DNA from: Ideonella oryzae
GTDB lineage: Bacteria > Pseudomonadota > Gammaproteobacteria > Burkholderiales > Burkholderiaceae_C
Assembly: GCF_024055665.1 (NCBI RefSeq)
Contig: NZ_JAMXMC010000002.1
Location: 124,001 to 188,000, forward strand
Direction: 5' to 3'
DNA length: 64,000 nucleotides
Notes under the pieces: generated by a model
The model's input: the letters and a program-made list of their open reading frames with translations, nothing else
Database searches by the model: none
What the model was told of the DNA's origin: nothing
Position numbers and translations under genes: made by a program
In this document: in pieces, positions 1-64,000 of the stretch
Layout of the letters: each line of letters starts with the position of its first letter
Position numbering within the stretch: position 1 is the first letter of the stretch

Positions 1-1
1 C

Positions 2-790
2 AGCTTCGGCCGCGTGCTGAACGGGGCCGAGCCGGATTTCGCCCACGGCGTGGCGCTGTACCTGGACGGCATCACCGTGAGCTTCGATGGCTTCCGGGCG
101 CTCAACAACCTCAGCCTGGCCGTCAACGTGGGCGAGCTGCGCTGCATCATCGGCCCCAATGGCGCGGGCAAGACGACGATGATGGACGTCATCACCGGCA
201 AGACCCGGCCCGACCTGGGCACGGCGTCCTTCGGCTCCAACATCGACCTGCTGCGCCTGCGCGAGAACGAGATCGCCCAAATCGGCATCGGCCGCAAGTT
301 CCAGAAGCCCACGGTGTTCGAGGAACTCCCGGTCTTCGAGAACCTGGAGCTGGCGCTCAAGGCCGACCGCCGGGCTCGGGCCGGCCTGTTCGCCCGCCTG
401 AGTGGCGCCCAGCTGGACCGCATCGCCGAGACCCTGCAGCTCATTCACCTGCTGCCCCAGGCCCAGCGCACCGCCGGCCTGCTGAGCCATGGTCAGAAGC
501 AGTGGCTGGAGATCGGCATGCTGCTGATGCAGGACCCCAAGCTGCTGCTGCTGGACGAGCCGGTGGCCGGCATGACCGACGAGGAGACCGAGCGCACTGC
601 CGAGCTCTTCCTCAGCCTGGAAGGCAAGCATTCGCTGGTGGTGGTCGAGCACGACATGAAGTTCGTCGACGAGCTGACCGAGGGCCGCAAGACGGTCACC
701 GTGCTGCACGAAGGCAGCGTGCTGGCCGAGGGCCTGCTGTCCGAGGTGCAGGCCAATGAGAAGGTCGTCGAGGTCTACCTGGGCCGCTGA
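2..790 (+). CDS. urtD: Urea ABC transporter ATP-binding protein UrtD (5' end outside window)
   Basis: This is one of the two ATPases that power high-affinity urea uptake through the UrtABCDE importer at the inner membrane. Counting from the GTG at 14, the Walker A GPNGAGKTT lies at residues 47-55, the signature LSHGQ at 157-161 and Walker B LLLLDEP at 177-183. The segment ITVSFDGFRALNNL is typical of UrtD. The frame stays open to the left edge, and the codons before the GTG read SFGR. UrtD proteins usually carry a similar stretch before the ABC domain, so the true start is probably upstream and the gene is partial here. urtE follows after 24 bases. Confidence 0.93.
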   Translation, partial: SFGRVLNGAEPDFAHGVALYLDGITVSFDGFRALNNLSLAVNVGELRCIIGPNGAGKTTMMDVITGKTRPDLGTASFGSNIDLLRLRENEIAQIGIGRKFQKPTVFEELPVFENLELALKADRRARAGLFARLSGAQLDRIAETLQLIHLLPQAQRTAGLLSHGQKQWLEIGMLLMQDPKLLLLDEPVAGMTDEETERTAELFLSLEGKHSLVVVEHDMKFVDELTEGRKTVTVLHEGSVLAEGLLSEVQANEKVVEVYLGR

Positions 791-814
791 GCAGCGCACA
801 CAAGGAATCACACG

Positions 815-1507
815 ATGCTGAAGGTCGAGGGACTGAACCAGTACTACGGTGGCAGCCACATCCTGCGCGGCCTGGACTTCGAGGCCAGGCAGGGCGAGGT
901 GACCGTGGTGCTGGGCCGCAACGGCGTGGGCAAGACCACGCTGCTCAAGAGCCTGATGGGGGTGGTGCCGATCAAGACCGGCACCATCGGGCTGGATGGC
1001 CAGGACATCACCCACGACACGCCCTATGAGCGGGTCCGCAAGGGCGTGGGCTATGTGCCCCAGGGGCGCGAGATCTTCGGCCGGCTCACGGTGGAGGAGA
1101 ACCTGCGCATGGGCCTGGCCTACAAGCCGGGCGGCACGCCCATCCCGGCCGAGCTCTTCGAGCTGTTTCCCATCCTGAAGCAGTTTCTGCACCGCCGCGG
1201 GGGCGACCTCTCCGGCGGCCAGCAGCAGCAGCTGGCCATCGCCCGCGCCTTGGCGGCCGGGCCCAAGCTGCTGATCCTGGACGAGCCCACCGAGGGCATC
1301 CAGCCCAGCATCATCAAGGACATCGGCCGGGTCATCCGCATGCTGGCCGATCGTGGCGACATGGCCATCGTGCTGGTGGAGCAGTACTACGACTTTGCCG
1401 CGGAGCTGGCCGACCAGTACCTGGTGATGGAACGCGGCGAGATCGTCCAGCGCGGCCGTGGCGCCGACATGGAAGCCGAGGGTGCCCGCCAGCGGATGTC
1501 GATCTGA
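815..1507 (+). CDS. urtE: Urea ABC transporter ATP-binding protein UrtE
   Basis: The second ATPase of the urea importer, 230 residues and full length for UrtE. Walker A GRNGVGKT is at residues 34-41, the signature LSGGQ at 132-136, Walker B LLILDEP at 152-158, and the switch histidine is replaced by Q in VLVEQYYD, as is usual in this LivF-like branch. It follows urtD in the same operon and partners with it under the UrtBC permeases, which must lie to the left. Urease genes often follow urtE in related genomes, but none follow here. A convergent gene ends 7 bases downstream. Confidence 0.95.
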   Translation: MLKVEGLNQYYGGSHILRGLDFEARQGEVTVVLGRNGVGKTTLLKSLMGVVPIKTGTIGLDGQDITHDTPYERVRKGVGYVPQGREIFGRLTVEENLRMGLAYKPGGTPIPAELFELFPILKQFLHRRGGDLSGGQQQQLAIARALAAGPKLLILDEPTEGIQPSIIKDIGRVIRMLADRGDMAIVLVEQYYDFAAELADQYLVMERGEIVQRGRGADMEAEGARQRMSI

Positions 1508-1514
1508 AGGGCGC

Positions 1515-2267
1515 TCAGGGCCGGCGGCTGGCCGCCTGCGAGGCCGGCTTGGCCGCCGCCGCTGCGGCCTGTCGGTCCATGCTGGCCATGATGGCGGCCA
1601 CCACATCGGCGTCGGGATCGGGTTCGGCACGCTGACGGGCTGCCTTGGTGCGCGCCTTGGCGCCATGGCCGCTGTCCGCAGTCTCGCCGCCCTTTGTCCC
1701 GCCAGCCGGCTTGACCGTCGGCTTCTTCGGCGGCGTCTTGTGCATGGCCTTGTGCTCGGTCGGGGTGTCGCCCGGGTTGGCCGCAGGCCGCTCGGCCAGC
1801 GACTCGGCTGCCAGCGCGTTGACCGCTCCGGGGGCGGGGGGCGTGTTGCTCTCGCCGGACCGGGCGCTGGCATCGGACGGCGCCGCCATGGCGACGATCT
1901 GGGCCGGCGTGGCGACGACCTGCGGCGCCGACGCTGCCGCCAAGGGCTGTTCGCCGGACGATGCTGGCGCTGAGGCTGGGGCCGGCGGGGTAGGCACCGC
2001 GCGTGCCACCTGCGAGAGCGCCGAGGGCCCGCTCGGCTGCCCTGGGGAAACCATCCAGGCGGCCAAACCACCCAGAAAGACAACGCCGGTCAGGCCCCAC
2101 AGCACTTTCGTGCGCGAGCTTCCATGCGCCGGCGGTGGTCCGGCGGGCGAATCGATTGCATCCAGCAGCCGCACCCCCGGTGCTCCAGGGGCAGTCGAGG
2201 TGGGGGAAAGCAAGCTGGGGCGAGCGCCCGACGGGCTCACCCCTTGATCTTGTGGTGTCGAATCCAT
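1515..2267 (-). CDS. Hypothetical Ala/Pro-rich single-pass membrane protein
   Basis: A 250-residue protein of unknown function. It has a Pro/Ser-rich N-terminus, one hydrophobic segment at about residues 54-73, then a long low-complexity Ala/Pro region and a Lys-rich stretch near residues 170-210. The shape suggests a single-span inner-membrane protein with a disordered periplasmic tail, somewhat like cell-envelope linker proteins. No catalytic motif is visible. It converges on urtE and is divergent from the T6SS-associated block, so its partner genes are unclear. The low complexity makes homology calls unreliable, but the ORF is long and uses codons like its neighbours. Confidence 0.6.
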   Translation of the reverse strand: MDSTPQDQGVSPSGARPSLLSPTSTAPGAPGVRLLDAIDSPAGPPPAHGSSRTKVLWGLTGVVFLGGLAAWMVSPGQPSGPSALSQVARAVPTPPAPASAPASSGEQPLAAASAPQVVATPAQIVAMAAPSDASARSGESNTPPAPGAVNALAAESLAERPAANPGDTPTEHKAMHKTPPKKPTVKPAGGTKGGETADSGHGAKARTKAARQRAEPDPDADVVAAIMASMDRQAAAAAAKPASQAASRRP

Positions 2268-2415
2268 GTCAGGGGAGGTTCCCGGGTCCCGGCGTTTCGG
2301 GCTGGCTCATTCTATGGACCACACCACCTTTTGGGTGATCCACTTTGTACGCAAGTGAAAGCAGAATGGCCCGCATCCGTCGCCCCGTCGGGCGTCCGGG
2401 TTCCTCACCCATTGC

Positions 2416-3294
2416 ATGCTGTCTGTTCTTGCACTGTTGTTCCTGCTCGCCACCGGGGGGGCGGCCCTGGCCTTCTTCCCGGATCTGCGTCACCACCTGT
2501 CCCAGCGCCTTTGCGCCTGGGCACAGCAGGCGCGGCGCCAGGGTCGGTCCTCGGGAGAGGCTCTGCGTGCGCGCACCGGCGTCGCCGGGGAGGCCGTGAG
2601 CGAAGAAATCGGGCGCTGGAGTGGGATAGCCTGGCGTCGACGGCAGCTTCTGATGCTGTCCATGCTGGCCCTTCTGGTGTTGCCCGGTCTCGCCGTGTGG
2701 TGGCGCCTGTCGCATCGCGTCGACAGCTACGACCACACCGTCGCACAGGATGTGGATGAGCATGTAGCAATGTTGTTACAGGGGGAACAGCTTGTGCCGC
2801 CGCCGCCGCTGCCTCCCGTGCTGTTTTCGACGCCGGAGGTCAACGAGTGGCATCCGCTGGCTCAACAGGCGAGCCGGCAATGGGAGCTGCTGGATGGAGC
2901 GTTCCGACAGAGGCTGCTCCAGGTGTTTCGCGTCATGGAGGAGCGTTACGGATACCGCATGGTGCTGGTGGAGGGCTATCGCAGTCCGGAGCGCCAGGCC
3001 CAGCTGGCAGCCCTTGGCCCGACCGTTACCTTGGCGGTTGCGGGTGCCAGCTACCATCAATACGGGCTCGCTGCCGACTGCGCATTCATGCGTGACGGCA
3101 AGGTGGCCATCTCCGAGCGCGATCCTTGGGTCGCCCGCGGTTACGAGCTTTACGGCGAGGTCGCGGCTTCCTTGGGCATGACCTGGGGCGGCAGCTGGCG
3201 AAGGCTGCGCGACCTGGGGCACGTCGAGCTGAGACGTCCCGGCGTGCTGCGCGCCACAGGCCAAGGCGCTGGCAACGCCGTCGAGCCGTCTTGA
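2416..3294 (+). CDS. M15-family peptidoglycan peptidase, T6SS-associated (TagX-like)
   Basis: A 292-residue membrane-anchored peptidase with hydrophobic segments at about 1-20 and 78-97, then a periplasmic catalytic domain. The M15 zinc-site motifs are clear: SYHQYGLAADC gives H214 and D221, and DLGHVEL gives H269. The family cleaves peptide bonds in peptidoglycan stems or crosslinks. M15 enzymes encoded in T6SS loci (TagX of Acinetobacter) are thought to open the cell wall for assembly of the machine. The neighbouring PAAR, tssM and tagF genes support that role here. It could instead be a general D,D- or L,D-peptidase, and its exact bond preference cannot be read from sequence. Confidence 0.85.
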   Translation: MLSVLALLFLLATGGAALAFFPDLRHHLSQRLCAWAQQARRQGRSSGEALRARTGVAGEAVSEEIGRWSGIAWRRRQLLMLSMLALLVLPGLAVWWRLSHRVDSYDHTVAQDVDEHVAMLLQGEQLVPPPPLPPVLFSTPEVNEWHPLAQQASRQWELLDGAFRQRLLQVFRVMEERYGYRMVLVEGYRSPERQAQLAALGPTVTLAVAGASYHQYGLAADCAFMRDGKVAISERDPWVARGYELYGEVAASLGMTWGGSWRRLRDLGHVELRRPGVLRATGQGAGNAVEPS

Positions 3295-3336
3295 GTTTGC
3301 TGCCGAATCGATATGAGCATCGCCAAAGGTGCCATC

Positions 3337-3342
3337 AGGAGG
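3337..3342 (+). promoter_or_regulatory. Ribosome binding site of the PAAR gene
   Basis: A perfect AGGAGG lies 4 bases before the ATG at 3347. This fixes the start there and not at the in-frame upstream codon at 3329. Confidence 0.85.
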
Positions 3343-3346
3343 ATCG

Positions 3347-3613
3347 ATGTCCAGACCATTCATCGTCGTGGGTGACACAACCAGCCACGGCGGAACGGTG
3401 CTCGAAGGGGCGCCGTCCACGACCACCGGGGGCAAGCCCATCGCGCGCGTGGGGGACAAGGTGAGCTGTCCCAAGCGGGGGCATGGCGGCACCACGGTGA
3501 TTGCCACCGGGGACCCCAGTTGCCTGATCGATGGCAAGCCCGCCGCACGCCACGGAGACACCACGGCCTGCGGCGCCACGCTGATCTCCACTCAAGCGGT
3601 CAGTACGGACTGA
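3347..3613 (+). CDS. PAAR-domain protein (T6SS spike tip)
   Basis: An 88-residue PAAR protein. It begins directly with the fold (MSRPFIVVGDTTSHGG) and contains the repeated Gly-Asp turns and His/Cys pairs expected for the zinc-bound beta-helical cone that caps the VgrG spike (SHGG, CPKRGHGG, ARHGDTTACGA). It is a bare tip with no fused effector domain, so any cargo would have to be encoded elsewhere. It sits between the M15 peptidase and an unknown membrane protein in the T6SS block. The AGGAGG ribosome binding site before 3347 decides the start. Confidence 0.93.
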   Translation: MSRPFIVVGDTTSHGGTVLEGAPSTTTGGKPIARVGDKVSCPKRGHGGTTVIATGDPSCLIDGKPAARHGDTTACGATLISTQAVSTD

Positions 3614-3656
3614 GGTCGGACGGGGCGCATCAGCGCCGGTCTGAAGGTCGTGTGAA

Positions 3657-5075
3657 ATGAAGTTCTGGTTCAAGGGCCTGGCGTGGCTGGTTGCCGTGAC
3701 CTGTGTGGTGTGGATCGCCGTGCTGTGGCACTGGCGCTCCCAGGCGCGCGACATCGCGGCGGCCGACCTGTGGGTCTACCTGGTGGCACTGCCGCTGGTG
3801 ATCACGGGGCTGCTGCTTGCCGGGCGCTGGGCATTCGGTGCAGCGGTGCGCAAGCAGTCGCAAGCGGATGCGGAGCGCGCCGCTGCGGGTGAGCAGCCCG
3901 CGGATTCGTCAACGCCCGGGCTCGCGCCGCTGCGATGGCAGGTGCTGGGGCAATGGGTGCACCTGGCCCTGGGCAGCAGCCCGGAGGAGGTGCTCGAGGC
4001 GGTTGCAGCGGGGACACCCCGGCCGAGCCCCGATCCGGCGCTGCGCGATGACCAGGGGCTGCCGGTGCTCAGCGCCCGCTGCGCCACCATGGATCCCGAG
4101 GCAGTGGCGGTGGACCTGCCCCAGCCTCAGCAGTTCGATGCCGCGGGTCTGCGGGCCCTGGCCGGCCTGGTGCCCGTGGTCGATGCGCTGTCGTCCGTGT
4201 GGGGGCCCTGGGCAGAGCGCTTTCAGCCGAGTTCGACTGTGGGCGCAGCGGGTGACCCATTGCGCCGCGTGCGGGTCTTGGCCCACTGGCCCTTGCACTG
4301 GTCTGAAGCCGCCCGGGCGCAGGCCATGGACTGGCTGCGCCGGCGGCTCACGGCTGCCGCAGGCGAAGCGATCCCGCCCTCCGCCTGGTGGGTTCAGGAC
4401 GTTCCGGGTGACGGAGTCGCCTTGTTGGTGGCGGCTGACAAGCTGCTTGAGACGCTGCACCGCCAATCCTGTGACGATCTGGTGCTGACGCTGGCCTGCC
4501 ACAGCGATCTGGACATGCCGGCGGTGGACCGTTTGCTGCGCGAGCAGCGGCTCTTCCAGAGCGAACGCCAGCCGCGCGGGGTGATGCCCGGCGAGGGGGC
4601 GGTCGCCATGCTCTGGGCCACCCAGCCCTGGCCCCTGACCGAGGACCGGCCGCCGGTGCAAGCCTCTCGAATGCAGGCTGTGTGCCGGGAGCAGTCCATC
4701 GACGCACCTGGCCGCACCCGGGCCCGTGAGCTGTCGCAAGCCGTGGGCAATCTGCTGGAACAGTCTGCTCAAGCGCCTCAATCCCTGTGCGCCCTGGTGA
4801 GCGATTCGGACCAGCACACGGCCCGCGCCACCGAGCTGTTTGCGGTGTCGCTCAGCCAGTTGCCCCAGCTCGAGCCGGCCGAGGACATGCGGCTGGTGGG
4901 GGCGCTGACGGGCCACCTGGGCGGAGTCTCGCCCCTGGCCACGCTGGCCCTGGCCGCGGCCTGGGCCGGGCAGGGGCGAGGGCCACTGCTGGCCGTGTCC
5001 GTGGGGGACCGGTACTGGCGACTGATTGCCCATCTGCATCTTCTTTCCGACGAGGTCGCTGCGGCGGCCACCTGA
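3657..5075 (+). CDS. Unknown T6SS-linked inner-membrane protein
   Basis: A 472-residue protein with two hydrophobic segments near the N-terminus (about 5-25 and 40-60), then a long soluble region without a motif I recognise. It occupies the place directly before tssM, where TssL is found in many T6SS loci. However, it lacks the N-terminal character and C-terminal tail-anchor arrangement of TssL, so it should not be called TssL. Its linkage to tssM (47 bases to the TssM start) suggests a role at the membrane complex. Function is unknown. Confidence 0.75.
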   Translation: MKFWFKGLAWLVAVTCVVWIAVLWHWRSQARDIAAADLWVYLVALPLVITGLLLAGRWAFGAAVRKQSQADAERAAAGEQPADSSTPGLAPLRWQVLGQWVHLALGSSPEEVLEAVAAGTPRPSPDPALRDDQGLPVLSARCATMDPEAVAVDLPQPQQFDAAGLRALAGLVPVVDALSSVWGPWAERFQPSSTVGAAGDPLRRVRVLAHWPLHWSEAARAQAMDWLRRRLTAAAGEAIPPSAWWVQDVPGDGVALLVAADKLLETLHRQSCDDLVLTLACHSDLDMPAVDRLLREQRLFQSERQPRGVMPGEGAVAMLWATQPWPLTEDRPPVQASRMQAVCREQSIDAPGRTRARELSQAVGNLLEQSAQAPQSLCALVSDSDQHTARATELFAVSLSQLPQLEPAEDMRLVGALTGHLGGVSPLATLALAAAWAGQGRGPLLAVSVGDRYWRLIAHLHLLSDEVAAAAT

Positions 5076-5122
5076 CCTTTTGCGGGCACTTGCAGTCCGC
5101 CTTCTGCATCAACGGTCTGACC

Positions 5123-8100
5123 ATGAATCGATTCCTTCAACTGCTGCTGGACCCGCGGGTCCTGGGGGTGCTCGGGTTGGCGGCCCTGGCGGCCTTCCTG
5201 TTCCTCGGGGCGGATGCCCTCCAGTGGGGCCTCACCCTGGCAGCCATCGTGTTCGGGCTGGTCCTGCTGACGATGGCGATCGTTTGGGCGGTGCGCCGCT
5301 GGCGCGCCCGTCGGGCGGCCCAGCGCATGGAGCAGGAACTCGAGAGCACCCTGGGTGAGACAGACCGGAGCGCACGTGCAGGCAAGGAGGGCGCCGAGAC
5401 GGCGGTGATCCGCGAACGCCTGGTGGAGGCCCTCAAGACCATCAAAACCTCCAAGCTGGGGCAGACCACCGGGCAGGCCGCGCTGTATGAGTTGCCCTGG
5501 TACATGGTCATCGGCAACCCCGCGGCGGGCAAGAGCACAGCCATCGTCCAGTCGGGCCTGCACTTTCCCTTTGCCCGCGGCACCGACAACATCCTGCGCG
5601 GCATTGGCGGCACCCGCAACTGCGACTGGTTTTTCACCAGCGAAGGTATCCTGATCGACACCGCCGGCCGCTATGCGGTGCACGAAGAGGACCGCGGCGA
5701 GTGGCTGAGCTTCCTGGGCATGCTCAAGCGCAACCGGCCCAAGGCGCCGATCAACGGCATCTTGATCGCCGCCAGCCTGGCCGAGCTGATCGAGGCCAAG
5801 CCCGATGCGGTGATCCGGCTGGCCAAGAGCCTGCGCCAGCGGGTGCAGGAGTTGACCGAGAGCCTGGAGGTGTTTGCGCCGGTCTACGTGGTGTTCACCA
5901 AGGCCGATCTGATCCCCGGCTTCGTGGACTTCTTCGAAGATCAGGATGCCAAGGAACGCGAGCGGGTCTGGGGGGCCACGCTGGCCTACCGCCCGGAGAC
6001 GCCGGTCGATGCGGTCGAACAGTTCGACGCGCATTTCGACGAGCTGCAGGACGGTTTGCGCGAACTCGCGATGGCCCGCATGGCGCTGAACCGCGGTCGG
6101 CCGCTGTCCCCGGCGGTGCTGGCCTTCCCGCTCGAGTTTGCGGCCATGCAGAACGTGCTGCGCAGCTTCGTGGCCACGCTGTTCGAGGACAACCCCTACC
6201 AGTACCGGCCGGTGTTCCGCGGCTTCTACTTCACCAGCGCGGTGCAGCAGGGCGTGGTGGGAGACCGCTCCCGCAACGGTGTGGCCCAGCGCTTCGGCCT
6301 GGGCGCACCTGCGGGGCCAGCGCCCACGCCGCTGCAGACCGAGAACGGCTTCTTCCTCAAGGATCTGTTTTCCAAGGTGCTGTTCGCCGACCGCCAACTG
6401 GTGCGGCAGCACGCCAGCAAGGCCAAGGCCCGTCTGCGCATCGCCACCTTCGCGGGGGGGGTGGGCGTGCTGGCCCTGGCCCTGGCCGCCTGGAGCTGGT
6501 CCTATGTAGGCAACCGCCAGCTGGTGCAGAACGTGCAGGCCGATCTGGACAAGGCGATTCAGCTGCAGCAGGGGCAGACCGACCTGGCCTCCCGTCTGCA
6601 AGCCATGGAGCTGCTGCAGAACCGGGTCGAGCAGCTCAACGCCTGGCGTGAGGGCCACCCGTGGTCGGTGGGCCTGGGCCTCTACCAGGGCGAGGCGTTG
6701 GAGCGCAAGCTGCGCGCCGAGTACTTCCATGGTGTACGCGAGCTGATGCTCAAGCCGGTGGCCCAGGCCCTGGAGGGCTATCTGGGCGAGGTGAACCGCC
6801 ACGCGGCCGACCTCAAGCCGGTGAAGGCGGTGGATGCGGCGGTCCAGCCGGTGGCCTTGTCGGCCTCGGCCGCCCAGGCTGCGGCCAGCGCCGCCAGTGC
6901 CGGTGGCGGCGTCACCACGGCTGTTGCCGCGGCACCATCACGCTATGTCCAGGCCTCAACCACCGATGTGGAGGATGCCTACAAGGCGCTCAAGACCTAC
7001 CTGATGCTGGCGGAGCGCCAGCGCATGGATGCCGGCCACCTGACGGACCAGATCACCCGCTTCTGGCGCAGTTGGCTGGAGGACAACCGCGGCAACCTGC
7101 CGCGCGAACAGATGATGCGCAGCGCAGAGCGCATGGTCAGCTTCTCGATGGCCAATCTGAACGACCCGGCCTACCCCGTGCTGGACAACAACTTCAGCCT
7201 GGTGGATCAGACCCGCGAGAACCTGCGCCGCGTGGTGCAGGGCGCGCCTGCGCTGGAGCGCGTCTACGCCGAGGTGAAGGCGCGGGCCTCCACCCGCTTC
7301 CCGCCGATGACGGTAGCCCGCATCGTGGGCGACGCCGGCAAGGACACCGTGCTGGGCAGCCAGGTGGTCTCGGGCACCTTCACCCGCGAGGCCTGGCAGG
7401 GCTACGTCAACGAGGCCTTCCAGCAGGCGGCCGAGCACGAGCTGCAGAGCGTGGACTGGGTGCTCAAGACCGACTCGCGCGACGACCTGTCGCTGCAGGG
7501 CAGCCCGGAGGACATCCGACGCAAGCTGACCGAGCGCTACAAGAACGAGTACGTGGCCGAGTGGCAGCGCTTCATCCAGGGCATCACGGTGGCCGACTTC
7601 ACCAGCTTCGACGCGGCGGTCGGCCACATGAACCGCCTGGGCGACAAGGCCGACTCGCCCATCCGCAAGCTGCTCTCGGTGCTGTACGACCAGACCTCCT
7701 GGGACAACCCGTCCATCCTGAACGAGCGCCTGGCCAAGACCCAGCAGGGCTTTGTCGAGTGGTTCAAGCAAAGCATCCTGCGCATGTCGCCCTCCAGCGT
7801 GGAGCTCAAGGTCGATGTGGCGGGCGGGGACAAGGGCATTCCGATGGGCCCGGTGGGCCGCGAGTTCGCGGTGCTGGCCCGCTGGATGGATGCGCGCGAT
7901 GGCGGGCAGGCACCCCTGGACGGCTACCTGCAGTCGCTCAGCAAGCTGCGCACGCGCTTCAACCAAATGAAGAGCCAGGGCGATCCGGGCCCGGCCTCGC
8001 GCGAGCTGATGGCCGCCACCCTGTCAGGCAGCGGCTCTGAGCTGGCCGACGCGTTGAAGTTTGTCGACGAGCAGATGTTCACCGGCGCCACCGATTCGGC

Positions 8101-8977
8101 CAAGGCCACGCTCAAGCCCATGCTGGTCCGGCCGCTGATGCAGTCCTTCGCTGTGCTGGTGCCGCCGGCCGAGACCGAGCTGAACCGCCTGTGGACGGCC
8201 CAGGTGCTGCAGCCCTTCCAGCAGAACCTGGCGGGCAAGTACCCCTTCGACACCGGTTCGCGCATCGAGGCCAGTGCGACCGAGGTGGCCCGGGTGTTCG
8301 GGCCGTCCGGCGCGGTGGCCAAGTTCGCCAGCGAGTCGCTGGGGCCCTTGGTGACGCGGCGGGGCGACGCCATCACGGTCCGCCAGTGGGCCGAACAAGG
8401 TGTGCGTCTGCGGCCCGAGTTCGTGGATGGCTTCCCGGCTTGGGTGGCCGCGCTGGACGGGGCCGAGGGGGGCGCCGCCACGACACCCACCGGTGCCGCT
8501 GCCGGGCCTGCGCAGAGCGCCTTCCAGCTCATGCCCATGGGCGCCCCTGGCTTCCTGGAATACACCATTGAGATCGACGGGCAGGTGCTGCGCTACCGCA
8601 ATGGCGCAGCCCAGTGGACCAACTTCGTCTGGCCCAACCCGGGTGGCACGCCGGGGGTACGCATCACCGGGGTCACGCTCGACAGCAAGACGGTCGAGGT
8701 CTTCAGTGCACCAGGAGCCTACGGCTTCGAGCGCCTGGTCGCGGCGGCCCAGGTCAGCAAGCTGGCCGATGGCGTGCGCGAGCTGCGCTGGGGTGAAGGG
8801 CGCAACGCCGTCACCGTCCATTACCGGGCCATCACCATGCCGGGCGCCTCTCAAGCAGCCAGCGGTGGCAGTGGTGCGCCGCGCGGCAAGGGTCTGCGCG
8901 GGTTGAACCTGCCTGCGCTGGTGGCCGGCGCCGCACCAGCCGAGGCGACGGTGGCCCAGACGGGAGCGGCACCGTGA
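5123..8977 (+). CDS. tssM: T6SS membrane-complex protein TssM (IcmF)
   Basis: TssM spans the inner membrane and forms the trans-envelope channel of the T6SS together with TssL and TssJ. The 1284-residue product has two N-terminal transmembrane segments (about 11-55), a cytoplasmic NTPase-like domain with Walker A GNPAAGKST at 131-139, a third transmembrane segment near residue 440-460, and a large periplasmic region, all as in the family. I chose the ATG at 5123 because it starts the hydrophobic N-terminus. The frame is open upstream to 4787, but that stretch overlaps the preceding gene. Its stop overlaps the tagF start by 4 bases (GTGA). Confidence 0.96.
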   Translation: MNRFLQLLLDPRVLGVLGLAALAAFLFLGADALQWGLTLAAIVFGLVLLTMAIVWAVRRWRARRAAQRMEQELESTLGETDRSARAGKEGAETAVIRERLVEALKTIKTSKLGQTTGQAALYELPWYMVIGNPAAGKSTAIVQSGLHFPFARGTDNILRGIGGTRNCDWFFTSEGILIDTAGRYAVHEEDRGEWLSFLGMLKRNRPKAPINGILIAASLAELIEAKPDAVIRLAKSLRQRVQELTESLEVFAPVYVVFTKADLIPGFVDFFEDQDAKERERVWGATLAYRPETPVDAVEQFDAHFDELQDGLRELAMARMALNRGRPLSPAVLAFPLEFAAMQNVLRSFVATLFEDNPYQYRPVFRGFYFTSAVQQGVVGDRSRNGVAQRFGLGAPAGPAPTPLQTENGFFLKDLFSKVLFADRQLVRQHASKAKARLRIATFAGGVGVLALALAAWSWSYVGNRQLVQNVQADLDKAIQLQQGQTDLASRLQAMELLQNRVEQLNAWREGHPWSVGLGLYQGEALERKLRAEYFHGVRELMLKPVAQALEGYLGEVNRHAADLKPVKAVDAAVQPVALSASAAQAAASAASAGGGVTTAVAAAPSRYVQASTTDVEDAYKALKTYLMLAERQRMDAGHLTDQITRFWRSWLEDNRGNLPREQMMRSAERMVSFSMANLNDPAYPVLDNNFSLVDQTRENLRRVVQGAPALERVYAEVKARASTRFPPMTVARIVGDAGKDTVLGSQVVSGTFTREAWQGYVNEAFQQAAEHELQSVDWVLKTDSRDDLSLQGSPEDIRRKLTERYKNEYVAEWQRFIQGITVADFTSFDAAVGHMNRLGDKADSPIRKLLSVLYDQTSWDNPSILNERLAKTQQGFVEWFKQSILRMSPSSVELKVDVAGGDKGIPMGPVGREFAVLARWMDARDGGQAPLDGYLQSLSKLRTRFNQMKSQGDPGPASRELMAATLSGSGSELADALKFVDEQMFTGATDSAKATLKPMLVRPLMQSFAVLVPPAETELNRLWTAQVLQPFQQNLAGKYPFDTGSRIEASATEVARVFGPSGAVAKFASESLGPLVTRRGDAITVRQWAEQGVRLRPEFVDGFPAWVAALDGAEGGAATTPTGAAAGPAQSAFQLMPMGAPGFLEYTIEIDGQVLRYRNGAAQWTNFVWPNPGGTPGVRITGVTLDSKTVEVFSAPGAYGFERLVAAAQVSKLADGVRELRWGEGRNAVTVHYRAITMPGASQAASGGSGAPRGKGLRGLNLPALVAGAAPAEATVAQTGAAP

Positions 8978-9966
8978 GCGCCCGCGCCTTTCCCGTGACG
9001 CTGGCCTGGTTCGGCAAGCTGCCCGGCCACGGTGACTTCCTGCGCAGCAGCCAGCAGGGGTTGTTGACCCAGCGGCTGGACCAATGGCTGGCCCAGGGCC
9101 TGGACCTGATGGCCAGTGACAGCCGCTGGAAGCAGATCTACGACCAGGCGCGGGGCACGCCCTTTGCATTGTTCGGGGTGCAGGGGCGGGCCATGCTGGT
9201 GGGCTATCTGCAGCCCAGCACCGACCTGTCGGGCCGGCGCTATCCCTTCGTGCTGACCGGTGCGATCGAGATGGACGGCGCCGCGGGACAGTGGGTGCTG
9301 ATTCCCTTGCTGCTGGAGCGGTTCTGGGGCGAGCTGGAGCAGCTGTGCCGGTCCGCGCATGACCACGCCGAACCGGTGCGCCATCTGGCGGAAGCCGCCC
9401 AGCGTGAATGGCAGCTGGTGGTCGATGCGGCAGGCCAGCAGGCCGCCTGGCGGGACTTCCTGGAGGACCAGACGCTGGGGGGACTGGAAGGGTTGCTGCG
9501 CCGGGGGGGCCATCCTGCGATGGACCTGCACCGCGCGATGGTGGCGCTGGGTCTGCTGCTGCAGCCGGTGCCGGCCAGCGGTGTTTCCAGCCTGGACAAG
9601 GGGTTGAGCCTGCCGCTGCCGGACGACCCGCTGTACCGCGCGGCCGTGGCCAGCTTCTGGCTGGGCCTGATCGCCCCTTTCGTGGCGCGCGGCAATTTTG
9701 AGCTGTCCCTGCACTTCGGCCAGGACGTTGCGGGTGGCGCCTGCCTCTCGGTGGGCTTTGCCGGGGCCTCGGCCTCGGCGCTGCAGGTCATGCTGGACCG
9801 GCTCAAGGCCGAGGAACTGCGGGTGTCCCTGGTGGCACCCGAATGGGTCGATGCCCAGCTGGAGGATGGCTTTGCCATGCGCAAGCTCTCCAGCTACCTG
9901 CGCCAGCCGCAGCTGTCGCTGGCGCAGGCCGTGTCGACCTTCAAGGAATGTTTTCTGGGGGAATGA
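8974..9966 (+). CDS. tagF: T6SS-associated protein TagF
   Basis: TagF acts in post-translational control of T6SS firing. In Pseudomonas and Agrobacterium it represses assembly, acting through Fha or TssL. The N-terminus carries the family hallmark FGKLPGHGDFLR at about residues 11-22, followed by a conserved Trp-rich domain. At 330 residues it is longer than the roughly 200-residue single-domain forms, and no PppA-type phosphatase motif is visible in the extra C-terminal part. The GTG start overlaps the tssM stop by 4 bases, so translation is probably coupled. Confidence 0.92.
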   Translation: MSARAFPVTLAWFGKLPGHGDFLRSSQQGLLTQRLDQWLAQGLDLMASDSRWKQIYDQARGTPFALFGVQGRAMLVGYLQPSTDLSGRRYPFVLTGAIEMDGAAGQWVLIPLLLERFWGELEQLCRSAHDHAEPVRHLAEAAQREWQLVVDAAGQQAAWRDFLEDQTLGGLEGLLRRGGHPAMDLHRAMVALGLLLQPVPASGVSSLDKGLSLPLPDDPLYRAAVASFWLGLIAPFVARGNFELSLHFGQDVAGGACLSVGFAGASASALQVMLDRLKAEELRVSLVAPEWVDAQLEDGFAMRKLSSYLRQPQLSLAQAVSTFKECFLGE

Positions 9967-9967
9967 G

Positions 9968-10765
9968 ATGAAGCCGCAGTGGATTCGGATGCCGCGATGG
10001 GCCCTGCCTGTGCTGTGCCTGTCCTTGGCCGGGGTCGCCGGCCTGGGCTGGTCGGCCGAAACGGCCGCCCCCGCCAAGGTGGTGCTGGCCGGGGTGGTGC
10101 CTGACCAGGCGACCAAGGCAGCGCTGCTGGCGCGGGCGCGCGAGCTCTATGGCGCCGACCGGGTGGTGGATCAGCTGGGTGTGGATCACCTCGTGGCGCC
10201 GCCGCAGTGGCTGGACCATGTGCAGCGGGTGCTCACGCCGGAGCTCAAGAAGGTCAGCAACGGCCAGCTGCGCGTCACCGGCAACACGCTCGAGCTGACC
10301 GGTCAGGTGGACAGCGAGGCCACCCACCAGCAGCTGGTCAGCACCCTGGCCACCCAGCTCAACAACCCCACCTATGCGGTGCGCGATGGCCTGACCGTGG
10401 GCGGCACGGGCCAGGCGGCGCTGGACGATGTGCTGACCCGGCGCACCATCGAGTTCGAGCCGGGCAACGCGCAACTCACCCCGCGTGGCGTGGCGGTGCT
10501 GGAGGAGTTGCTGCCTCTGCTGCAGAAGATGCCAGGCCGGCGCTTCGAGGTCATCGGCCACACGGACGATGTGGGTGCGCGGGAGGCCAATGTGGCCCTG
10601 TCCGAAGCCCGTGCTCGGGCTGTCAAGGACTACCTGGTGGGCAAGGGCCTGTCGGCCGCCGACATCGTCACCTCCGGGGCCGGGCCGGATCGCCCGGTGG
10701 CGGACAACTTGAGCCCCCAGGGGCGGGCCCGCAACCGCCGCATCGAATTCCGCGTGCTGGCCTGA
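9968..10765 (+). CDS. OmpA-family peptidoglycan-binding protein with BON-like domain, T6SS-associated
   Basis: A 265-residue exported protein. Residues 1-30 form a Sec signal peptide without a convincing lipobox. The middle part, about 40-135, resembles a BON-type domain. The C-terminal 110 residues are an OmpA-like domain with the peptidoglycan-binding features VIGHTDDVGAREANVALSEA and NRRIEF. In T6SS loci such proteins (TagL/TagN-like) anchor the machine to the cell wall. It starts 1 base after the tagF stop. The frame is open upstream into tagF, but the signal peptide fixes the ATG at 9968. Confidence 0.88.
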   Translation: MKPQWIRMPRWALPVLCLSLAGVAGLGWSAETAAPAKVVLAGVVPDQATKAALLARARELYGADRVVDQLGVDHLVAPPQWLDHVQRVLTPELKKVSNGQLRVTGNTLELTGQVDSEATHQQLVSTLATQLNNPTYAVRDGLTVGGTGQAALDDVLTRRTIEFEPGNAQLTPRGVAVLEELLPLLQKMPGRRFEVIGHTDDVGAREANVALSEARARAVKDYLVGKGLSAADIVTSGAGPDRPVADNLSPQGRARNRRIEFRVLA

Positions 10766-10789
10766 GGGGCGGTCTGGCGGACCGGCCCC
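10766..10789. terminator. GC-rich hairpin between convergent ompA-like gene and tssA
   Basis: GGGGCGGTC (10766-10774) can pair with GACC-G-GCCCC (10780-10789), leaving one bulged G and a 5-base loop. It lies in the 34-base gap between two convergent stop codons, where a bidirectional terminator is expected. There is no U-run, so an intrinsic terminator is only a weak call. Confidence 0.35.
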
Positions 10790-10799
10790 GCCCCGGCGT

Positions 10800-11888
10800 T
10801 CAGTAGCCTGGTTCTTCCCGACGCTCCACGCCCAGCAGCTCTTCGACATGGGCCAGGGCGCCCGGGTCCTTCAGCACGGTGCGCAGCCAGTCGTGCAGCG
10901 GCATGGTGCCCCAGCGCGCCGCCTTGTCGGCCAGGTAGGCCACCGGGCTGTGCGGTTCGGTCACGCGGAAGTACTCCGCCACCTGGCGCAGCTGTTCCAG
11001 GGCCTGGGCCCGTGACTGGATCGGGCCGGCCGCCATTGCCTGCATGGGCATGGCCGCCAAGCCGGGGCGTGTGGCCTCGGAGGGGGCCAGCGCCGGGCCT
11101 TCGGTCGCCGTGCCGGAGGGTCCGGTCAGACCGGCGTCCCGGGCCAGACGTTGCAGGGCGTCCTGCGCACTGTCCAGCGCGCGGCGGGCATCGGCAAAGG
11201 ATGGCGCTTCCTCGCCCAGGGCCTGGTCGGCCAGGGTCACCAGGTGTTCCCAGGCGGCCAGGGCAGATGCCACCGCCGCGGCCTGGGCTTCGTGTGCGCG
11301 CAGACCGGCCTGCGCCAGGCCGCGGACGATGGCGTCCAGTCCCGGCGGGGCCTCGGCGGCATTCGGCGTGGAGGCAGGCTCCGGCTCCCCCGCCAAGCGG
11401 CGGGCCCGGGCGGCCTCGACATCCAGCAGGCTCACCGGCCGACCGCCCAACACGGCACGGGGCAACAAGGGGATGCGCCGTGCCTGCTCCTCCACTTTGC
11501 TGTTCAGCCAGCGAAGGTTGCCGACCCGGGGTTCCAGGTCGCCGTCCTCGATGAGGGGATGGAGGTCGGTCCAGAAGTGTTCGATCAAGCCGGCGCACAG
11601 GGTCAGGCCCCGAGCCAGGCCCTCGAAGCCCTGGGTGTGGGCCAGGGCCTCGGCGCACCAGCCGGCCACGCGCAGGTCCTTGCTCTGCTGGCGCAGCAGC
11701 TGCTCACAGGCACGAGCCGCACCAGGCCAGTCGGCCACCTTGAGGTGGGCCACCCACTCGCCCTGGTCCAGCGTGGGGTCGTCCTCCCGCCGCAACTCCT
11801 GGATGACGTCGACCTCCGGCGAGAGGGACATGTCCGAGCCACCCGGCGCGGCCTCGGAGATCGGTGCCAGCAGGTCTTCCAATTCCAT
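10800..11888 (-). CDS. tssA: T6SS assembly protein TssA
   Basis: TssA caps and organises growth of the T6SS tail. The 362-residue product begins with the ImpA N-terminal domain (LLAPISEAAPGGSDMSLSPE) and continues through the conserved helical region with FWTDLHPLIEDGD. The C-terminal part contains EQLRQVAEYFRVTEPHSPVAYLADKAARWG, typical of the shorter TssA class. The open frame extends to 11957, but the ATG at 11888 starts the conserved domain and has a GGGAG sequence about 12 bases upstream. It converges on the OmpA-like gene and follows a small unknown gene on the same strand. Confidence 0.92.
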   Translation of the reverse strand: MELEDLLAPISEAAPGGSDMSLSPEVDVIQELRREDDPTLDQGEWVAHLKVADWPGAARACEQLLRQQSKDLRVAGWCAEALAHTQGFEGLARGLTLCAGLIEHFWTDLHPLIEDGDLEPRVGNLRWLNSKVEEQARRIPLLPRAVLGGRPVSLLDVEAARARRLAGEPEPASTPNAAEAPPGLDAIVRGLAQAGLRAHEAQAAAVASALAAWEHLVTLADQALGEEAPSFADARRALDSAQDALQRLARDAGLTGPSGTATEGPALAPSEATRPGLAAMPMQAMAAGPIQSRAQALEQLRQVAEYFRVTEPHSPVAYLADKAARWGTMPLHDWLRTVLKDPGALAHVEELLGVERREEPGY

Positions 11889-11992
11889 TCTTGTGGTACT
11901 CCCTGGTCTTTGCGCGCCATTGTGCCCGCCAGCCCTGCGGGCCGGCGAAGGGGGCAAGGCAGGTGAAACAGGCGCTTACGAAATGCCCAGGC

Positions 11993-12421
11993 TCACTTCC
12001 AGAGCCAGGGACTGGGCAAGCTGGAGGTCGACAGCCAGTGGGCCCAACCCCGCGGGTTGTCACGGCGCCGGACAGGTTCAGGCAGGGGCAGGTCGGAGGG
12101 CTCGCGGAACCACAGGCCATCGGCCAGGCTGCGGTAGGCGCGCCAACCCTTGGGCAGGTCGGCCACGAGTTGAAGAGAGGGATCGCGGGCCACAGCCCGC
12201 CCCAGCGTGACGATGCGGCAGCGGTCGTCTTCGTCGACCGGGCCGTGCAGGAACTGCCAGTCGCCATCCCGGCTGCGAACCACCAGCAGCACCGGATGTC
12301 CTTCGCCCAGCACCCGCGAGGAGGTGTAGGCCAGCGTCTGGGCCGGCTCGCAGAACGCCCACGAGTCATCACTGGGCTCGGAGCCGGATTCCGTGAGGGG
12401 AAAGGAAGAGCGGGAGGTCAT
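11993..12421 (-). CDS. Hypothetical protein upstream of tssA
   Basis: A 142-residue soluble protein, rich in Trp and acidic residues, with no signal peptide or membrane segment. The core reads as a compact alpha/beta domain (HPVLLVVRSRDGDWQFLHGP, then DPSLQLVADLPKGWRAYR). I recall similar small uncharacterised proteins with the pattern DGDWQF and LADLP.GW, but I cannot name the family securely. It is encoded 104 bases before tssA on the same strand, so it could be co-transcribed with the T6SS block. It could equally be an unrelated neighbour. No immunity-protein motif is evident. Confidence 0.6.
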   Translation of the reverse strand: MTSRSSFPLTESGSEPSDDSWAFCEPAQTLAYTSSRVLGEGHPVLLVVRSRDGDWQFLHGPVDEDDRCRIVTLGRAVARDPSLQLVADLPKGWRAYRSLADGLWFREPSDLPLPEPVRRRDNPRGWAHWLSTSSLPSPWLWK

Positions 12422-12490
12422 GGCAGAGAGAACCCTGCCCGGAGATCGTGACAGCGGCGTGGCAGGCAGCGATCACCCGGGACCCGGGAT

Positions 12491-12517
12491 GTGTTGCGCA
12501 CGTTTACACGTTAACAC
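12491..12517. promoter_or_regulatory. Possible operator with tandem CACGTT boxes
   Basis: CACGTT occurs twice, 8 bases apart (12499-12504 and 12507-12512), and is bracketed by the inverted arms GTGTT (12491-12495) and AACAC (12513-12517). It lies upstream of the minus-strand gene at 12421 and tssA, where their promoter should be. No regulator can be assigned. Confidence 0.25.
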
Positions 12518-12537
12518 CGGCCTGCGTTGCGCCCCAG

Positions 12538-12551
12538 CCCCCAATCGGGGG
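12538..12551 (-). terminator. Short hairpin after eda
   Basis: CCCCC-AATC-GGGGG forms a 5-base-pair stem 33 bases past the eda stop in the direction of transcription. It lacks a U-run on the minus strand, so at best it is a weak or Rho-assisted terminator of the zwf-edd-eda transcript. Confidence 0.3.
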
Positions 12552-12584
12552 ATATTCCCAGTTTTGTCCCAGTGCGAAGGCGGC

Positions 12585-13220
12585 TTAACCGGCGCTGAGT
12601 TCGGTCGCCTGACGGGCCAGTGCGGTGATCTGATTCCAGTCTCCGGCGCGCAGGGCGGCGGCCGGGGCCAGCCAGGAGCCCCCCACCAGGGCCACGTTGG
12701 GCTGCTTCAGGAAGCCGCCCAGGTTGTCCAGGCTCACACCGCCGGTGGGGCAGAAGCGCACATCGCCAAACGGCGAGGCCAGGGCCTTGAGCATGTCCAG
12801 GCCGCCAGCCACGGTGGCCGGAAACAGTTTCATCAGTCGGTAACCGGCTTCCCGGGCGGCCATCACCTCTCCCGGTGTCATCACGCCCGGCACGAAGGGC
12901 AGGCCGGCCTCGGCCACGGCGCGCAGCAGGGCCGGGCTGTGGCCGGGCGACAGGCCGAAGCGGGCGCCGGCGTCCTGGGCGCGCCGCACATCGTCGGCGC
13001 TGAGCAGGGTGCCGGCACCCACCTGCATCTCGGGGACCTCACGCGCCACTGCCGCGATGGCCTCCAGGGCGCAGGGGGTGCGCAGGGTGATCTCGATCAC
13101 GTCGATGCCACCGGCCAGCAGAGCCTGGGCCAGGGGCACGGCATGGGCGGCGTCCTGCAGCACCACCACGGGCACGACACGGGAGCGGAACGCAGGCAGG
13201 GCGGGCAGAGAGGTGCTCAC
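12585..13220 (-). CDS. eda: 2-dehydro-3-deoxy-phosphogluconate (KDPG) aldolase
   Basis: Splits KDPG into pyruvate and glyceraldehyde-3-phosphate, the last step of the Entner-Doudoroff pathway. The 211-residue product has the class I aldolase residues in place: E43 and R47 in VIEITLRTP, and the Schiff-base lysine K131 in LMKLFPA. GTG at 13220 is preferred because it sits directly behind the edd stop (13222-13224), which contains a GGAG ribosome binding site. The frame remains open upstream within edd. It is the last gene of zwf-edd-eda and should follow HexR control. Confidence 0.97.
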
Positions 13221-13221
13221 G

Positions 13222-15063
<1,842 letters not shown>

Positions 15064-15067
15064 GGGG

Positions 15068-16537
<1,470 letters not shown>

Positions 16538-16566
16538 GGCGAGCGTCCAGTCAGGGAAGTCGCTAG

Positions 16567-16581
16567 TGTAATGAAATTACC
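16567..16581. promoter_or_regulatory. HexR operator, zwf-proximal
   Basis: TGTAAT-GAA-ATTACC is a near-perfect palindrome matching the known HexR box (TGTAAT, 3 bases, ATTACA) with one mismatch. It is centred 37 bases before the zwf start codon. Confidence 0.85.
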
Positions 16582-16589
16582 TAAAAATT

Positions 16590-16604
16590 AGTAATCAGAT
16601 TACA
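16590..16604. promoter_or_regulatory. HexR operator, zwf-distal
   Basis: AGTAAT-CAG-ATTACA is a second HexR-like palindrome, centred 23 bases from the first, about two helical turns. Both lie in the 85-base gap between hexR and zwf, where zwf promoter elements must also be, so repression by occlusion is likely. Confidence 0.8.
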
Positions 16605-16622
16605 TCCCATGAGAACCCTGAC

Positions 16623-17480
16623 TCAGTCGTCCCGGTAGCGCTTGGCCTGCAGGTTGCGCTTGAGCGCGTGCAGGCGGGCCGGCAGGTCCGGGCCCAGCTG
16701 CAGCGCCACCTCGGTGGCCAGGATGTCCACGATCACCAGGTGCAGCAGGCGCGAGACCATGGGGCTGTACTCCTCGTAGGACTCGGGGTGGTCGGCTGCG
16801 ATGTGGATGTCGGTGGCAGCGGCCAGCGGCGAGCCGCTGGCGGTGACGGCCACCGTGGTGGCCTTCTGCTGGCGGGCCAGTTCGGTGGCGTCCAGCAGGT
16901 CGCGGCTGCGGCCGGAGTTGGAGAACACCACCACGCAGTCCTCGGGCTGCAGCAGGGTGGCACCCATCACCTGCAGGTGGCCGTCGGCATAGGCGGCCGT
17001 GTGGCAGCCCATGCGGAAGAACTTGTGCTGGGCGTCCTGCGCCACGATGCCCGAGTTGCCCACGCCGTAGAACTCGATGCGGCGCCCGGCCCGGATGGTG
17101 CGCACCAGGGCCTGGCTGGCCCGCTCCAGCGGACGCAGGCCGGCGTTCTGGCGGAAGTCGGCCAGGGTCTGCTGCACCTGCTCGACGATCTTGTCCACCA
17201 CCGCTCGGCTGCCGTCGCCCGGGGCCACCGACTGGTGCACATAGGGCAGGCCCTGGCCCAGGTTGCCGGCCAGCTTGAGCTTGAAGTCGGCCCAGCCGCC
17301 AAAGCCCAGGCTGCGGCAGAAGCGCACCACCGTCGGGTTGCTGACCTGGGCCTGGCCGGCCAGCTCGGCCACGGTGCGGGCCAAGGCGGCGCGCGGATCG
17401 GCCAACACGGCCTGGGCCACGCGCTGTTCGGCGGCGGGCAGGGTGCTCAGGGTGCGCTGGATCTGGTCGGTGAGGCTCAT
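16623..17480 (-). CDS. hexR: RpiR-family regulator HexR
   Basis: A 285-residue repressor of glucose catabolism that releases DNA when it binds KDPG. An N-terminal helix-turn-helix lies at about 34-57 (TVAELAGQAQVSNPTVVRFCRSLGF), followed by a SIS sugar-phosphate domain at about 125-260 with GVGNSG and FSNSGRS. The open frame extends upstream to 17762, but the ATG at 17480 starts the conserved MSLTDQIQ sequence and has a GGAG box. It lies directly before zwf in the same orientation and is divergent from a two-component regulator only 52 bases away. The operators for its own product lie between it and zwf. Confidence 0.95.
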   Translation of the reverse strand: MSLTDQIQRTLSTLPAAEQRVAQAVLADPRAALARTVAELAGQAQVSNPTVVRFCRSLGFGGWADFKLKLAGNLGQGLPYVHQSVAPGDGSRAVVDKIVEQVQQTLADFRQNAGLRPLERASQALVRTIRAGRRIEFYGVGNSGIVAQDAQHKFFRMGCHTAAYADGHLQVMGATLLQPEDCVVVFSNSGRSRDLLDATELARQQKATTVAVTASGSPLAAATDIHIAADHPESYEEYSPMVSRLLHLVIVDILATEVALQLGPDLPARLHALKRNLQAKRYRDD

Positions 17481-17532
17481 GGGAGAATTCTCCGCGTTCG
17501 TCGACCCCATGCTGCACGGCAGCCCATGTTCC

Positions 17533-18222
17533 ATGCGATTGTTGCTTGCCGAGGACGATGCCATCCTGGCCGACGCCCTGTCGTCCAACCTGCGTGCTGC
17601 CGGCTTCGAAGTGGAGCTGGCCGACAACGGGGCCGTGGCCGAGTATCTGCTGCTCAAGCAGCCCTTCGACCTGGGTGTGATCGACCTGGGCCTGCCCCTG
17701 GTCGATGGGCTCACCGTGCTCAAGCGGGTGCATGCGGCCCGGCCCACGCTGCCGCTGCTCATCCTGACCGCGCTGGACAGCCTGGACAGCCGGGTGGCGG
17801 GCCTGAACGCGGGGGCCGACGACTACCTCACCAAGCCCTTCGACTTCCCGGAACTGGAGGCTCGCATCCGCGCGCTGCTGCGCCGGGCGCGCCTCTCCGG
17901 CGCCGCCGACGGGCGCACGCCGGTGCAGCTCAGTGGCCGGCTGAGCTTTGACCGCGAGGCCCGGCGGGCCAGCGTGGACGGCACGGTGCTGGAGCTCTCT
18001 CCGCGCGAATGGCTGCTGCTGGACGCCCTGCTGACCCAGAAGGGCCGCGTGGTGACCAAGGAGCAGATCGCCCAGGCCTGGGCCGGCGACGCCGCCGAGC
18101 CGGCCAGTTCGCCTGCGGGCACGCTGGAGGTCTACATCCACCGCCTGCGCCGCAAGCTGGAGGATTCCGGCCTGGGCATTCGCACCGTGCGCGGCCTGGG
18201 CTACCTGCTCGAAGATGTCTGA
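17533..18222 (+). CDS. OmpR-family response regulator (TctD/GltR-like)
   Basis: A 229-residue DNA-binding response regulator. The receiver domain (about 1-118) has the acidic pair E8-D9-D9-type cluster AEDD, phospho-acceptor D51 in GVIDLGLP and the conserved lysine in LTKPFD. The C-terminal winged helix (about 135-228) contains LEVYIHRLRRKLE and RTVRGLGYLLE. The frame is open upstream into the hexR region, but MRLLLAEDD at 17533 is the normal domain start. It overlaps the sensor kinase by 8 bases. Its place beside a sugar porin and ABC transporter suggests it controls them, as GltR does in Pseudomonas. Confidence 0.92.
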   Translation: MRLLLAEDDAILADALSSNLRAAGFEVELADNGAVAEYLLLKQPFDLGVIDLGLPLVDGLTVLKRVHAARPTLPLLILTALDSLDSRVAGLNAGADDYLTKPFDFPELEARIRALLRRARLSGAADGRTPVQLSGRLSFDREARRASVDGTVLELSPREWLLLDALLTQKGRVVTKEQIAQAWAGDAAEPASSPAGTLEVYIHRLRRKLEDSGLGIRTVRGLGYLLEDV

Positions 18223-19702
18223 CACCCCGCACCGCAGCCGCCTGCGCTGGCTGGCCTGGCTGGCCCCCGGGGCCGGACCGTTGCGGCGCTACCTGCTGCT
18301 GTGGCTGCTGGTGCCGCAGCTGGTGCTGTGGCTCGGGGCGGCGGTGCTGTCCTACACCGTGGCGGCCCGCTACGCCAACCTGGCGCTGGACCGCAGCCTC
18401 TACCAGGCCTCGCGGGCGCTGGCGCGGCAGGTCAAGCCCATGGGCAGCGGCCTGCTGATCGACTTTCCCAAGGCGGCGCGCGACATCATCGAGACCGACC
18501 CGGACGACCGGGTCTACTACATGGTCAGCGCGCCGCCGGGCCAGCTCATCCTGGGCAACCAGCGCCTGCCCGAGCCGCCGCCCGAGGTCAGCTCGCCCAA
18601 CGGCTTGGGGCCGGTGCTGGACAAGCCGCGCTTCTACGACGCCATGCTGAAGGAGCAGGGCGGCGCGGTGCAGGTGCGGGTGGTGGCCCTGTACTTGGCC
18701 TGGGGCGACGCCGACGCGCCCCAGACCATGCTGGTGCAGCTGGCCAAGAGCCGCATCGGCCGCGACACCCTGGCCACCCAGATCCTGCACGACACCGCGC
18801 TGCCGCTGACCGGTCTGGTGCTGCTGATGTCGCTGATCGTCTGGGCCAGCCTGCGGGCCGGGCTGGCGCCCCTGGCGCGCCTGCACCAGGCCGTCATCTC
18901 GCGCGCGCCCAGCCACCTGGACCCGATCCAGCTGGGGCGAGCCCCCGAGGAAGTGCAAGCCCTGACCGACGCCCTGAACAAGCTGCTGCAGGCGGTGCGC
19001 GAGAGCGTGGGGCAACAGCAGCGCTTCATCAGCGACGCCGCACACCAGCTGCGCACCCCGCTGGCCGGCCTCAAGAGCCAGACCGAGCTGGCGCTGCGGG
19101 AAGCGACCGATCCCGCCCTGCGTGCGCGCCTGACCCGGGTGCACGAGAGCGCCACCCGCAGCGCCCATCTGGTGACGCAGTTGCTGACGCTGGCCCGGGC
19201 CGAACCCGAATCCAGCCATGTGATGGCCCGCAGCCTCTTTGACCTGCGCCGCCTGGCTGAGGAGCTGACGGCCGAGCTGGTGCCGCGGGCCCTGCAGGCC
19301 GGTGTGGACCTGGGCTGGGCCGATGACGATCCGGAGGCTGCCGGGGATGGGCCGCTGCGGGTCATCGGCCATGCCCTGCTGGTGCGCGAGGCCCTGTCCA
19401 ACGTGATCGACAACGCCATTCGCTACGCCGGCCGCGGGGCCGAGGTGACGGTGCGGGCGCGGGCGGAAGACGGCCAGGCCGTGGTCGAGGTGGACGACAC
19501 CGGGCCAGGCATTGCACTGGCCCAGCGCGAGGCCGTGTTCGAGCGTTTCTACCGCGGCACCCAGGAAGGCCTGGGTTGCGGCCTGGGCCTGCCCATCGTC
19601 AAGGAGATCATCGAGCGCCATGCCGGCACGGTCACCTTGCTGGACCGTCCGCCCCATGGCCTGCGGGTGCGGGTGCGGCTGCCGCTGGCGGCGCGCGTGT
19701 AA
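18215..19702 (+). CDS. Sensor histidine kinase (TctE/GtrS-like)
   Basis: A 495-residue membrane sensor kinase. It has a transmembrane segment near residues 27-50, a periplasmic sensor region of about 150 residues, and a second transmembrane segment near 198-220. A HisKA domain follows with H277 in SDAAHQLRTPL, then a HATPase domain with NVIDNAIRYAG, DTGPGI and GCGLGLPIV. The layout matches the TctE group, whose members sense carboxylates or sugars in the periplasm. It is translationally coupled to the response regulator and lies immediately before the sugar uptake genes, so a sugar-related ligand is a reasonable inference. Confidence 0.9.
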   Translation: MSDTPHRSRLRWLAWLAPGAGPLRRYLLLWLLVPQLVLWLGAAVLSYTVAARYANLALDRSLYQASRALARQVKPMGSGLLIDFPKAARDIIETDPDDRVYYMVSAPPGQLILGNQRLPEPPPEVSSPNGLGPVLDKPRFYDAMLKEQGGAVQVRVVALYLAWGDADAPQTMLVQLAKSRIGRDTLATQILHDTALPLTGLVLLMSLIVWASLRAGLAPLARLHQAVISRAPSHLDPIQLGRAPEEVQALTDALNKLLQAVRESVGQQQRFISDAAHQLRTPLAGLKSQTELALREATDPALRARLTRVHESATRSAHLVTQLLTLARAEPESSHVMARSLFDLRRLAEELTAELVPRALQAGVDLGWADDDPEAAGDGPLRVIGHALLVREALSNVIDNAIRYAGRGAEVTVRARAEDGQAVVEVDDTGPGIALAQREAVFERFYRGTQEGLGCGLGLPIVKEIIERHAGTVTLLDRPPHGLRVRVRLPLAARV

Positions 19703-19771
19703 TTAATGAATTGTTAGGACTCTGTCCATAGGCTGTTGTCTCAAGTTCATAGACATTAATAAAACATTAAT
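19702..19771. promoter_or_regulatory. CATTAAT repeats before the porin gene
   Basis: The heptamer CATTAAT occurs as two direct copies exactly 11 bases apart (19754-19760 and 19765-19771), and once inverted at 19702-19708. Direct repeats spaced by about one helical turn are the usual binding layout of OmpR-family regulators, and one such gene lies just upstream. The AT-rich patch stands out in this GC-rich sequence. No clear -35/-10 pair could be fixed. Confidence 0.45.
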
Positions 19772-19840
19772 CTTCGGCCGCACCTGAACACAGGGGGCCG
19801 CTGGGTCTCCTGCCGCGTCGGGGCATCTCACCAAGACGAA

Positions 19841-19846
19841 GAGGAG
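19841..19846 (+). promoter_or_regulatory. Ribosome binding site of the porin
   Basis: GAGGAG lies 6 bases before the ATG at 19853, a strong site consistent with high expression of an outer-membrane porin. Confidence 0.75.
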
Positions 19847-19852
19847 ACAAAC

Positions 19853-21061
19853 ATGAAACATTCCCTGCGCCCGGCCCCGCTGCTGGGCTTGCTGCTGGCC
19901 GCGCTGGCTGGCGGCGCCCAGGCCCAGATCGCCCTGGACTCGACCGGCTACTTCCGGGCCGGCCCCGGCGCCACCTCGAAGAATGCCAACCGGGCCTGCT
20001 ACGGTCTGTCGGGGGCGGACTTCAAGTACCGCCTGGGCAACGAATGCGACTTCTACGGCGAGTTCCTGTTCAGCGGCACCGTGGCCCGCAAGGACAGTGG
20101 CGACACCTACAAGATCCACTTCATGCCCACGATCTTCAAGGGCAACGCCAGCGACTCGGGCGATGCCAAGTGGGAGACCGCGCAGATGTGGGCCGAGGCC
20201 ACCGGCCTGGACTTTGCGCCACAGGCCAGCTTCTGGGCCGGCAAGCGCTACCACCGCGGGGCCGACATCCACATCGTCGACACCTTCTTCGAGAAGCTGG
20301 ACGGCACCGGTGCCGGCGCCAGCCTGCCGGCCCTGGGCGGCAAGCTGGACCTGGCCTTCTACCGTGCTGACAGCAGCACCCAGGACGCCAACGGCCATGA
20401 CAACCCCGGCAGCCGCCTGAACGCCTGGCTGCGCGACGTGCCGGTCAACGAGAACGGCACGATCAATCTGCTGCTGACCGCCACCAAGGGCGAGTTCACC
20501 GGCGGAGAGTCGGGCGCCGGCGTCAGCCTGCGCCACACCCAGGACAAGCTGCCCTTCGGTGCCAGCAACAACCTGTGGTTCCAGTACGCTCAAGGTTCGG
20601 CCGGCCTGGCCGGCGGCTTCGGCAGCCTGACCGATGGCTCCGACGTCAAGAAGTGGCGCATCGTCGACGGCTACCAGTTCCAGGCCAACGAGAACTTCGG
20701 CGGCCAGCTGATCGCCATGCTCGAGAAGAAGAAGGCCGATGCCGGCGACGCCACGGTCAAGTCCATCGGCGGTCGCGTGGGCTATGCCTTCACCCGCAAC
20801 TTCAAGATCCTGGCCGAAGTGGGCGTGGACCGCGTGAGCCCGCAGGGCCAGTCCAGTGCCAACCTGACCAAGTTCACGATCGCCCCGACGATCAGCGCGG
20901 GCAAGGGCTTCTGGGAGCGTCCCGAATTGCGCTTCTACGTGACCCGTGCCAAATGGAACCAGGCGGCCAACGCGGCGGCCGGTGCCGATGGCCTGACCGG
21001 CCTGGCCGATGGCAAGACCAGCGGCACCAGCTACGGCATCCAGGCCGAAGTCTGGTGGTGA
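19853..21061 (+). CDS. LamB-type carbohydrate porin
   Basis: A 402-residue outer-membrane sugar channel. Residues 1-24 are a Sec signal ending in GGAQAQ. The mature part shows LamB features: GYFRAGPG at the first strand, CYGLSGADFKYRLGNECDFYGEF, FWAGKRYHRGADIHIVDTFFE, and the C-terminal aromatic residue in IQAEVWW needed for outer-membrane insertion. It heads the sugar uptake gene cluster. Glucose loci of this kind in Pseudomonas use an OprB porin, while here a maltoporin-family protein takes that place. The substrate is therefore probably glucose or a glucose-containing oligosaccharide, but it cannot be fixed from sequence. Confidence 0.88.
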   Translation: MKHSLRPAPLLGLLLAALAGGAQAQIALDSTGYFRAGPGATSKNANRACYGLSGADFKYRLGNECDFYGEFLFSGTVARKDSGDTYKIHFMPTIFKGNASDSGDAKWETAQMWAEATGLDFAPQASFWAGKRYHRGADIHIVDTFFEKLDGTGAGASLPALGGKLDLAFYRADSSTQDANGHDNPGSRLNAWLRDVPVNENGTINLLLTATKGEFTGGESGAGVSLRHTQDKLPFGASNNLWFQYAQGSAGLAGGFGSLTDGSDVKKWRIVDGYQFQANENFGGQLIAMLEKKKADAGDATVKSIGGRVGYAFTRNFKILAEVGVDRVSPQGQSSANLTKFTIAPTISAGKGFWERPELRFYVTRAKWNQAANAAAGADGLTGLADGKTSGTSYGIQAEVWW

Positions 21062-21092
21062 ACCGAGCCACCGGCGTGAATGCATGAACATC

Positions 21093-21118
21093 GGCACCGG
21101 GCCCCTGGGCCCTGTGCC
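21093..21118 (+). promoter_or_regulatory. Intercistronic hairpin between porin and binding protein
   Basis: GGCAC-C-GGGCCC and GGGCCC-T-GTGCC form a long stem with one mismatch and a very short loop. No U-run follows, so it more likely stabilises or partly attenuates the transcript than ends it. Confidence 0.45.
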
Positions 21119-21141
21119 TGTCAAACCCGAAGGATGCGAGC

Positions 21142-22416
21142 ATGAACAAGACGATGACCCTGCGCAGCACGTTGCGCCTGAGCGCCCTGGGCCTGGCCGC
21201 CACTGCGGCCCTGGTGACCGGCGTGGCCCGTGCGGGCGAGGTGGAGGTGCTGCACTGGTGGACCTCCGGTGGCGAGGCCAAGGCCGCCCAGGCCCTGGCC
21301 GCCACAATGAGGGCCAAGGGCCACACCTGGAAGGACTTCGCGGTGGCCGGCGGCGGTGGCGATTCGGCCATGACGGTGCTGAAGTCGCGCGTGGTCTCGG
21401 GCAACCCGCCCGCGGCCGCCCAGATCAAGGGCCCCTCCATCCAGGAGTGGGCACGCGAGGGTGTGCTGACCAACCTGGACGACGTGGCCGGCCCCGAGAA
21501 GTGGGACCAGCTGCTGCCGCCGCAGATCGCCGCCGGCCTGAAGTACAAGGGCCACTACGTGGCCGCGCCGGTCAATGTGCACCGGGTGAACTGGCTGTGG
21601 GTCAACACCGCCGTGTTCCAGAAGGCCGGCCTCAAGCCGCCGACCACCTGGGCCGAGTTCTTCACCGCCGCCGAGGCGCTGAAGAAGGCCGGCGTGATCC
21701 CGCTGGCCCACGGCGGTCAGAGCTGGCAGGACTTCACCACCTTCGAGGATGTGGCCCTGGGCGTGGGCGGCACCGCCTTCTACAAGAAGGCCCTGGTGCA
21801 GCTGGATCCGACCGCGCTCAAGAGCGACACCATGAAGGAGGTGCTGACTACCTTCAAGAAGATCAAGGGCTACACCGACAAGAACGCCCCCGGGCGTGAC
21901 TGGAACCTGGCCACCGCCATGGTCATCCGCGGCGAGGCCGGCATGCAGCTGATGGGCGACTGGGCCAAGGGCGAGTTCCTGGCCGCGGGCAAGACCCCGG
22001 GCAAGGACTTCGAGTGCGTGGCCTCGCCGGGCACGGCCAAGGACTTCAGCTACAACGTGGACAGCCTGGCCATGTTCCAGCTGAAGAACCCGGCCAATGC
22101 CAAGGCCCAGCGCGACCTGGCCTCGGCCTTGATGTCGCCGGACTTCCAGGAGTTGTTCAACCTGAACAAGGGCTCCATCCCGGTGCGCCTGAACATGCCG
22201 ATGGACAAGTTCGACGCCTGCGCCAAGCAGTCGTCCAAGGACTTCGTCGAGTCGTCCAAGGGCGGCACCCTGGTGCCCTCGATCGCCCATGGCATGGCCG
22301 TGCCCTCGGCCGTGGAAGGCGCGATCAAGGACGTGGTCTCGCAGTTCTGGAACAGCGACAAGGCCACGGTGGACGACACCATGAGCAAGCTGGTGGCTGC
22401 CGCCAAGGCCCAGTGA
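21142..22416 (+). CDS. gtsA: Sugar ABC transporter periplasmic binding protein (GtsA-like)
   Basis: A 424-residue extracellular solute-binding protein of family 1. A Sec signal peptide covers about residues 1-31 (GVARAGE). The mature start EVEVLHWWTSGGEAKAAQAL and internal INWLWVNTAVFQ-like and GDWAKGEF segments are characteristic of glucose/mannose binding proteins such as GtsA of Pseudomonas. It delivers sugar to the GtsBC permease. It is flanked on both sides by strong intercistronic hairpins, which fits the higher expression usually needed for the binding protein. Substrate is inferred from the neighbouring glucokinase and Entner-Doudoroff genes. Confidence 0.9.
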   Translation: MNKTMTLRSTLRLSALGLAATAALVTGVARAGEVEVLHWWTSGGEAKAAQALAATMRAKGHTWKDFAVAGGGGDSAMTVLKSRVVSGNPPAAAQIKGPSIQEWAREGVLTNLDDVAGPEKWDQLLPPQIAAGLKYKGHYVAAPVNVHRVNWLWVNTAVFQKAGLKPPTTWAEFFTAAEALKKAGVIPLAHGGQSWQDFTTFEDVALGVGGTAFYKKALVQLDPTALKSDTMKEVLTTFKKIKGYTDKNAPGRDWNLATAMVIRGEAGMQLMGDWAKGEFLAAGKTPGKDFECVASPGTAKDFSYNVDSLAMFQLKNPANAKAQRDLASALMSPDFQELFNLNKGSIPVRLNMPMDKFDACAKQSSKDFVESSKGGTLVPSIAHGMAVPSAVEGAIKDVVSQFWNSDKATVDDTMSKLVAAAKAQ

Positions 22417-22427
22417 TGGGCGCCGCC

Positions 22428-22501
22428 CCGCCCCGCGCGCGGGGCGGTTGACCTGCCACGGGGCTGGCTCGCCGGCCGGCCCCTTCTTGGTCCTCTTTTT
22501 T
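22428..22501 (+). terminator. Partial terminator between gtsA and gtsB
   Basis: A perfect 20-base palindrome (22428-22447) is followed by a second hairpin, GGGGCTGGC (22460-22468) pairing with GCCGGCCCC (22475-22483) through one G-U pair. A U-rich tract with six consecutive T follows at 22496-22501. The second hairpin has the form of an intrinsic terminator inside the operon and probably lowers readthrough into the permease genes. Confidence 0.65.
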
Positions 22502-22512
22502 CCCTGCGCACC

Positions 22513-23394
22513 ATGAGCACCGTTTCCCCCCTCCGGCGCATCGACTGGCTGCCCAAGCTCGTGCTGGCGCCATCCTTCGTTGCGGCCTTCCTGTTCATCT
22601 ACGGGCTGATCGCCTGGAACGGCTACCTGTCGGTGACCGAGTCCCACCTGCTGCCGAACTACGAGTTCGCCGGGCTGGATGCCTACCGCGCGCTGATGGA
22701 CAGCGACCGCTTCCATGTTGCGGCCTGGAACCTGGTGCTTTTCGCGTTTCTCTTCATCGCCGGCTCGCTGGTGGTGGGCGTGCTGCTGGCGGTGCTGCTC
22801 AACCAGAAGATCCGCGCCGAGGGTGTGCTGCGCACCGTCTACCTCTACCCGATGGCGCTGAGCTTCATCGTCACCGGCACCGCCTGGAAGTGGATCCTCA
22901 ACCCCGGCCTGGGGGTGGAGCACACCGTGCGCGCCTGGGGCTTCGAGTCCTTCAGCTTCGACTGGCTGGTCAACCCGGACCGGGCCCTGTACTGCATCGT
23001 GATCGCCGGCATCTGGCAGAGCGCGGGCTTCGTGATGGCCCTGTTCCTGGCCGGTCTGCGCGGCATCGACGAATCCATCATCAAGGCCGCCCAGGTCGAT
23101 GGCGCCTCCATGCCGCGCATCTACCTGCGCATCCTGCTGCCCAGCCTGCGGCCGGTCTTCTTCTCCACCGTGATGGTGCTCTCGCACATCGCCATCAAGA
23201 GCTTCGACCTGGTGATGGCGCTGACCGCCGGCGGCCCCGGCTACGCCACCGACTTGCCGGCCACCTTCATGTACGCCATGGCCTTCACCCGCGGCCAGAT
23301 CAACCAGGGCGCGGCCTCGGCCACGCTGATGCTGGCGGCCGTCGCCGCCATCGTCGTGCCCTACCTCTACAGCGAACTCAGGAGCCGCCGATGA
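22513..23394 (+). CDS. gtsB: Sugar ABC transporter permease (GtsB-like)
   Basis: A 293-residue inner-membrane permease of the MalF type with about six membrane segments. The cytoplasmic EAA loop that docks with the ATPase is visible as ESIIKAAQVDGASMPRIY near residues 190-207. It forms a heterodimer with the product of the next gene, which it overlaps by 4 bases (ATGA). It follows an internal terminator-like structure, so it should be expressed below gtsA. The family transports mono- and disaccharides. Assignment to glucose rests on context. Confidence 0.92.
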   Translation: MSTVSPLRRIDWLPKLVLAPSFVAAFLFIYGLIAWNGYLSVTESHLLPNYEFAGLDAYRALMDSDRFHVAAWNLVLFAFLFIAGSLVVGVLLAVLLNQKIRAEGVLRTVYLYPMALSFIVTGTAWKWILNPGLGVEHTVRAWGFESFSFDWLVNPDRALYCIVIAGIWQSAGFVMALFLAGLRGIDESIIKAAQVDGASMPRIYLRILLPSLRPVFFSTVMVLSHIAIKSFDLVMALTAGGPGYATDLPATFMYAMAFTRGQINQGAASATLMLAAVAAIVVPYLYSELRSRR

Positions 23395-24290
23395 GCGCCC
23401 CCACCCTGACCGCGCCGGCCCTGCCGGCGGCCGAGGCCCCCCGCATCGATGGTCTGCGCATCGCCCTGTGGGCCGCGCTGCTCGGGCTGGCGCTGTTCTT
23501 CCTGGGCCCGCTCTACGTGATGCTCTCGACCTCGCTCAAGAGCATGGACGAGATCCGCCAGGGCAGCCTGCTGGCCATGCCTTTCTCGCCCAACTTCGCG
23601 GCCTGGGCCAAGGCCTGGTCCGGGGCCTGCACCGGCACCGATTGTTCGGGCCTGCAACCCTTCTTCTGGAACTCGGTGCTGATGGTGGTGCCGGCCGTGC
23701 TGATCACCACCGCGCTGGGCGCCATCAACGGCTACGTGCTGAGCAAGTGGCGCTTCCGCGGCAGCGAGCTGATGTTCGCGCTGATGCTGTTCGGCGTCTT
23801 CATGCCCTTGCAGGTGGTGCTGCTGCCCATGTCCCAGGTGCTGGGCTGGTTGGGCCTGGCCAGCTCGATCTGGGGCCTGACCCTGGTGCACATCCTGTGC
23901 GGGCTCTCCAGCACCACGCTGTTCTTCCGCAACTACTACGCCGGCCTGCCCGATGAGCTGATCAAGGCTGCGCTGCTGGACGGCGCGGGCTTCTGGCGCA
24001 TCTTCTGGCGCATCGTGCTGCCGCTGTCCGGCCCCATCCTGGTCGTCACCTTCATCTGGCAGTTCACCCAGATCTGGAACGACTTCCTCTTTGGCGTGGT
24101 GTTCTCTGACGCGGGCACCAAGCCCATCACCGTCGGCCTGAACAACCTGGCCAACACCTCCAGCGTGGTCAAGGAATACAACGTCGACATGGCCGCGGCC
24201 ATGATCGCCGGCCTGCCCACGCTCTTCGTCTACATCGTGGCCGGCAAGTACTTCGTGCGCGGCCTCACCGCCGGTGCCGTCAAGGGCTGA
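23391..24290 (+). CDS. gtsC: Sugar ABC transporter permease (GtsC-like)
   Basis: A 299-residue permease of the MalG type. It has six predicted membrane segments and the EAA loop DELIKAALLDGAGFWRIFWRIVLP near residues 183-206. The ATG at 23391 overlaps the gtsB stop, which rules out the much longer upstream extension of the frame. An extra periplasmic segment around residues 70-82 carries two Cys residues (GACTGTDCSG), which could form a disulfide. Similar inserts occur in GtsC-type permeases. It pairs with GtsB and is driven by the ATPase that follows 24 bases later. Confidence 0.92.
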   Translation: MSAPTLTAPALPAAEAPRIDGLRIALWAALLGLALFFLGPLYVMLSTSLKSMDEIRQGSLLAMPFSPNFAAWAKAWSGACTGTDCSGLQPFFWNSVLMVVPAVLITTALGAINGYVLSKWRFRGSELMFALMLFGVFMPLQVVLLPMSQVLGWLGLASSIWGLTLVHILCGLSSTTLFFRNYYAGLPDELIKAALLDGAGFWRIFWRIVLPLSGPILVVTFIWQFTQIWNDFLFGVVFSDAGTKPITVGLNNLANTSSVVKEYNVDMAAAMIAGLPTLFVYIVAGKYFVRGLTAGAVKG

Positions 24291-24314
24291 AGCCGGGCTG
24301 AAAGGACCACACCC

Positions 24315-25429
<1,115 letters not shown>

Positions 25430-25433
<4 letters not shown>

Positions 25434-26413
25434 GCGCGATGGATTCACCCCGCCTGCTGGCGGATGTCGGCGGCACCAATGCGCGCTTTGCCTGGCAGGC
25501 CGCGGCCGGTGCGCCGCTGCAGGACGTGCGGACCTTGCCCTGTGCCGGGCACGACAGCCTGGAGGCCGCGATGCGGGCCTACCTGGCCGAGACCGCCCAC
25601 CCGGTGCCGGCCCTGGCGGCCGTGGGCATCGCCAACCCGGTCACCGGTGACCGGGTGCAGATGACCAACCACCACTGGTCCTTCTCGATCGAGGCGCTGC
25701 GCCAGGCCCTGGGCTTCGAGCGCCTGCGGGTCATCAACGACTTCACCGCGCTGGCGCTGGCCCTGCCGCACCTGCCGGCCCACGAGCTGCGCCAGGTCGG
25801 GGGCGGTGCGGCCCAGCCCGGGGCGGCCATCGGCCTGGTGGGCGCAGGCACCGGCCTGGGTGTGTCCGGCCTGCTGCCGCTGGGCCCGCGCTGGCTGCCG
25901 CTGGCGGGCGAAGGCGGCCATGTGAGCCTGCCGGCCGAGACGCCGCTGGAGGCCGAGGTGGTGGCCGTGCTGCGCGAGCGCCATGGCCGGGTGTCGGCCG
26001 AGCGGGTCTTGTCCGGCCCGGGGCTGCGTGCGCTGCACCATGCCCTGGGCGTGGTCCGGGGCCAGCCGCTCACCCCCCAGGATGCGCCCGAGGCGGCCGC
26101 CATCGTGGAAGCCGCGCTGGGTGGCCGGGATGCGCACTGCGCCCAGGTGTTGGACCTGTTCTGCGGCTGGCTGGGCACGGTGGCCGGCGATCTGGCGCTG
26201 ACGCTGGGCGCCCGCGGCGGGGTGTACATCGGCGGCGGCATCGTGCCCCGGCTGGGCACGGCTTTCGACCGCTCGCCCTTCCGGGCCCGCTTCGAGGCCA
26301 AGGGGCGCTTCGAGTCCTACCTGAGAGAGATCCCGGTGCAGCTCATCCTCTCGCCCACCTCGCCAGCCCTGCGCGGCGCGGCCGAGGCGCTGGAGATGCC
26401 CGATGGGGTCTGA
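25430..26413 (+). CDS. glk: Glucokinase
   Basis: Phosphorylates imported glucose with ATP to glucose-6-phosphate, the substrate of zwf. The 327-residue product matches bacterial glucokinases of the E. coli type: ATP-binding DVGGTNARF at residues 12-20, catalytic D104 in VINDFTALAL, AGTGLGVSGLLP, and sugar-binding GEGGHVSLP. The ATG at 25430 overlaps the gtsD stop. A second in-frame ATG lies at 25439. The upstream open frame through gtsD is a shadow. It completes the path from porin and ABC importer to the Entner-Doudoroff enzymes encoded on the other side of the two-component system. Confidence 0.95.
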
Positions 26414-26840
26414 GGTCTGTCTGAGGCCGCCACTGCTGGGCGTGCACCATGTGGCGCTGATCTGCAGCGACTACGCCCGCTCCCGGCAGTTCTACACCGA
26501 ACTGCTGGGCCTGCCGGTGCTGGCCGAGCACTTCCGGGCCGAGCGCCAGTCCTGGAAGCTGGACCTGGCCCTGCCCGATGGCACGGCCCTGGAGCTGTTC
26601 TCGTTTCCGGCGCCGCCGCAGAGGCCCTCGCGGCCGGAGGCCTGCGGCCTGCGCCACCTGGCCCTGCGCGTGGTCGCGCTGGCGCCCTGGGTGGACCACC
26701 TGCAGGCCCACGGGGTGGCCGTGGAGCCGGTGCGGGTGGACGCCTTCACCGGCCGGCGCTTCACCTTCTTCGCGGATCCGGACGGCTTGCCGCTGGAGTT
26801 GTACGAAGACGGGGGCGCCGGGCCGGAAGAGGGCGCTTGA
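26403..26840 (+). CDS. VOC-family metalloprotein (YaeR/glyoxalase-like)
   Basis: A 145-residue vicinal-oxygen-chelate protein with the paired beta-alpha-beta-beta-beta modules of the family. Candidate metal ligands occupy the expected places: H15 or H16 in GVHHVALI, E64 in ALELFSF, H85 in GLRHLAL and E132 in LPLELYED. Its closest known type is E. coli YaeR, whose reaction is unknown. It may act on methylglyoxal or a related small carbonyl compound. The start lies 11 bases inside glk, so it may be co-translated with it. A link to carbonyl by-products of sugar catabolism is only a guess. Confidence 0.82.
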   Translation: MGSEVCLRPPLLGVHHVALICSDYARSRQFYTELLGLPVLAEHFRAERQSWKLDLALPDGTALELFSFPAPPQRPSRPEACGLRHLALRVVALAPWVDHLQAHGVAVEPVRVDAFTGRRFTFFADPDGLPLELYEDGGAGPEEGA

Positions 26841-26850
26841 GCGGCGCCCT
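26830..26850. terminator. Hairpin between convergent VOC gene and ychF
   Basis: AGGGCGC (26830-26836) and GCGCCCT (26844-26850) form a perfect 7-base-pair stem with a 7-base loop that includes the VOC stop codon. It sits at a convergent junction but has no U-run. Confidence 0.4.
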
Positions 26851-26858
26851 GGGGACGC

Positions 26859-27953
<1,095 letters not shown>

Positions 27954-28016
27954 GAGGGGCTTTCGGAGGAAGAGGAGTCGGGTGCCAACGGGGGCTTCCC
28001 GGGCGCGGAACCGGCA

Positions 28017-28038
28017 ATTTTAGGTCCGTCCCTACAAT
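28017..28038. promoter_or_regulatory. Divergent -10 elements for ychF and the FAD monooxygenase
   Basis: TAAAAT reads on the minus strand at 28017-28022, toward ychF. TACAAT reads on the plus strand at 28033-28038, only 6 bases before the ATG at 28045. Good -35 boxes are not apparent. Confidence 0.4.
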
Positions 28039-28044
28039 GCCGTC

Positions 28045-29154
28045 ATGACCCCCTTCGACGTGCGCATCCTGGGCACCGGCATCGTCAGCCGGGCGGCCGC
28101 GCTGAGCCTGGCCCGCATCGGGCTGAACGTGGCCCTGCAGGCCCGGCCGGCGGGCGCACCTGTCAGTGACGATGTGCGCACTTATGCGCTCAATCCGTCC
28201 TCGGTCCAATTGCTTGAAGGGCTGCGGGCCTGGACGGCCCTGCCAGAAGATGCCCGCACCGCGGTGCTGGACATGCAGGTGCAGGGCGATGCCCACGCCT
28301 CGCGCATCGAGTTCTCGGCCTGGCGCCAGGCCGTGCCGGCCCTGGCCTGGATCGTCGACGCCGGGGCGCTGGAAGACGTGCTGGATGCCGCCGCCGGCTT
28401 CGCGCCGCAGGTCACGCTGCTGGCCGAGCCGGGCCCGGCGCCGCTGACCCTGGTCTGCGAGGGCAAGGCCTCGCTCAGCCGCGCCCAGCTGGGGTCGCGC
28501 TTTGTGCGCCATGCCTATGGCCACACCGCGGTGGCCGCCCGGCTGGTGGCCGACCGGCCGCACGCCGGCTGCGCGCGGCAGTGGTTCCGGGCGCCGGACA
28601 TCCTGGGCCTGCTGCCCTTTGACCGGCCCGAGGCCGGGTGCAGCTACGGTCTGGTGTGGTCGCTGCCGCAGAGCGAGGCCCAGCGCTGGCTGGCGGCCTC
28701 GCCGGAAGAGTTCGAAGCCGGGCTGATGGCCGCCACTGGCGGCGAGGCCGGGCAACTGCGGCTGGCCGGCGAGCGTGCCGCCTGGCCGCTGGCCCTGGGC
28801 CATGCCGAGCCGGTCACCGGCCCGGGCTGGGCCCTGCTGGGCGACGCCGCCCACCAGGTGCATCCGCTGGCCGGCCAGGGCCTGAACCTGGGCCTGGCCG
28901 ATGTGGCGGCCCTGGCCGAAGTGCTGGCCGACCGCGAGGTCTGGCGCGACCTGGGCGACCTGGCCCTGCTGCGCCGCTACGTCCGTCGCCGGGCCCTGCC
29001 GACCTGGGCCATGGCCCGGGTCACCGATGGCCTGTGGCACCTGTTTGCCCATGAAAACGTGGGATGGCGGGAACTCCGCAACCACGGCCTGAGTCTGGTC
29101 AACCATCTGGCGCCAGTGAAGCGCTGGCTGGCCAGCCAGGCGCTGGATGTCTGA
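28045..29154 (+). CDS. FAD-dependent monooxygenase, UbiH/UbiF/COQ6 family
   Basis: A 369-residue flavoprotein hydroxylase of the ubiquinone-biosynthesis group. The C-terminal FAD motif is perfect (GDAAHQVHPLAGQGLNLGL, near residue 268-286). The N-terminal dinucleotide motif reads GTGIVS, in which the third glycine of GxGxxG is Ser. In Burkholderiales a gene of this type commonly stands before dsbC, as here (15 bases apart). It could hydroxylate the ubiquinone ring, but which carbon cannot be told, and a more divergent role is possible. Its TACAAT box is so close to the ATG that the message may be nearly leaderless. Confidence 0.85.
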   Translation: MTPFDVRILGTGIVSRAAALSLARIGLNVALQARPAGAPVSDDVRTYALNPSSVQLLEGLRAWTALPEDARTAVLDMQVQGDAHASRIEFSAWRQAVPALAWIVDAGALEDVLDAAAGFAPQVTLLAEPGPAPLTLVCEGKASLSRAQLGSRFVRHAYGHTAVAARLVADRPHAGCARQWFRAPDILGLLPFDRPEAGCSYGLVWSLPQSEAQRWLAASPEEFEAGLMAATGGEAGQLRLAGERAAWPLALGHAEPVTGPGWALLGDAAHQVHPLAGQGLNLGLADVAALAEVLADREVWRDLGDLALLRRYVRRRALPTWAMARVTDGLWHLFAHENVGWRELRNHGLSLVNHLAPVKRWLASQALDV

Positions 29155-29169
29155 ATCCGAGGAACCTCG

Positions 29170-29922
29170 ATGAAATCGTTCTCTTCCACCACCGGCCGCC
29201 GCCTGCAACAGGGCGCCGTGGTGCTGGCCCTGGCCGGCGCGGCCCTGTCGTCCGCCCTGGCCGACGAGGCGGCCATCCGCAAGAACCTGGCCGAGCGCAT
29301 GCCGGGCCTGCCCAAGATCGACGAGGTCAGCAAGACGCCGATTGCCGGCCTGTACGAGGTCCGCATCGGCACCGACATCCTCTACACCGACGAGCTGGCC
29401 AACCACATCATCGAAGGCTCGCTCTACGACACCCGCACCCACACCGACCTGACCAAGGCCCGGGTGGACAAGCTCACCGCGATTGACTTCGCCCAGCTGC
29501 CCCTGAAGGACGCCATCGTTCTGAAACAGGGCAGTGGCAGCCGCAAGCTGGTGGTCTTCGCCGACCCGAACTGCGGCTACTGCAAGCGCCTGGAAAAGGA
29601 CCTGGTCAACGTGAAGGACGTGACCATCTACACCTTCGTCATCCCCATCCTGGGGGCCGACTCGGCGGTCAAGGCCCGTGACATCTGGTGCGCCAAGGAC
29701 AACGGCAAGGTCTGGCGCACCTGGATGACCACCGGCGCGGTGCCGCCCAAGTCCATGGACCCGAAGTGCGACACCTCGGCCCTGGACCGCAACCTGGCCA
29801 TGAGCCGCAAGTACAAGGTCAACGGCACCCCGGCCCTGGTGTTCGAGAACGGCACCCGGGTGCCGGGCGCCATCGGTGTCGACCAGATCGAGAAGCAGCT
29901 GGCCAGCGGTCAGAAGTCCTGA
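29170..29922 (+). CDS. dsbC: Thiol:disulfide interchange protein DsbC
   Basis: A periplasmic disulfide isomerase that repairs wrong disulfides and is kept reduced by DsbD. The 250-residue precursor has a Sec signal of about 31 residues (SSALADE). A DsbC N-terminal dimerisation domain follows at about 35-100, and then a thioredoxin fold with the active-site CGYC at 135-138. A second Cys pair (C in DIWCAKD and C in DPKCDTS) is also typical of DsbC. The cis-proline loop is seen in NGTPALVFENG. It follows the FAD monooxygenase and is probably co-transcribed with it. Confidence 0.95.
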   Translation: MKSFSSTTGRRLQQGAVVLALAGAALSSALADEAAIRKNLAERMPGLPKIDEVSKTPIAGLYEVRIGTDILYTDELANHIIEGSLYDTRTHTDLTKARVDKLTAIDFAQLPLKDAIVLKQGSGSRKLVVFADPNCGYCKRLEKDLVNVKDVTIYTFVIPILGADSAVKARDIWCAKDNGKVWRTWMTTGAVPPKSMDPKCDTSALDRNLAMSRKYKVNGTPALVFENGTRVPGAIGVDQIEKQLASGQKS

Positions 29923-30029
29923 CCGGACGGCTCCCGCACGGGGCCGCCCCTCGAAAAAGCCTCACACCACGGTGGCGGCGATGTCACACCACCGCCAAAG
30001 AGAGGCCGCTGCCGCCACAATGACGGCTC

Positions 30030-30506
30030 ATGAACGCGACCAATCCTTCCGGCGTGGTGCACCACGTCGCGCCGCCCATGCCGGCGGAGCCGCCCCTGCG
30101 GGCGCGCCAGTACGGCCATGCAGGGCTCATTCCCTTCATCGTCGGCACCTTGCTGCTGTGGCTGGTCTATCCGGACCTGCAGCCCTGGGTGGCGCTGGGC
30201 CTGGCCGCCTACGGAGCGCTGATCGTGGCCTTCCTGGGCGGCATCCACTGGGGGCTGGCCATGGATTCGCATGCCAGCGGGCAGCGCGCCTTCGGCTGGG
30301 CCATGGTGCCGCCGCTGGTGGCCTGGCTGGCTCTGGTGATGCCGGCCCATGCCGGGCTGGTGGTGCTGGGCGTGATGCTGGTGGTCTGCTACCTGGTGGA
30401 CCGCCGCCTGTACCTGGAAAAGGGCATGAGCGCCTGGCTCACCCTGCGCTTTCGCCTGACGGTGATCGCTGCCCTGTGCTGCTTCCTGGGTGCCGCGGGC
30501 ACCTGA
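30030..30506 (+). CDS. DUF3429 membrane protein
   Basis: A 158-residue integral membrane protein with four to five hydrophobic segments between residues 32 and 155. The conserved DUF3429 segment AFLGGIHWGLAM is present in the second and third spans. The family is widespread in Proteobacteria and has no established function. A CACAAT sequence at 30016-30021 may serve as a -10 box very close to the ATG. The next gene, an M61 peptidase, begins 32 bases after its stop, so the two may share a transcript. No catalytic residues can be pointed out. Confidence 0.82.
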   Translation: MNATNPSGVVHHVAPPMPAEPPLRARQYGHAGLIPFIVGTLLLWLVYPDLQPWVALGLAAYGALIVAFLGGIHWGLAMDSHASGQRAFGWAMVPPLVAWLALVMPAHAGLVVLGVMLVVCYLVDRRLYLEKGMSAWLTLRFRLTVIAALCCFLGAAGT

Positions 30507-30537
30507 GGCGTCCCTCCCTCTTTCGCCCCACCTGCGC

Positions 30538-32268
30538 ATGATCCACTTCCGCATCGACGTGGCCGACGTGGCCACCCACCGCTACCGCGTCACGATGACG
30601 GTGCCGGCCCCCGCGGCCGAGACCGTCGTCAGCCTGCCGGTGTGGATCCCGGGCAGCTACATGGTGCGTGAGTTCGGCCGCCACCTCAGCCGCCTGCAGG
30701 CCCGTCAGGGCAAGCAGGAGCGCCTGCCCGAGCAGCTGGACAAGACCAGCTGGCGCCTGCGCTGCGAGGGGCGGGCCGCCCTGGTGCTGAGCTACGAGGC
30801 CTATGCCTTCGACACCTCGGTGCGCACCGCCTTCCTGGACGACAGCCGCGGCTTCTTCAACCCCACCAGCCTGTGCCTGCGCACCCATGGCCGCGAGGCA
30901 GAGCCCCAGCAGGTGCAGATCGGCAGCCTGCCCAAGGGCTGGGACGTGGCCACCGGCATGGATGCCGTCAAAGGCGGCCGCCACCTCTACCAGAGTGCCG
31001 ATTACGACGAGCTGGTGGACCATCCCTTCGAGCTGGGCACCTTCTGGCGCGGCCAGTTCGAGGCCGGCGGGGTGCCGCACGAATTCGTGGTGGCCGGCGC
31101 CTGGCCCGGCTTTGACGGCAAGCGCCTGCTGGCCGACACCCAGCGCATCTGCGCCGCCCAGATCGCCTTCTGGCACGGCCGGCGCAAGCCGCCCTTCGGC
31201 CGCTACGTCTTCATGCTCAATGCGGTGGAGGACGGCTACGGCGGCCTGGAGCACCGGGCCAGCACCGCACTGATCGCCAAGCGGGCCGATCTGCCGCGCC
31301 AGGGCATGGGCAGTCCCGTGCCCGAGGGCTACATGACCCTGCTGGGCCTGATCAGCCACGAGTACTTCCACACCTGGAACGTCAAGCGGCTCAAGCCCGC
31401 CGAATTCCTGCACTACGACTACACCCGCGAGAACTACACCGAGCTGCTGTGGTTCTTCGAGGGCTTCACCTCCTACTACGACGACCTGATGCTGGTGCGC
31501 GCCGGCCTGCTGGATGCGCCGCGCTACCTCAAGCTGCTGGCCCGCACCCTCAACGGCGTGATGGCCACTCCGGGCCGCAAGGTGCAGAGCGTGGCCGAGG
31601 CCAGCTTCGACGCCTGGGTCAAGTACTACCGCCAGGACGAGAACACGCCCAACAGCACGGTGAGCTACTACACCAAGGGCTCGCTGGTGGCCCTGCTGCT
31701 GGACCTGCGGCTGCGCCAGGCCGGCGCCTCGCTGGACGAGCTGATGCGCGGGCTGTGGTCCGACTGCCTGGCCAGCGGCCTGAGCGAGGTGGCCGTGCTG
31801 GCCGCGGTCGAGCGCCTGGGCGGCGCCACGCTGGCGGCCGATCTGCGCGACTGGGTGCATGGCCACGACGACCTGCCGCTGGCACCGGCCCTGGCGGCCG
31901 CGGGCATCCAGGTGGGCCAGGAGCCGCCCTCCTGGACGGCTGCCCTGGGCCTCAAGCTCAGCGAAGGCCCGGTGACCGGCGTGCAGGTCAAGTCGGTGCT
32001 GGCGGGCAGCGTGGCGGCCCGCGCCGGTCTGTCGGCCGGCGACGAGCTGCTGGCGGTGGACGGCTGGCGCATCCGTCGGCTGGACGATGCGCGGCAGTGG
32101 CTGCCGCCCGAGCCGGCGCCCTTCGAGCTCACCTACGTGCGCCAGCAGCGCCTGCGCAGCCTGACGCTGCGCCCGGACCCGGTGGTGGCCGATGTCTGGA
32201 CGCTGGCCCTGGGCGAGCGCCCGGCAGCCAAGGCCCTGGGTCTGCGCAAGGCCTGGCTGGGTCGCTGA
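30538..32268 (+). CDS. M61 glycyl-aminopeptidase-like protease with PDZ domain
   Basis: A 576-residue zinc metallopeptidase of family M61. An N-terminal beta domain (about 1-150, VWIPGSYMVREFGRHL) precedes the catalytic domain, with HExxH as H274-E275-H278 in SHEYFHTWNVKRLKP. The third ligand E308 is in WFFEGFTSYYDDL. A PDZ domain follows near residues 465-545 (VQVKSVLAGSVAARAGLSAGDELLAVDGW). The family removes N-terminal Gly or Ala from peptides. No signal peptide is seen from the ATG at 30538, so it is probably cytoplasmic. An upstream in-frame start at 30490 would overlap the DUF3429 gene. Confidence 0.92.
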   Translation: MIHFRIDVADVATHRYRVTMTVPAPAAETVVSLPVWIPGSYMVREFGRHLSRLQARQGKQERLPEQLDKTSWRLRCEGRAALVLSYEAYAFDTSVRTAFLDDSRGFFNPTSLCLRTHGREAEPQQVQIGSLPKGWDVATGMDAVKGGRHLYQSADYDELVDHPFELGTFWRGQFEAGGVPHEFVVAGAWPGFDGKRLLADTQRICAAQIAFWHGRRKPPFGRYVFMLNAVEDGYGGLEHRASTALIAKRADLPRQGMGSPVPEGYMTLLGLISHEYFHTWNVKRLKPAEFLHYDYTRENYTELLWFFEGFTSYYDDLMLVRAGLLDAPRYLKLLARTLNGVMATPGRKVQSVAEASFDAWVKYYRQDENTPNSTVSYYTKGSLVALLLDLRLRQAGASLDELMRGLWSDCLASGLSEVAVLAAVERLGGATLAADLRDWVHGHDDLPLAPALAAAGIQVGQEPPSWTAALGLKLSEGPVTGVQVKSVLAGSVAARAGLSAGDELLAVDGWRIRRLDDARQWLPPEPAPFELTYVRQQRLRSLTLRPDPVVADVWTLALGERPAAKALGLRKAWLGR

Positions 32269-32299
32269 GCCCCCACTCACTGATGCGCCGGTAGAGCAG

Positions 32300-33412
32300 G
32301 TGAGGGACAGCAGTCGGCGTCGGTGGCCGTCCTCGTGGCGGCGATCTGCCGCGCTGGGTCTGCTGGTCGTCCTGGTGGTCGTCCTGCACCTGTGGGTGGT
32401 CCAGCGGGTCTGGCAGAGCCGCCTGGGGGCGGGCGCGGCCGACAAGCCTCCGGCCACCATCGATGTGGCCTTCGTCCAGGCGCTGGCGCCCATGCAGCCG
32501 CCAGTGGCGGCCGCCCCTGCACCGCCGCGGCCCCGCCGGTCAGCCCTGGCTGCGCCCCGCCGGGCGGCGTCTTCTCCAGAGGTGCCGGCGTCCGCGCCTG
32601 AGCTGGGCGCTTCGTCCGTCGCGGCAGAGGCGCCGGGCGCGGTGGATGTGGTGCAGCGGGAGCCCGAAATGCCTGCCCCCGAGGTGAACGAGCCGGCCCC
32701 GGCTGCGTCCGCCGCTGCCAGCCCGGCCTCGGCGGCCAGCGCCGCCCTGGCCTTCGACTGGCCGCCTTCCACGCGGCTGAGTTACACCGTCAGCGGAAGC
32801 TACCGGGGGCCGGTGGAGGGGGCGGCCAAGGTCGAATGGCGTCGCCAGGACAGCCACTACCAGGTGCGCGTCACCGTGGGCGTGGCGGCGGTGGTGGAGC
32901 GCCGCATGCTCAGCGATGGTGAGCTGACGCCGGAGGGCCTGAAACCGCACCGCTACGACCAGGAGACCGACATCCCGCTGCGGGGCACCCAGCGCGAGAC
33001 CGTGCGCTTCGAGGGCGACACCATCGCCCTGGCCAACGGCAAGACGGTGCCGACGATGCCCGGGGTGCAGGATGCGGCCAGCCAGTTCGTCCAGCTCACC
33101 TGGTACTTCCTGACCCATCCGGAGCGGCTCCAGCCGGGCCAGGAGGTGTCCTTTCCGCTGGCCCTGCCGCGGCGGGCCGCCAGCTGGCGCTACCAGGTGC
33201 TGCCGCCCGAGCCGCTGGCCCTGAAGGTGGGGGCGCTGTGGGCCTATCCGCTCAAGCCCCTGCCGGGCAGCCTCAAGCCCAACGAGGTGGCGGTGCAGAT
33301 GTGGATCGCCCCCACCCTGCAGTACCTGCCGGTGCGCATCACGATGAACTGGCGCGACGAGGCCATGCTGGACATGGTGCTGGATGGCGCACCCCTGCAG
33401 GCGGCGCATTGA
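32300..33412 (+). CDS. DUF3108 membrane-anchored protein
   Basis: A 370-residue protein with one N-terminal transmembrane segment (about residues 17-35), an Ala/Pro-rich linker of about 120 residues, and a C-terminal DUF3108 beta-rich domain beginning near FDWPPSTRLSYTVSGSYRG. The domain family is common in Burkholderiales. It is thought to sit in the periplasm and resembles lipoprotein-carrier folds, but its job is not known. I chose the GTG at 32300 because the longer open frame overlaps the M61 gene. The ribosome binding site is weak, so the start could be off by some codons. Confidence 0.78.
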   Translation: MRDSSRRRWPSSWRRSAALGLLVVLVVVLHLWVVQRVWQSRLGAGAADKPPATIDVAFVQALAPMQPPVAAAPAPPRPRRSALAAPRRAASSPEVPASAPELGASSVAAEAPGAVDVVQREPEMPAPEVNEPAPAASAAASPASAASAALAFDWPPSTRLSYTVSGSYRGPVEGAAKVEWRRQDSHYQVRVTVGVAAVVERRMLSDGELTPEGLKPHRYDQETDIPLRGTQRETVRFEGDTIALANGKTVPTMPGVQDAASQFVQLTWYFLTHPERLQPGQEVSFPLALPRRAASWRYQVLPPEPLALKVGALWAYPLKPLPGSLKPNEVAVQMWIAPTLQYLPVRITMNWRDEAMLDMVLDGAPLQAAH

Positions 33413-33463
33413 GCGTCATATAGTCCGTTCATCATTCCCCAAAAGAACCGAGAGGAAGACACC

Positions 33464-34252
33464 ATGAGCTATGAATGCATCCTGACCGAGGTCCGGGGCG
33501 AGGGCGCGCGCAAGACCGGCCTGATCACCCTGAACCGGCCCAAGCAGCTCAATGCCCTGAACGGCCAGCTGATGGACGAGCTGGGCGCGGCGCTGCTGGC
33601 CTTTGATGCCGACGAAGGCATCGGCTGCATCGTCATCACCGGCAGCGAGAAGGCCTTTGCGGCGGGTGCGGACATCGCGGCCATGGCCACGCTGGGCTAC
33701 ATGGAGGCCTACACGGGGGGCTTCATCACCCGCAATTGGGAGACCATCCGCCAGGTGCGCAAGCCGGTGATCGCCGCGGTGGCGGGCTTTGCGCTGGGCG
33801 GTGGCAACGAGCTGGCGATGATGTGCGACATCATCCTGGCCGCCGACACCGCCAAGTTCGGCCAGCCCGAGATCAAGCTGGGCACCATTCCCGGGGCCGG
33901 CGGCACCCAGCGCCTGCCGCGCGCGGTGGGCAAGGCCAAGGCCATGGAACTGCTGCTGACCGGCCGCATGATGGGCGCCGAGGAAGCCGAGCGTGCCGGC
34001 CTGGTGGCCCGCGTGGTGCCGGCCGCCAGCCTGCTGGACGAGGCCCTGGCCGTGGCCGGGCAGATGAACGAGCTCTCCGGCCCCAGCCTGATGATGATCA
34101 AGGAGTGCGTGAACGAGGCCTTCGAGAGCGGCCTGTCCACCGGGGTGCGCACCGAGCGCCACATGTTCCAGTCGTTGTTCGGCACCGAGGACCAGCGCGA
34201 GGGCATGGCGGCCTTCCTGGAGAAGCGCAAGCCGGCATTCCGTCACCGTTGA
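33464..34252 (+). CDS. Enoyl-CoA hydratase
   Basis: A 262-residue crotonase-family enzyme that adds water to trans-2-enoyl-CoA in fatty-acid or amino-acid degradation. The two catalytic glutamates are E116 in [10 protein letters not shown] and E136 in [20 protein letters not shown], and the oxyanion-hole segments AFAAGADI and AGFALGGGN are intact. It resembles short-chain hydratases of the EchA/PaaF kind, and the exact acyl substrate is open. It stands alone between a DUF3108 gene and cheZ. A GAGAGG box precedes the ATG. Confidence 0.92.
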
Positions 34253-34261
34253 TGGGGCCGT

Positions 34262-34285
34262 GGGGGAGGCCGGCGCGCCGCCCCC
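34262..34285 (+). terminator. Hairpin after the enoyl-CoA hydratase gene
   Basis: GGGGG-A-GGC pairs with GCC-G-CCCCC around a 6-base loop, just after the stop codon at 34252, and is followed by TCAATTT. It is a plausible but imperfect intrinsic terminator that separates the crotonase gene from cheZ. Confidence 0.45.
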
Positions 34286-34312
34286 TCAATTTGGGCCGGG
34301 CCCGGTCGATAA
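34286..34312 (+). promoter_or_regulatory. Sigma-28 (FliA)-type promoter of cheZ
   Basis: TCAATTTG (34286-34293), an 11-base spacer and GTCGATAA (34305-34312) match the FliA consensus TAAAGTTT-N11-GCCGATAA at 12 of 16 positions with exact spacing. The -10 differs at only one base. It lies 39 bases before the cheZ start. Confidence 0.55.
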
Positions 34313-34351
34313 CTGACCTCAACAGAGACCGAGACCTGGAAGATCCCAGCC

Positions 34352-34951
34352 ATGCCGGCCCAAGACACGCTAGAAACCCCCAGCCTGACCCCTTCCGCCG
34401 CAGCCGCGGCTGCACGCCCGCGGGTGGCGGCGGAACTGCGCCAGGTCAGCCTGGAAATGCCGGACGCCTGCGAGCGGCTGGAGTACGTTGGCAAGATGAC
34501 CGAGCGTGCGGCCAACCGCGTGCTCGAATCGGTCGACGAGGCCAAGCCACTGTGCGAGAAGCTGATCAGCCGGGGCGACGAGCTGGTGGCAGTGATGCGC
34601 CGCCAGGCGGAATCCCCCGAGATGGACGTGGCCCGCGCGCGCGCGCTCATGCGGATGTGCGCCGACTACGTGGCCAGCACCACCGATTTCGCCCGCCAGC
34701 AGAACGGCCACCTGACCACCATCATGATGGCCCAGGACTTTCAGGACCTCTCGGGCCAGGTGATCAAGAAGGTCACCGACATCCTGCTGCGGGCCGAGGC
34801 CGAGTTGCGCCACGTGGTGGAGGAGCTCCCGGCCGCTGGCGTGGAAGAAACCTCGGCCGAGGATGGCCATCAGCTTGAAGGCGTGCAGGTGCCCGACCGG
34901 GCCATGCAGCAGGAAGACGTGGACGACCTGCTGGCCTCGCTGGGGTTCTGA
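34352..34951 (+). CDS. cheZ: CheY-P phosphatase CheZ
   Basis: CheZ removes phosphate from CheY to end the chemotaxis signal at the flagellar motor. The 199-residue product is a long helical hairpin with the active-site stretch MMAQDFQDLSGQVIKKV, where D132 and Q136 correspond to D143 and Q147 of E. coli. The C-terminal CheY-binding peptide QEDVDDLLASLGF is complete. No other chemotaxis or flagellar gene is in the window, so this is an isolated cheZ. A sigma-28-type promoter immediately upstream would still place it in the late flagellar regulon. Confidence 0.95.
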   Translation: MPAQDTLETPSLTPSAAAAAARPRVAAELRQVSLEMPDACERLEYVGKMTERAANRVLESVDEAKPLCEKLISRGDELVAVMRRQAESPEMDVARARALMRMCADYVASTTDFARQQNGHLTTIMMAQDFQDLSGQVIKKVTDILLRAEAELRHVVEELPAAGVEETSAEDGHQLEGVQVPDRAMQQEDVDDLLASLGF

Positions 34952-34959
34952 ACGGCGGA

Positions 34960-34983
34960 AGGCCCAGCGGCCATCCCGGGCCT
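34960..34983. terminator. Weak hairpin between convergent cheZ and FMN-protein genes
   Basis: AGGCCC (34960-34965) can pair with GGGCCT (34978-34983) over a 12-base loop in the 34-base convergent gap. It has no U-run. Confidence 0.25.
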
Positions 34984-34985
34984 GT

Positions 34986-35546
34986 TCAGGGCTGCAGCCA
35001 GACCGGCGGTTGACCGGCCGTCAGGCGGGCACGCCGGTGGCCTTCGGCGCCCAGTTCCAGCCAGTCCATCTCCAGCACCTGGGCCTGCACCACCGCGAAG
35101 TGCTCGCGCGCGGCCAGGCCGCTGGGCGTTGCATCCGTCGGGCTGCCGGGGGGCAGCGGCGCCAGGTAATCCTGGGCGGCGGGCGTGGAACGCAGCCGTG
35201 CCCAGCGCGACGACACTGCCAGACCGCTGGCCTCGACCCGACAGTCCACCTGGATGCGCAGTTGCCAGCTCAGTTCAGGCGACCACATGACCAGCACCCC
35301 GCGGGGTTGGGCTTTCAGCTGGGCCACCTTGGGGGAGCGGGCATCGGTGAAGAAGACCAGCCGTTCCTGATCAGGATCCACCTCGCGCAGCACCACGGTG
35401 CGGGCATCGGGCAGGCCGTCGGGTGAGACCGTGGCCAGGCTGGGGGTGCGCCAGGGGTGGCCCCGCAGGTCGGCGGCCACGGCCAATTCGCGCCACAGCT
35501 GCTGGTGCAGTGTGGCGCTGAGGGGGGTGGCCAGAACGGCGGACAT
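34986..35546 (-). CDS. Pyridoxamine 5'-phosphate oxidase-family FMN protein
   Basis: A 186-residue protein with the split-barrel flavin fold. Conserved features include SLATVSPDGLPDARTVVLREVD for FMN contacts, VFFTDARSPKVAQL and the WSPELSWQLRI strand. It resembles the Alr4036-type FMN-binding group more than PdxH itself, and it lacks the C-terminal PdxH signature, so it should not be called the vitamin B6 enzyme. The reaction is unknown. It converges on cheZ and is followed on the minus strand, across 88 bases without a feature, by lysS. Confidence 0.8.
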   Translation of the reverse strand: MSAVLATPLSATLHQQLWRELAVAADLRGHPWRTPSLATVSPDGLPDARTVVLREVDPDQERLVFFTDARSPKVAQLKAQPRGVLVMWSPELSWQLRIQVDCRVEASGLAVSSRWARLRSTPAAQDYLAPLPPGSPTDATPSGLAAREHFAVVQAQVLEMDWLELGAEGHRRARLTAGQPPVWLQP

Positions 35547-35634
35547 GCCGCCAGTGTGTCAGAACGGCGCAGTGCCGCCCACCGGATTTGCCCGACCCCG
35601 GGCGCGTCAGACCTTCCGGCGCCGTGCCGGCGTC

Positions 35635-37152
35635 TTAGACCTCCCGGCGCAGGGCCGGGAACAGGATCACGTCGCGGATGCTGGGCGAGTCGGTCAGCAG
35701 CATCATCAGGCGGTCGATGCCGATGCCGCAGCCGCCGGTCGGGGGCATGCCGTACTCCAGCGCGCGGATGAAATCGGCGTCGTAGTACATGGCCTCGTCG
35801 TCGCCGGCTTCCTTGTTGGCCACCTGGGCCTGGAAGCGGGCGGCCTGGTCCTCGGCGTCGTTCAGCTCGGAGAAGCCGTTGCCGAACTCGCGGCCGGTGA
35901 TGAACAGCTCGAAGCGCTCGGTGATGGCCGGGTTGGCGTCGCTGGCGCGGGCCAGCGGGCTGACCTCGACGGGGTAGTCGATGATGAAGGTGGGCTGCCA
36001 GAGCTGCTCTTCCACCGCGGCTTCGAACAGGCCGAACTGCAGCTGGGCCAGGCCCCAGTGCTTGGGCGGCTCCTCGCCCAGCTCCTTGAGCTTGGCATGC
36101 ACGGCTTCGGCCGAATCGGCCTCGGCCTCGCTCAGGCCGGCATACTTCACCAGCGAGTCGCGCACCGACAGGCGGGCGAAGGGCTCGTCCAGGTGAACTT
36201 CCTTCTCGGCGTAGGTCAGCCGGGCCGAACCGGTGGCCGCGCGCGCGGCGTGGCGCAGCAGGGCCTCGGTGAAGTCCATCAGGTCGTGGTGGTTCCAGTA
36301 GGCCGCATAGAACTCCATCATCGTGAATTCCGGGTTGTGCCGGACGCTGATGCCTTCGTTGCGGAAGTTGCGGTTGATCTCGAACACCCGCTCGAACCCG
36401 CCCACCACCAGGCGCTTGAGGTAGAGCTCGGGCGCGATGCGCAGGAACATCTCCTGGTCCAGCGCGTTGTGGTGGGTGATGAAGGGCTTGGCGTTGGCAC
36501 CGCCGGGAATCGGGTGCAGCATCGGCGTTTCCACTTCCAGGAAGCCGTGCTCAACCATGAAGTTGCGGATCGAGGCCACGCCCTTGCTGCGCGCGACGAA
36601 GCGCTTCTTGGCTTCCTCGTCCATCATCAGGTCGACATAGCGCTGGCGGTACTTCTGTTCCTGGTCGGTCATGCCGTGGAACTTGTCCGGCAGCGGGCGC
36701 AGGCTCTTGGTCAGCAGGCGCACCGAGCTGGCCTTGACCGACAGCTCGCCAGTCTTGGTCTTGAACAGCGTACCTTCGCAGCCGAGGATGTCGCCCAGGT
36801 CCCAGCGCTTGAAGGCGGCCAGGGTCTCGGCGCCCACCATGTCCTGGGTGATGTAGAGCTGGATGCGACCGGTGGCGTCCTGCAGGGTGGCGAAGCAGGC
36901 CTTGCCCATGACGCGCTTGAGCATCATGCGGCCGGCCACGCTGACCTGGATCCCTTGCGCTTCCAGGGCCTCGGCCTCGGCGCCGCCGTGCTGGTGGTGC
37001 AGGGCGGCCGCGCGGTGCTGGGGCTTGAAGTCATTGGGGAACACCGCTTGCCCCGCCTCTTGGGCCGTGGCGCGCAGCTCGGCCAGTTTCTCGCGACGCT
37101 CCGCGATCAGCTGGTTGTCGTCGGGCGAGGGCAGGGAGATGTCGGTGCTCAT
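35635..37152 (-). CDS. lysS: Lysyl-tRNA synthetase, class II
   Basis: Charges tRNA-Lys. The 505-residue enzyme has an N-terminal OB-fold anticodon-binding domain (about 60-170) and a class II catalytic domain. Motif 2 is [20 protein letters not shown] and motif 3 is [14 protein letters not shown] near the C-terminus. The ATG at 37152 matches the usual start MSTDISL. The frame is open upstream to 37239, but that part has no conserved sequence. It is divergent from the polysaccharide operon, with a minus-strand TAAAAT box at 37220-37225. Confidence 0.96.
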
Positions 37153-37219
37153 GGGCGCAAGGGGTTGCGGTGGTGGAGGGAAGCGCCGGCTGTGTGGGTT
37201 TTCCGGCGGCAAGCCCTCC

Positions 37220-37266
37220 ATTTTAGGCTGCGGTGCCATCGGGGCGCCCGGCCCGGCGCCTAAAAT
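37220..37266. promoter_or_regulatory. Inverted repeat forming divergent -10 boxes (lysS and polysaccharide operon)
   Basis: ATTTTAGGC (37220-37228) and GCCTAAAAT (37258-37266) are an exact 9-base inverted repeat. The minus-strand arm gives TAAAAT pointing to lysS and the plus-strand arm gives TAAAAT pointing to wbpA. The -35 regions are not recognisable. Confidence 0.45.
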
Positions 37267-37325
37267 TGCGGGTTTTGATCGCTGCCCCGACCGGCCGCAG
37301 GGCCTGTGCGCCGGGGTGCTCGTCC

Positions 37326-39576
<2,251 letters not shown>

Positions 39577-39586
39577 GGCCCCCGCC

Positions 39587-40168
39587 ATGAACGTCACCAT
39601 TCACCCCAGCGCCATCGTCGACGAGGGCGCCCAGCTGGGCGAGGGCACGGCCGTCTGGCATTTCAGCCATGTCTGCGCCGGGGCCCGCATCGGGCCGCGC
39701 TGCTCGCTGGGGCAGAACGTGTTCGTCGCCAACGACGTGGTGATCGGCGCGGGCGTGCGCATCCAGAACAACGTCTCGGTCTATGACGCGGTGACGCTGG
39801 AGGACGATGTCTTCGTCGGCCCCAGCGCGGTGTTCACGAATGTCTTCAACCCGCGTTCGGCCGTGCCCCGCAAGCACGAGTACCGCCGTACGCTGGTGAA
39901 GCGGGGCGCCACCCTGGGCGCCAACTGCACCCTCGTCTGCGGCACCGCCGTGGGCGAGTACGCCTTCATCGGCGCCGGTGCGGTGGTCACCAAGGACGTG
40001 AAGCCCCATGCGCTGATGACCGGCGTGCCGGCCCGCCAGACCGGCTGGATGAGCCGCCACGGCGAGAAGCTGGCGCTGCCGGTGGACGAGGCCGCCGACA
40101 TGGAGGCTGCCTGCCCGGCCACCGGTGAGCGCTACCGTCTGCAGGGCGGTCGCCTGGAGGCCCTCTGA
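39587..40168 (+). CDS. wbpD: UDP-sugar 3-N-acetyltransferase (WbpD/WlbB)
   Basis: Transfers acetyl from acetyl-CoA to the 3-amino group made by WbpE, giving the diacetamido uronic acid. The 193-residue protein is a left-handed beta-helix enzyme with hexapeptide repeats from about residue 8 to 140, including [16 protein letters not shown] and [21 protein letters not shown]. The ATG at 39587 gives the standard MNVTIHPSA start, while the longer open frame overlaps wbpB. wbpE follows after 2 bases. Confidence 0.93.
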
Positions 40169-40170
40169 CC

Positions 40171-41349
40171 ATGCAGTTCATCGACTTGAAGGCGCAGTAC
40201 ACCTCGCTCAAGACGGACATCGACGCTGCCATCCAGCAGGTGCTGGACCACGGTCAGTACATCATGGGGCCGGAAGTGGCCCAGCTGGAGGTGGCCCTGG
40301 CGGCCCGCGTGGGCGTGGGCCACTGCGTCACCGTGGCCAGCGGCACCGAGGCCTTGCTGATCGCGCTGATGGCCCTGGACCTGCAGCCCGGCGACGAGGT
40401 CATCACCAGCCCCTTCACCTTCGCCGCCACGGCGGAGGTGATCGCGCTGCTGGGTGGCGTCCCGGTGTTTGTCGATGTCGAGCCCGACACCGGCCTGATC
40501 GACGCTGGGCGGATCGAAGCCGCCATCACGTCCCGCACCCGGGCGCTGATGCCGGTCAGCCTGTACGGCCAGGTGCCGGACATGGAGGCGATCAACGCCA
40601 TCGCGGCGCGCCGTGGCCTGCCGGTGATCGAGGACGCGGCCCAAAGCTTCGGTGCCAAATACACCATGGCCCCCACGCCATCCTCAGGGATGGCTGCCCC
40701 CCAAGGGGGCTCGCCCGCTTTGGGGCGGCCCGGCGGCGGGCGGGTCGGGCACAGCTGCGGTGTCTCGACCATCGGCTGCACCAGCTTCTTCCCCAGCAAG
40801 CCGCTGGGCTGCTATGGCGACGGTGGGGCCCTGTTCACCGACGATGCCCGCCTGGCCCAGGCCGCGCGGGAGATCCGCGTGCACGGCCAGAGCGCGCGCT
40901 ACACCCACACCCGCGTGGGCGTGGGCGGGCGCATGGACACGATCCAGTGCGCGGTGCTGCTGGCCAAGTTGCCCCGGCTGGACTGGGAGCTGCAGCGCCG
41001 CCGCGAGCTGGGTGCGCGCTACCACGCGCTGCTGGCCGATGTGAACGTGGGCCTGCTGACCGTGCGCGAGGGCCGCGACAGCGTCTGGGGCCAGTACACC
41101 GTGACGGTGGCGGACCGGCCGGCCGTGCAGGCGGCGCTGAAGGCGGTAGGCATTCCCACGGCCGTCCACTACCCGCGCCCGCTGCACCAGCAGGTGGCCT
41201 ACGAGCGCTTCGCGCCCGCGGGCGGCTGCCCGGTGGCCGAAGAACTGGCGCAGCAGGTGATGAGCCTGCCGATGAGCCCCGACCTGGGCGAGCCCGACCA
41301 GGACCGCGTGGTGGCGGCGCTGGCCGCGGCCGTGGGCCGGCGCGGCTGA
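40171..41349 (+). CDS. wbpE: UDP-3-keto-GlcNAcA aminotransferase (WbpE/WlbC) with in-frame insertion
   Basis: A PLP-dependent DegT/DnrJ enzyme that places an amino group at C3 of the 3-keto uronic acid, using glutamate. The PLP lysine is K210 in SFFPSKPLGCYGDGG, and VIEDAAQSFGA is conserved. At 392 residues it is about 30 longer than typical WbpE. The surplus is one block of about 26 Gly/Pro-rich residues between Y164 and S195, where relatives have only about 4 residues. The DNA of this block is palindromic and unlike the surrounding gene. Frame is kept, so the enzyme may still work, but the loop lies close before the active-site lysine. Confidence 0.9.
   Translation: MQFIDLKAQYTSLKTDIDAAIQQVLDHGQYIMGPEVAQLEVALAARVGVGHCVTVASGTEALLIALMALDLQPGDEVITSPFTFAATAEVIALLGGVPVFVDVEPDTGLIDAGRIEAAITSRTRALMPVSLYGQVPDMEAINAIAARRGLPVIEDAAQSFGAKYTMAPTPSSGMAAPQGGSPALGRPGGGRVGHSCGVSTIGCTSFFPSKPLGCYGDGGALFTDDARLAQAAREIRVHGQSARYTHTRVGVGGRMDTIQCAVLLAKLPRLDWELQRRRELGARYHALLADVNVGLLTVREGRDSVWGQYTVTVADRPAVQAALKAVGIPTAVHYPRPLHQQVAYERFAPAGGCPVAEELAQQVMSLPMSPDLGEPDQDRVVAALAAAVGRRG
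40663..40752. repeat. In-frame palindromic element inside wbpE
   Basis: This stretch codes for the extra Gly/Pro-rich block of wbpE. It contains GCCCCC-CAA-GGGGGC (40696-40710) and a second nested inverted repeat, CGCCCGC (40712-40718) with GCGGGCG (40736-40742). Intergenic repeats with runs like these are familiar from Burkholderiales genomes, so it looks like a mobile palindromic element caught in a coding sequence. No other clear copy is in this window. Confidence 0.6.
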
Positions 41350-41369
41350 GGCCCGGTCCTACGGCATCC

Positions 41370-42653
41370 ATGGCGTCAGCCCCGGACCACCGCGCTCCCT
41401 TGCAGGGGCTGGTGCGCGCCAGCCTGACCCTGGTGGCCGGCGGCGCGCTGGCCCAGGCCCTGCCGCTGCTGCTGGGGCCGCTGCTCACGCGCCTGTTCTC
41501 GCCGGCCGATTTCGGCCACTACCACCTGTTCGCCGCCGTGGCCGCCAACCTGGCGGTGGTGGCCTGCGCGCGCTACGAGTTCGCCCTGCCGCTGGCGGCC
41601 GATGCGGGCGAGGCCCAGGCCCTGCGGGTGCTGGCGCTGCGCATCGCGGCCCTGGTGACGGTGGCCAGCGCGGTGGGCGCGGCCGGCTGGTGGGCCTGGA
41701 GCCGCGAGCACTGGGTGGTCTGGCTGCCGCTGGCGGTGGCCAGCGCCGGTGCGGTGTCGCTGGCCACGCTGTGGGCCACGCGCGAGCAGCGCTTCAGCGC
41801 CCTGGCCGCGTCCCGGGTGCTGCAGTACGGCGGCGCGGCCCTGGCCCAGGCGGCCGCGGGGGCGCTGGGTTGGGGCGTGACCGGCCTGGTGGTGGCGCCC
41901 ATCGCGGCCACCCTGCTGGCCACGCTGGCGCTGCGCCTGCCGCTGGGGAGCGCCGGCCTGCGCTGGGACACGCTGGCCGCGGTGGCGCGCCGGCACCGGC
42001 AGTTTCCGTTGCTCAACACGCCGCACGCCTTCCTGGGCGCGCTGCAGGACACGGCCAGTGTGGCCCTGATCGCCGCCAGCCTGGGGCCGGCGGCGGCCGG
42101 CTTCTGGGGCCTGTCGCTGCGCTACCTGAAGGCGCCGGCCACGCTGGTGGGCAGCGCGGTCTCGCAGGCGCTCTATCCCAAGCTGGCGGCCGCAGGGGCG
42201 CAGCCCACGCCGGCGGCGCGCCAGGCCCTGCGCCGGGTGATGGCGGCGCTGGCCGTGCTGGCGCTGGCGCTGGTCGCCGGGCTGTGGGTACTGGCGCCCT
42301 GGGCCTTTGCCGCGCTGTTCGGCGAGCCCTGGCGGGCCGCGGGCGAGTTGGCCCGGGCGCTGGCGCTCTACATCGGCCTGCACTTCGTGGCCGCGCCGTT
42401 GGCCGTGGTGACCATGGCCTGGCAGGCCCAGGCCTGGGCGCTGCGTCTGGCGGTGCTGGGGCAGGTGGCCTTTGTCGCCGCGCTGGCGGCGGGCCTGCAC
42501 TGGGGCGGTCTGCAGGGGGCGGGCTGGGCCGTCTCGGCGGCCATGGCCGGCTATTTCGGCTACTACTTCTGGGCCCTGGTCACGTGGCCGGTGACGGCCC
42601 AAGGGCCGGCCGATGGACCGCCGGCTGCGGCAGGGGACAATCGCGCACCGTGA
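41370..42653 (+). CDS. wzx: Polysaccharide flippase (Wzx-like), first of two
   Basis: A 427-residue integral membrane protein with about 12 hydrophobic segments, of the MOP/PST superfamily. It should carry lipid-linked repeat units from the cytoplasmic to the periplasmic face of the inner membrane. The N-terminus shows the usual LTLVAGGALAQALPLLLGPLLTRLFSPADFGHY pattern. The ATG at 41370 is the first start after wbpE, and the much longer open frame covers wbpE in another phase. The stop overlaps the GTG of the next gene. A second flippase gene is at 58032 on the other strand. Confidence 0.87.
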   Translation: MASAPDHRAPLQGLVRASLTLVAGGALAQALPLLLGPLLTRLFSPADFGHYHLFAAVAANLAVVACARYEFALPLAADAGEAQALRVLALRIAALVTVASAVGAAGWWAWSREHWVVWLPLAVASAGAVSLATLWATREQRFSALAASRVLQYGGAALAQAAAGALGWGVTGLVVAPIAATLLATLALRLPLGSAGLRWDTLAAVARRHRQFPLLNTPHAFLGALQDTASVALIAASLGPAAAGFWGLSLRYLKAPATLVGSAVSQALYPKLAAAGAQPTPAARQALRRVMAALAVLALALVAGLWVLAPWAFAALFGEPWRAAGELARALALYIGLHFVAAPLAVVTMAWQAQAWALRLAVLGQVAFVAALAAGLHWGGLQGAGWAVSAAMAGYFGYYFWALVTWPVTAQGPADGPPAAAGDNRAP

Positions 42654-43255
42654 ACTGGTTTCGATCCACCCTCAACCGTTGGCGCCGCCGCTGGGTGCGC
42701 GCGCTGCTCTACCGCATCGTCTTCGGCGAGCGTTCGCAGGGGCAGGACCTGCCGCATACCCGCATCTCGCCGGCCGCCTGCATCGAGCAGGAAGACAAGC
42801 TGGTGCTGGCCGACCATGTCTACATCGGCCCCTTCAACTACCTGGAGTGCAGCGGCGGCATCACGCTCGGCGAGGGCGTGCAGATCACCAGCCACTGCAG
42901 CATCGTGACCCACAGCTCGCACCGCGCCGCGCGGCTGCTGGGCGAGGGCTTCGTGCGCTGGCCAGCGGCCGGCTTTGCCGAGCGGCCGGGCTGGGTTGCC
43001 GGGCCGGTGGAGATCGGCCCCTACAGCTTCATTGGCCCGCATTCGCTGATCGAGGCCAACACCAAGCTGGGCAAGGGCACGCTGGTGTGCGCCGGCAGCT
43101 TCGTGCGCGGCGAATACCCGGACTTCGTGATCCTGGAGGGCCGGCCGGCCCGCGTGGTGGGCGACAGCCGCCGCGCCGACCGCAAGCTGCTGCAGCGCTA
43201 CCCCGAGCTGCTGCCGCTGTACGAGGCCTGGGCCGGCCCGCTGGACGAGGACTGA
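42650..43255 (+). CDS. Left-handed beta-helix acetyltransferase
   Basis: A 201-residue acyltransferase with hexapeptide repeats spread from about residue 40 to 165 (ITLGEGVQITSHCSIVTHSSH, then GPYSFIGPHSLIEANTKLGKG). The HSSH segment resembles the catalytic His region of O-acetyltransferases of the maltose/galactoside acetyltransferase kind. It probably O-acetylates a sugar of the repeat unit, or N-acetylates the 4-amino sugar made by the aminotransferase downstream. The GTG start overlaps the flippase stop (GTGA). Confidence 0.8.
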   Translation: MNWFRSTLNRWRRRWVRALLYRIVFGERSQGQDLPHTRISPAACIEQEDKLVLADHVYIGPFNYLECSGGITLGEGVQITSHCSIVTHSSHRAARLLGEGFVRWPAAGFAERPGWVAGPVEIGPYSFIGPHSLIEANTKLGKGTLVCAGSFVRGEYPDFVILEGRPARVVGDSRRADRKLLQRYPELLPLYEAWAGPLDED

Positions 43256-43257
43256 GC

Positions 43258-44334
43258 GTGCGCCTGGTGCTGATCGGTGACGGGCAGAGCCCGCACCTGC
43301 TCAAGTGGGCGCGTGCGCTGGCTCCTCGGGTGGAGCTGTGGGCGATCTCCAGCCGCGGTTTCGACGCCGGCTTCGACGCCCTGGTGCCACCCGAGCGCCG
43401 GCTGGCCCTGGGCACCACACCGCGCTTCGAGGGAGGCAATGCCGGCCTGCTGCAGGCCCTGCCCACCGTGGTGCGCTGGCTCAAGGCCGCGCAGCCGGAC
43501 TGGCTGGCGCCGCACTACCTCACCTCCCACGGCACGCTGGCCTGGCTGGCGGTGCGCTTCGGTGGGGTGAAAGCGCGCATCGCCGGCTCGGCCTGGGGCT
43601 CGGACATCCTGCTGACCCCGCAGAAGAGCCGGCTGATGGGCTGGCTGACCCGCCGCGTGCTGCAGGCCTGTGCGTTGACCACCAGTGACTCGCGCCACAT
43701 GGCCGAGCGCATGCGGGCGCTGGGCGCGCGCGAGGTGATGACCTTTCCCTTTGGCCTGGAGGCCCTGCCGCCCTGGCCCGAGCACAAGGACGATGCCCTG
43801 TTCTTCGCCAACCGGGCTCTGGAAGCGCTCTACCGGCCCGAGCGGGTGCTGGACGCCTTTGCGGCCATCGCCCGCGACTGGCCCGAGGCCCAGCTGGTGG
43901 TGGCCCACGACGGCGCGCTGCGCCCGGCGCTGGAGGCCCGCGCCGCCCAGCCCGACCTGGCGGGCAAGGTGCGCTTCGTCGGTCGGCTGGACGCTGCGAC
44001 GCAAGCCGGCTGGTATGCCCAGGCTCGCTGGTACCTGAGCCTGCCGGCCAGCGATTCGGTCTCCGTCTCGGTGCTGGAGGCCATGGGCCACGGCTGCATC
44101 CCCATCCTGTCGGACCTGCCGGCCAACCGCGAGCTGGTGGACGACGGCCACAACGGCCTGATCCTGGCCGACGGGGAACTGCCCACCCGCACCCGGCTGG
44201 CCCCGCTGGCGGCCCATGCCGACGCGGTGGGCGCCGCGTTGCAGGAATGGGTGGGCTTGCACGCCCTGTTTCCGGACAGCGTGCAGACCTATGTGCAGCG
44301 GCTCGAACAAATCAGCGGCGGGTCGCAGTCATGA
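43258..44334 (+). CDS. Glycosyltransferase, GT4 family
   Basis: A 358-residue retaining glycosyltransferase with a GT-B fold. The donor-binding C-terminal domain shows [10 protein letters not shown] and [35 protein letters not shown], which carries the E-x7-E region of GT4. The N-terminal half begins with [21 protein letters not shown], a form often found in polysaccharide loci. It adds one sugar of the repeat unit, but donor and linkage cannot be read. The GTG start lies 2 bases after the acetyltransferase stop, and its own stop overlaps the next glycosyltransferase by 4 bases. Confidence 0.87.
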
Positions 44335-45563
44335 ACATCCTCTACCTGAACCACTACGCCGGCACGCCCGCGCTGGGCATGGAGTACCGGCCCTACTACC
44401 TGGCGCGCGAATGGGTGCGCGCGGGCCACCGCGTGACGATGGTGGCGGCCGACTTCTCGCATGTGCGGGCCCGCCAGCCCCAGGCCGGCACCGAGGGGGT
44501 GGACGGCATCAGCTACCACTGGCTGCCCACGCCGCCTTACCAGGGCAATGGCCTGGGCCGGGTGAAGAACATCTGGGCCTACCTGAAGCAGGTCTGGCAG
44601 CGCACGCCGGCGCTGATCGCCGAGGCCCGGCCGGACGTGGTGATTGCCTCCAGCACCTACCCGATGGACATCTGGGTGGCGCGGCGCATCGCCCGCCGGG
44701 CGGGGGCGGTGCTGGTCTTCGAGGTGCACGACCTCTGGCCGCTGTCGCCCATCGAGCTTTCGGGCATGTCGCCCCACCACCCCTTCGCGCTGCTGTGCGG
44801 CTGGGCCGAGAAGACGGCCTACCGCGATGCGGATGTGGTGGTGTCCATGCTGCCCAAGGTGCATGGGCACATGGCCTCGCGTGGGCTGGACCTGAAGAAG
44901 CTGACCATCGTGCCCAATGGCATCTCGCCCGAGGACTGGGCCGGCACGTCGCCCCCGCTCAAGCCCGAGGTGGCCCGGGTGATCGACGCAGCCCATGCCG
45001 CCGGCCGCACGGTGCTGGGCTATGCCGGCTCCATGGGCCTGCCCAATGCGCTGGACACGCTGCTGGACGCCGCGGCCCAACTGCGCGAGGACGCGGTGGA
45101 GATCGTGCTGGTGGGCGATGGCCACGAGCGCGAGCGCCTGGTGCGCCGTCTGGCCGACGAGGGCCTGGACCGGGTGCACTGGTGTGGCCCCATCCCCAAG
45201 GCCCAGATCCCGTCCTTCCTGGCCGCCATCGACATCGCCTACATCGGCTGGCAGCGGGTGCCCATCTACCGCTTCGGCATCGCGCCCAACAAGCTGATGG
45301 ACTACCTGATGGCCGGCTGCCCGGTGCTGCATGCGGTGGAGGCCGGCAACGACCCGGTGGCCGAAGCCGGCTGCGGCGTGACCGTGCCGCCCGAATCGCC
45401 CGCCGCAGTGGTGCAGGGCCTGCGCCAGTTGCTGGCTGTACCGGCCGAGGCGCGCCGCGCCATGGGCCAGCGGGGCCGTGCCTTTGTGCAGGCCGAACAC
45501 ACCTACCCCGTGCTGGCGGCCCGCTTCCTGGCTGCCTGCCAGCGCGCCAGAGGACAATCCTGA
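44331..45563 (+). CDS. Glycosyltransferase, GT4 family (WbuB-like)
   Basis: A 410-residue GT-B enzyme. The N-terminus [33 protein letters not shown] is typical of the WbuB group, whose E. coli member transfers an acetamido-6-deoxyhexose. The C-terminal domain has [21 protein letters not shown] and [25 protein letters not shown]. An amino-sugar donor is plausible, given WbpM and the aminotransferase nearby, but remains inference. The ATG overlaps the previous stop (ATGA). Confidence 0.87.
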
Positions 45564-45568
45564 TCACC

Positions 45569-46738
45569 ATGAGCACCGACATGCTGCCGTTTTTGCCCTT
45601 CGCCCTGCCCGAGATCGGCGAGGAAGAGATCGCCGAGGTGGTGGACACCCTGCGCTCCGGCTGGGTCACCACCGGGCCCAAGGCCAAGCGCTTCGAGGCC
45701 GCCTTCACCGAGTTTCTGGGCGACCCGTCGCTGGAATCCATCGCCGTCAATTCCGCCACCGCCGGCCTGCACCTGGCGCTGGAAGCGGTGGGCGTGGGCC
45801 CGGGCGACGAGGTCATCACCACCACCCACACCTTCACCGCCAGCGCCGAGGTGGCCCGCTACCTGGGCGCGGACGTGAAGCTGGTGGACATCGACCCGGC
45901 CACCTACTGCATCAGCCCTGCGGCGTTGGAAGCCGCCATCACGCCGCGCACCAAGTGCGTGGTGCCGGTGCACTACGGCGGCCTGGCGGCCGACATGACG
46001 GCCATCCTCGCGATTGCGAAAAAGCACGGTCTGAAGGTGGTGGAGGATGCGGCCCATGCGCTGCCCACCACCCACCGCGGTCAGCTCATCGGCACGCTGG
46101 ACAGCGACGCCACCGTCTTCAGCTTTTACGCCAACAAGACCATGACGACCGGCGAGGGCGGCATGCTGGTGACGCGCCACCCCGAGGTGGCCGCGCGCGC
46201 CAAGGTGATGCGCCTGCACGGCATCAACCGCGATGCCTTCGACCGCTTCACCGCCAAGGTGCCAAGCTGGTACTACGAGATCGTGGCGCCGGGCTTCAAG
46301 TACAACCTGACCGACATCGCCGCCGCACTGGGCCTGCACCAGCTCAAGCGTCTGCAGGCCTTCCAGGCCCGCCGCGCCGAGCTGGCCGCCGCCTATGCCG
46401 AAGCCCTGGCCGGCCTGCCGCTGCGCCTGCCGCCCCAGCCCCTGGCGGGTGATGTGCATGCCTGGCACCTGTATGTGGTGGAACTGAGCGACGAGGCCCC
46501 GGTCACCCGCGAGGCCTTCATCGAGTCGCTCTACGCCGATGGCATCGGCTGCAGCGTGCACTACATTCCGCTGCACCAGCACCCGTACTGGAAGGAACAC
46601 TACGGCCTGAAGGCCGAGGACTTCCCTCACAGCCAACGGGCGTATGAGCGCATCGTCAGCCTGCCGCTCTACACCCGCATGACCGAGGCCGACGTGCAGC
46701 GCGTGGCCGCTGCCGCGCGCAAGGCGCTGCGCGCCTGA
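45569..46738 (+). CDS. DegT/DnrJ/ArnB-family sugar 4-aminotransferase
   Basis: A 389-residue PLP enzyme resembling ArnB and other 4-keto-sugar aminotransferases. The opening [31 protein letters not shown] is characteristic, and the PLP lysine is K190 in [15 protein letters not shown]. It probably aminates the 4-keto-6-deoxy-HexNAc made by the WbpM-type dehydratase encoded two genes downstream, yielding a UDP-4-amino-6-deoxy sugar. The product could be a QuiNAc4N or FucNAc4N type, which depends on stereochemistry that sequence does not show. It starts 5 bases after the GT4 stop. Confidence 0.87.
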
Positions 46739-46752
46739 GCCTGCCCGAGCCC

Positions 46753-47346
46753 ATGGCCAAGCGCCTGTTCGACCTGATTGCCGCCGGCCTGGGGCTGGCG
46801 CTGCTGGCGCTGCCCGGCCTGCTGGTGGGGCTGGCCATCCAGCTCGACTCGCCCGGTCCCGTCTTCTTCCGTCAGGAGCGGGTGGGGCGGGGCGGCCGGC
46901 TGTTTCGCATCCACAAGTTCCGCACCATGCGGGTGGACGCCGAGCGCCAGGGCCAGCTGACCGTGGGCGCCGATGCGCGCATCACCCGGGTGGGTGCCTT
47001 CCTGCGCGCGCACCGGCTGGACGAGCTGCCCCAGCTGATCGATGTGGTGCAGGGCACGATGAGCCTGGTGGGCCCGCGCCCCGAGGTGCCACGTTACGTG
47101 GCGCATTACCCGGCGGCGCTGAAGGAGGTGGTGCTGTCGGTGCGTCCGGGCATCACCGATCCGGCCTCGCTGCGTTTCCGCCATGAATCGGCGCAGCTGG
47201 CGGCCGCGGCCGACCCCGAGCGCGAATACATCGATGTCATCCTGCCGGCCAAGCTGGCCTGCGCGGCCGACTACGCAGCCCATGCCTCGCTGTGGACCGA
47301 CCTGGGCGTGGTGCTGCGCACGCTGCGCGTGCTGCTGACCCGCTGA
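46753..47346 (+). CDS. Initiating sugar-phosphate transferase (PglC-type phosphoglycosyl transferase)
   Basis: A 197-residue monotopic phosphoglycosyl transferase that loads the first sugar-1-phosphate onto undecaprenyl phosphate. It is the small form with a single re-entrant helix near residues 5-30. The catalytic pair D90-E91 lies in RLDELPQL, and conserved motifs include HKFRTMR and MSLVGPRPE. Together with the aminotransferase and WbpM next to it, the set recalls the PglC-PglE-PglF trio, so a diamino-trideoxy or related HexNAc sugar probably begins the repeat unit. The usual length for this class is about 200. Confidence 0.92.
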   Translation: MAKRLFDLIAAGLGLALLALPGLLVGLAIQLDSPGPVFFRQERVGRGGRLFRIHKFRTMRVDAERQGQLTVGADARITRVGAFLRAHRLDELPQLIDVVQGTMSLVGPRPEVPRYVAHYPAALKEVVLSVRPGITDPASLRFRHESAQLAAAADPEREYIDVILPAKLACAADYAAHASLWTDLGVVLRTLRVLLTR

Positions 47347-47357
47347 ACCTTTTCACC

Positions 47358-49259
47358 ATGAGCACCTCCTCTCTCACCGTCTGGCACCGCCTGGACCGCT
47401 TTCTGGCCCGGCTGCGCCCGCACCGCGTGCCGCTGTCGCTGGCCATCGACGCCGTCATGGTCGTCGTCGCCTGGCACGCCACTTACCTGTTCCGAATGGG
47501 CTTCGAGCGCTGGTTGTACGAGCGGCCGCCCTACGATGTCTGGGTGCTGGTGGGCGTCGTGGTGGTGTACCTGTCGGCGTTCGTCGCGCTCCGGGTGCCG
47601 CAGGGCATGTGGCGTTTTTCGGGGTTCGGCGAGATCAAGCGCCTGACCCTGGCCTGCCTGGTGGCCGGCGTGGTCAGTGCCGCGGGCACCATGGGTCTGC
47701 AGTTCTATGGCGTGCCGCGGGCCGTGCTGGCCCTGCACCCCTTCGTGGTGCTGATGGCGGTCAGCGGCGTGCGTCTTCTCTACCGCGCCTTGTATGAGCA
47801 TGCGCGGGCGCGCATCAGCGGCGACACCGGGCCCGAGAAGCGGGCACTGGTGCTGGGGGCCGGCGAGGCGGCCAAGCGCCTGCTGGCAGGCATCCAGCAC
47901 CAAGGCTGGGTGATCCAGGGGCTATTGGATGACGATCCCGCCAAGCAGGGCGCTCGCATTGCGGGGGTGCCGGTGCTGGGACCGCTGACGGCGGTGAAGG
48001 ATCCAGGCGTGCTGGGGAATGCCACCCACCTGATCATTGCCCTGCCGGCGGCCACCGCGGCGCAGCGGCGCCGCGCTGTCGATCTGGCAGGCAGTACTGG
48101 CTTGCCTGTGCTGACCGTGCCATCGGCCGAGGAGTTGCGCCGGGGCGATCAGGTCAACCGGGTGCGCGACATCGAGCCCGAGGATCTGCTGGGCCGCGAG
48201 CCGGTGCGACTCGACGAGAACGGCATCGGCGAGGTGCTGCGCGGCAAGACCGTGCTGGTGACCGGCGGCGGCGGCAGCATCGGCAGCGAACTGTGTCGCC
48301 AGGTGGCGCGCTATCAACCCGCGCGTCTGGTGGTGGTCGAGTTGTCCGAGTTCAACCTCTACACCATCGAGCAGGACTTGGCGCTGCATTTCCCCCAGCT
48401 GGAGGTACTCAAGCTGATCGGCGACGTGAAGGACCTGGACGGCCTGCGTGCCATCTTCCAGCGCACGAAGCCGCAGGTTGTCTTTCACGCTGCGGCCTAC
48501 AAGCACGTGCCGCTGATGGAGGTGGACAACGCCTGGGCCGCCCTGCGCAACAACACCCTGGGCACCTACCACGCGGCCCTGGCCGCGGCTGAGGTGGGCG
48601 TCGAGCGCTTCGTGCTGATCAGTACCGACAAGGCGGTGAACCCCACCAACGTGATGGGGGCCACCAAGCGGGCCGCCGAACTGGTCATCTCCGCCATGGC
48701 GGCGGAGCACCAGGGCACCCGCTTCATGGCCGTGCGTTTCGGCAATGTGCTGGGCAGCAGTGGCAGCGTGATTCCGAAGTTCAAGGAACAGATTGCCCGC
48801 GGCGGGCCGATCACGGTGACTCACCCGGACATTATTCGTTACTTCATGACGATTCCGGAGGCCGCTCGGCTGGTTGTCCAGGCGGCCGCCATTGGTCAGA
48901 GCGGGCAGGTGCTGGTACTGGACATGGGCGAGCCAGTGAAGATCGCCAATCTGGCGCAGGACATGATTCGGTTGGCAGGTCGATCGGAGCAGGAAATTCG
49001 GGTGGAATACACCGGGTTGCGCCCGGGAGAGAAACTGTACGAGGAGCTGCTGGCGTCGAGCGACACCACGTTGCCTACCGGTATCGAGCGCCTGTTCCTG
49101 GCCAAGCTGGATGATGGTGCCTCAGGTGCGTACGTCGTGGTGCCGTGGCTTGCAGAGGCGGATGCTTTGGGGGCGCAGCCATCAGATGAGGCCGTCCGAC
49201 AGTTGCTGCATCGGCTGGTTCCCGAGTTTCACCGTCCCGGCAGGGAGACAGGCCAATGA
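47358..49259 (+). CDS. wbpM: UDP-GlcNAc 4,6-dehydratase, membrane-bound (WbpM/PglF type)
   Basis: Converts a UDP-HexNAc to the 4-keto-6-deoxy form, the entry to QuiNAc-, FucNAc- or diamino-sugars. The 633-residue protein has four N-terminal transmembrane segments (about 20-135). A first Rossmann-like domain contains LVLGAGEAAKRLL, and the catalytic SDR domain begins with LVTGGGGSIGSELCRQV near residue 300. The active site has S in STDKAVNPTNVMGATK with Met in place of the usual Tyr, which is normal for WbpM. It is complete, unlike the short soluble FlaA1 forms. Its stop overlaps the next gene by 4 bases. Confidence 0.95.
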   Translation: MSTSSLTVWHRLDRFLARLRPHRVPLSLAIDAVMVVVAWHATYLFRMGFERWLYERPPYDVWVLVGVVVVYLSAFVALRVPQGMWRFSGFGEIKRLTLACLVAGVVSAAGTMGLQFYGVPRAVLALHPFVVLMAVSGVRLLYRALYEHARARISGDTGPEKRALVLGAGEAAKRLLAGIQHQGWVIQGLLDDDPAKQGARIAGVPVLGPLTAVKDPGVLGNATHLIIALPAATAAQRRRAVDLAGSTGLPVLTVPSAEELRRGDQVNRVRDIEPEDLLGREPVRLDENGIGEVLRGKTVLVTGGGGSIGSELCRQVARYQPARLVVVELSEFNLYTIEQDLALHFPQLEVLKLIGDVKDLDGLRAIFQRTKPQVVFHAAAYKHVPLMEVDNAWAALRNNTLGTYHAALAAAEVGVERFVLISTDKAVNPTNVMGATKRAAELVISAMAAEHQGTRFMAVRFGNVLGSSGSVIPKFKEQIARGGPITVTHPDIIRYFMTIPEAARLVVQAAAIGQSGQVLVLDMGEPVKIANLAQDMIRLAGRSEQEIRVEYTGLRPGEKLYEELLASSDTTLPTGIERLFLAKLDDGASGAYVVVPWLAEADALGAQPSDEAVRQLLHRLVPEFHRPGRETGQ

Positions 49260-50125
49260 CGGCGTGGGGACGCATTCGCCTCTCGTACCTCGGACCTGTG
49301 CTGCTGACAGCGCTTGTCATCGTGCTCGTCATCCCGGTAACTCGAGCGGCCCTTAAAGCGGCTGTGCACAACGCTGATGTGGCTTGGTTTGATGAAGGCC
49401 TGCAAGACGCATGGGGACGCCTCGCCTTGGGCGAGGACTGGGCGCACGCCTCTCCATTGCGGCAGCCTCAGGACTATGGGTGGCTGATTGATGCTGGCCC
49501 AGCACCTGTGCGTATCGCGCATGCGCTAGGCGATTCAGGGGGGCCGGAGGCCAACAGCGTGGCCGCGATGCGGCGCGCCGTGGACGCAGGCATACGCCTT
49601 CTTGAGGTGGACCTTTCGTTGGAGAGCAGCGGCGAGTTGCGTTGCGCCCACGATCCTGGCACGCCGAGGGCTGCACAGGCATGCACCTTTGAGTCACTGA
49701 TGGCGGCGTTGCCGGACGGGACATGGCTGGTCCTCGACATCAAGAGCGACTTCGCTGAGACGGGTGAGCGTGTGGTACATGCACTGCGCGCCAATGGTCG
49801 GGCCAGGCAAGTCGTGTTTCAGCTGTACCGCCCAGAGGACATGGCCTTGTTTGAGCGTTGGCAGGCCCAGTTAAACTTGCCGGGGCCCATTGTTACGGCC
49901 TATCTGTCACATCGCTCGGTGGATACAGTGGCCAGGGAGAGTGCACGGCTGGGTGTGCGAGCATTCACACTGCCCATGTCGCGTCTTGCTGCCTTCTCGC
50001 GTCGGCCGGACGGTTTGTCGGTGTTTGTCCATCCTGTGCACGACTGCGGAGCTTGGCATGAGGCGCAGGCGGCGCACGCTCGCGGCATTTACACACGCAC
50101 TGAGGTGCGCTGCGGTCATGGCTGA
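49256..50125 (+). CDS. Membrane-anchored GDPD/PI-PLC-like phosphodiesterase
   Basis: A 289-residue protein with one N-terminal membrane segment (about 10-29) and a TIM-barrel phosphodiesterase domain that should face the periplasm. Likely active-site residues are H89 in RIAHALG, E98 in the PEANS segment, E117 and D119 in LLEVDLS, and H132-D133 in CAHDPG. Classical GDPD enzymes have His-Arg at the first site. Here it is His-Ala, as in a divergent IAHA subgroup. The substrate could be a glycerophospho-linked glycan or lipid. It is co-translated with WbpM and overlaps the next gene by 8 bases, so it seems part of the glycan system. Confidence 0.75.
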   Translation: MTAWGRIRLSYLGPVLLTALVIVLVIPVTRAALKAAVHNADVAWFDEGLQDAWGRLALGEDWAHASPLRQPQDYGWLIDAGPAPVRIAHALGDSGGPEANSVAAMRRAVDAGIRLLEVDLSLESSGELRCAHDPGTPRAAQACTFESLMAALPDGTWLVLDIKSDFAETGERVVHALRANGRARQVVFQLYRPEDMALFERWQAQLNLPGPIVTAYLSHRSVDTVARESARLGVRAFTLPMSRLAAFSRRPDGLSVFVHPVHDCGAWHEAQAAHARGIYTRTEVRCGHG

Positions 50126-51536
50126 CAGCAACTTCCCACATGTCTTCGCATCTTCGCGTGCGACCGGCGCGCATCCGGTTCTGGGCTTCGCATGCCTGGC
50201 TGGCGCTGTTGTGCTCGTTCAAGTCCCGTTCTGGATCGCTGCGAGCCAGTATGCGATCGACCGGCCGCTGTTCAATGTCGACTTTCTGCTGGCACTGCTG
50301 ATGGCGGTGGCGTTGCCTCGTGTCGGCCCAGTGGCGCTTGCCGCGGCCTGGGGGGTTGAGATCGCGCGCGATGTCGCGCGCTGCTATCACTTTGTTGACA
50401 CAGGTGAATTCATTGCATCTGCGCGTTATCTCGACACGATAGAAATCGGGCGCATCGTTTCTTGGACGGTACTGCCGGCGGTCGTGGCGCTGGCATTGTG
50501 CGGCCTGGTGGTGCTGCGCATGCTTGCACGGGCGCGGCCGCCGCTGCCCATGTTCCTGGTGCTGGTCGCCTTGACGGTGGGGATGCTCGGCGTGGACACG
50601 GCCAACGGTTCGAACCGTATCCTGGGAATGGGGGCGGACCGCTTTCACCTTCCTGTCAATATCGCTGGCAGTCCTGGATGGAACATCTATGCAGAGCAGC
50701 GCGCGGCGTGGCGAGGTTCTACTGTTCCGATGAAGCGCTGGGCCAGGGCACCGGTCTACGAGCAGATGTGGGCCTGGAAGGCTGCACATCCGAATGGCAG
50801 CGAGTTGCTGGTGCTCGTCGAGTCCATGGGCCTGCCGCACAGTCCGGCCGTGCGTGATTGGCTGTACGCTCGCCTAGATACATCGCAGGTTCAGGCGCGT
50901 TGGAATGTGCAGCGCGCGAGTGACCCGTTCTACGGATCAACAACCTATGGTGAGTTACGCGTGCTGTGCGGACTGCGCGGCCACTACACGCGGCTCAAAC
51001 GATCCGACGAGGAACTTTGTCTGCCGCGTGTTTTCGCGGCGCTGGGGCAGCCGGCGGCAGGTCTGCATGGGTTCAATCTCTCGATGTTCGAACGAGCGAG
51101 TTGGTGGCCTGAACTGGGCTTGGCGCCTCAACATTTCGAGAGGGGGCAGACCCCTTTGCGGATGGCATGCAACGACGCCTTTCCGGGCGTGTGTGACGGA
51201 CAGGTGCTGACGCGTGCAGCGACGTTGGCAGAGCGCCCCGGCAGCTTCACCTACGTGGTGACGTTGGATACACATCTGCCCTTGCCGCAACAGGACGAAC
51301 CTCTGAACCCCGAGCTTGCGAGGAGGTGCGCCGCAGATACCTTGCCCAGCGTCGCATGCCAAATGGTGCAGCGGTTGGGTGACGTTCTGGATCAGATCGC
51401 TGGAGCGCTGGCGAAGCTACAGACCACACCGATGGTGGCCGTTGTCGGTGACCATGCTCCGCCGTTTGTCCAGCCGCTTGACCGCGACGCATTCGATAGT
51501 GGGAATGTACCGGCGCTGTTGTTGACGCCGCGCTGA
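50118..51536 (+). CDS. LTA-synthase-like phosphoglycerol/phosphoethanolamine transferase family protein
   Basis: A 472-residue membrane enzyme of the alkaline phosphatase/sulfatase superfamily. Four hydrophobic segments (about 20-41, 55-80, 112-137, 143-160) are followed by a periplasmic catalytic domain. Metal and nucleophile residues can be placed: E235 in VLVESMG, T275 or T276 in YGSTTYGELRVLCGL, H386 in TLDTHLPLP, and D445-H446 in VVGDHAPPF. Relatives move phosphoglycerol or phosphoethanolamine from a phospholipid to a glycan. It is the last gene of the rightward operon and probably decorates the polysaccharide. An alternative ATG at 50058 would add 20 residues but overlaps the previous gene more. 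Confidence 0.8.
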   Translation: MADSNFPHVFASSRATGAHPVLGFACLAGAVVLVQVPFWIAASQYAIDRPLFNVDFLLALLMAVALPRVGPVALAAAWGVEIARDVARCYHFVDTGEFIASARYLDTIEIGRIVSWTVLPAVVALALCGLVVLRMLARARPPLPMFLVLVALTVGMLGVDTANGSNRILGMGADRFHLPVNIAGSPGWNIYAEQRAAWRGSTVPMKRWARAPVYEQMWAWKAAHPNGSELLVLVESMGLPHSPAVRDWLYARLDTSQVQARWNVQRASDPFYGSTTYGELRVLCGLRGHYTRLKRSDEELCLPRVFAALGQPAAGLHGFNLSMFERASWWPELGLAPQHFERGQTPLRMACNDAFPGVCDGQVLTRAATLAERPGSFTYVVTLDTHLPLPQQDEPLNPELARRCAADTLPSVACQMVQRLGDVLDQIAGALAKLQTTPMVAVVGDHAPPFVQPLDRDAFDSGNVPALLLTPR

Positions 51537-51540
51537 AACT

Positions 51541-52746
51541 TCAGGTCCTGGCTGCACGAGACCCAATGGTTTGGTCTATGCACTTGACGAGTGGCGCTAG
51601 CCTTGCCTCCCAAGAATGATGGGACTCGACATAGGCCCGGGCTGCGACGGCCATGGACTGAGCTGCAGTGCGATTGCCAAGCAGGTCCAGCACCGCTTGG
51701 GCGAGGCCGGCGGCATCGTCAGCAACCCGCAATTCCCGCCCGTCGCGTGCCTGGAATCCTTCGAGGCCGAGTGCGGTTGAGACCGTAGGCAGACCCAAAG
51801 CCATGTATTCCAGGACCTTGTTCTGAACACCAGCCCCCAGCCGTAACGGGCAGATGCCGACGCCACCCCCATGTGCCGCGGCGGCCACGTTGGGCACCTC
51901 ACCAGTGACATCCACGCCATCCATGGCGGCGAATCTGCTGGCTTGATCGGGGTGAATGCGTCCGATCAGTCGAAGCCTTGTTGCGGGGCTGCGGGCGCGC
52001 ACAAGCGGGAGCACCTCGGTGGCCATGAAGCTGGCGGCGTCCAGGTTCTGGAGGCTGTGCATGTTGCCAATGAAGACGACATCCCGTCCGGAAGGGGCAA
52101 ACGCATAGGGGAGCGCGTGCAGGTCCACTCCATTGGAGCAAACGCTGACACGTGCCAGGCGCTTAGGCTGGTTCTCGAAGAGGAAGCGGCGATCGATGTC
52201 CGAAACGAGGAAGCTCTGGTCGAAATGATCCACGATCGCTTCTTCATAGCGGCGCAGGCGTCGTGATTCCAGCGCAAAGATGCGTGAGCGGAGGTCGTTG
52301 CGCGCGTGGCGGGTTTCTCGGATGCGTTCGTAGTTCAGAGATATGGCATCCGTCATTTCAAGGAACTTAGGGCCTGGAAGATCCTTGATTGCATCTCCCA
52401 CACGGATCAGGTGGGCGAGCGCGCCATCGTGTGACGCCATCAACACAGCCGCACGTTCGCTGAATGCCCGGTGTCGGTAGTAGGCCACTTGTAGAGGCAG
52501 TTCGCTTGGCAACGCCGCGAGGCAGTTCAGCCAAGAACGCCAGCGCGGAAGGTACACGCGCTCTATCGAGGTGAACACCTCGTCATCCGGTAGTGGCATG
52601 GCCATCTCTGCGGGGCTATCGCACAGGCTCAACAGCGTCAGGCGATGGTGCGCGGACAGCGACTTGCAGAGCTGATAGATGCGCAGACGGTCGCCGCCGA
52701 CGACTGGGTACGGGTAACGTGGAGTGAGGATAAGCAGTGATTTCAC
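51541..52746 (-). CDS. Glycosyltransferase, GT4 family
   Basis: A 401-residue GT-B glycosyltransferase. The N-terminus LLILTPRYPYPVVGGDRLRIYQLCKSL resembles enzymes of surface-polysaccharide and exosortase-linked loci. The C-terminal domain has DVVFIGNMHSLQNLDAA and GVGICPLRLGAGVQNKVLEYMALGLPTVST with the GT4 donor-site glutamate. GTG at 52746 overlaps the preceding gene's stop by 4 bases, which is preferred over the longer frame to 52794. It is the last gene of the leftward operon and ends only 4 bases from the rightward operon's last stop codon. Donor sugar is unknown. Confidence 0.85.
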   Translation of the reverse strand: MKSLLILTPRYPYPVVGGDRLRIYQLCKSLSAHHRLTLLSLCDSPAEMAMPLPDDEVFTSIERVYLPRWRSWLNCLAALPSELPLQVAYYRHRAFSERAAVLMASHDGALAHLIRVGDAIKDLPGPKFLEMTDAISLNYERIRETRHARNDLRSRIFALESRRLRRYEEAIVDHFDQSFLVSDIDRRFLFENQPKRLARVSVCSNGVDLHALPYAFAPSGRDVVFIGNMHSLQNLDAASFMATEVLPLVRARSPATRLRLIGRIHPDQASRFAAMDGVDVTGEVPNVAAAAHGGGVGICPLRLGAGVQNKVLEYMALGLPTVSTALGLEGFQARDGRELRVADDAAGLAQAVLDLLGNRTAAQSMAVAARAYVESHHSWEARLAPLVKCIDQTIGSRAART

Positions 52747-53870
52747 GACGGACGGCGGCCGCGTGACGCTGCGGCTTCGGAGATGAGCGACCACAGTTGG
52801 CTCGATGACAACTTGGGGTCGTTGACGATGTCGCTGCGCAGACGGCAGGCAAGGGCAAGCGTGCCGGCGGCCAGGGCGTCCAGCATTTCCTCGATGCCTG
52901 CGACATTGGTGGGCGTCGTGACGCCCAGGCCGCCCGCAGCCTCACGCATTGATGCGTGTGGCCCGTGGATCACTGGTGCACCACACAGTTGTCCTTCCAA
53001 GAGCGGCATGCCGAAGCCTTCGTACAGCGATGGCATGAGGAAGGCGTCGCAACCAGCGTAAAGGGCGGGCAGGTCTGAGAGGTCGACGTAGCCAAGGCGT
53101 CGCACGAAGCCGAGGGCTTCGCCGCGCTCGAGGCGTGCAGCGATATCGTTGTCCAGCCAGCCCTTGCCTCCTGCGATGACCAGCAGTGGCAGTGCGGCGC
53201 CAGCCTCACGGCGGTTCAGGTAGGCGTCGACGAGCGCCACGATGTTCTTGCGGGGTTCTAGGGTGCCAAGCGTGAGCAGGTAGTGCTCCGGGAGCCCGAG
53301 GCGCTGGCACATGGCCGTGACGGCCGAGGCTGCAGGCCGTTTGAAACTGTTGTCAGCCAGGGGTGGGATGATGGCATCAGCGGCTCGACCATACGCGGCA
53401 CATGCATCGTCGGCGGTAGCCTGTGAGACGTAGACAAGCTTGTCTGCTGCTGCAACCGCCATGCGTTGGCCGATACGGCGTCCCCACAGGCTTACGAACG
53501 GGAGTGTCTCGGGCGCAAATTTATAGACAAGGTCGTGCACAGTAACAACGCTGGCCATGCCTTGCGGTTGCCATATTGGTAGCAAGCCATTGGCCGCCCA
53601 GAAAACATCAGGGCGTTCCTCGGCCAGCATTGCGCGCAGATGGGTGTTTTGCCAGTATGGGCCACGCCGTTTCGGACTTGACGACCGGAATCGTACGTTG
53701 GACAGTGCAGGGAAACTCACCGCATCGTTGCTGAAAAGTACGAACTCGGCCTCGGGATGTGCACGAACCATCGGCTCAAGCAGCCGAGCGATATAGTTAC
53801 CGACCCCGGTCGGTCGCGCGACGAGGGCGGTGGCATCTATGCCGACACGCAGGCGAGGTGCGCCGCTCAT
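52743..53870 (-). CDS. Glycosyltransferase, GT4 family (mannosyltransferase-like)
   Basis: A 375-residue GT-B enzyme. Features are RVGIDATALVARPTGVGNYIARLLEPM at the N-terminus, VTVHDLVYKF, LLTLGTLEPRKNIVALVDAYL, and YAGCDAFLMPSLYEGFGMPLLEGQLCGAPVI with the donor-binding E-x7-E. This set is typical of mannosyl- or rhamnosyltransferases of O-antigen loci, although the donor cannot be settled. The ATG at 53870 overlaps the polymerase stop (ATGA), and its own stop overlaps the next GT start, so translation is coupled on both sides. Confidence 0.87.
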   Translation of the reverse strand: MSGAPRLRVGIDATALVARPTGVGNYIARLLEPMVRAHPEAEFVLFSNDAVSFPALSNVRFRSSSPKRRGPYWQNTHLRAMLAEERPDVFWAANGLLPIWQPQGMASVVTVHDLVYKFAPETLPFVSLWGRRIGQRMAVAAADKLVYVSQATADDACAAYGRAADAIIPPLADNSFKRPAASAVTAMCQRLGLPEHYLLTLGTLEPRKNIVALVDAYLNRREAGAALPLLVIAGGKGWLDNDIAARLERGEALGFVRRLGYVDLSDLPALYAGCDAFLMPSLYEGFGMPLLEGQLCGAPVIHGPHASMREAAGGLGVTTPTNVAGIEEMLDALAAGTLALACRLRSDIVNDPKLSSSQLWSLISEAAASRGRRPS

Positions 53871-55126
53871 TCGAGTGCACCTGCGGGCGTTGCTGATACG
53901 ACTCGACGGGTGGCATGACGTTCTGGAAAGGCCGCGTTGAGGGTTTGGTAGAAGCCGAAGAGGATCAGAATCCGTAGCAGTGATACAAACATGGTCGAGA
54001 TGTCTCCCGCCCAAACGTACATGCCAATCAGGAAGAAGAGGTAAAAGGAAAGAAACTCGTCACGGGTGCGGCGGGCATAGGCGTAGAGACCGCCGATAAC
54101 GAGCGTGTTCTCGACGCAGAACGCCATGAAGTGCAGCGGGCCTGCTTGCCAGTAGAACCAGAGCTTGGTCGGCAGGCCCCAAATGAATTGGGTGAGGTCG
54201 GGGTTGCCACCGACAAATTCAACGATTGCCTTTTCAAGCGTGATATTACCGGTCATCCCGAAGATGGACTTCGGAATGATCGCGAGTAATGGCTCAATGA
54301 TGTAGTAGAGGTTCGAGAAGTAGCTCTGATAGATCGCAAGGAAATCATTGGTCGCCCCCTGCAGGTAGACCAGTGCGGGATAGCCTGTCAGGCGTGACGC
54401 CAGATGTACGACGGTCAGTGGGTTGTAACCGAAGTCGTCGCCCTGACGAACGCCTAGCTTGATCGAGAAAATGGCTGGATAAGCCGCGATCCCGGCGAGC
54501 ACGATACTGACCACAAGAAGCTTACGGCGCTGCAGCCAGTGTCGGAAGAGGTAGAGCGACATCACGAACAGAGTGAAGAACTGTCCGGTCCAGCCCAAAG
54601 ACAGCGCGAAGGCCGTGAAGACCGCCATCAGTGCAAAGACCCGTTTGGGCTGGTCGACATTGATGAACAGCAGCAGCACGAGGCTTACGTCTTTGGGCAT
54701 CAGCGTGGAAAAGATCGACAGCGAGGTCGATGTCTCGGCGCCCGCGCGGCCGAAGCCGAATACGACGTAGAAAAAAATGTCGACTGCGAAGCAGGCCAAC
54801 CAGATCGTCGCGACGAGCTCGGCGCGGGGCATCAGACTGCTGGATTTCCATGGTGTCGCGAGCATTCGGCTGCCCAGCCGGTAAAGGGCGGCATAGCACG
54901 CAGCGAAGATGGCGAGGCCGAGGTAGCGGTCAAGCGAATCGCTCTGAACCGCGGCACCCAGGAAGTCGCCGATGTTGACATCGACGGTGTCGATGATGAG
55001 ACAGCAGGCGATGGCAGGGACAAGGAAGAGCGCGCAGTAGGTCGCGAGGAAGAAAGACCGGGCGCGTCTCTCCGTCCGAGGGGTGGCCGTGGCAGTCGGA
55101 CGGGGAGGCATGGGGTGTGCTGCCAC
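53867..55126 (-). CDS. wzy: Oligosaccharide repeat-unit polymerase (Wzy-like)
   Basis: A 419-residue protein with about ten to twelve hydrophobic segments and a large periplasmic loop in the C-terminal half (about 255-330), the topology of Wzy polymerases, which join undecaprenyl-linked repeat units in the periplasm. Sequence similarity within this group is always low, so the call rests on topology and on lying among glycosyltransferases and a flippase. It is the only polymerase candidate in the window. An internal start at residue 6 is possible. Base composition is visibly less GC-rich than the housekeeping genes. Confidence 0.72.
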   Translation of the reverse strand: MAAHPMPPRPTATATPRTERRARSFFLATYCALFLVPAIACCLIIDTVDVNIGDFLGAAVQSDSLDRYLGLAIFAACYAALYRLGSRMLATPWKSSSLMPRAELVATIWLACFAVDIFFYVVFGFGRAGAETSTSLSIFSTLMPKDVSLVLLLFINVDQPKRVFALMAVFTAFALSLGWTGQFFTLFVMSLYLFRHWLQRRKLLVVSIVLAGIAAYPAIFSIKLGVRQGDDFGYNPLTVVHLASRLTGYPALVYLQGATNDFLAIYQSYFSNLYYIIEPLLAIIPKSIFGMTGNITLEKAIVEFVGGNPDLTQFIWGLPTKLWFYWQAGPLHFMAFCVENTLVIGGLYAYARRTRDEFLSFYLFFLIGMYVWAGDISTMFVSLLRILILFGFYQTLNAAFPERHATRRVVSATPAGALE

Positions 55127-55128
55127 GG

Positions 55129-56337
55129 TCAGTTGTCGATGAGGAAGGTCTGCTGCCGTAGCCCAGCAACGCTTGTGAGGTAGCGCATGAGACGTTCGTA
55201 GCGTGCAGCACCCAACAGGCGCAGGACGGTTCGGAAGCTGAAGCCAACGATGCGTTGCAAGCGGGCCCGCTCTTTGCCAGAGGCCTGTGCCGATGCAGGT
55301 TTGGCAGCACCGTTTGTTACCCTGAGAATGCCAGCACGAGCTAGGACGGAATGGACTTCTCCGCTAGCCTCGAACGGGTCGGCTGCGTTCACGAATACAG
55401 GGTGGTCGATGAGAACGCGTCGCGCGAGGCTGCTAATTGGCGTGTCGTCGGAAAACCGGGCGAAACCGTAAGGTAGCTTCAGATATTGCTCGTGGCCGTT
55501 TGCGGCCAGCGTGTTGCGGTAACGCACGAACAGTGGCGCGACATCTGGGCGGCCACTCAGCGTGAAGCGCGTCTGGTACTTGGAGATGCGGTCGTCGCCG
55601 ATGGGCGGTAGGCCACTGAAATGGAAGAACACGAGCGGCGTCCCGTCAACGAAAGGTTTGCCTGCTTGGATCTGCACCTGTCGCTCATGGAGGTTCCAAT
55701 AGGCGACGTTGAACGTTTTCTCGCGCAGCACAAGCACGTTCGGGCAAAGCGATGGTGCGAAGTCCATCCACTTCTGGTCAACAAACAAGCCGCTTGGCTG
55801 GTCGTTGTACGCTTGGTGCAGGCAGCGACGTTCCCACCAGTCGAGCAGCCCGCGCGCTTCCGGTGAAGCGTTGAACGCTGCGAAGCCAAGGTTGTAGACA
55901 CCCGAATTGAGAAACTCAAGTTCACTGGGCAGTTTGTCGTCGTCAATGGGGGAGGTGGTGTGTGGCGTCAACACCACCGGATGTCGGTCGAGACGTTCAA
56001 GGATCGGCTGCAGGCTGTCGTAGACGAAGATGTCCGGATCGAGGTAGATCACCTTGTCGTGGCGATCCAGCAGTCGCTTGGCAAAGGTCGGCTTGACGTT
56101 AGTGTTGAGTTCAAGGATGTCGTACTTGAACGCAATGTGCGGAAAGTCCGGTATGCCGAGATCCTCGACCCAGGTGATGCGCCATTCAGGATGACGAGCC
56201 TCGAAGGTGGGGTCCTTCCGGTCGACCACGAGGATGTTGTATTCAGTGTCCGGATTCGACGCGCGCAGGCTGTCGCCTAGGGTTCGTGCATACGCGAAGT
56301 AGTTGCGTGAGACGATTGTGAATACGGCGTTGGACAT
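55129..56337 (-). CDS. Glycosyltransferase with DxD motif (GT8-like)
   Basis: A 402-residue GT-A-type enzyme. The N-terminus FTIVSRNYFAYARTLGDSLRASNPDTEYNILVVDRKD and the metal-binding triad D100-P-D102 in VIYLDPDIFVYD resemble GT8 enzymes. FLNSGVYNLGFAAFN and a downstream WMDFAPSL segment support this. Many such proteins in polysaccharide loci are uncharacterised. It follows the acyltransferase by 29 bases and precedes the polymerase by 2 bases. Donor and acceptor are unknown. A C-terminal region of about 100 residues after the catalytic domain has no motif I recognise. Confidence 0.78.
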   Translation of the reverse strand: MSNAVFTIVSRNYFAYARTLGDSLRASNPDTEYNILVVDRKDPTFEARHPEWRITWVEDLGIPDFPHIAFKYDILELNTNVKPTFAKRLLDRHDKVIYLDPDIFVYDSLQPILERLDRHPVVLTPHTTSPIDDDKLPSELEFLNSGVYNLGFAAFNASPEARGLLDWWERRCLHQAYNDQPSGLFVDQKWMDFAPSLCPNVLVLREKTFNVAYWNLHERQVQIQAGKPFVDGTPLVFFHFSGLPPIGDDRISKYQTRFTLSGRPDVAPLFVRYRNTLAANGHEQYLKLPYGFARFSDDTPISSLARRVLIDHPVFVNAADPFEASGEVHSVLARAGILRVTNGAAKPASAQASGKERARLQRIVGFSFRTVLRLLGAARYERLMRYLTSVAGLRQQTFLIDN

Positions 56338-56366
56338 GGAGAGACAGGTTGGATACAGAGGACTGT

Positions 56367-56981
56367 TCAGTCGAGTGTGCGAATGACTCGAGCAGGGGCG
56401 CCAACGGCGACGCTCCGAGGAGGGATGTCACGAGTGACGACGGAGTTGGCTCCGATGATAGAGGACCGGCCGATGCGAACACCTGGTAGCACACACACGC
56501 CTTCACCGAGCCAGACCTCAGCTTCTATCACGACGGGACCTCGGGACGTGAGGGGGCGGCTGTTGGGTGGCAGGGCGAGGTCGACGGCAGCGGCACCACC
56601 GTGCGAATGGTCGGACACGTATACGCGGCTAGCGATAAGCACACGATCGTGGATTTCGACTCGGTTCGCGGCAGCGATGTGGCAATCGTTCTCCATGGAG
56701 ACGTCATCACCGAGCACGAGTGTCGGCGTGAAGTGCATACCGCCGTGGGACTCGATTGCTGCGATGCGGTTACGTTCCATCGCGACGAAACGGCCGCGGA
56801 TATGGATGTGACTGTGACCCGTCACATTCGTGCCGCGGCCCAGGTAGACGTGCGAGCCCGCTTCCGCGCAGCGAGCAGCGGTGAGCGCACTCGCCAAGCG
56901 GCGCCAGCGGTAGTACAGAAGGGCGAGCAGCGACTCGAGGATCGCGGCGAGCGGGGCTAGCAGTCGCAGGAGCGGGGGCAT
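56367..56981 (-). CDS. Left-handed beta-helix O-acyltransferase
   Basis: A 204-residue protein with a hydrophobic N-terminal helix (about 3-24) and hexapeptide-repeat segments from about residue 45 to 190. The C-terminal GVCVLPGVRIGRSSIIGANSVVTRDIPPRSVAVGAPARVI is typical of WbbJ/NodL-type acetyltransferases, and the His in YVSDHSHGG is the probable catalytic residue. It should O-acetylate a sugar of the repeat unit. The ATG at 56981 lies 25 bases inside the preceding GT2 gene. The frame is open further upstream, but without conserved sequence. Confidence 0.82.
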   Translation of the reverse strand: MPPLLRLLAPLAAILESLLALLYYRWRRLASALTAARCAEAGSHVYLGRGTNVTGHSHIHIRGRFVAMERNRIAAIESHGGMHFTPTLVLGDDVSMENDCHIAAANRVEIHDRVLIASRVYVSDHSHGGAAAVDLALPPNSRPLTSRGPVVIEAEVWLGEGVCVLPGVRIGRSSIIGANSVVTRDIPPRSVAVGAPARVIRTLD

Positions 56982-58012
56982 GAGGCTTTCGTGGTGTGTA
57001 AGAGCGACGTGGCGCCGCCACCCAGGTGCTCGGCGAGGCGATCGTGCAGGCGCAGCGCGCGATGAACTTGGCGCGCCAGCCACAGGGCACGGTGGACGGT
57101 TGCCAGCGAGCCGTTACCAATGGGTTCGAGTAGCAAGCGGAATGCAAGCATGCCGCCAAACTGCTGCCGCAACACCTCGGCTGCGTCCTCGTGCTCGAAC
57201 CGGCCGAGCCGCGCCTCGCGCAGGCCACACAGTAGGTTCGGAAGGTACGTCGTGGCCATGCGGCGCAGCATCGCGCGGACGACGCGCTCGGGCAGCATCT
57301 CGCGCATGATGGCTGGCACGTGCTGGCCGAACACCTTAAGCACCTTGTAGCCGCCGGTGTTTCCCTCCGTCGCGAGGATGCAGGGTGTCGTGATGTGGAT
57401 GAAGCGGCTGCCGTCGCGGAGGGCTTCCAACACCCAGGCGAGCTGAGAAACCTGTGTGCCGGAATAGCGGCGTAGGCGCGCTGGCTCTCGGAGCAGCGGA
57501 GTGGTGCGAACGACCATGCCCGAGAGGTAGGTGGTCCACACGTGTACGCGGCGTGCGAACGCGAGCTGCCCAAGCCGCAGGCCCTGGAGCGCGCCCACCG
57601 GTTGGGTGGGGTCGTTGTCGGCGATCTCCGGCAACCAGCGGCTGTCCATGTAGACAAGATCCGGCGACTCGCGCTCCAGCAGATCAAGGAGTGCACGCAC
57701 GAGGCCGGCGCGGGGCAGATCGTCGTCGCTCAGAAGCCAGAAGTGTGCTCCGTCCACGTGTTCGGCGCACGCGAGGAAGTTGCCGTCCATGCCAAGGTTC
57801 TTGTCGTTTCTCAGCGCCCGCACACCTGGCCAACGCAGGGTGAACGCGGCGATGACCTCCTGTGTGCGGTCTGTCGAGGCGTTGTCGCTCACGACAATTG
57901 AGACACGCCCCTCTAGCCCACGCAGTTCGACGAGGAGCGTCTCCAGCAGGCGCTCCAGGCAGTCCGCCCGGTTGAAGGTCGGGATGGCGATGGTCAGTAG
58001 CGGGGCAGTCAT
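56957..58012 (-). CDS. Glycosyltransferase, GT2 family
   Basis: A 351-residue inverting glycosyltransferase with a GT-A fold. LLTIAIPTFNRADCLERLLETL opens the protein, VSDNASTDRTQEVIAAF binds the nucleotide, and the metal-binding aspartates are in WLLSDDDLPRAG near residues 95-97. The C-terminal 200 residues are variable, as usual. It adds one sugar to the growing lipid-linked unit on the cytoplasmic side. It follows the flippase gene by 19 bases and overlaps the acyltransferase by 25 bases. The donor is unknown. Confidence 0.86.
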   Translation of the reverse strand: MTAPLLTIAIPTFNRADCLERLLETLLVELRGLEGRVSIVVSDNASTDRTQEVIAAFTLRWPGVRALRNDKNLGMDGNFLACAEHVDGAHFWLLSDDDLPRAGLVRALLDLLERESPDLVYMDSRWLPEIADNDPTQPVGALQGLRLGQLAFARRVHVWTTYLSGMVVRTTPLLREPARLRRYSGTQVSQLAWVLEALRDGSRFIHITTPCILATEGNTGGYKVLKVFGQHVPAIMREMLPERVVRAMLRRMATTYLPNLLCGLREARLGRFEHEDAAEVLRQQFGGMLAFRLLLEPIGNGSLATVHRALWLARQVHRALRLHDRLAEHLGGGATSLLHTTKASCPRSCDC

Positions 58013-58031
58013 CCGGTGGGCGTTTCTCGAG

Positions 58032-59393
58032 TCAATGGTTCCGACGCTGATAGCGTCGGAACAAGAGGATCGTCCAGGGCAGCATGACGAACGCGGTGAG
58101 CGCGGCGTACATGGCGCTCATGGAGAGGATGTCGCCCCGCGAGCCGAAGTACGCAATGAGCGTGGTGGCCACGGCACCGGTTACGGAAACCCCGTGCATC
58201 GGTTCCTCGCGGTGCGCGCGCATATACGCAGCGAGCGAGAAGACAACGCAGTTGCACGAGCAGACGAAGGCCAGGCAGGCCAGCACTCCTGGCGACGCAA
58301 TGCGCGCCATCTGCGGGACGCCCGTCCAGCTCAGCAGCGACGCGCAGACGACGATGCCCGTGGCGGCGGCGACCGTGAAGGCCATCGAACGCTTGAAGAC
58401 GGCGAAGAAGATCTCGTTCAGTTCCTTGCGCTCGCCGCGCGCGATATGCATGGCCATCGTCGGCGTCTTGGCATAGACCCAGCTGGTTCCCACGGCCGAA
58501 AGGGCATTGAAGATGGTCATCGCGATGCCGAAGCGGCCCGCTTCCACGGCGCCTCGGTTGGCGAAGATCAGTGGCGTAAACGCGTAGAAGAGAAAGTAAC
58601 CGCTCATGGCGCTGATCGCAATGCGCGCCTGAAAGGGCAGGACGTCACGCCGCCAAGCAATGCGGTTGGTTGGTTCTACTACGCGTTGCAGCAGCCAGTC
58701 GTAGACGTGCGCGCGCCGCAGCCAGAGGCTGGTCGACACTGCACTCGCAAGCGGCACCATCACGGCTGACCACAGACCGGCGCCGAGGATCAACCCGAGC
58801 CAGAGTCCACAGTAGCCGATGATGGACTGCATCATGCGCAGCCGCGCGACCTGTCCGATGCGGCCGCAGCCTTCGAGCATCGCAAGTGCCGGGACGTACA
58901 TCAGGTTGACTGCGGTGCTGGCGACCATGATGATCCAGATGCCCAGCCACTGTGCGGGTGGCAGGTCGCCGCGCCGCGCGAGGAACACACAGCCGGCCAC
59001 GCCCGCTGCGAGGCCGAATAGCAGTGCCGCGACCATGTACCAGCGCCGCAGCAGTCGCATCAGCGAGCTGAGCCGGTCGAGGCGGGCGGGGTCGCCCGCG
59101 AACTTCGCTTCGTCGGCCCCGTCAAGGTGGGCCACCTCGTGGCCGACGAGCTGGATGATCACCTGCCCGAGGCCCAGCTCGAACAGGATCTGCAGTCCCA
59201 ACAGGCTGGTGATGGTGTAGTAGTAGCCCTGCTGCGTGGAGTCGAGTCGTAGCGGCAGGACAATCACTGTCGCCGCGCCGGCGATCACGTTCCAGCTGCG
59301 TGACAGCAGCGTCACAAGCACGTGAAAGTCGAGGCCGGTCGCGCGCCGTAGGCGCGCGAGACGCGAGGCGCCGGTGGGGATCTGTTTGTGCAT
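58032..59393 (-). CDS. wzx: Polysaccharide flippase (Wzx-like), second of two
   Basis: A 453-residue membrane protein with about 12 hydrophobic segments. The segment VIVLPLRLDSTQQGYYYTITSLLGLQILFELGLGQVIIQLVGHE is characteristic of O-antigen translocases. It should move the dideoxyhexose-containing repeat unit across the inner membrane. The ATG at 59393 overlaps the preceding GT2 stop by 4 bases and is preferred to the longer frame to 59450. It shows no close similarity by eye to the other flippase at 41370, so the two may serve different lipid-linked sugars. Confidence 0.87.
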   Translation of the reverse strand: MHKQIPTGASRLARLRRATGLDFHVLVTLLSRSWNVIAGAATVIVLPLRLDSTQQGYYYTITSLLGLQILFELGLGQVIIQLVGHEVAHLDGADEAKFAGDPARLDRLSSLMRLLRRWYMVAALLFGLAAGVAGCVFLARRGDLPPAQWLGIWIIMVASTAVNLMYVPALAMLEGCGRIGQVARLRMMQSIIGYCGLWLGLILGAGLWSAVMVPLASAVSTSLWLRRAHVYDWLLQRVVEPTNRIAWRRDVLPFQARIAISAMSGYFLFYAFTPLIFANRGAVEAGRFGIAMTIFNALSAVGTSWVYAKTPTMAMHIARGERKELNEIFFAVFKRSMAFTVAAATGIVVCASLLSWTGVPQMARIASPGVLACLAFVCSCNCVVFSLAAYMRAHREEPMHGVSVTGAVATTLIAYFGSRGDILSMSAMYAALTAFVMLPWTILLFRRYQRRNH

Positions 59394-60460
59394 CAGGATC
59401 GTTCCGCCGCTTCGCGCTGCCCGCTGAGTTGTCTGCCGAGGCGACGGCACAGGCGGCGAGCGGTATCGATCAGTACAGCAGATCCTGCGGGATGGTCTGC
59501 ACCTTGCCGGGCTGCCTTCAGCTGGCGCACGAAGCCGCGGTAATAGTCGACCGCGATCGGCAGCAGCTCAAGCAGGCCCACCCGACGCGTAGCGATGTGG
59601 TAGTGGTCGCAGATGGCCTCGTTGGCCATGATCATCCGGTAGTCGATCGTGGCGAACGACAGCCCCTGCGCGAAACGATCAAGCACCAGCTGCCGTTTGA
59701 GATCCGCTGCCAACGGCAAGCCAAGGATGTGCGACGAGAAGCGGACGGCCGTGTTCAGTCGCCCCTTCGGCAGGAAGAAGGCGTCTTCTTTCATCCCGTT
59801 GATCGTAAAGGACTTGATCGCTCGGGCCGCCTCGAGCGCTTCGGGGATGAAGACAGGTTCCTGAAAGATCGCGGTCGGTCCACGCAAAGCCAATTCCGCT
59901 TGCATGAACTCAAACGGGAAGTTTCCGACGACTTCATGATCGCTGAAGCGCTCGACGACGCGGATCTCCCGCAGATCCGCCTTGCGGAAGAAGTAGCCGC
60001 TAGGGTGATGACAGCTGTAGGCCATGCCACGCAGCGCCTCGCCCCCTTGTGCAAAGATGCGCGCAGGGGTGCCTGCCGGCTGGTGGTACTCGCAATAGCC
60101 GGTAGCGGGCGACTCGCGACGCAGGAAATCCAGGAACAAAGGGATGAACGTGGGGTCCACCGAGTCCTTGTCCAGCAGCAGGGCGCTGTAGAAGCCTCGG
60201 CCCTGGACCAACACGTTGACCTGGTTGAACAGCGCACCACGATTCACCTTCTGCTGGATAACGAGCAGGCGCGGGTCGTCAATCGTGGCTAACTGGGCCA
60301 GCGTGTCGTCCGTCGAACCGTTGTCGGAGACGATGACCTCAATCTCGTCATTGGGCGATTCCAGCACCCGACGCACTAAAGGCAGCACCGACCCAACCCG
60401 GTTGTAGGTTGGGATGCAGAAGCTCAGCAGCGGCTGGGGAATGCGAATTTCTTCTGTCAT
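59393..60460 (-). CDS. Glycosyltransferase, GT2 family
   Basis: A 355-residue GT-A enzyme. LLSFCIPTYNRVGSVLPLVRRVL and VIVSDNGSTDDTLAQLATI are the N-terminal nucleotide-binding elements, and LLLDKDSVDPTFIPLFLDFL holds the likely metal-binding site. Its organisation resembles enzymes next to CDP-dideoxyhexose genes, so it is a candidate for transferring that sugar. This is inferred from position only. I chose the ATG at 60460, 10 bases after the preceding stop, and an upstream ATG at 60493 would overlap that gene. Confidence 0.83.
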   Translation of the reverse strand: MTEEIRIPQPLLSFCIPTYNRVGSVLPLVRRVLESPNDEIEVIVSDNGSTDDTLAQLATIDDPRLLVIQQKVNRGALFNQVNVLVQGRGFYSALLLDKDSVDPTFIPLFLDFLRRESPATGYCEYHQPAGTPARIFAQGGEALRGMAYSCHHPSGYFFRKADLREIRVVERFSDHEVVGNFPFEFMQAELALRGPTAIFQEPVFIPEALEAARAIKSFTINGMKEDAFFLPKGRLNTAVRFSSHILGLPLAADLKRQLVLDRFAQGLSFATIDYRMIMANEAICDHYHIATRRVGLLELLPIAVDYYRGFVRQLKAARQGADHPAGSAVLIDTARRLCRRLGRQLSGQREAAERS

Positions 60461-60470
60461 TGGTGCCGGA

Positions 60471-61334
60471 TCAATTCGCCAGATTCCCGTCACGATCTTC
60501 GGGACAGGAAGTGTCCTGGAACTCAGTTCTCTCTGGCTTCCATCCGGCCGGCCGGCGATAGTTCCGGTAGGCCTGCATCACTTCGCGTGGACGATAGGGA
60601 CGCTCACCGATATTGGCGCGCAGCGCCTTGCCGGCTCGCTCACCGACTCGCGAGATCAGTTCCTTGACCCGGATGGGCCTTCCGGAGCCCAGTCCCCGCA
60701 CCAGGACCCCCTGGGAGGCGTCCCAGCCCTGGATCTCTCGGATCGCGGACTTGATGCCAGCGCAGGCATCGTCGATGTGCACTAGGTCGATCTCCTGTTC
60801 GCCCGGCGTCGTGCCGATCTCCTCGCCACGCGCGCAGGCGTCCTGCAGAATCTTGAGCAACTTACGGCGGCTGTCGTCCTCGCCGTAGGTATCGAACATG
60901 ATCAGCTGGAGGATCTTCAGGCCGCGCAGTGCGTAGTGAGTGAGCAGGTCCTGGCCAGCTTGCTTAGACGCGGCGTAGAGATTGAACGGCCGGAAGCCTT
61001 CGGAGTCCGCGAACTGCCAGGACGTGCCGAAGACGACCAGCGTCGAGTCTGGCGAGTGCTCCAGCAGCTGCTGTGCGACCAAGCAGGGCAAGATGCAGTT
61101 TGAGGCCACCAGCGCCTGGATTGCCTTCGCATCGTCGCCCATCGCCTGTGAGGCGCCCGGGATCAGGACAACGTCTGGCGCGAACTGTCGCATGTCTTCG
61201 AGCACGGTTGCCTGCCATTTCACGGGGTCGGCATCGTCATAGGCCGGAGCCTTCCGCACGACGCCGTCCTTCCCGAGCCATGCCGCCACGTGGCGGCCCA
61301 GGAATCCATTCCCACCAATCACATAGCTCTTCAT
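60471..61334 (-). CDS. NAD(P)-dependent sugar reductase (extended SDR), probable CDP-dideoxyhexose synthase
   Basis: A 287-residue extended SDR protein. The nucleotide motif GGNGFLGRHVAAWL is at residues 8-21, FGTSWQF gives the catalytic Ser/Thr region, and YAASKQAG supplies the Y-x3-K pair. Its place after RfbG, RfbH and an RmlC-like epimerase suggests that it reduces the 4-keto group of CDP-4-keto-3,6-dideoxyhexose, like abequose or paratose synthase or AscF of Yersinia. Stereochemistry of the product cannot be predicted. It starts 3 bases after the epimerase stop. Confidence 0.8.
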   Translation of the reverse strand: MKSYVIGGNGFLGRHVAAWLGKDGVVRKAPAYDDADPVKWQATVLEDMRQFAPDVVLIPGASQAMGDDAKAIQALVASNCILPCLVAQQLLEHSPDSTLVVFGTSWQFADSEGFRPFNLYAASKQAGQDLLTHYALRGLKILQLIMFDTYGEDDSRRKLLKILQDACARGEEIGTTPGEQEIDLVHIDDACAGIKSAIREIQGWDASQGVLVRGLGSGRPIRVKELISRVGERAGKALRANIGERPYRPREVMQAYRNYRRPAGWKPERTEFQDTSCPEDRDGNLAN

Positions 61335-61337
61335 GGT

Positions 61338-61880
61338 TTATCGGAGTTGGTTGACGACGTCCTGCAGGGAAGGCCAGCTCTGGTCTTTCTCCGTGACGAC
61401 GGGCTGCGAGAGGCCGAAGTCAACGCCGAGCGTGTCCCAGCGCACACCGCGCTCGTCGCCTGGTGAATAGGGCTGCGGGCTCATACTGATGAATGTCGTC
61501 TGGTCTTCCAGGACGATGACGCCATGCGCGAACGAGCCGGGAATCAGTAGTGCGGACTTTCCTCCACCGACCATCTCCTCCACGTGTACGTTGCCGAGGC
61601 CGCCGCCCGGGCGCAGGTCGATGCTGATATCTAGCATTCGGCCGGTGATGCAATAAACCAACTTATCTTGGGCCTTACCCCCCAACTGATAGTGCATACC
61701 ACGGATTACGCCCTTGTCGCTGCGGCTTAGGTAGATTTCTTCGATGTTTGGGAGAAGGTCCTGGAATATTTCCCGCCGATAGATTTTGAGCAGATCCCCC
61801 CGGAAATCGACGAACGGGGTGAAGCCAATTTTCTTGATTCCACCAAGATCGCTCACAGAGCTTTTCACTTTGTCATCCAA
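61338..61880 (-). CDS. RmlC-like sugar epimerase, possibly AscE-type C5 epimerase
   Basis: A 180-residue cupin epimerase of the RmlC family. The catalytic base H63 is in RGMHYQLGG, a Tyr at 138 lies in the usual place, and PGSFAHGV is the conserved turn. In dTDP-rhamnose synthesis RmlC works with RmlA, B and D, none of which is present here. Next to RfbG and RfbH it more likely acts on CDP-4-keto-3,6-dideoxyglucose, as AscE does in CDP-ascarylose synthesis in Yersinia. An alternative is that it is simply a 3- or 5-epimerase for another 4-keto sugar of this locus. Confidence 0.82.
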   Translation of the reverse strand: MDDKVKSSVSDLGGIKKIGFTPFVDFRGDLLKIYRREIFQDLLPNIEEIYLSRSDKGVIRGMHYQLGGKAQDKLVYCITGRMLDISIDLRPGGGLGNVHVEEMVGGGKSALLIPGSFAHGVIVLEDQTTFISMSPQPYSPGDERGVRWDTLGVDFGLSQPVVTEKDQSWPSLQDVVNQLR

Positions 61881-61943
61881 TTCTTGTCTGAGATCCGGCT
61901 GAAGCAGCGATGAGAGGCTATTGGTTGGACCGTGCAGTGGATG

Positions 61944-63296
61944 TCAGAAGCTGATGCCGAAGAACTCTTCAAGCTTCTCGGCAACGTAATCCAGGTGTTC
62001 TTGACCAAGTGCCGGGAAGGTGCCCAGCCAGAAGGTCTGGTTCATCACGATGTCGGTGTTGGTCAGGTTACCGCTGATGCGGTAGTTGCGACCCGCCATG
62101 TAGGGCTGCTTCGTCAGATTGCCGGCGAACAGCAAGCGTGTCCCGATCTGGTTCTCTTCCAGAAAACTGATCACGTCGGCGCGCTTCACACCAGCGTCTT
62201 CTTTCACGATCAATGGGAAGCCGAACCACGATGGCTCGCTGTTCGGCGTGGCCTCTGGCAGGTGTAGGAACTGCTCGACGCTGGCTAGGCGGTTCTTCAG
62301 ATAGGTGAAGTTGGCGCGGCGCTTGGCGATGAATTCCTCGACACGGTCCATCTGCGCCAGCGCGCAGGCGGCCTGCATGTCGGAGATCTTGAGGTTGTAG
62401 CCCAGGTGGCTGTAGGTGTACTTGTGGTCGTAGCCATCGGGCAGGTCACCGCCCAGTTCTTTCTTGCTCCAGCAGAATCGCTTGTTGCAGGTGTTGTCCT
62501 TGCCGGGGGGGCAGTAGCAATCTCGGCCCCAGTCGCGGAAGGATTCGGCAATCAGCTTCAACTCGGCGTTGTTGGTGAACACCGCGCCGCCTTCACCCAT
62601 TGTGATGTGGTGGGCGGGGTAGAAGCTCAGCGTGGCGATGTCGCCGAAAGTGCCGACGAGCTGACCGTTGTAGGTGGCGCCCAGGGCATCGCAACAGTCC
62701 TCGACCAGCCAAAGCTTGTGTTTCTTGCACAGCGCGGTCACCACGTCGAGGTTGAACGGGTTGCCCAGGCTGTGGGCCAGCATGATGGCCTTGGTCTTGG
62801 GGGTGATGGCCGCCTCAATCTTGCTGGCGTCGATGTTGTGTGTGGCCAGGTCCACGTCGACAAATACCGGCACCGCACCGAACTGAAGGATCGGGTTGAC
62901 CGTCGTCGGGAAGCCTGCGGCCACCCCGATGACCTCGTCGCCTTGCTTGATGGCACGTTCACCCAGCTTGGGACTGGTCAGCGTGGAGAACGCCACCAGG
63001 TTCGCCGACGAACCGGAGTTCACTGTGATCAGGTACTTCACGCCGAGGAACTGCGCCAGACGCTGCTCGAACATGGCGTTGAAGCGGCCCGTGGTCAGCC
63101 AGCCGTCCAGCGAGGCGTCGACCATCATCTTCAACTCGTTGGCACCAATGACCTTGCCAGACACTGGTACGGCGGTTTGGCCAGGCACAAAGGGCTTGGG
63201 CGCGTACGCAATGTCGGCGTATTGTTGAACCAACTCGCTGATCTGGCTGCGCAGTTTGTCCAGTTGCGGTTGGAAGTTCACGGGGGTGGCGCTCAT
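61944..63296 (-). CDS. rfbH: CDP-4-keto-6-deoxyglucose 3-dehydratase (RfbH/DdhC/AscC, E1)
   Basis: A PMP- and [2Fe-2S]-dependent enzyme that removes the C3 hydroxyl of CDP-4-keto-6-deoxyglucose with a separate reductase (E3). The 450-residue product has the hallmark replacement of the PLP lysine by His in [13 protein letters not shown] (H229-H230). Its cysteines fit the E1 cluster spacing exactly: C202, then 57 residues, C260, 1 residue, C262, 7 residues, C270. The ATG at 63296 overlaps the rfbG stop. The E3 reductase (AscD type) is not in the window and may lie to the right or elsewhere. Confidence 0.95.
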
Positions 63297-64000
63297 ACGG
63301 TCGCTTGGTATTGAGAGATTTGGTTCAGACAGACGGCGCGCATGTCCTGGCCGGCCAGCCAGGCCTGATGCCAATCAGTGATGCGGCTCAGCGCGGTCTC
63401 CAGCGACCAACGCGGGGCCCACTGCAGACGCTGGCGTGCCTTGGAGATATCCAGCTTCAAGAAGTTGGCTTCATGGGGATGTTCACCAGGCTGCAAGGTC
63501 CAGGAAGCACCCTTTCCCCAGCTGTTGCACAGGTGCTCGACGATCCACTGGACGGGACGGGCATCGTCGTCGCGCGGGCCGAAGTTCCAGCCCTCGGCGG
63601 CAGCTTGGCCTTGCATGTACAGCCGTTCGGCCAACAGCAGGTAACCCGACAAGGGTTCCAGTACGTGTTGCCATGGGCGGATCGCGTGGGGGTTGCGGAT
63701 CAGCACGGGCTCTTGGGCCTGCAGGGCGCGCAGGATGTCGGGAACCAGGCGGTCAAGGGCCCAATCGCCACCACCGATGACATTGCCCGCACGGGCCGAG
63801 GCCATGGCAATGCCCGCGTCCTTCAGAAAGGACTTGCGATAGGCGGAGCTGACAAGCTCTGCGCAACCCTTGCTGTTGGAGTAGGGGTCGTGGCCACCCA
63901 TCGGCTCGTCCTCACGATAGCCCCAAACCCACTCGCGATTTTCGTAGCATTTGTCGGTTGTGATGTTGACGATGGCCTTGACGGAGCCTGCGTGGCGCGC
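63293..64000 (-). CDS. rfbG: CDP-glucose 4,6-dehydratase, C-terminal part (gene runs off right edge)
   Basis: Makes CDP-4-keto-6-deoxyglucose, the substrate of RfbH. Only the C-terminal 235 residues are in the window. Translating back to the edge keeps the frame open, reading [14 protein letters not shown]-like sequence ([18 protein letters not shown]), then [19 protein letters not shown] with the Y-x3-K catalytic pair. This confirms that the ATG at 63901 is internal. [19 protein letters not shown] is typical of this dehydratase. The glucose-1-phosphate cytidylyltransferase (RfbF) is expected just beyond 64000. Confidence 0.95.

Follow-up and report, generated by a model that had tools for sequence, protein, structure and literature searches.

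A palindromic block within a WbpE-type aminotransferase gene of Ideonella oryzae is very likely one copy of a dispersed structured element that also lies in frame within other genes

Small palindromes that are read as part of a protein are known from several bacterial systems. Rickettsia palindromic elements (RPE; PMC10969869, PMC3733652) lie between genes and also in frame in unrelated conserved genes, whose open reading frame (ORF) is kept. REPs carrying GTAG or CGTC tags are small palindromes of 20–40 bp, mainly intergenic, some of which lie wholly within ORFs, and many of the genes hosting these intragenic REPs serve DNA synthesis and repair (PMC3733652). The RU sequences of enterobacteria are small, mobile and MITE-like and are also found intragenically (PMC2759123). 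Of the other reports that we consulted, a survey of stem-loop families describes Cod-2 repeats as very small (PMC2267715; from the name, we take the host to be Corynebacterium), another finds that Rhodoferax ferrireducens has the most motif pairs among its genomes (PMC5217627), and a third concerns CRISPR only (PMC2755013). The principle of coding palindromes is therefore already known from RPE and intragenic REPs. The family described below is nevertheless likely to be new, within the literature searched: neither the family nor its sequence strings were found in the open-access literature, a search that leaves out most subscription journals, and Acidovorax, Burkholderia, Delftia and Leptothrix are not mentioned in the main text of PMC3733652. 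It remains possible that the motif pairs of R. ferrireducens include the element.

We analysed a 64,000-nt stretch of I. oryzae DNA (the window), in which a preliminary description had pointed to a block at 40663–40752, inserted in frame in a WbpE aminotransferase gene and interpreted as a REP-like palindrome domesticated as protein, similar in principle to RPE. The presence of an in-frame block was confirmed. The gene is intact and encodes 392 aa, and its product matches Pfam PF01041 (E 6.3e-111), although it falls below every NCBIfam equivalog cut-off. The best solved relative, PDB WbpE, aligns in two pieces, residues 2–165 and 194–383, and the break is the block. Thirty residues separate FGAKY from SCGVST, as had been claimed. 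We take K210 to be the PLP lysine, by analogy with the family. The insert thus adds a Gly/Pro/Ser-rich loop while the ORF stays open; this is shown for the ORF, and neither enzyme activity nor benefit to the host has been shown. A suggested surface-loop position found no structural support, a single-sequence model having a mean pLDDT of 35.7, too low to use. Upstream of the gene, window positions 37233–40168 look like a nucleotide-sugar cluster, with ORFs whose translations resemble a UDP-sugar dehydrogenase, a WbpB-type oxidoreductase and a WbpD-type acetyltransferase. Coordinates are collected in Table 1. The nested inverted repeats named in the preliminary description (GCCCCC/GGGGGC and CGCCCGC/GCGGGCG) were all found, together with a further one that it had not listed (GCCATCC/GGATGGC), and the element proper, as delimited by a covariance model, spans 40669–40743.

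Table 1. Features of the insertion-bearing gene and of its palindromic block (window positions)
Feature	Position	Strand	Basis
WbpE-type (DegT/DnrJ/EryC1 family) PLP aminotransferase gene, insertion-bearing	40171..41349	+	ORF; Pfam PF01041; split alignment to PDB WbpE
Palindromic element, whole copy	40669..40743	+	covariance model match G000:C12:164669-164743, E 8.8e-10
Variable hairpin 1, arms GCCATCC / GGATGGC	40677..40694	+	inverted repeat, GCCATCC 40677-40683 and GGATGGC 40688-40694
Conserved core CTGCCCCCCAAGGGGGC	40694..40710	+	cross-genome conservation
Inverted repeat GCCCCC/GGGGGC	40696-40701/40705-40710	+	repeat search
Variable stem, 5' arm CGCCCGC	40712..40718	+	inverted repeat and covariation
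Conserved loop TTGGGGCGGCCCGGC	40720..40734	+	cross-copy conservation
Variable stem, 3' arm GCGGGCG	40736..40742	+	inverted repeat and covariation
PLP lysine K210 codon	40798..40800	+	computed position; K183 or K184 in block-free orthologues

The comparison with orthologues of the same genus shows that the site exists in an empty state. The spacing between FGAKY and SCGVST is about 4 residues in all 11 same-genus orthologues retrieved (loci L006–L016), which are thus block-free. Eight of them have clean full-length ORFs, of 366 aa in five cases and of 364, 365 and 374 aa in the others; in these the PLP lysine is residue 183 or 184, compared with 210 in the window's gene. The net gain is therefore 26 aa, or 78 nt. 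The nearest relative, the WbpE of a sister genome (97% identity; G001, the window's own genome being G000), carries the block too. Had the block been ordinary sequence in all close orthologues, the preliminary claim would have been refuted; instead it is missing in 11 of the 12 other same-genus genomes with a close WbpE gene. No close orthologue was present in three further genomes (G002, G010 and G014; best E 8.3e-25 to 2.9e-35). Since the sister genome is filled and the other orthologues are empty, the insertion belongs to the G000/G001 lineage. These two genomes show 2 differences over the 84 nt of the insert and 50 over the other 1092 nt of the gene; two differences are too few for judging constraint. 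No WbpE relatives were found in viral contigs. In another genus of the same family, one WbpE (L005, genome G016) was seen to carry a smaller and different insertion, SGASGVARK, in the same turn, so that the turn possibly tolerates extra residues.

Could the block simply be an ordinary Gly/Pro/Ser-rich loop, expanded by slippage in GC-rich coding DNA and resembling a repeat by chance? Taken alone, the window copy gives some support to this view: the sequence is of low complexity and folds no better than its shuffles (RNA-fold z-score -1.24, with 22 of 200 shuffles as good). The palindromy of a single copy is indeed unremarkable for such GC-rich DNA, and the evidence that goes beyond chance is comparative. 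The copy matches an 81-position covariance model from end to end (E-value in Table 1), with the reservation that it is itself among the 28 sequences used to build the model. The same conserved core and loop recur in many copies of other genomes, intergenic copies are present in the window's own genome, and reversed-pattern controls gave none. Slippage is thereby all but excluded. We read the block as one copy of a dispersed structured palindromic element that inserted into wbpE and left the enzyme gene open, and we hold this to be very likely (probability about 0.88).

Copies of the element are about 65–85 bp long and are built alike: GCCCCCACG is followed by a variable hairpin, then by CTGCCCCCCRAGGGGGC and one arm of a variable stem, after which come the loop TTGGGGCGGCCCGGC (or TTCGGGCGGCCGGGC) and the arm that pairs with the first. 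In 105 distinct arm pairs, from copies collected regardless of their stem, 7.50 of 9 variable-stem positions were Watson-Crick paired; when the arms were re-paired 2000 times by shuffling, the mean was 3.64 (sd 0.14, maximum 4.11), without control for relatedness among copies. RNAalifold applied to 28 diverse copies returned the same hairpin, with 18 pairs of which 8 carry compensatory changes, one of these within the loop. A covarying structure is thus shown directly, and it indicates that the fold is kept while the stem sequence drifts. The Rfam 15 covariance models gave no match at E<=1 in 16 copy-bearing loci. We also considered, and dropped, the possibility that each copy takes its private stem from the sequence at its target site. 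It was hinted at by a GGGCGGG in the empty wbpE site of one same-genus genome (G008), and was abandoned because copies within a genome share stem subfamilies and because the isovaleryl-CoA dehydrogenase site described below lacks such an origin.

Dispersal of the element is likewise shown directly. With at most one mismatch, the core CTGCCCCCCAAGGGGGC was recovered from 11 of the 12 genus genomes searched, and the reversed pattern from none. A strict core-plus-loop pattern was found in 133 of 200 genomes of the family, representing 102 of 141 genera, at up to 56 copies per genome (reversed control 0). Across the order it was found in 18 of 250 sampled genomes (reversed control 0): the window's genome, five of the six others of its family and 12 genomes from six other families. 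Within the genus, the strict pattern has copies in 6 of 16 genomes and only one in the window's genome, so that looser searches were required. The covariance model (E<=0.01) recovered 10 copies in G000, 8 in G001, 6 in G008, 2 in G013, 59 in G007 and 14 in G012; E-values are rough and 150 candidates were scored per genome, so these counts may be low. The presence of 10 copies in the window's genome, two of them in frame in genes other than wbpE, answers the objection that the element might have no other copy there. Loose-match scans across the whole window gave chance-level numbers, the wbpE site being the sole exact match. In a collection of named genomes, a narrow-pattern scan gave 0 copies and a broader pattern at least 119 stretches. 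Among 80 of these the best represented were Variovorax, Hydrogenophaga, Rhodoferax, Polaromonas, Ramlibacter, Xenophilus, Acidovorax and unclassified Comamonadaceae/Burkholderiales; Achromobacter, Bordetella, Castellaniella, Trinickia and Burkholderia had fewer, and one stretch, from a metagenome bin (L246), was labelled Desulfovibrionaceae.

The wbpE insertion is far from isolated. Two sets of copies, with none in common, were classified by our own codon-score script, trained on few genes and later backed by family searches. In the first, 25 of 128 copies lay inside a read-through ORF (the wbpE insertion being counted in both G000 and G001); in the second, drawn from named genomes and stripped of copies within 260 nt of a locus end before counting, 26 of 125 did. 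Locus L004, whose insertion is the one seen in the window, was excluded from the frame count, leaving 50 genic in-frame copies among 252 examined, 20 sense and 30 antisense. Recurrent in-frame insertion in both orientations is thus shown. The genic share of about 20% is rough, since the sample is confined to strict-pattern copies. Family searches on 52 insert-bearing proteins (24 of the 25 from the first set, 24 of the 26 from the second and 4 extra; L004, L261 and L273 were left out) returned a known family every time, although in some proteins the match fails to bracket the insert (e.g. L088, L186, L207, L276).

The host proteins, some of whose names are our interpretation of family matches, are unrelated, in support of the preliminary claim that such repeats can spread through genes without breaking them. 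Hosts include RecQ (2), RecG, UvrA-type proteins, UvrD, NAD-dependent DNA ligase, RecJ, topoisomerase III (2) and HrpA-like helicases; as for the REPs of PMC3733652, several DNA synthesis and repair genes are hosts. Further hosts are MnmA, valyl-tRNA synthetase, isovaleryl-CoA dehydrogenase (2), methylcrotonyl-CoA carboxylase (2), DapC, kynureninase, cobyric acid synthase, anthranilate synthase, PEP carboxylase and several acyl-CoA enzymes. The likeness to RPE held as one of principle: here too, unrelated conserved genes have taken up the element in frame and kept their ORF. The element differs from RPE in belonging to another bacterial class, in its length (about 150 bp for RPE), in its fixed core and loop flanked by private covarying stems and in having genic copies in both orientations.

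For two further genes, close relatives were shown to have the site empty. Six of the 10 model matches of the window's genome were classified and three are genic, in WbpE, phosphoglycerate kinase (pgk) and urocanase; others are intergenic. Alignments of the kinase and of urocanase to solved structures split in two at the insert, as does that of the isovaleryl-CoA dehydrogenase (ivd) of G008. The pgk site is filled in G000 and G001. It is empty in G008, and 8 further genomes of the genus lack the insert at their best-matching locus; the query slice ended just short of the insertion and the retrieved loci nonetheless spanned the site. The ivd site shows the reverse distribution, filled in G008 and empty in G000, G001, G012 and G013. 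We noted two phosphoglycerate kinase-like loci in G000 (G000:C27:335028-335579 and one on C29, the latter bearing the insertion). Redundancy is therefore possible, and some of the 8 empty pgk loci may be paralogues.

Some sites are filled in more than one genome. As judged by eye, copies occupy about the same place in the same orientation in isovaleryl-CoA dehydrogenase (L052/L097), RecQ (L054/L156) and topoisomerase III (L103/L164), each time in different genera, and in methylcrotonyl-CoA carboxylase (L042/L187) of G008 and of an unclassified Burkholderiales bin. With such pairs in four genes, not every one of the 50 genic copies can be counted as an independent event. We see no reason to prefer independent insertion into permissive loops over target preference, transfer or shared ancestry, which account for the four pairs just as well. 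In a molybdopterin oxidoreductase, two Rhodoferax bins carry copies that lie a few residues from each other and point in opposite directions (antisense in L183; sense in L261, assigned without family search), which favours separate insertions into one tolerant region.

The frame in which genic copies are read is strongly biased, and this bias is shown directly. The three frames were used 0/2/18 times by sense copies and 2/21/7 times by antisense copies, where about 7/6/7 and 9/11/10 would be expected from the stop-free frames of the 202 non-genic copies (p 1.5e-6 and 3.6e-4, respectively). One copy (L016/L069) was entered twice in this count and the few same-site pairs are not independent. The favoured in-gene peptides are SLPPEGA...LGRPGG and AGPPQG..APSGGS; the WbpE copy uses a minority frame. 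The simplest reading, which is an inference, is that copies would land in any orientation and phase and that those giving flexible, harmless peptides would persist; a phase bias of insertion itself is possible and not excluded. True domestication, in which the inserted peptides would be selected for improving or tuning their host enzymes, could draw support from this frame bias and from the four genes with about the same site filled in two genomes. However, the bias would be expected just as much from the loss of all but harmless peptides, the two differences between the G000 and G001 inserts are too few to reveal constraint, and the other same-genus wbpE genes that we read do without the block. 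We regard domestication as very unlikely. The wording "domesticated as protein" in the preliminary description thus exceeds the evidence: no gained function was shown, and a tolerated passenger peptide suffices.

Protein-coding palindromes, already described in Rickettsia and in certain enterobacterial and REP-bearing genomes, are found here at scale in Comamonadaceae-type bacteria: about one-fifth of the sampled copies are genic and in frame, close relatives have the corresponding sites empty, and several loops have been used repeatedly. The effect of selfish DNA on proteins, namely which sites and frames accept insertions and what these cost, thereby becomes testable by comparison. For annotators and structural biologists it is also a caution, such loops being potentially recent passengers.

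Outside genes, the orientation of the element is far from random. Between co-directional coding flanks, 63 copies lie with the genes and 8 against; for other non-genic copies whose upstream flank scored as coding, the numbers are 46 and 13. These figures, the covariation of the stems and the presence in some stems (L070, L316) of a GGAGG before a likely start codon could point to a functional RNA module, a 3'-end or translation-linked regulator spreading by duplication, with genic copies as accidents. Against this, the 20 sense and 30 antisense copies inside genes do not depart significantly from an even split (p 0.20), and a genic share of about one-fifth is not predicted for a purely intergenic regulator. 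On balance we lean away from the RNA module as a rival to the insertion of a mobile element; it is compatible with mobility and possibly the other half of the story.

We then considered whether the element is a REP mobilised by a REP-associated tyrosine transposase (RAYT). Its REP-like size and palindromy, its intergenic and intragenic placement and the presence of Y1 transposase matches in 27 of 36 genomes searched would be in favour. Yet Y1 matches (E<=0.001) were no rarer where strict copies are lacking (14 of 18 genomes) than in 18 copy-bearing genomes (13 with a match), a set made up of 16 copy-rich genomes and the low-copy G000 and G001. This test is weak, since strict-negative genomes may hold looser copies. 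Moreover, five genomes with many copies (G128, G169, G181, G231 and G236) are Y1-negative, and the element is missing from all 12 Y1 loci examined, each about 2.8 kb long. Nor are the tags enriched at the ends of 251 copies (GTAG 6 left and 0 right, CGTC 4 left and 8 right) relative to a similar number of control flanks (GTAG 4/3, CGTC 11/13). A RAYT-driven origin is thus very unlikely. Like intragenic REPs, the element is a small dispersed palindrome, mostly intergenic (202 of 252 copies are not in frame in a gene), as expected of a REP; it is longer than the REPs of PMC3733652, without end tag and without any RAYT link that we could find. In the absence of tag and of Y1 association it is not a REP in the strict sense, and the "REP-like" label held only in part.

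Terminal inverted repeats are absent, a mean of 3.7 of 12 end positions matching and none of 251 copies reaching 9 or more, and in this the element departs from the MITE-resembling RU of PMC2759123, which it recalls as a small repeat found inside genes. The GTTRRRY-type motif is the core of integron attC sites, and a core of this kind was seen in merely 3 of 251 copies. Visual inspection of the filled/empty pairs of wbpE, pgk and ivd revealed no evident target-site duplication. With no target-site duplication, terminal inverted repeat or transposase found, movement of the element is inferred from its distribution only.

According to the insertion reading that we favour, an element of about 65–85 bp, widespread in a family of Burkholderiales, would have inserted into wbpE in the lineage ancestral to G000 and G001. 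The net addition of 78 nt, a multiple of three without stops and at a turn tolerating extra residues, would explain why the enzyme gene stayed open, and selection would keep only insertions with a harmless peptide. The element may move as a folded single strand acted on by an unidentified trans-acting enzyme, an inference put forward because recognition in trans of such a strand fits the covariation best. Covarying stems around a fixed loop similarly hint at an unidentified binding partner. A bolder reading, which we would neither defend nor dismiss at present, is that an undescribed family of mobile palindromes acts as a natural in-frame loop inserter across a family of environmental betaproteobacteria, in either orientation and by a route that is neither Y1-REP nor classical MITE. 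Only landings with harmless peptides, mainly the two named above, would survive, and the same permissive loops would be hit repeatedly in different genera.

Several further arrangements were seen among the copies. A second kind of element has the 5' module GCCCCCACGCT...CGCTGCCCCCCRAGGGGGC in common with the first, and a different terminal hairpin (GCGGACCGGC/GCCGGATCCGC) with its own variable outer stem; it was found at L002 (G000:C12:414307), L059 (G000:C12:5555), L036, L057 and L063, at several of these directly after a stop codon. Head-to-tail arrays of 2–3 elements, with a period of about 76–91 nt and the same or near-same stems, occur at L016, L056, L117 and L158 and on G120:C63, G223:C206 and G348:C1. 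Finally, some intergenic copies (L070 and L316, the latter at G008:C465:21975) have GACATG on both sides and bear their GGAGG in the 3' stem arm, a layout that looks as if the element had duplicated the start region of the gene.
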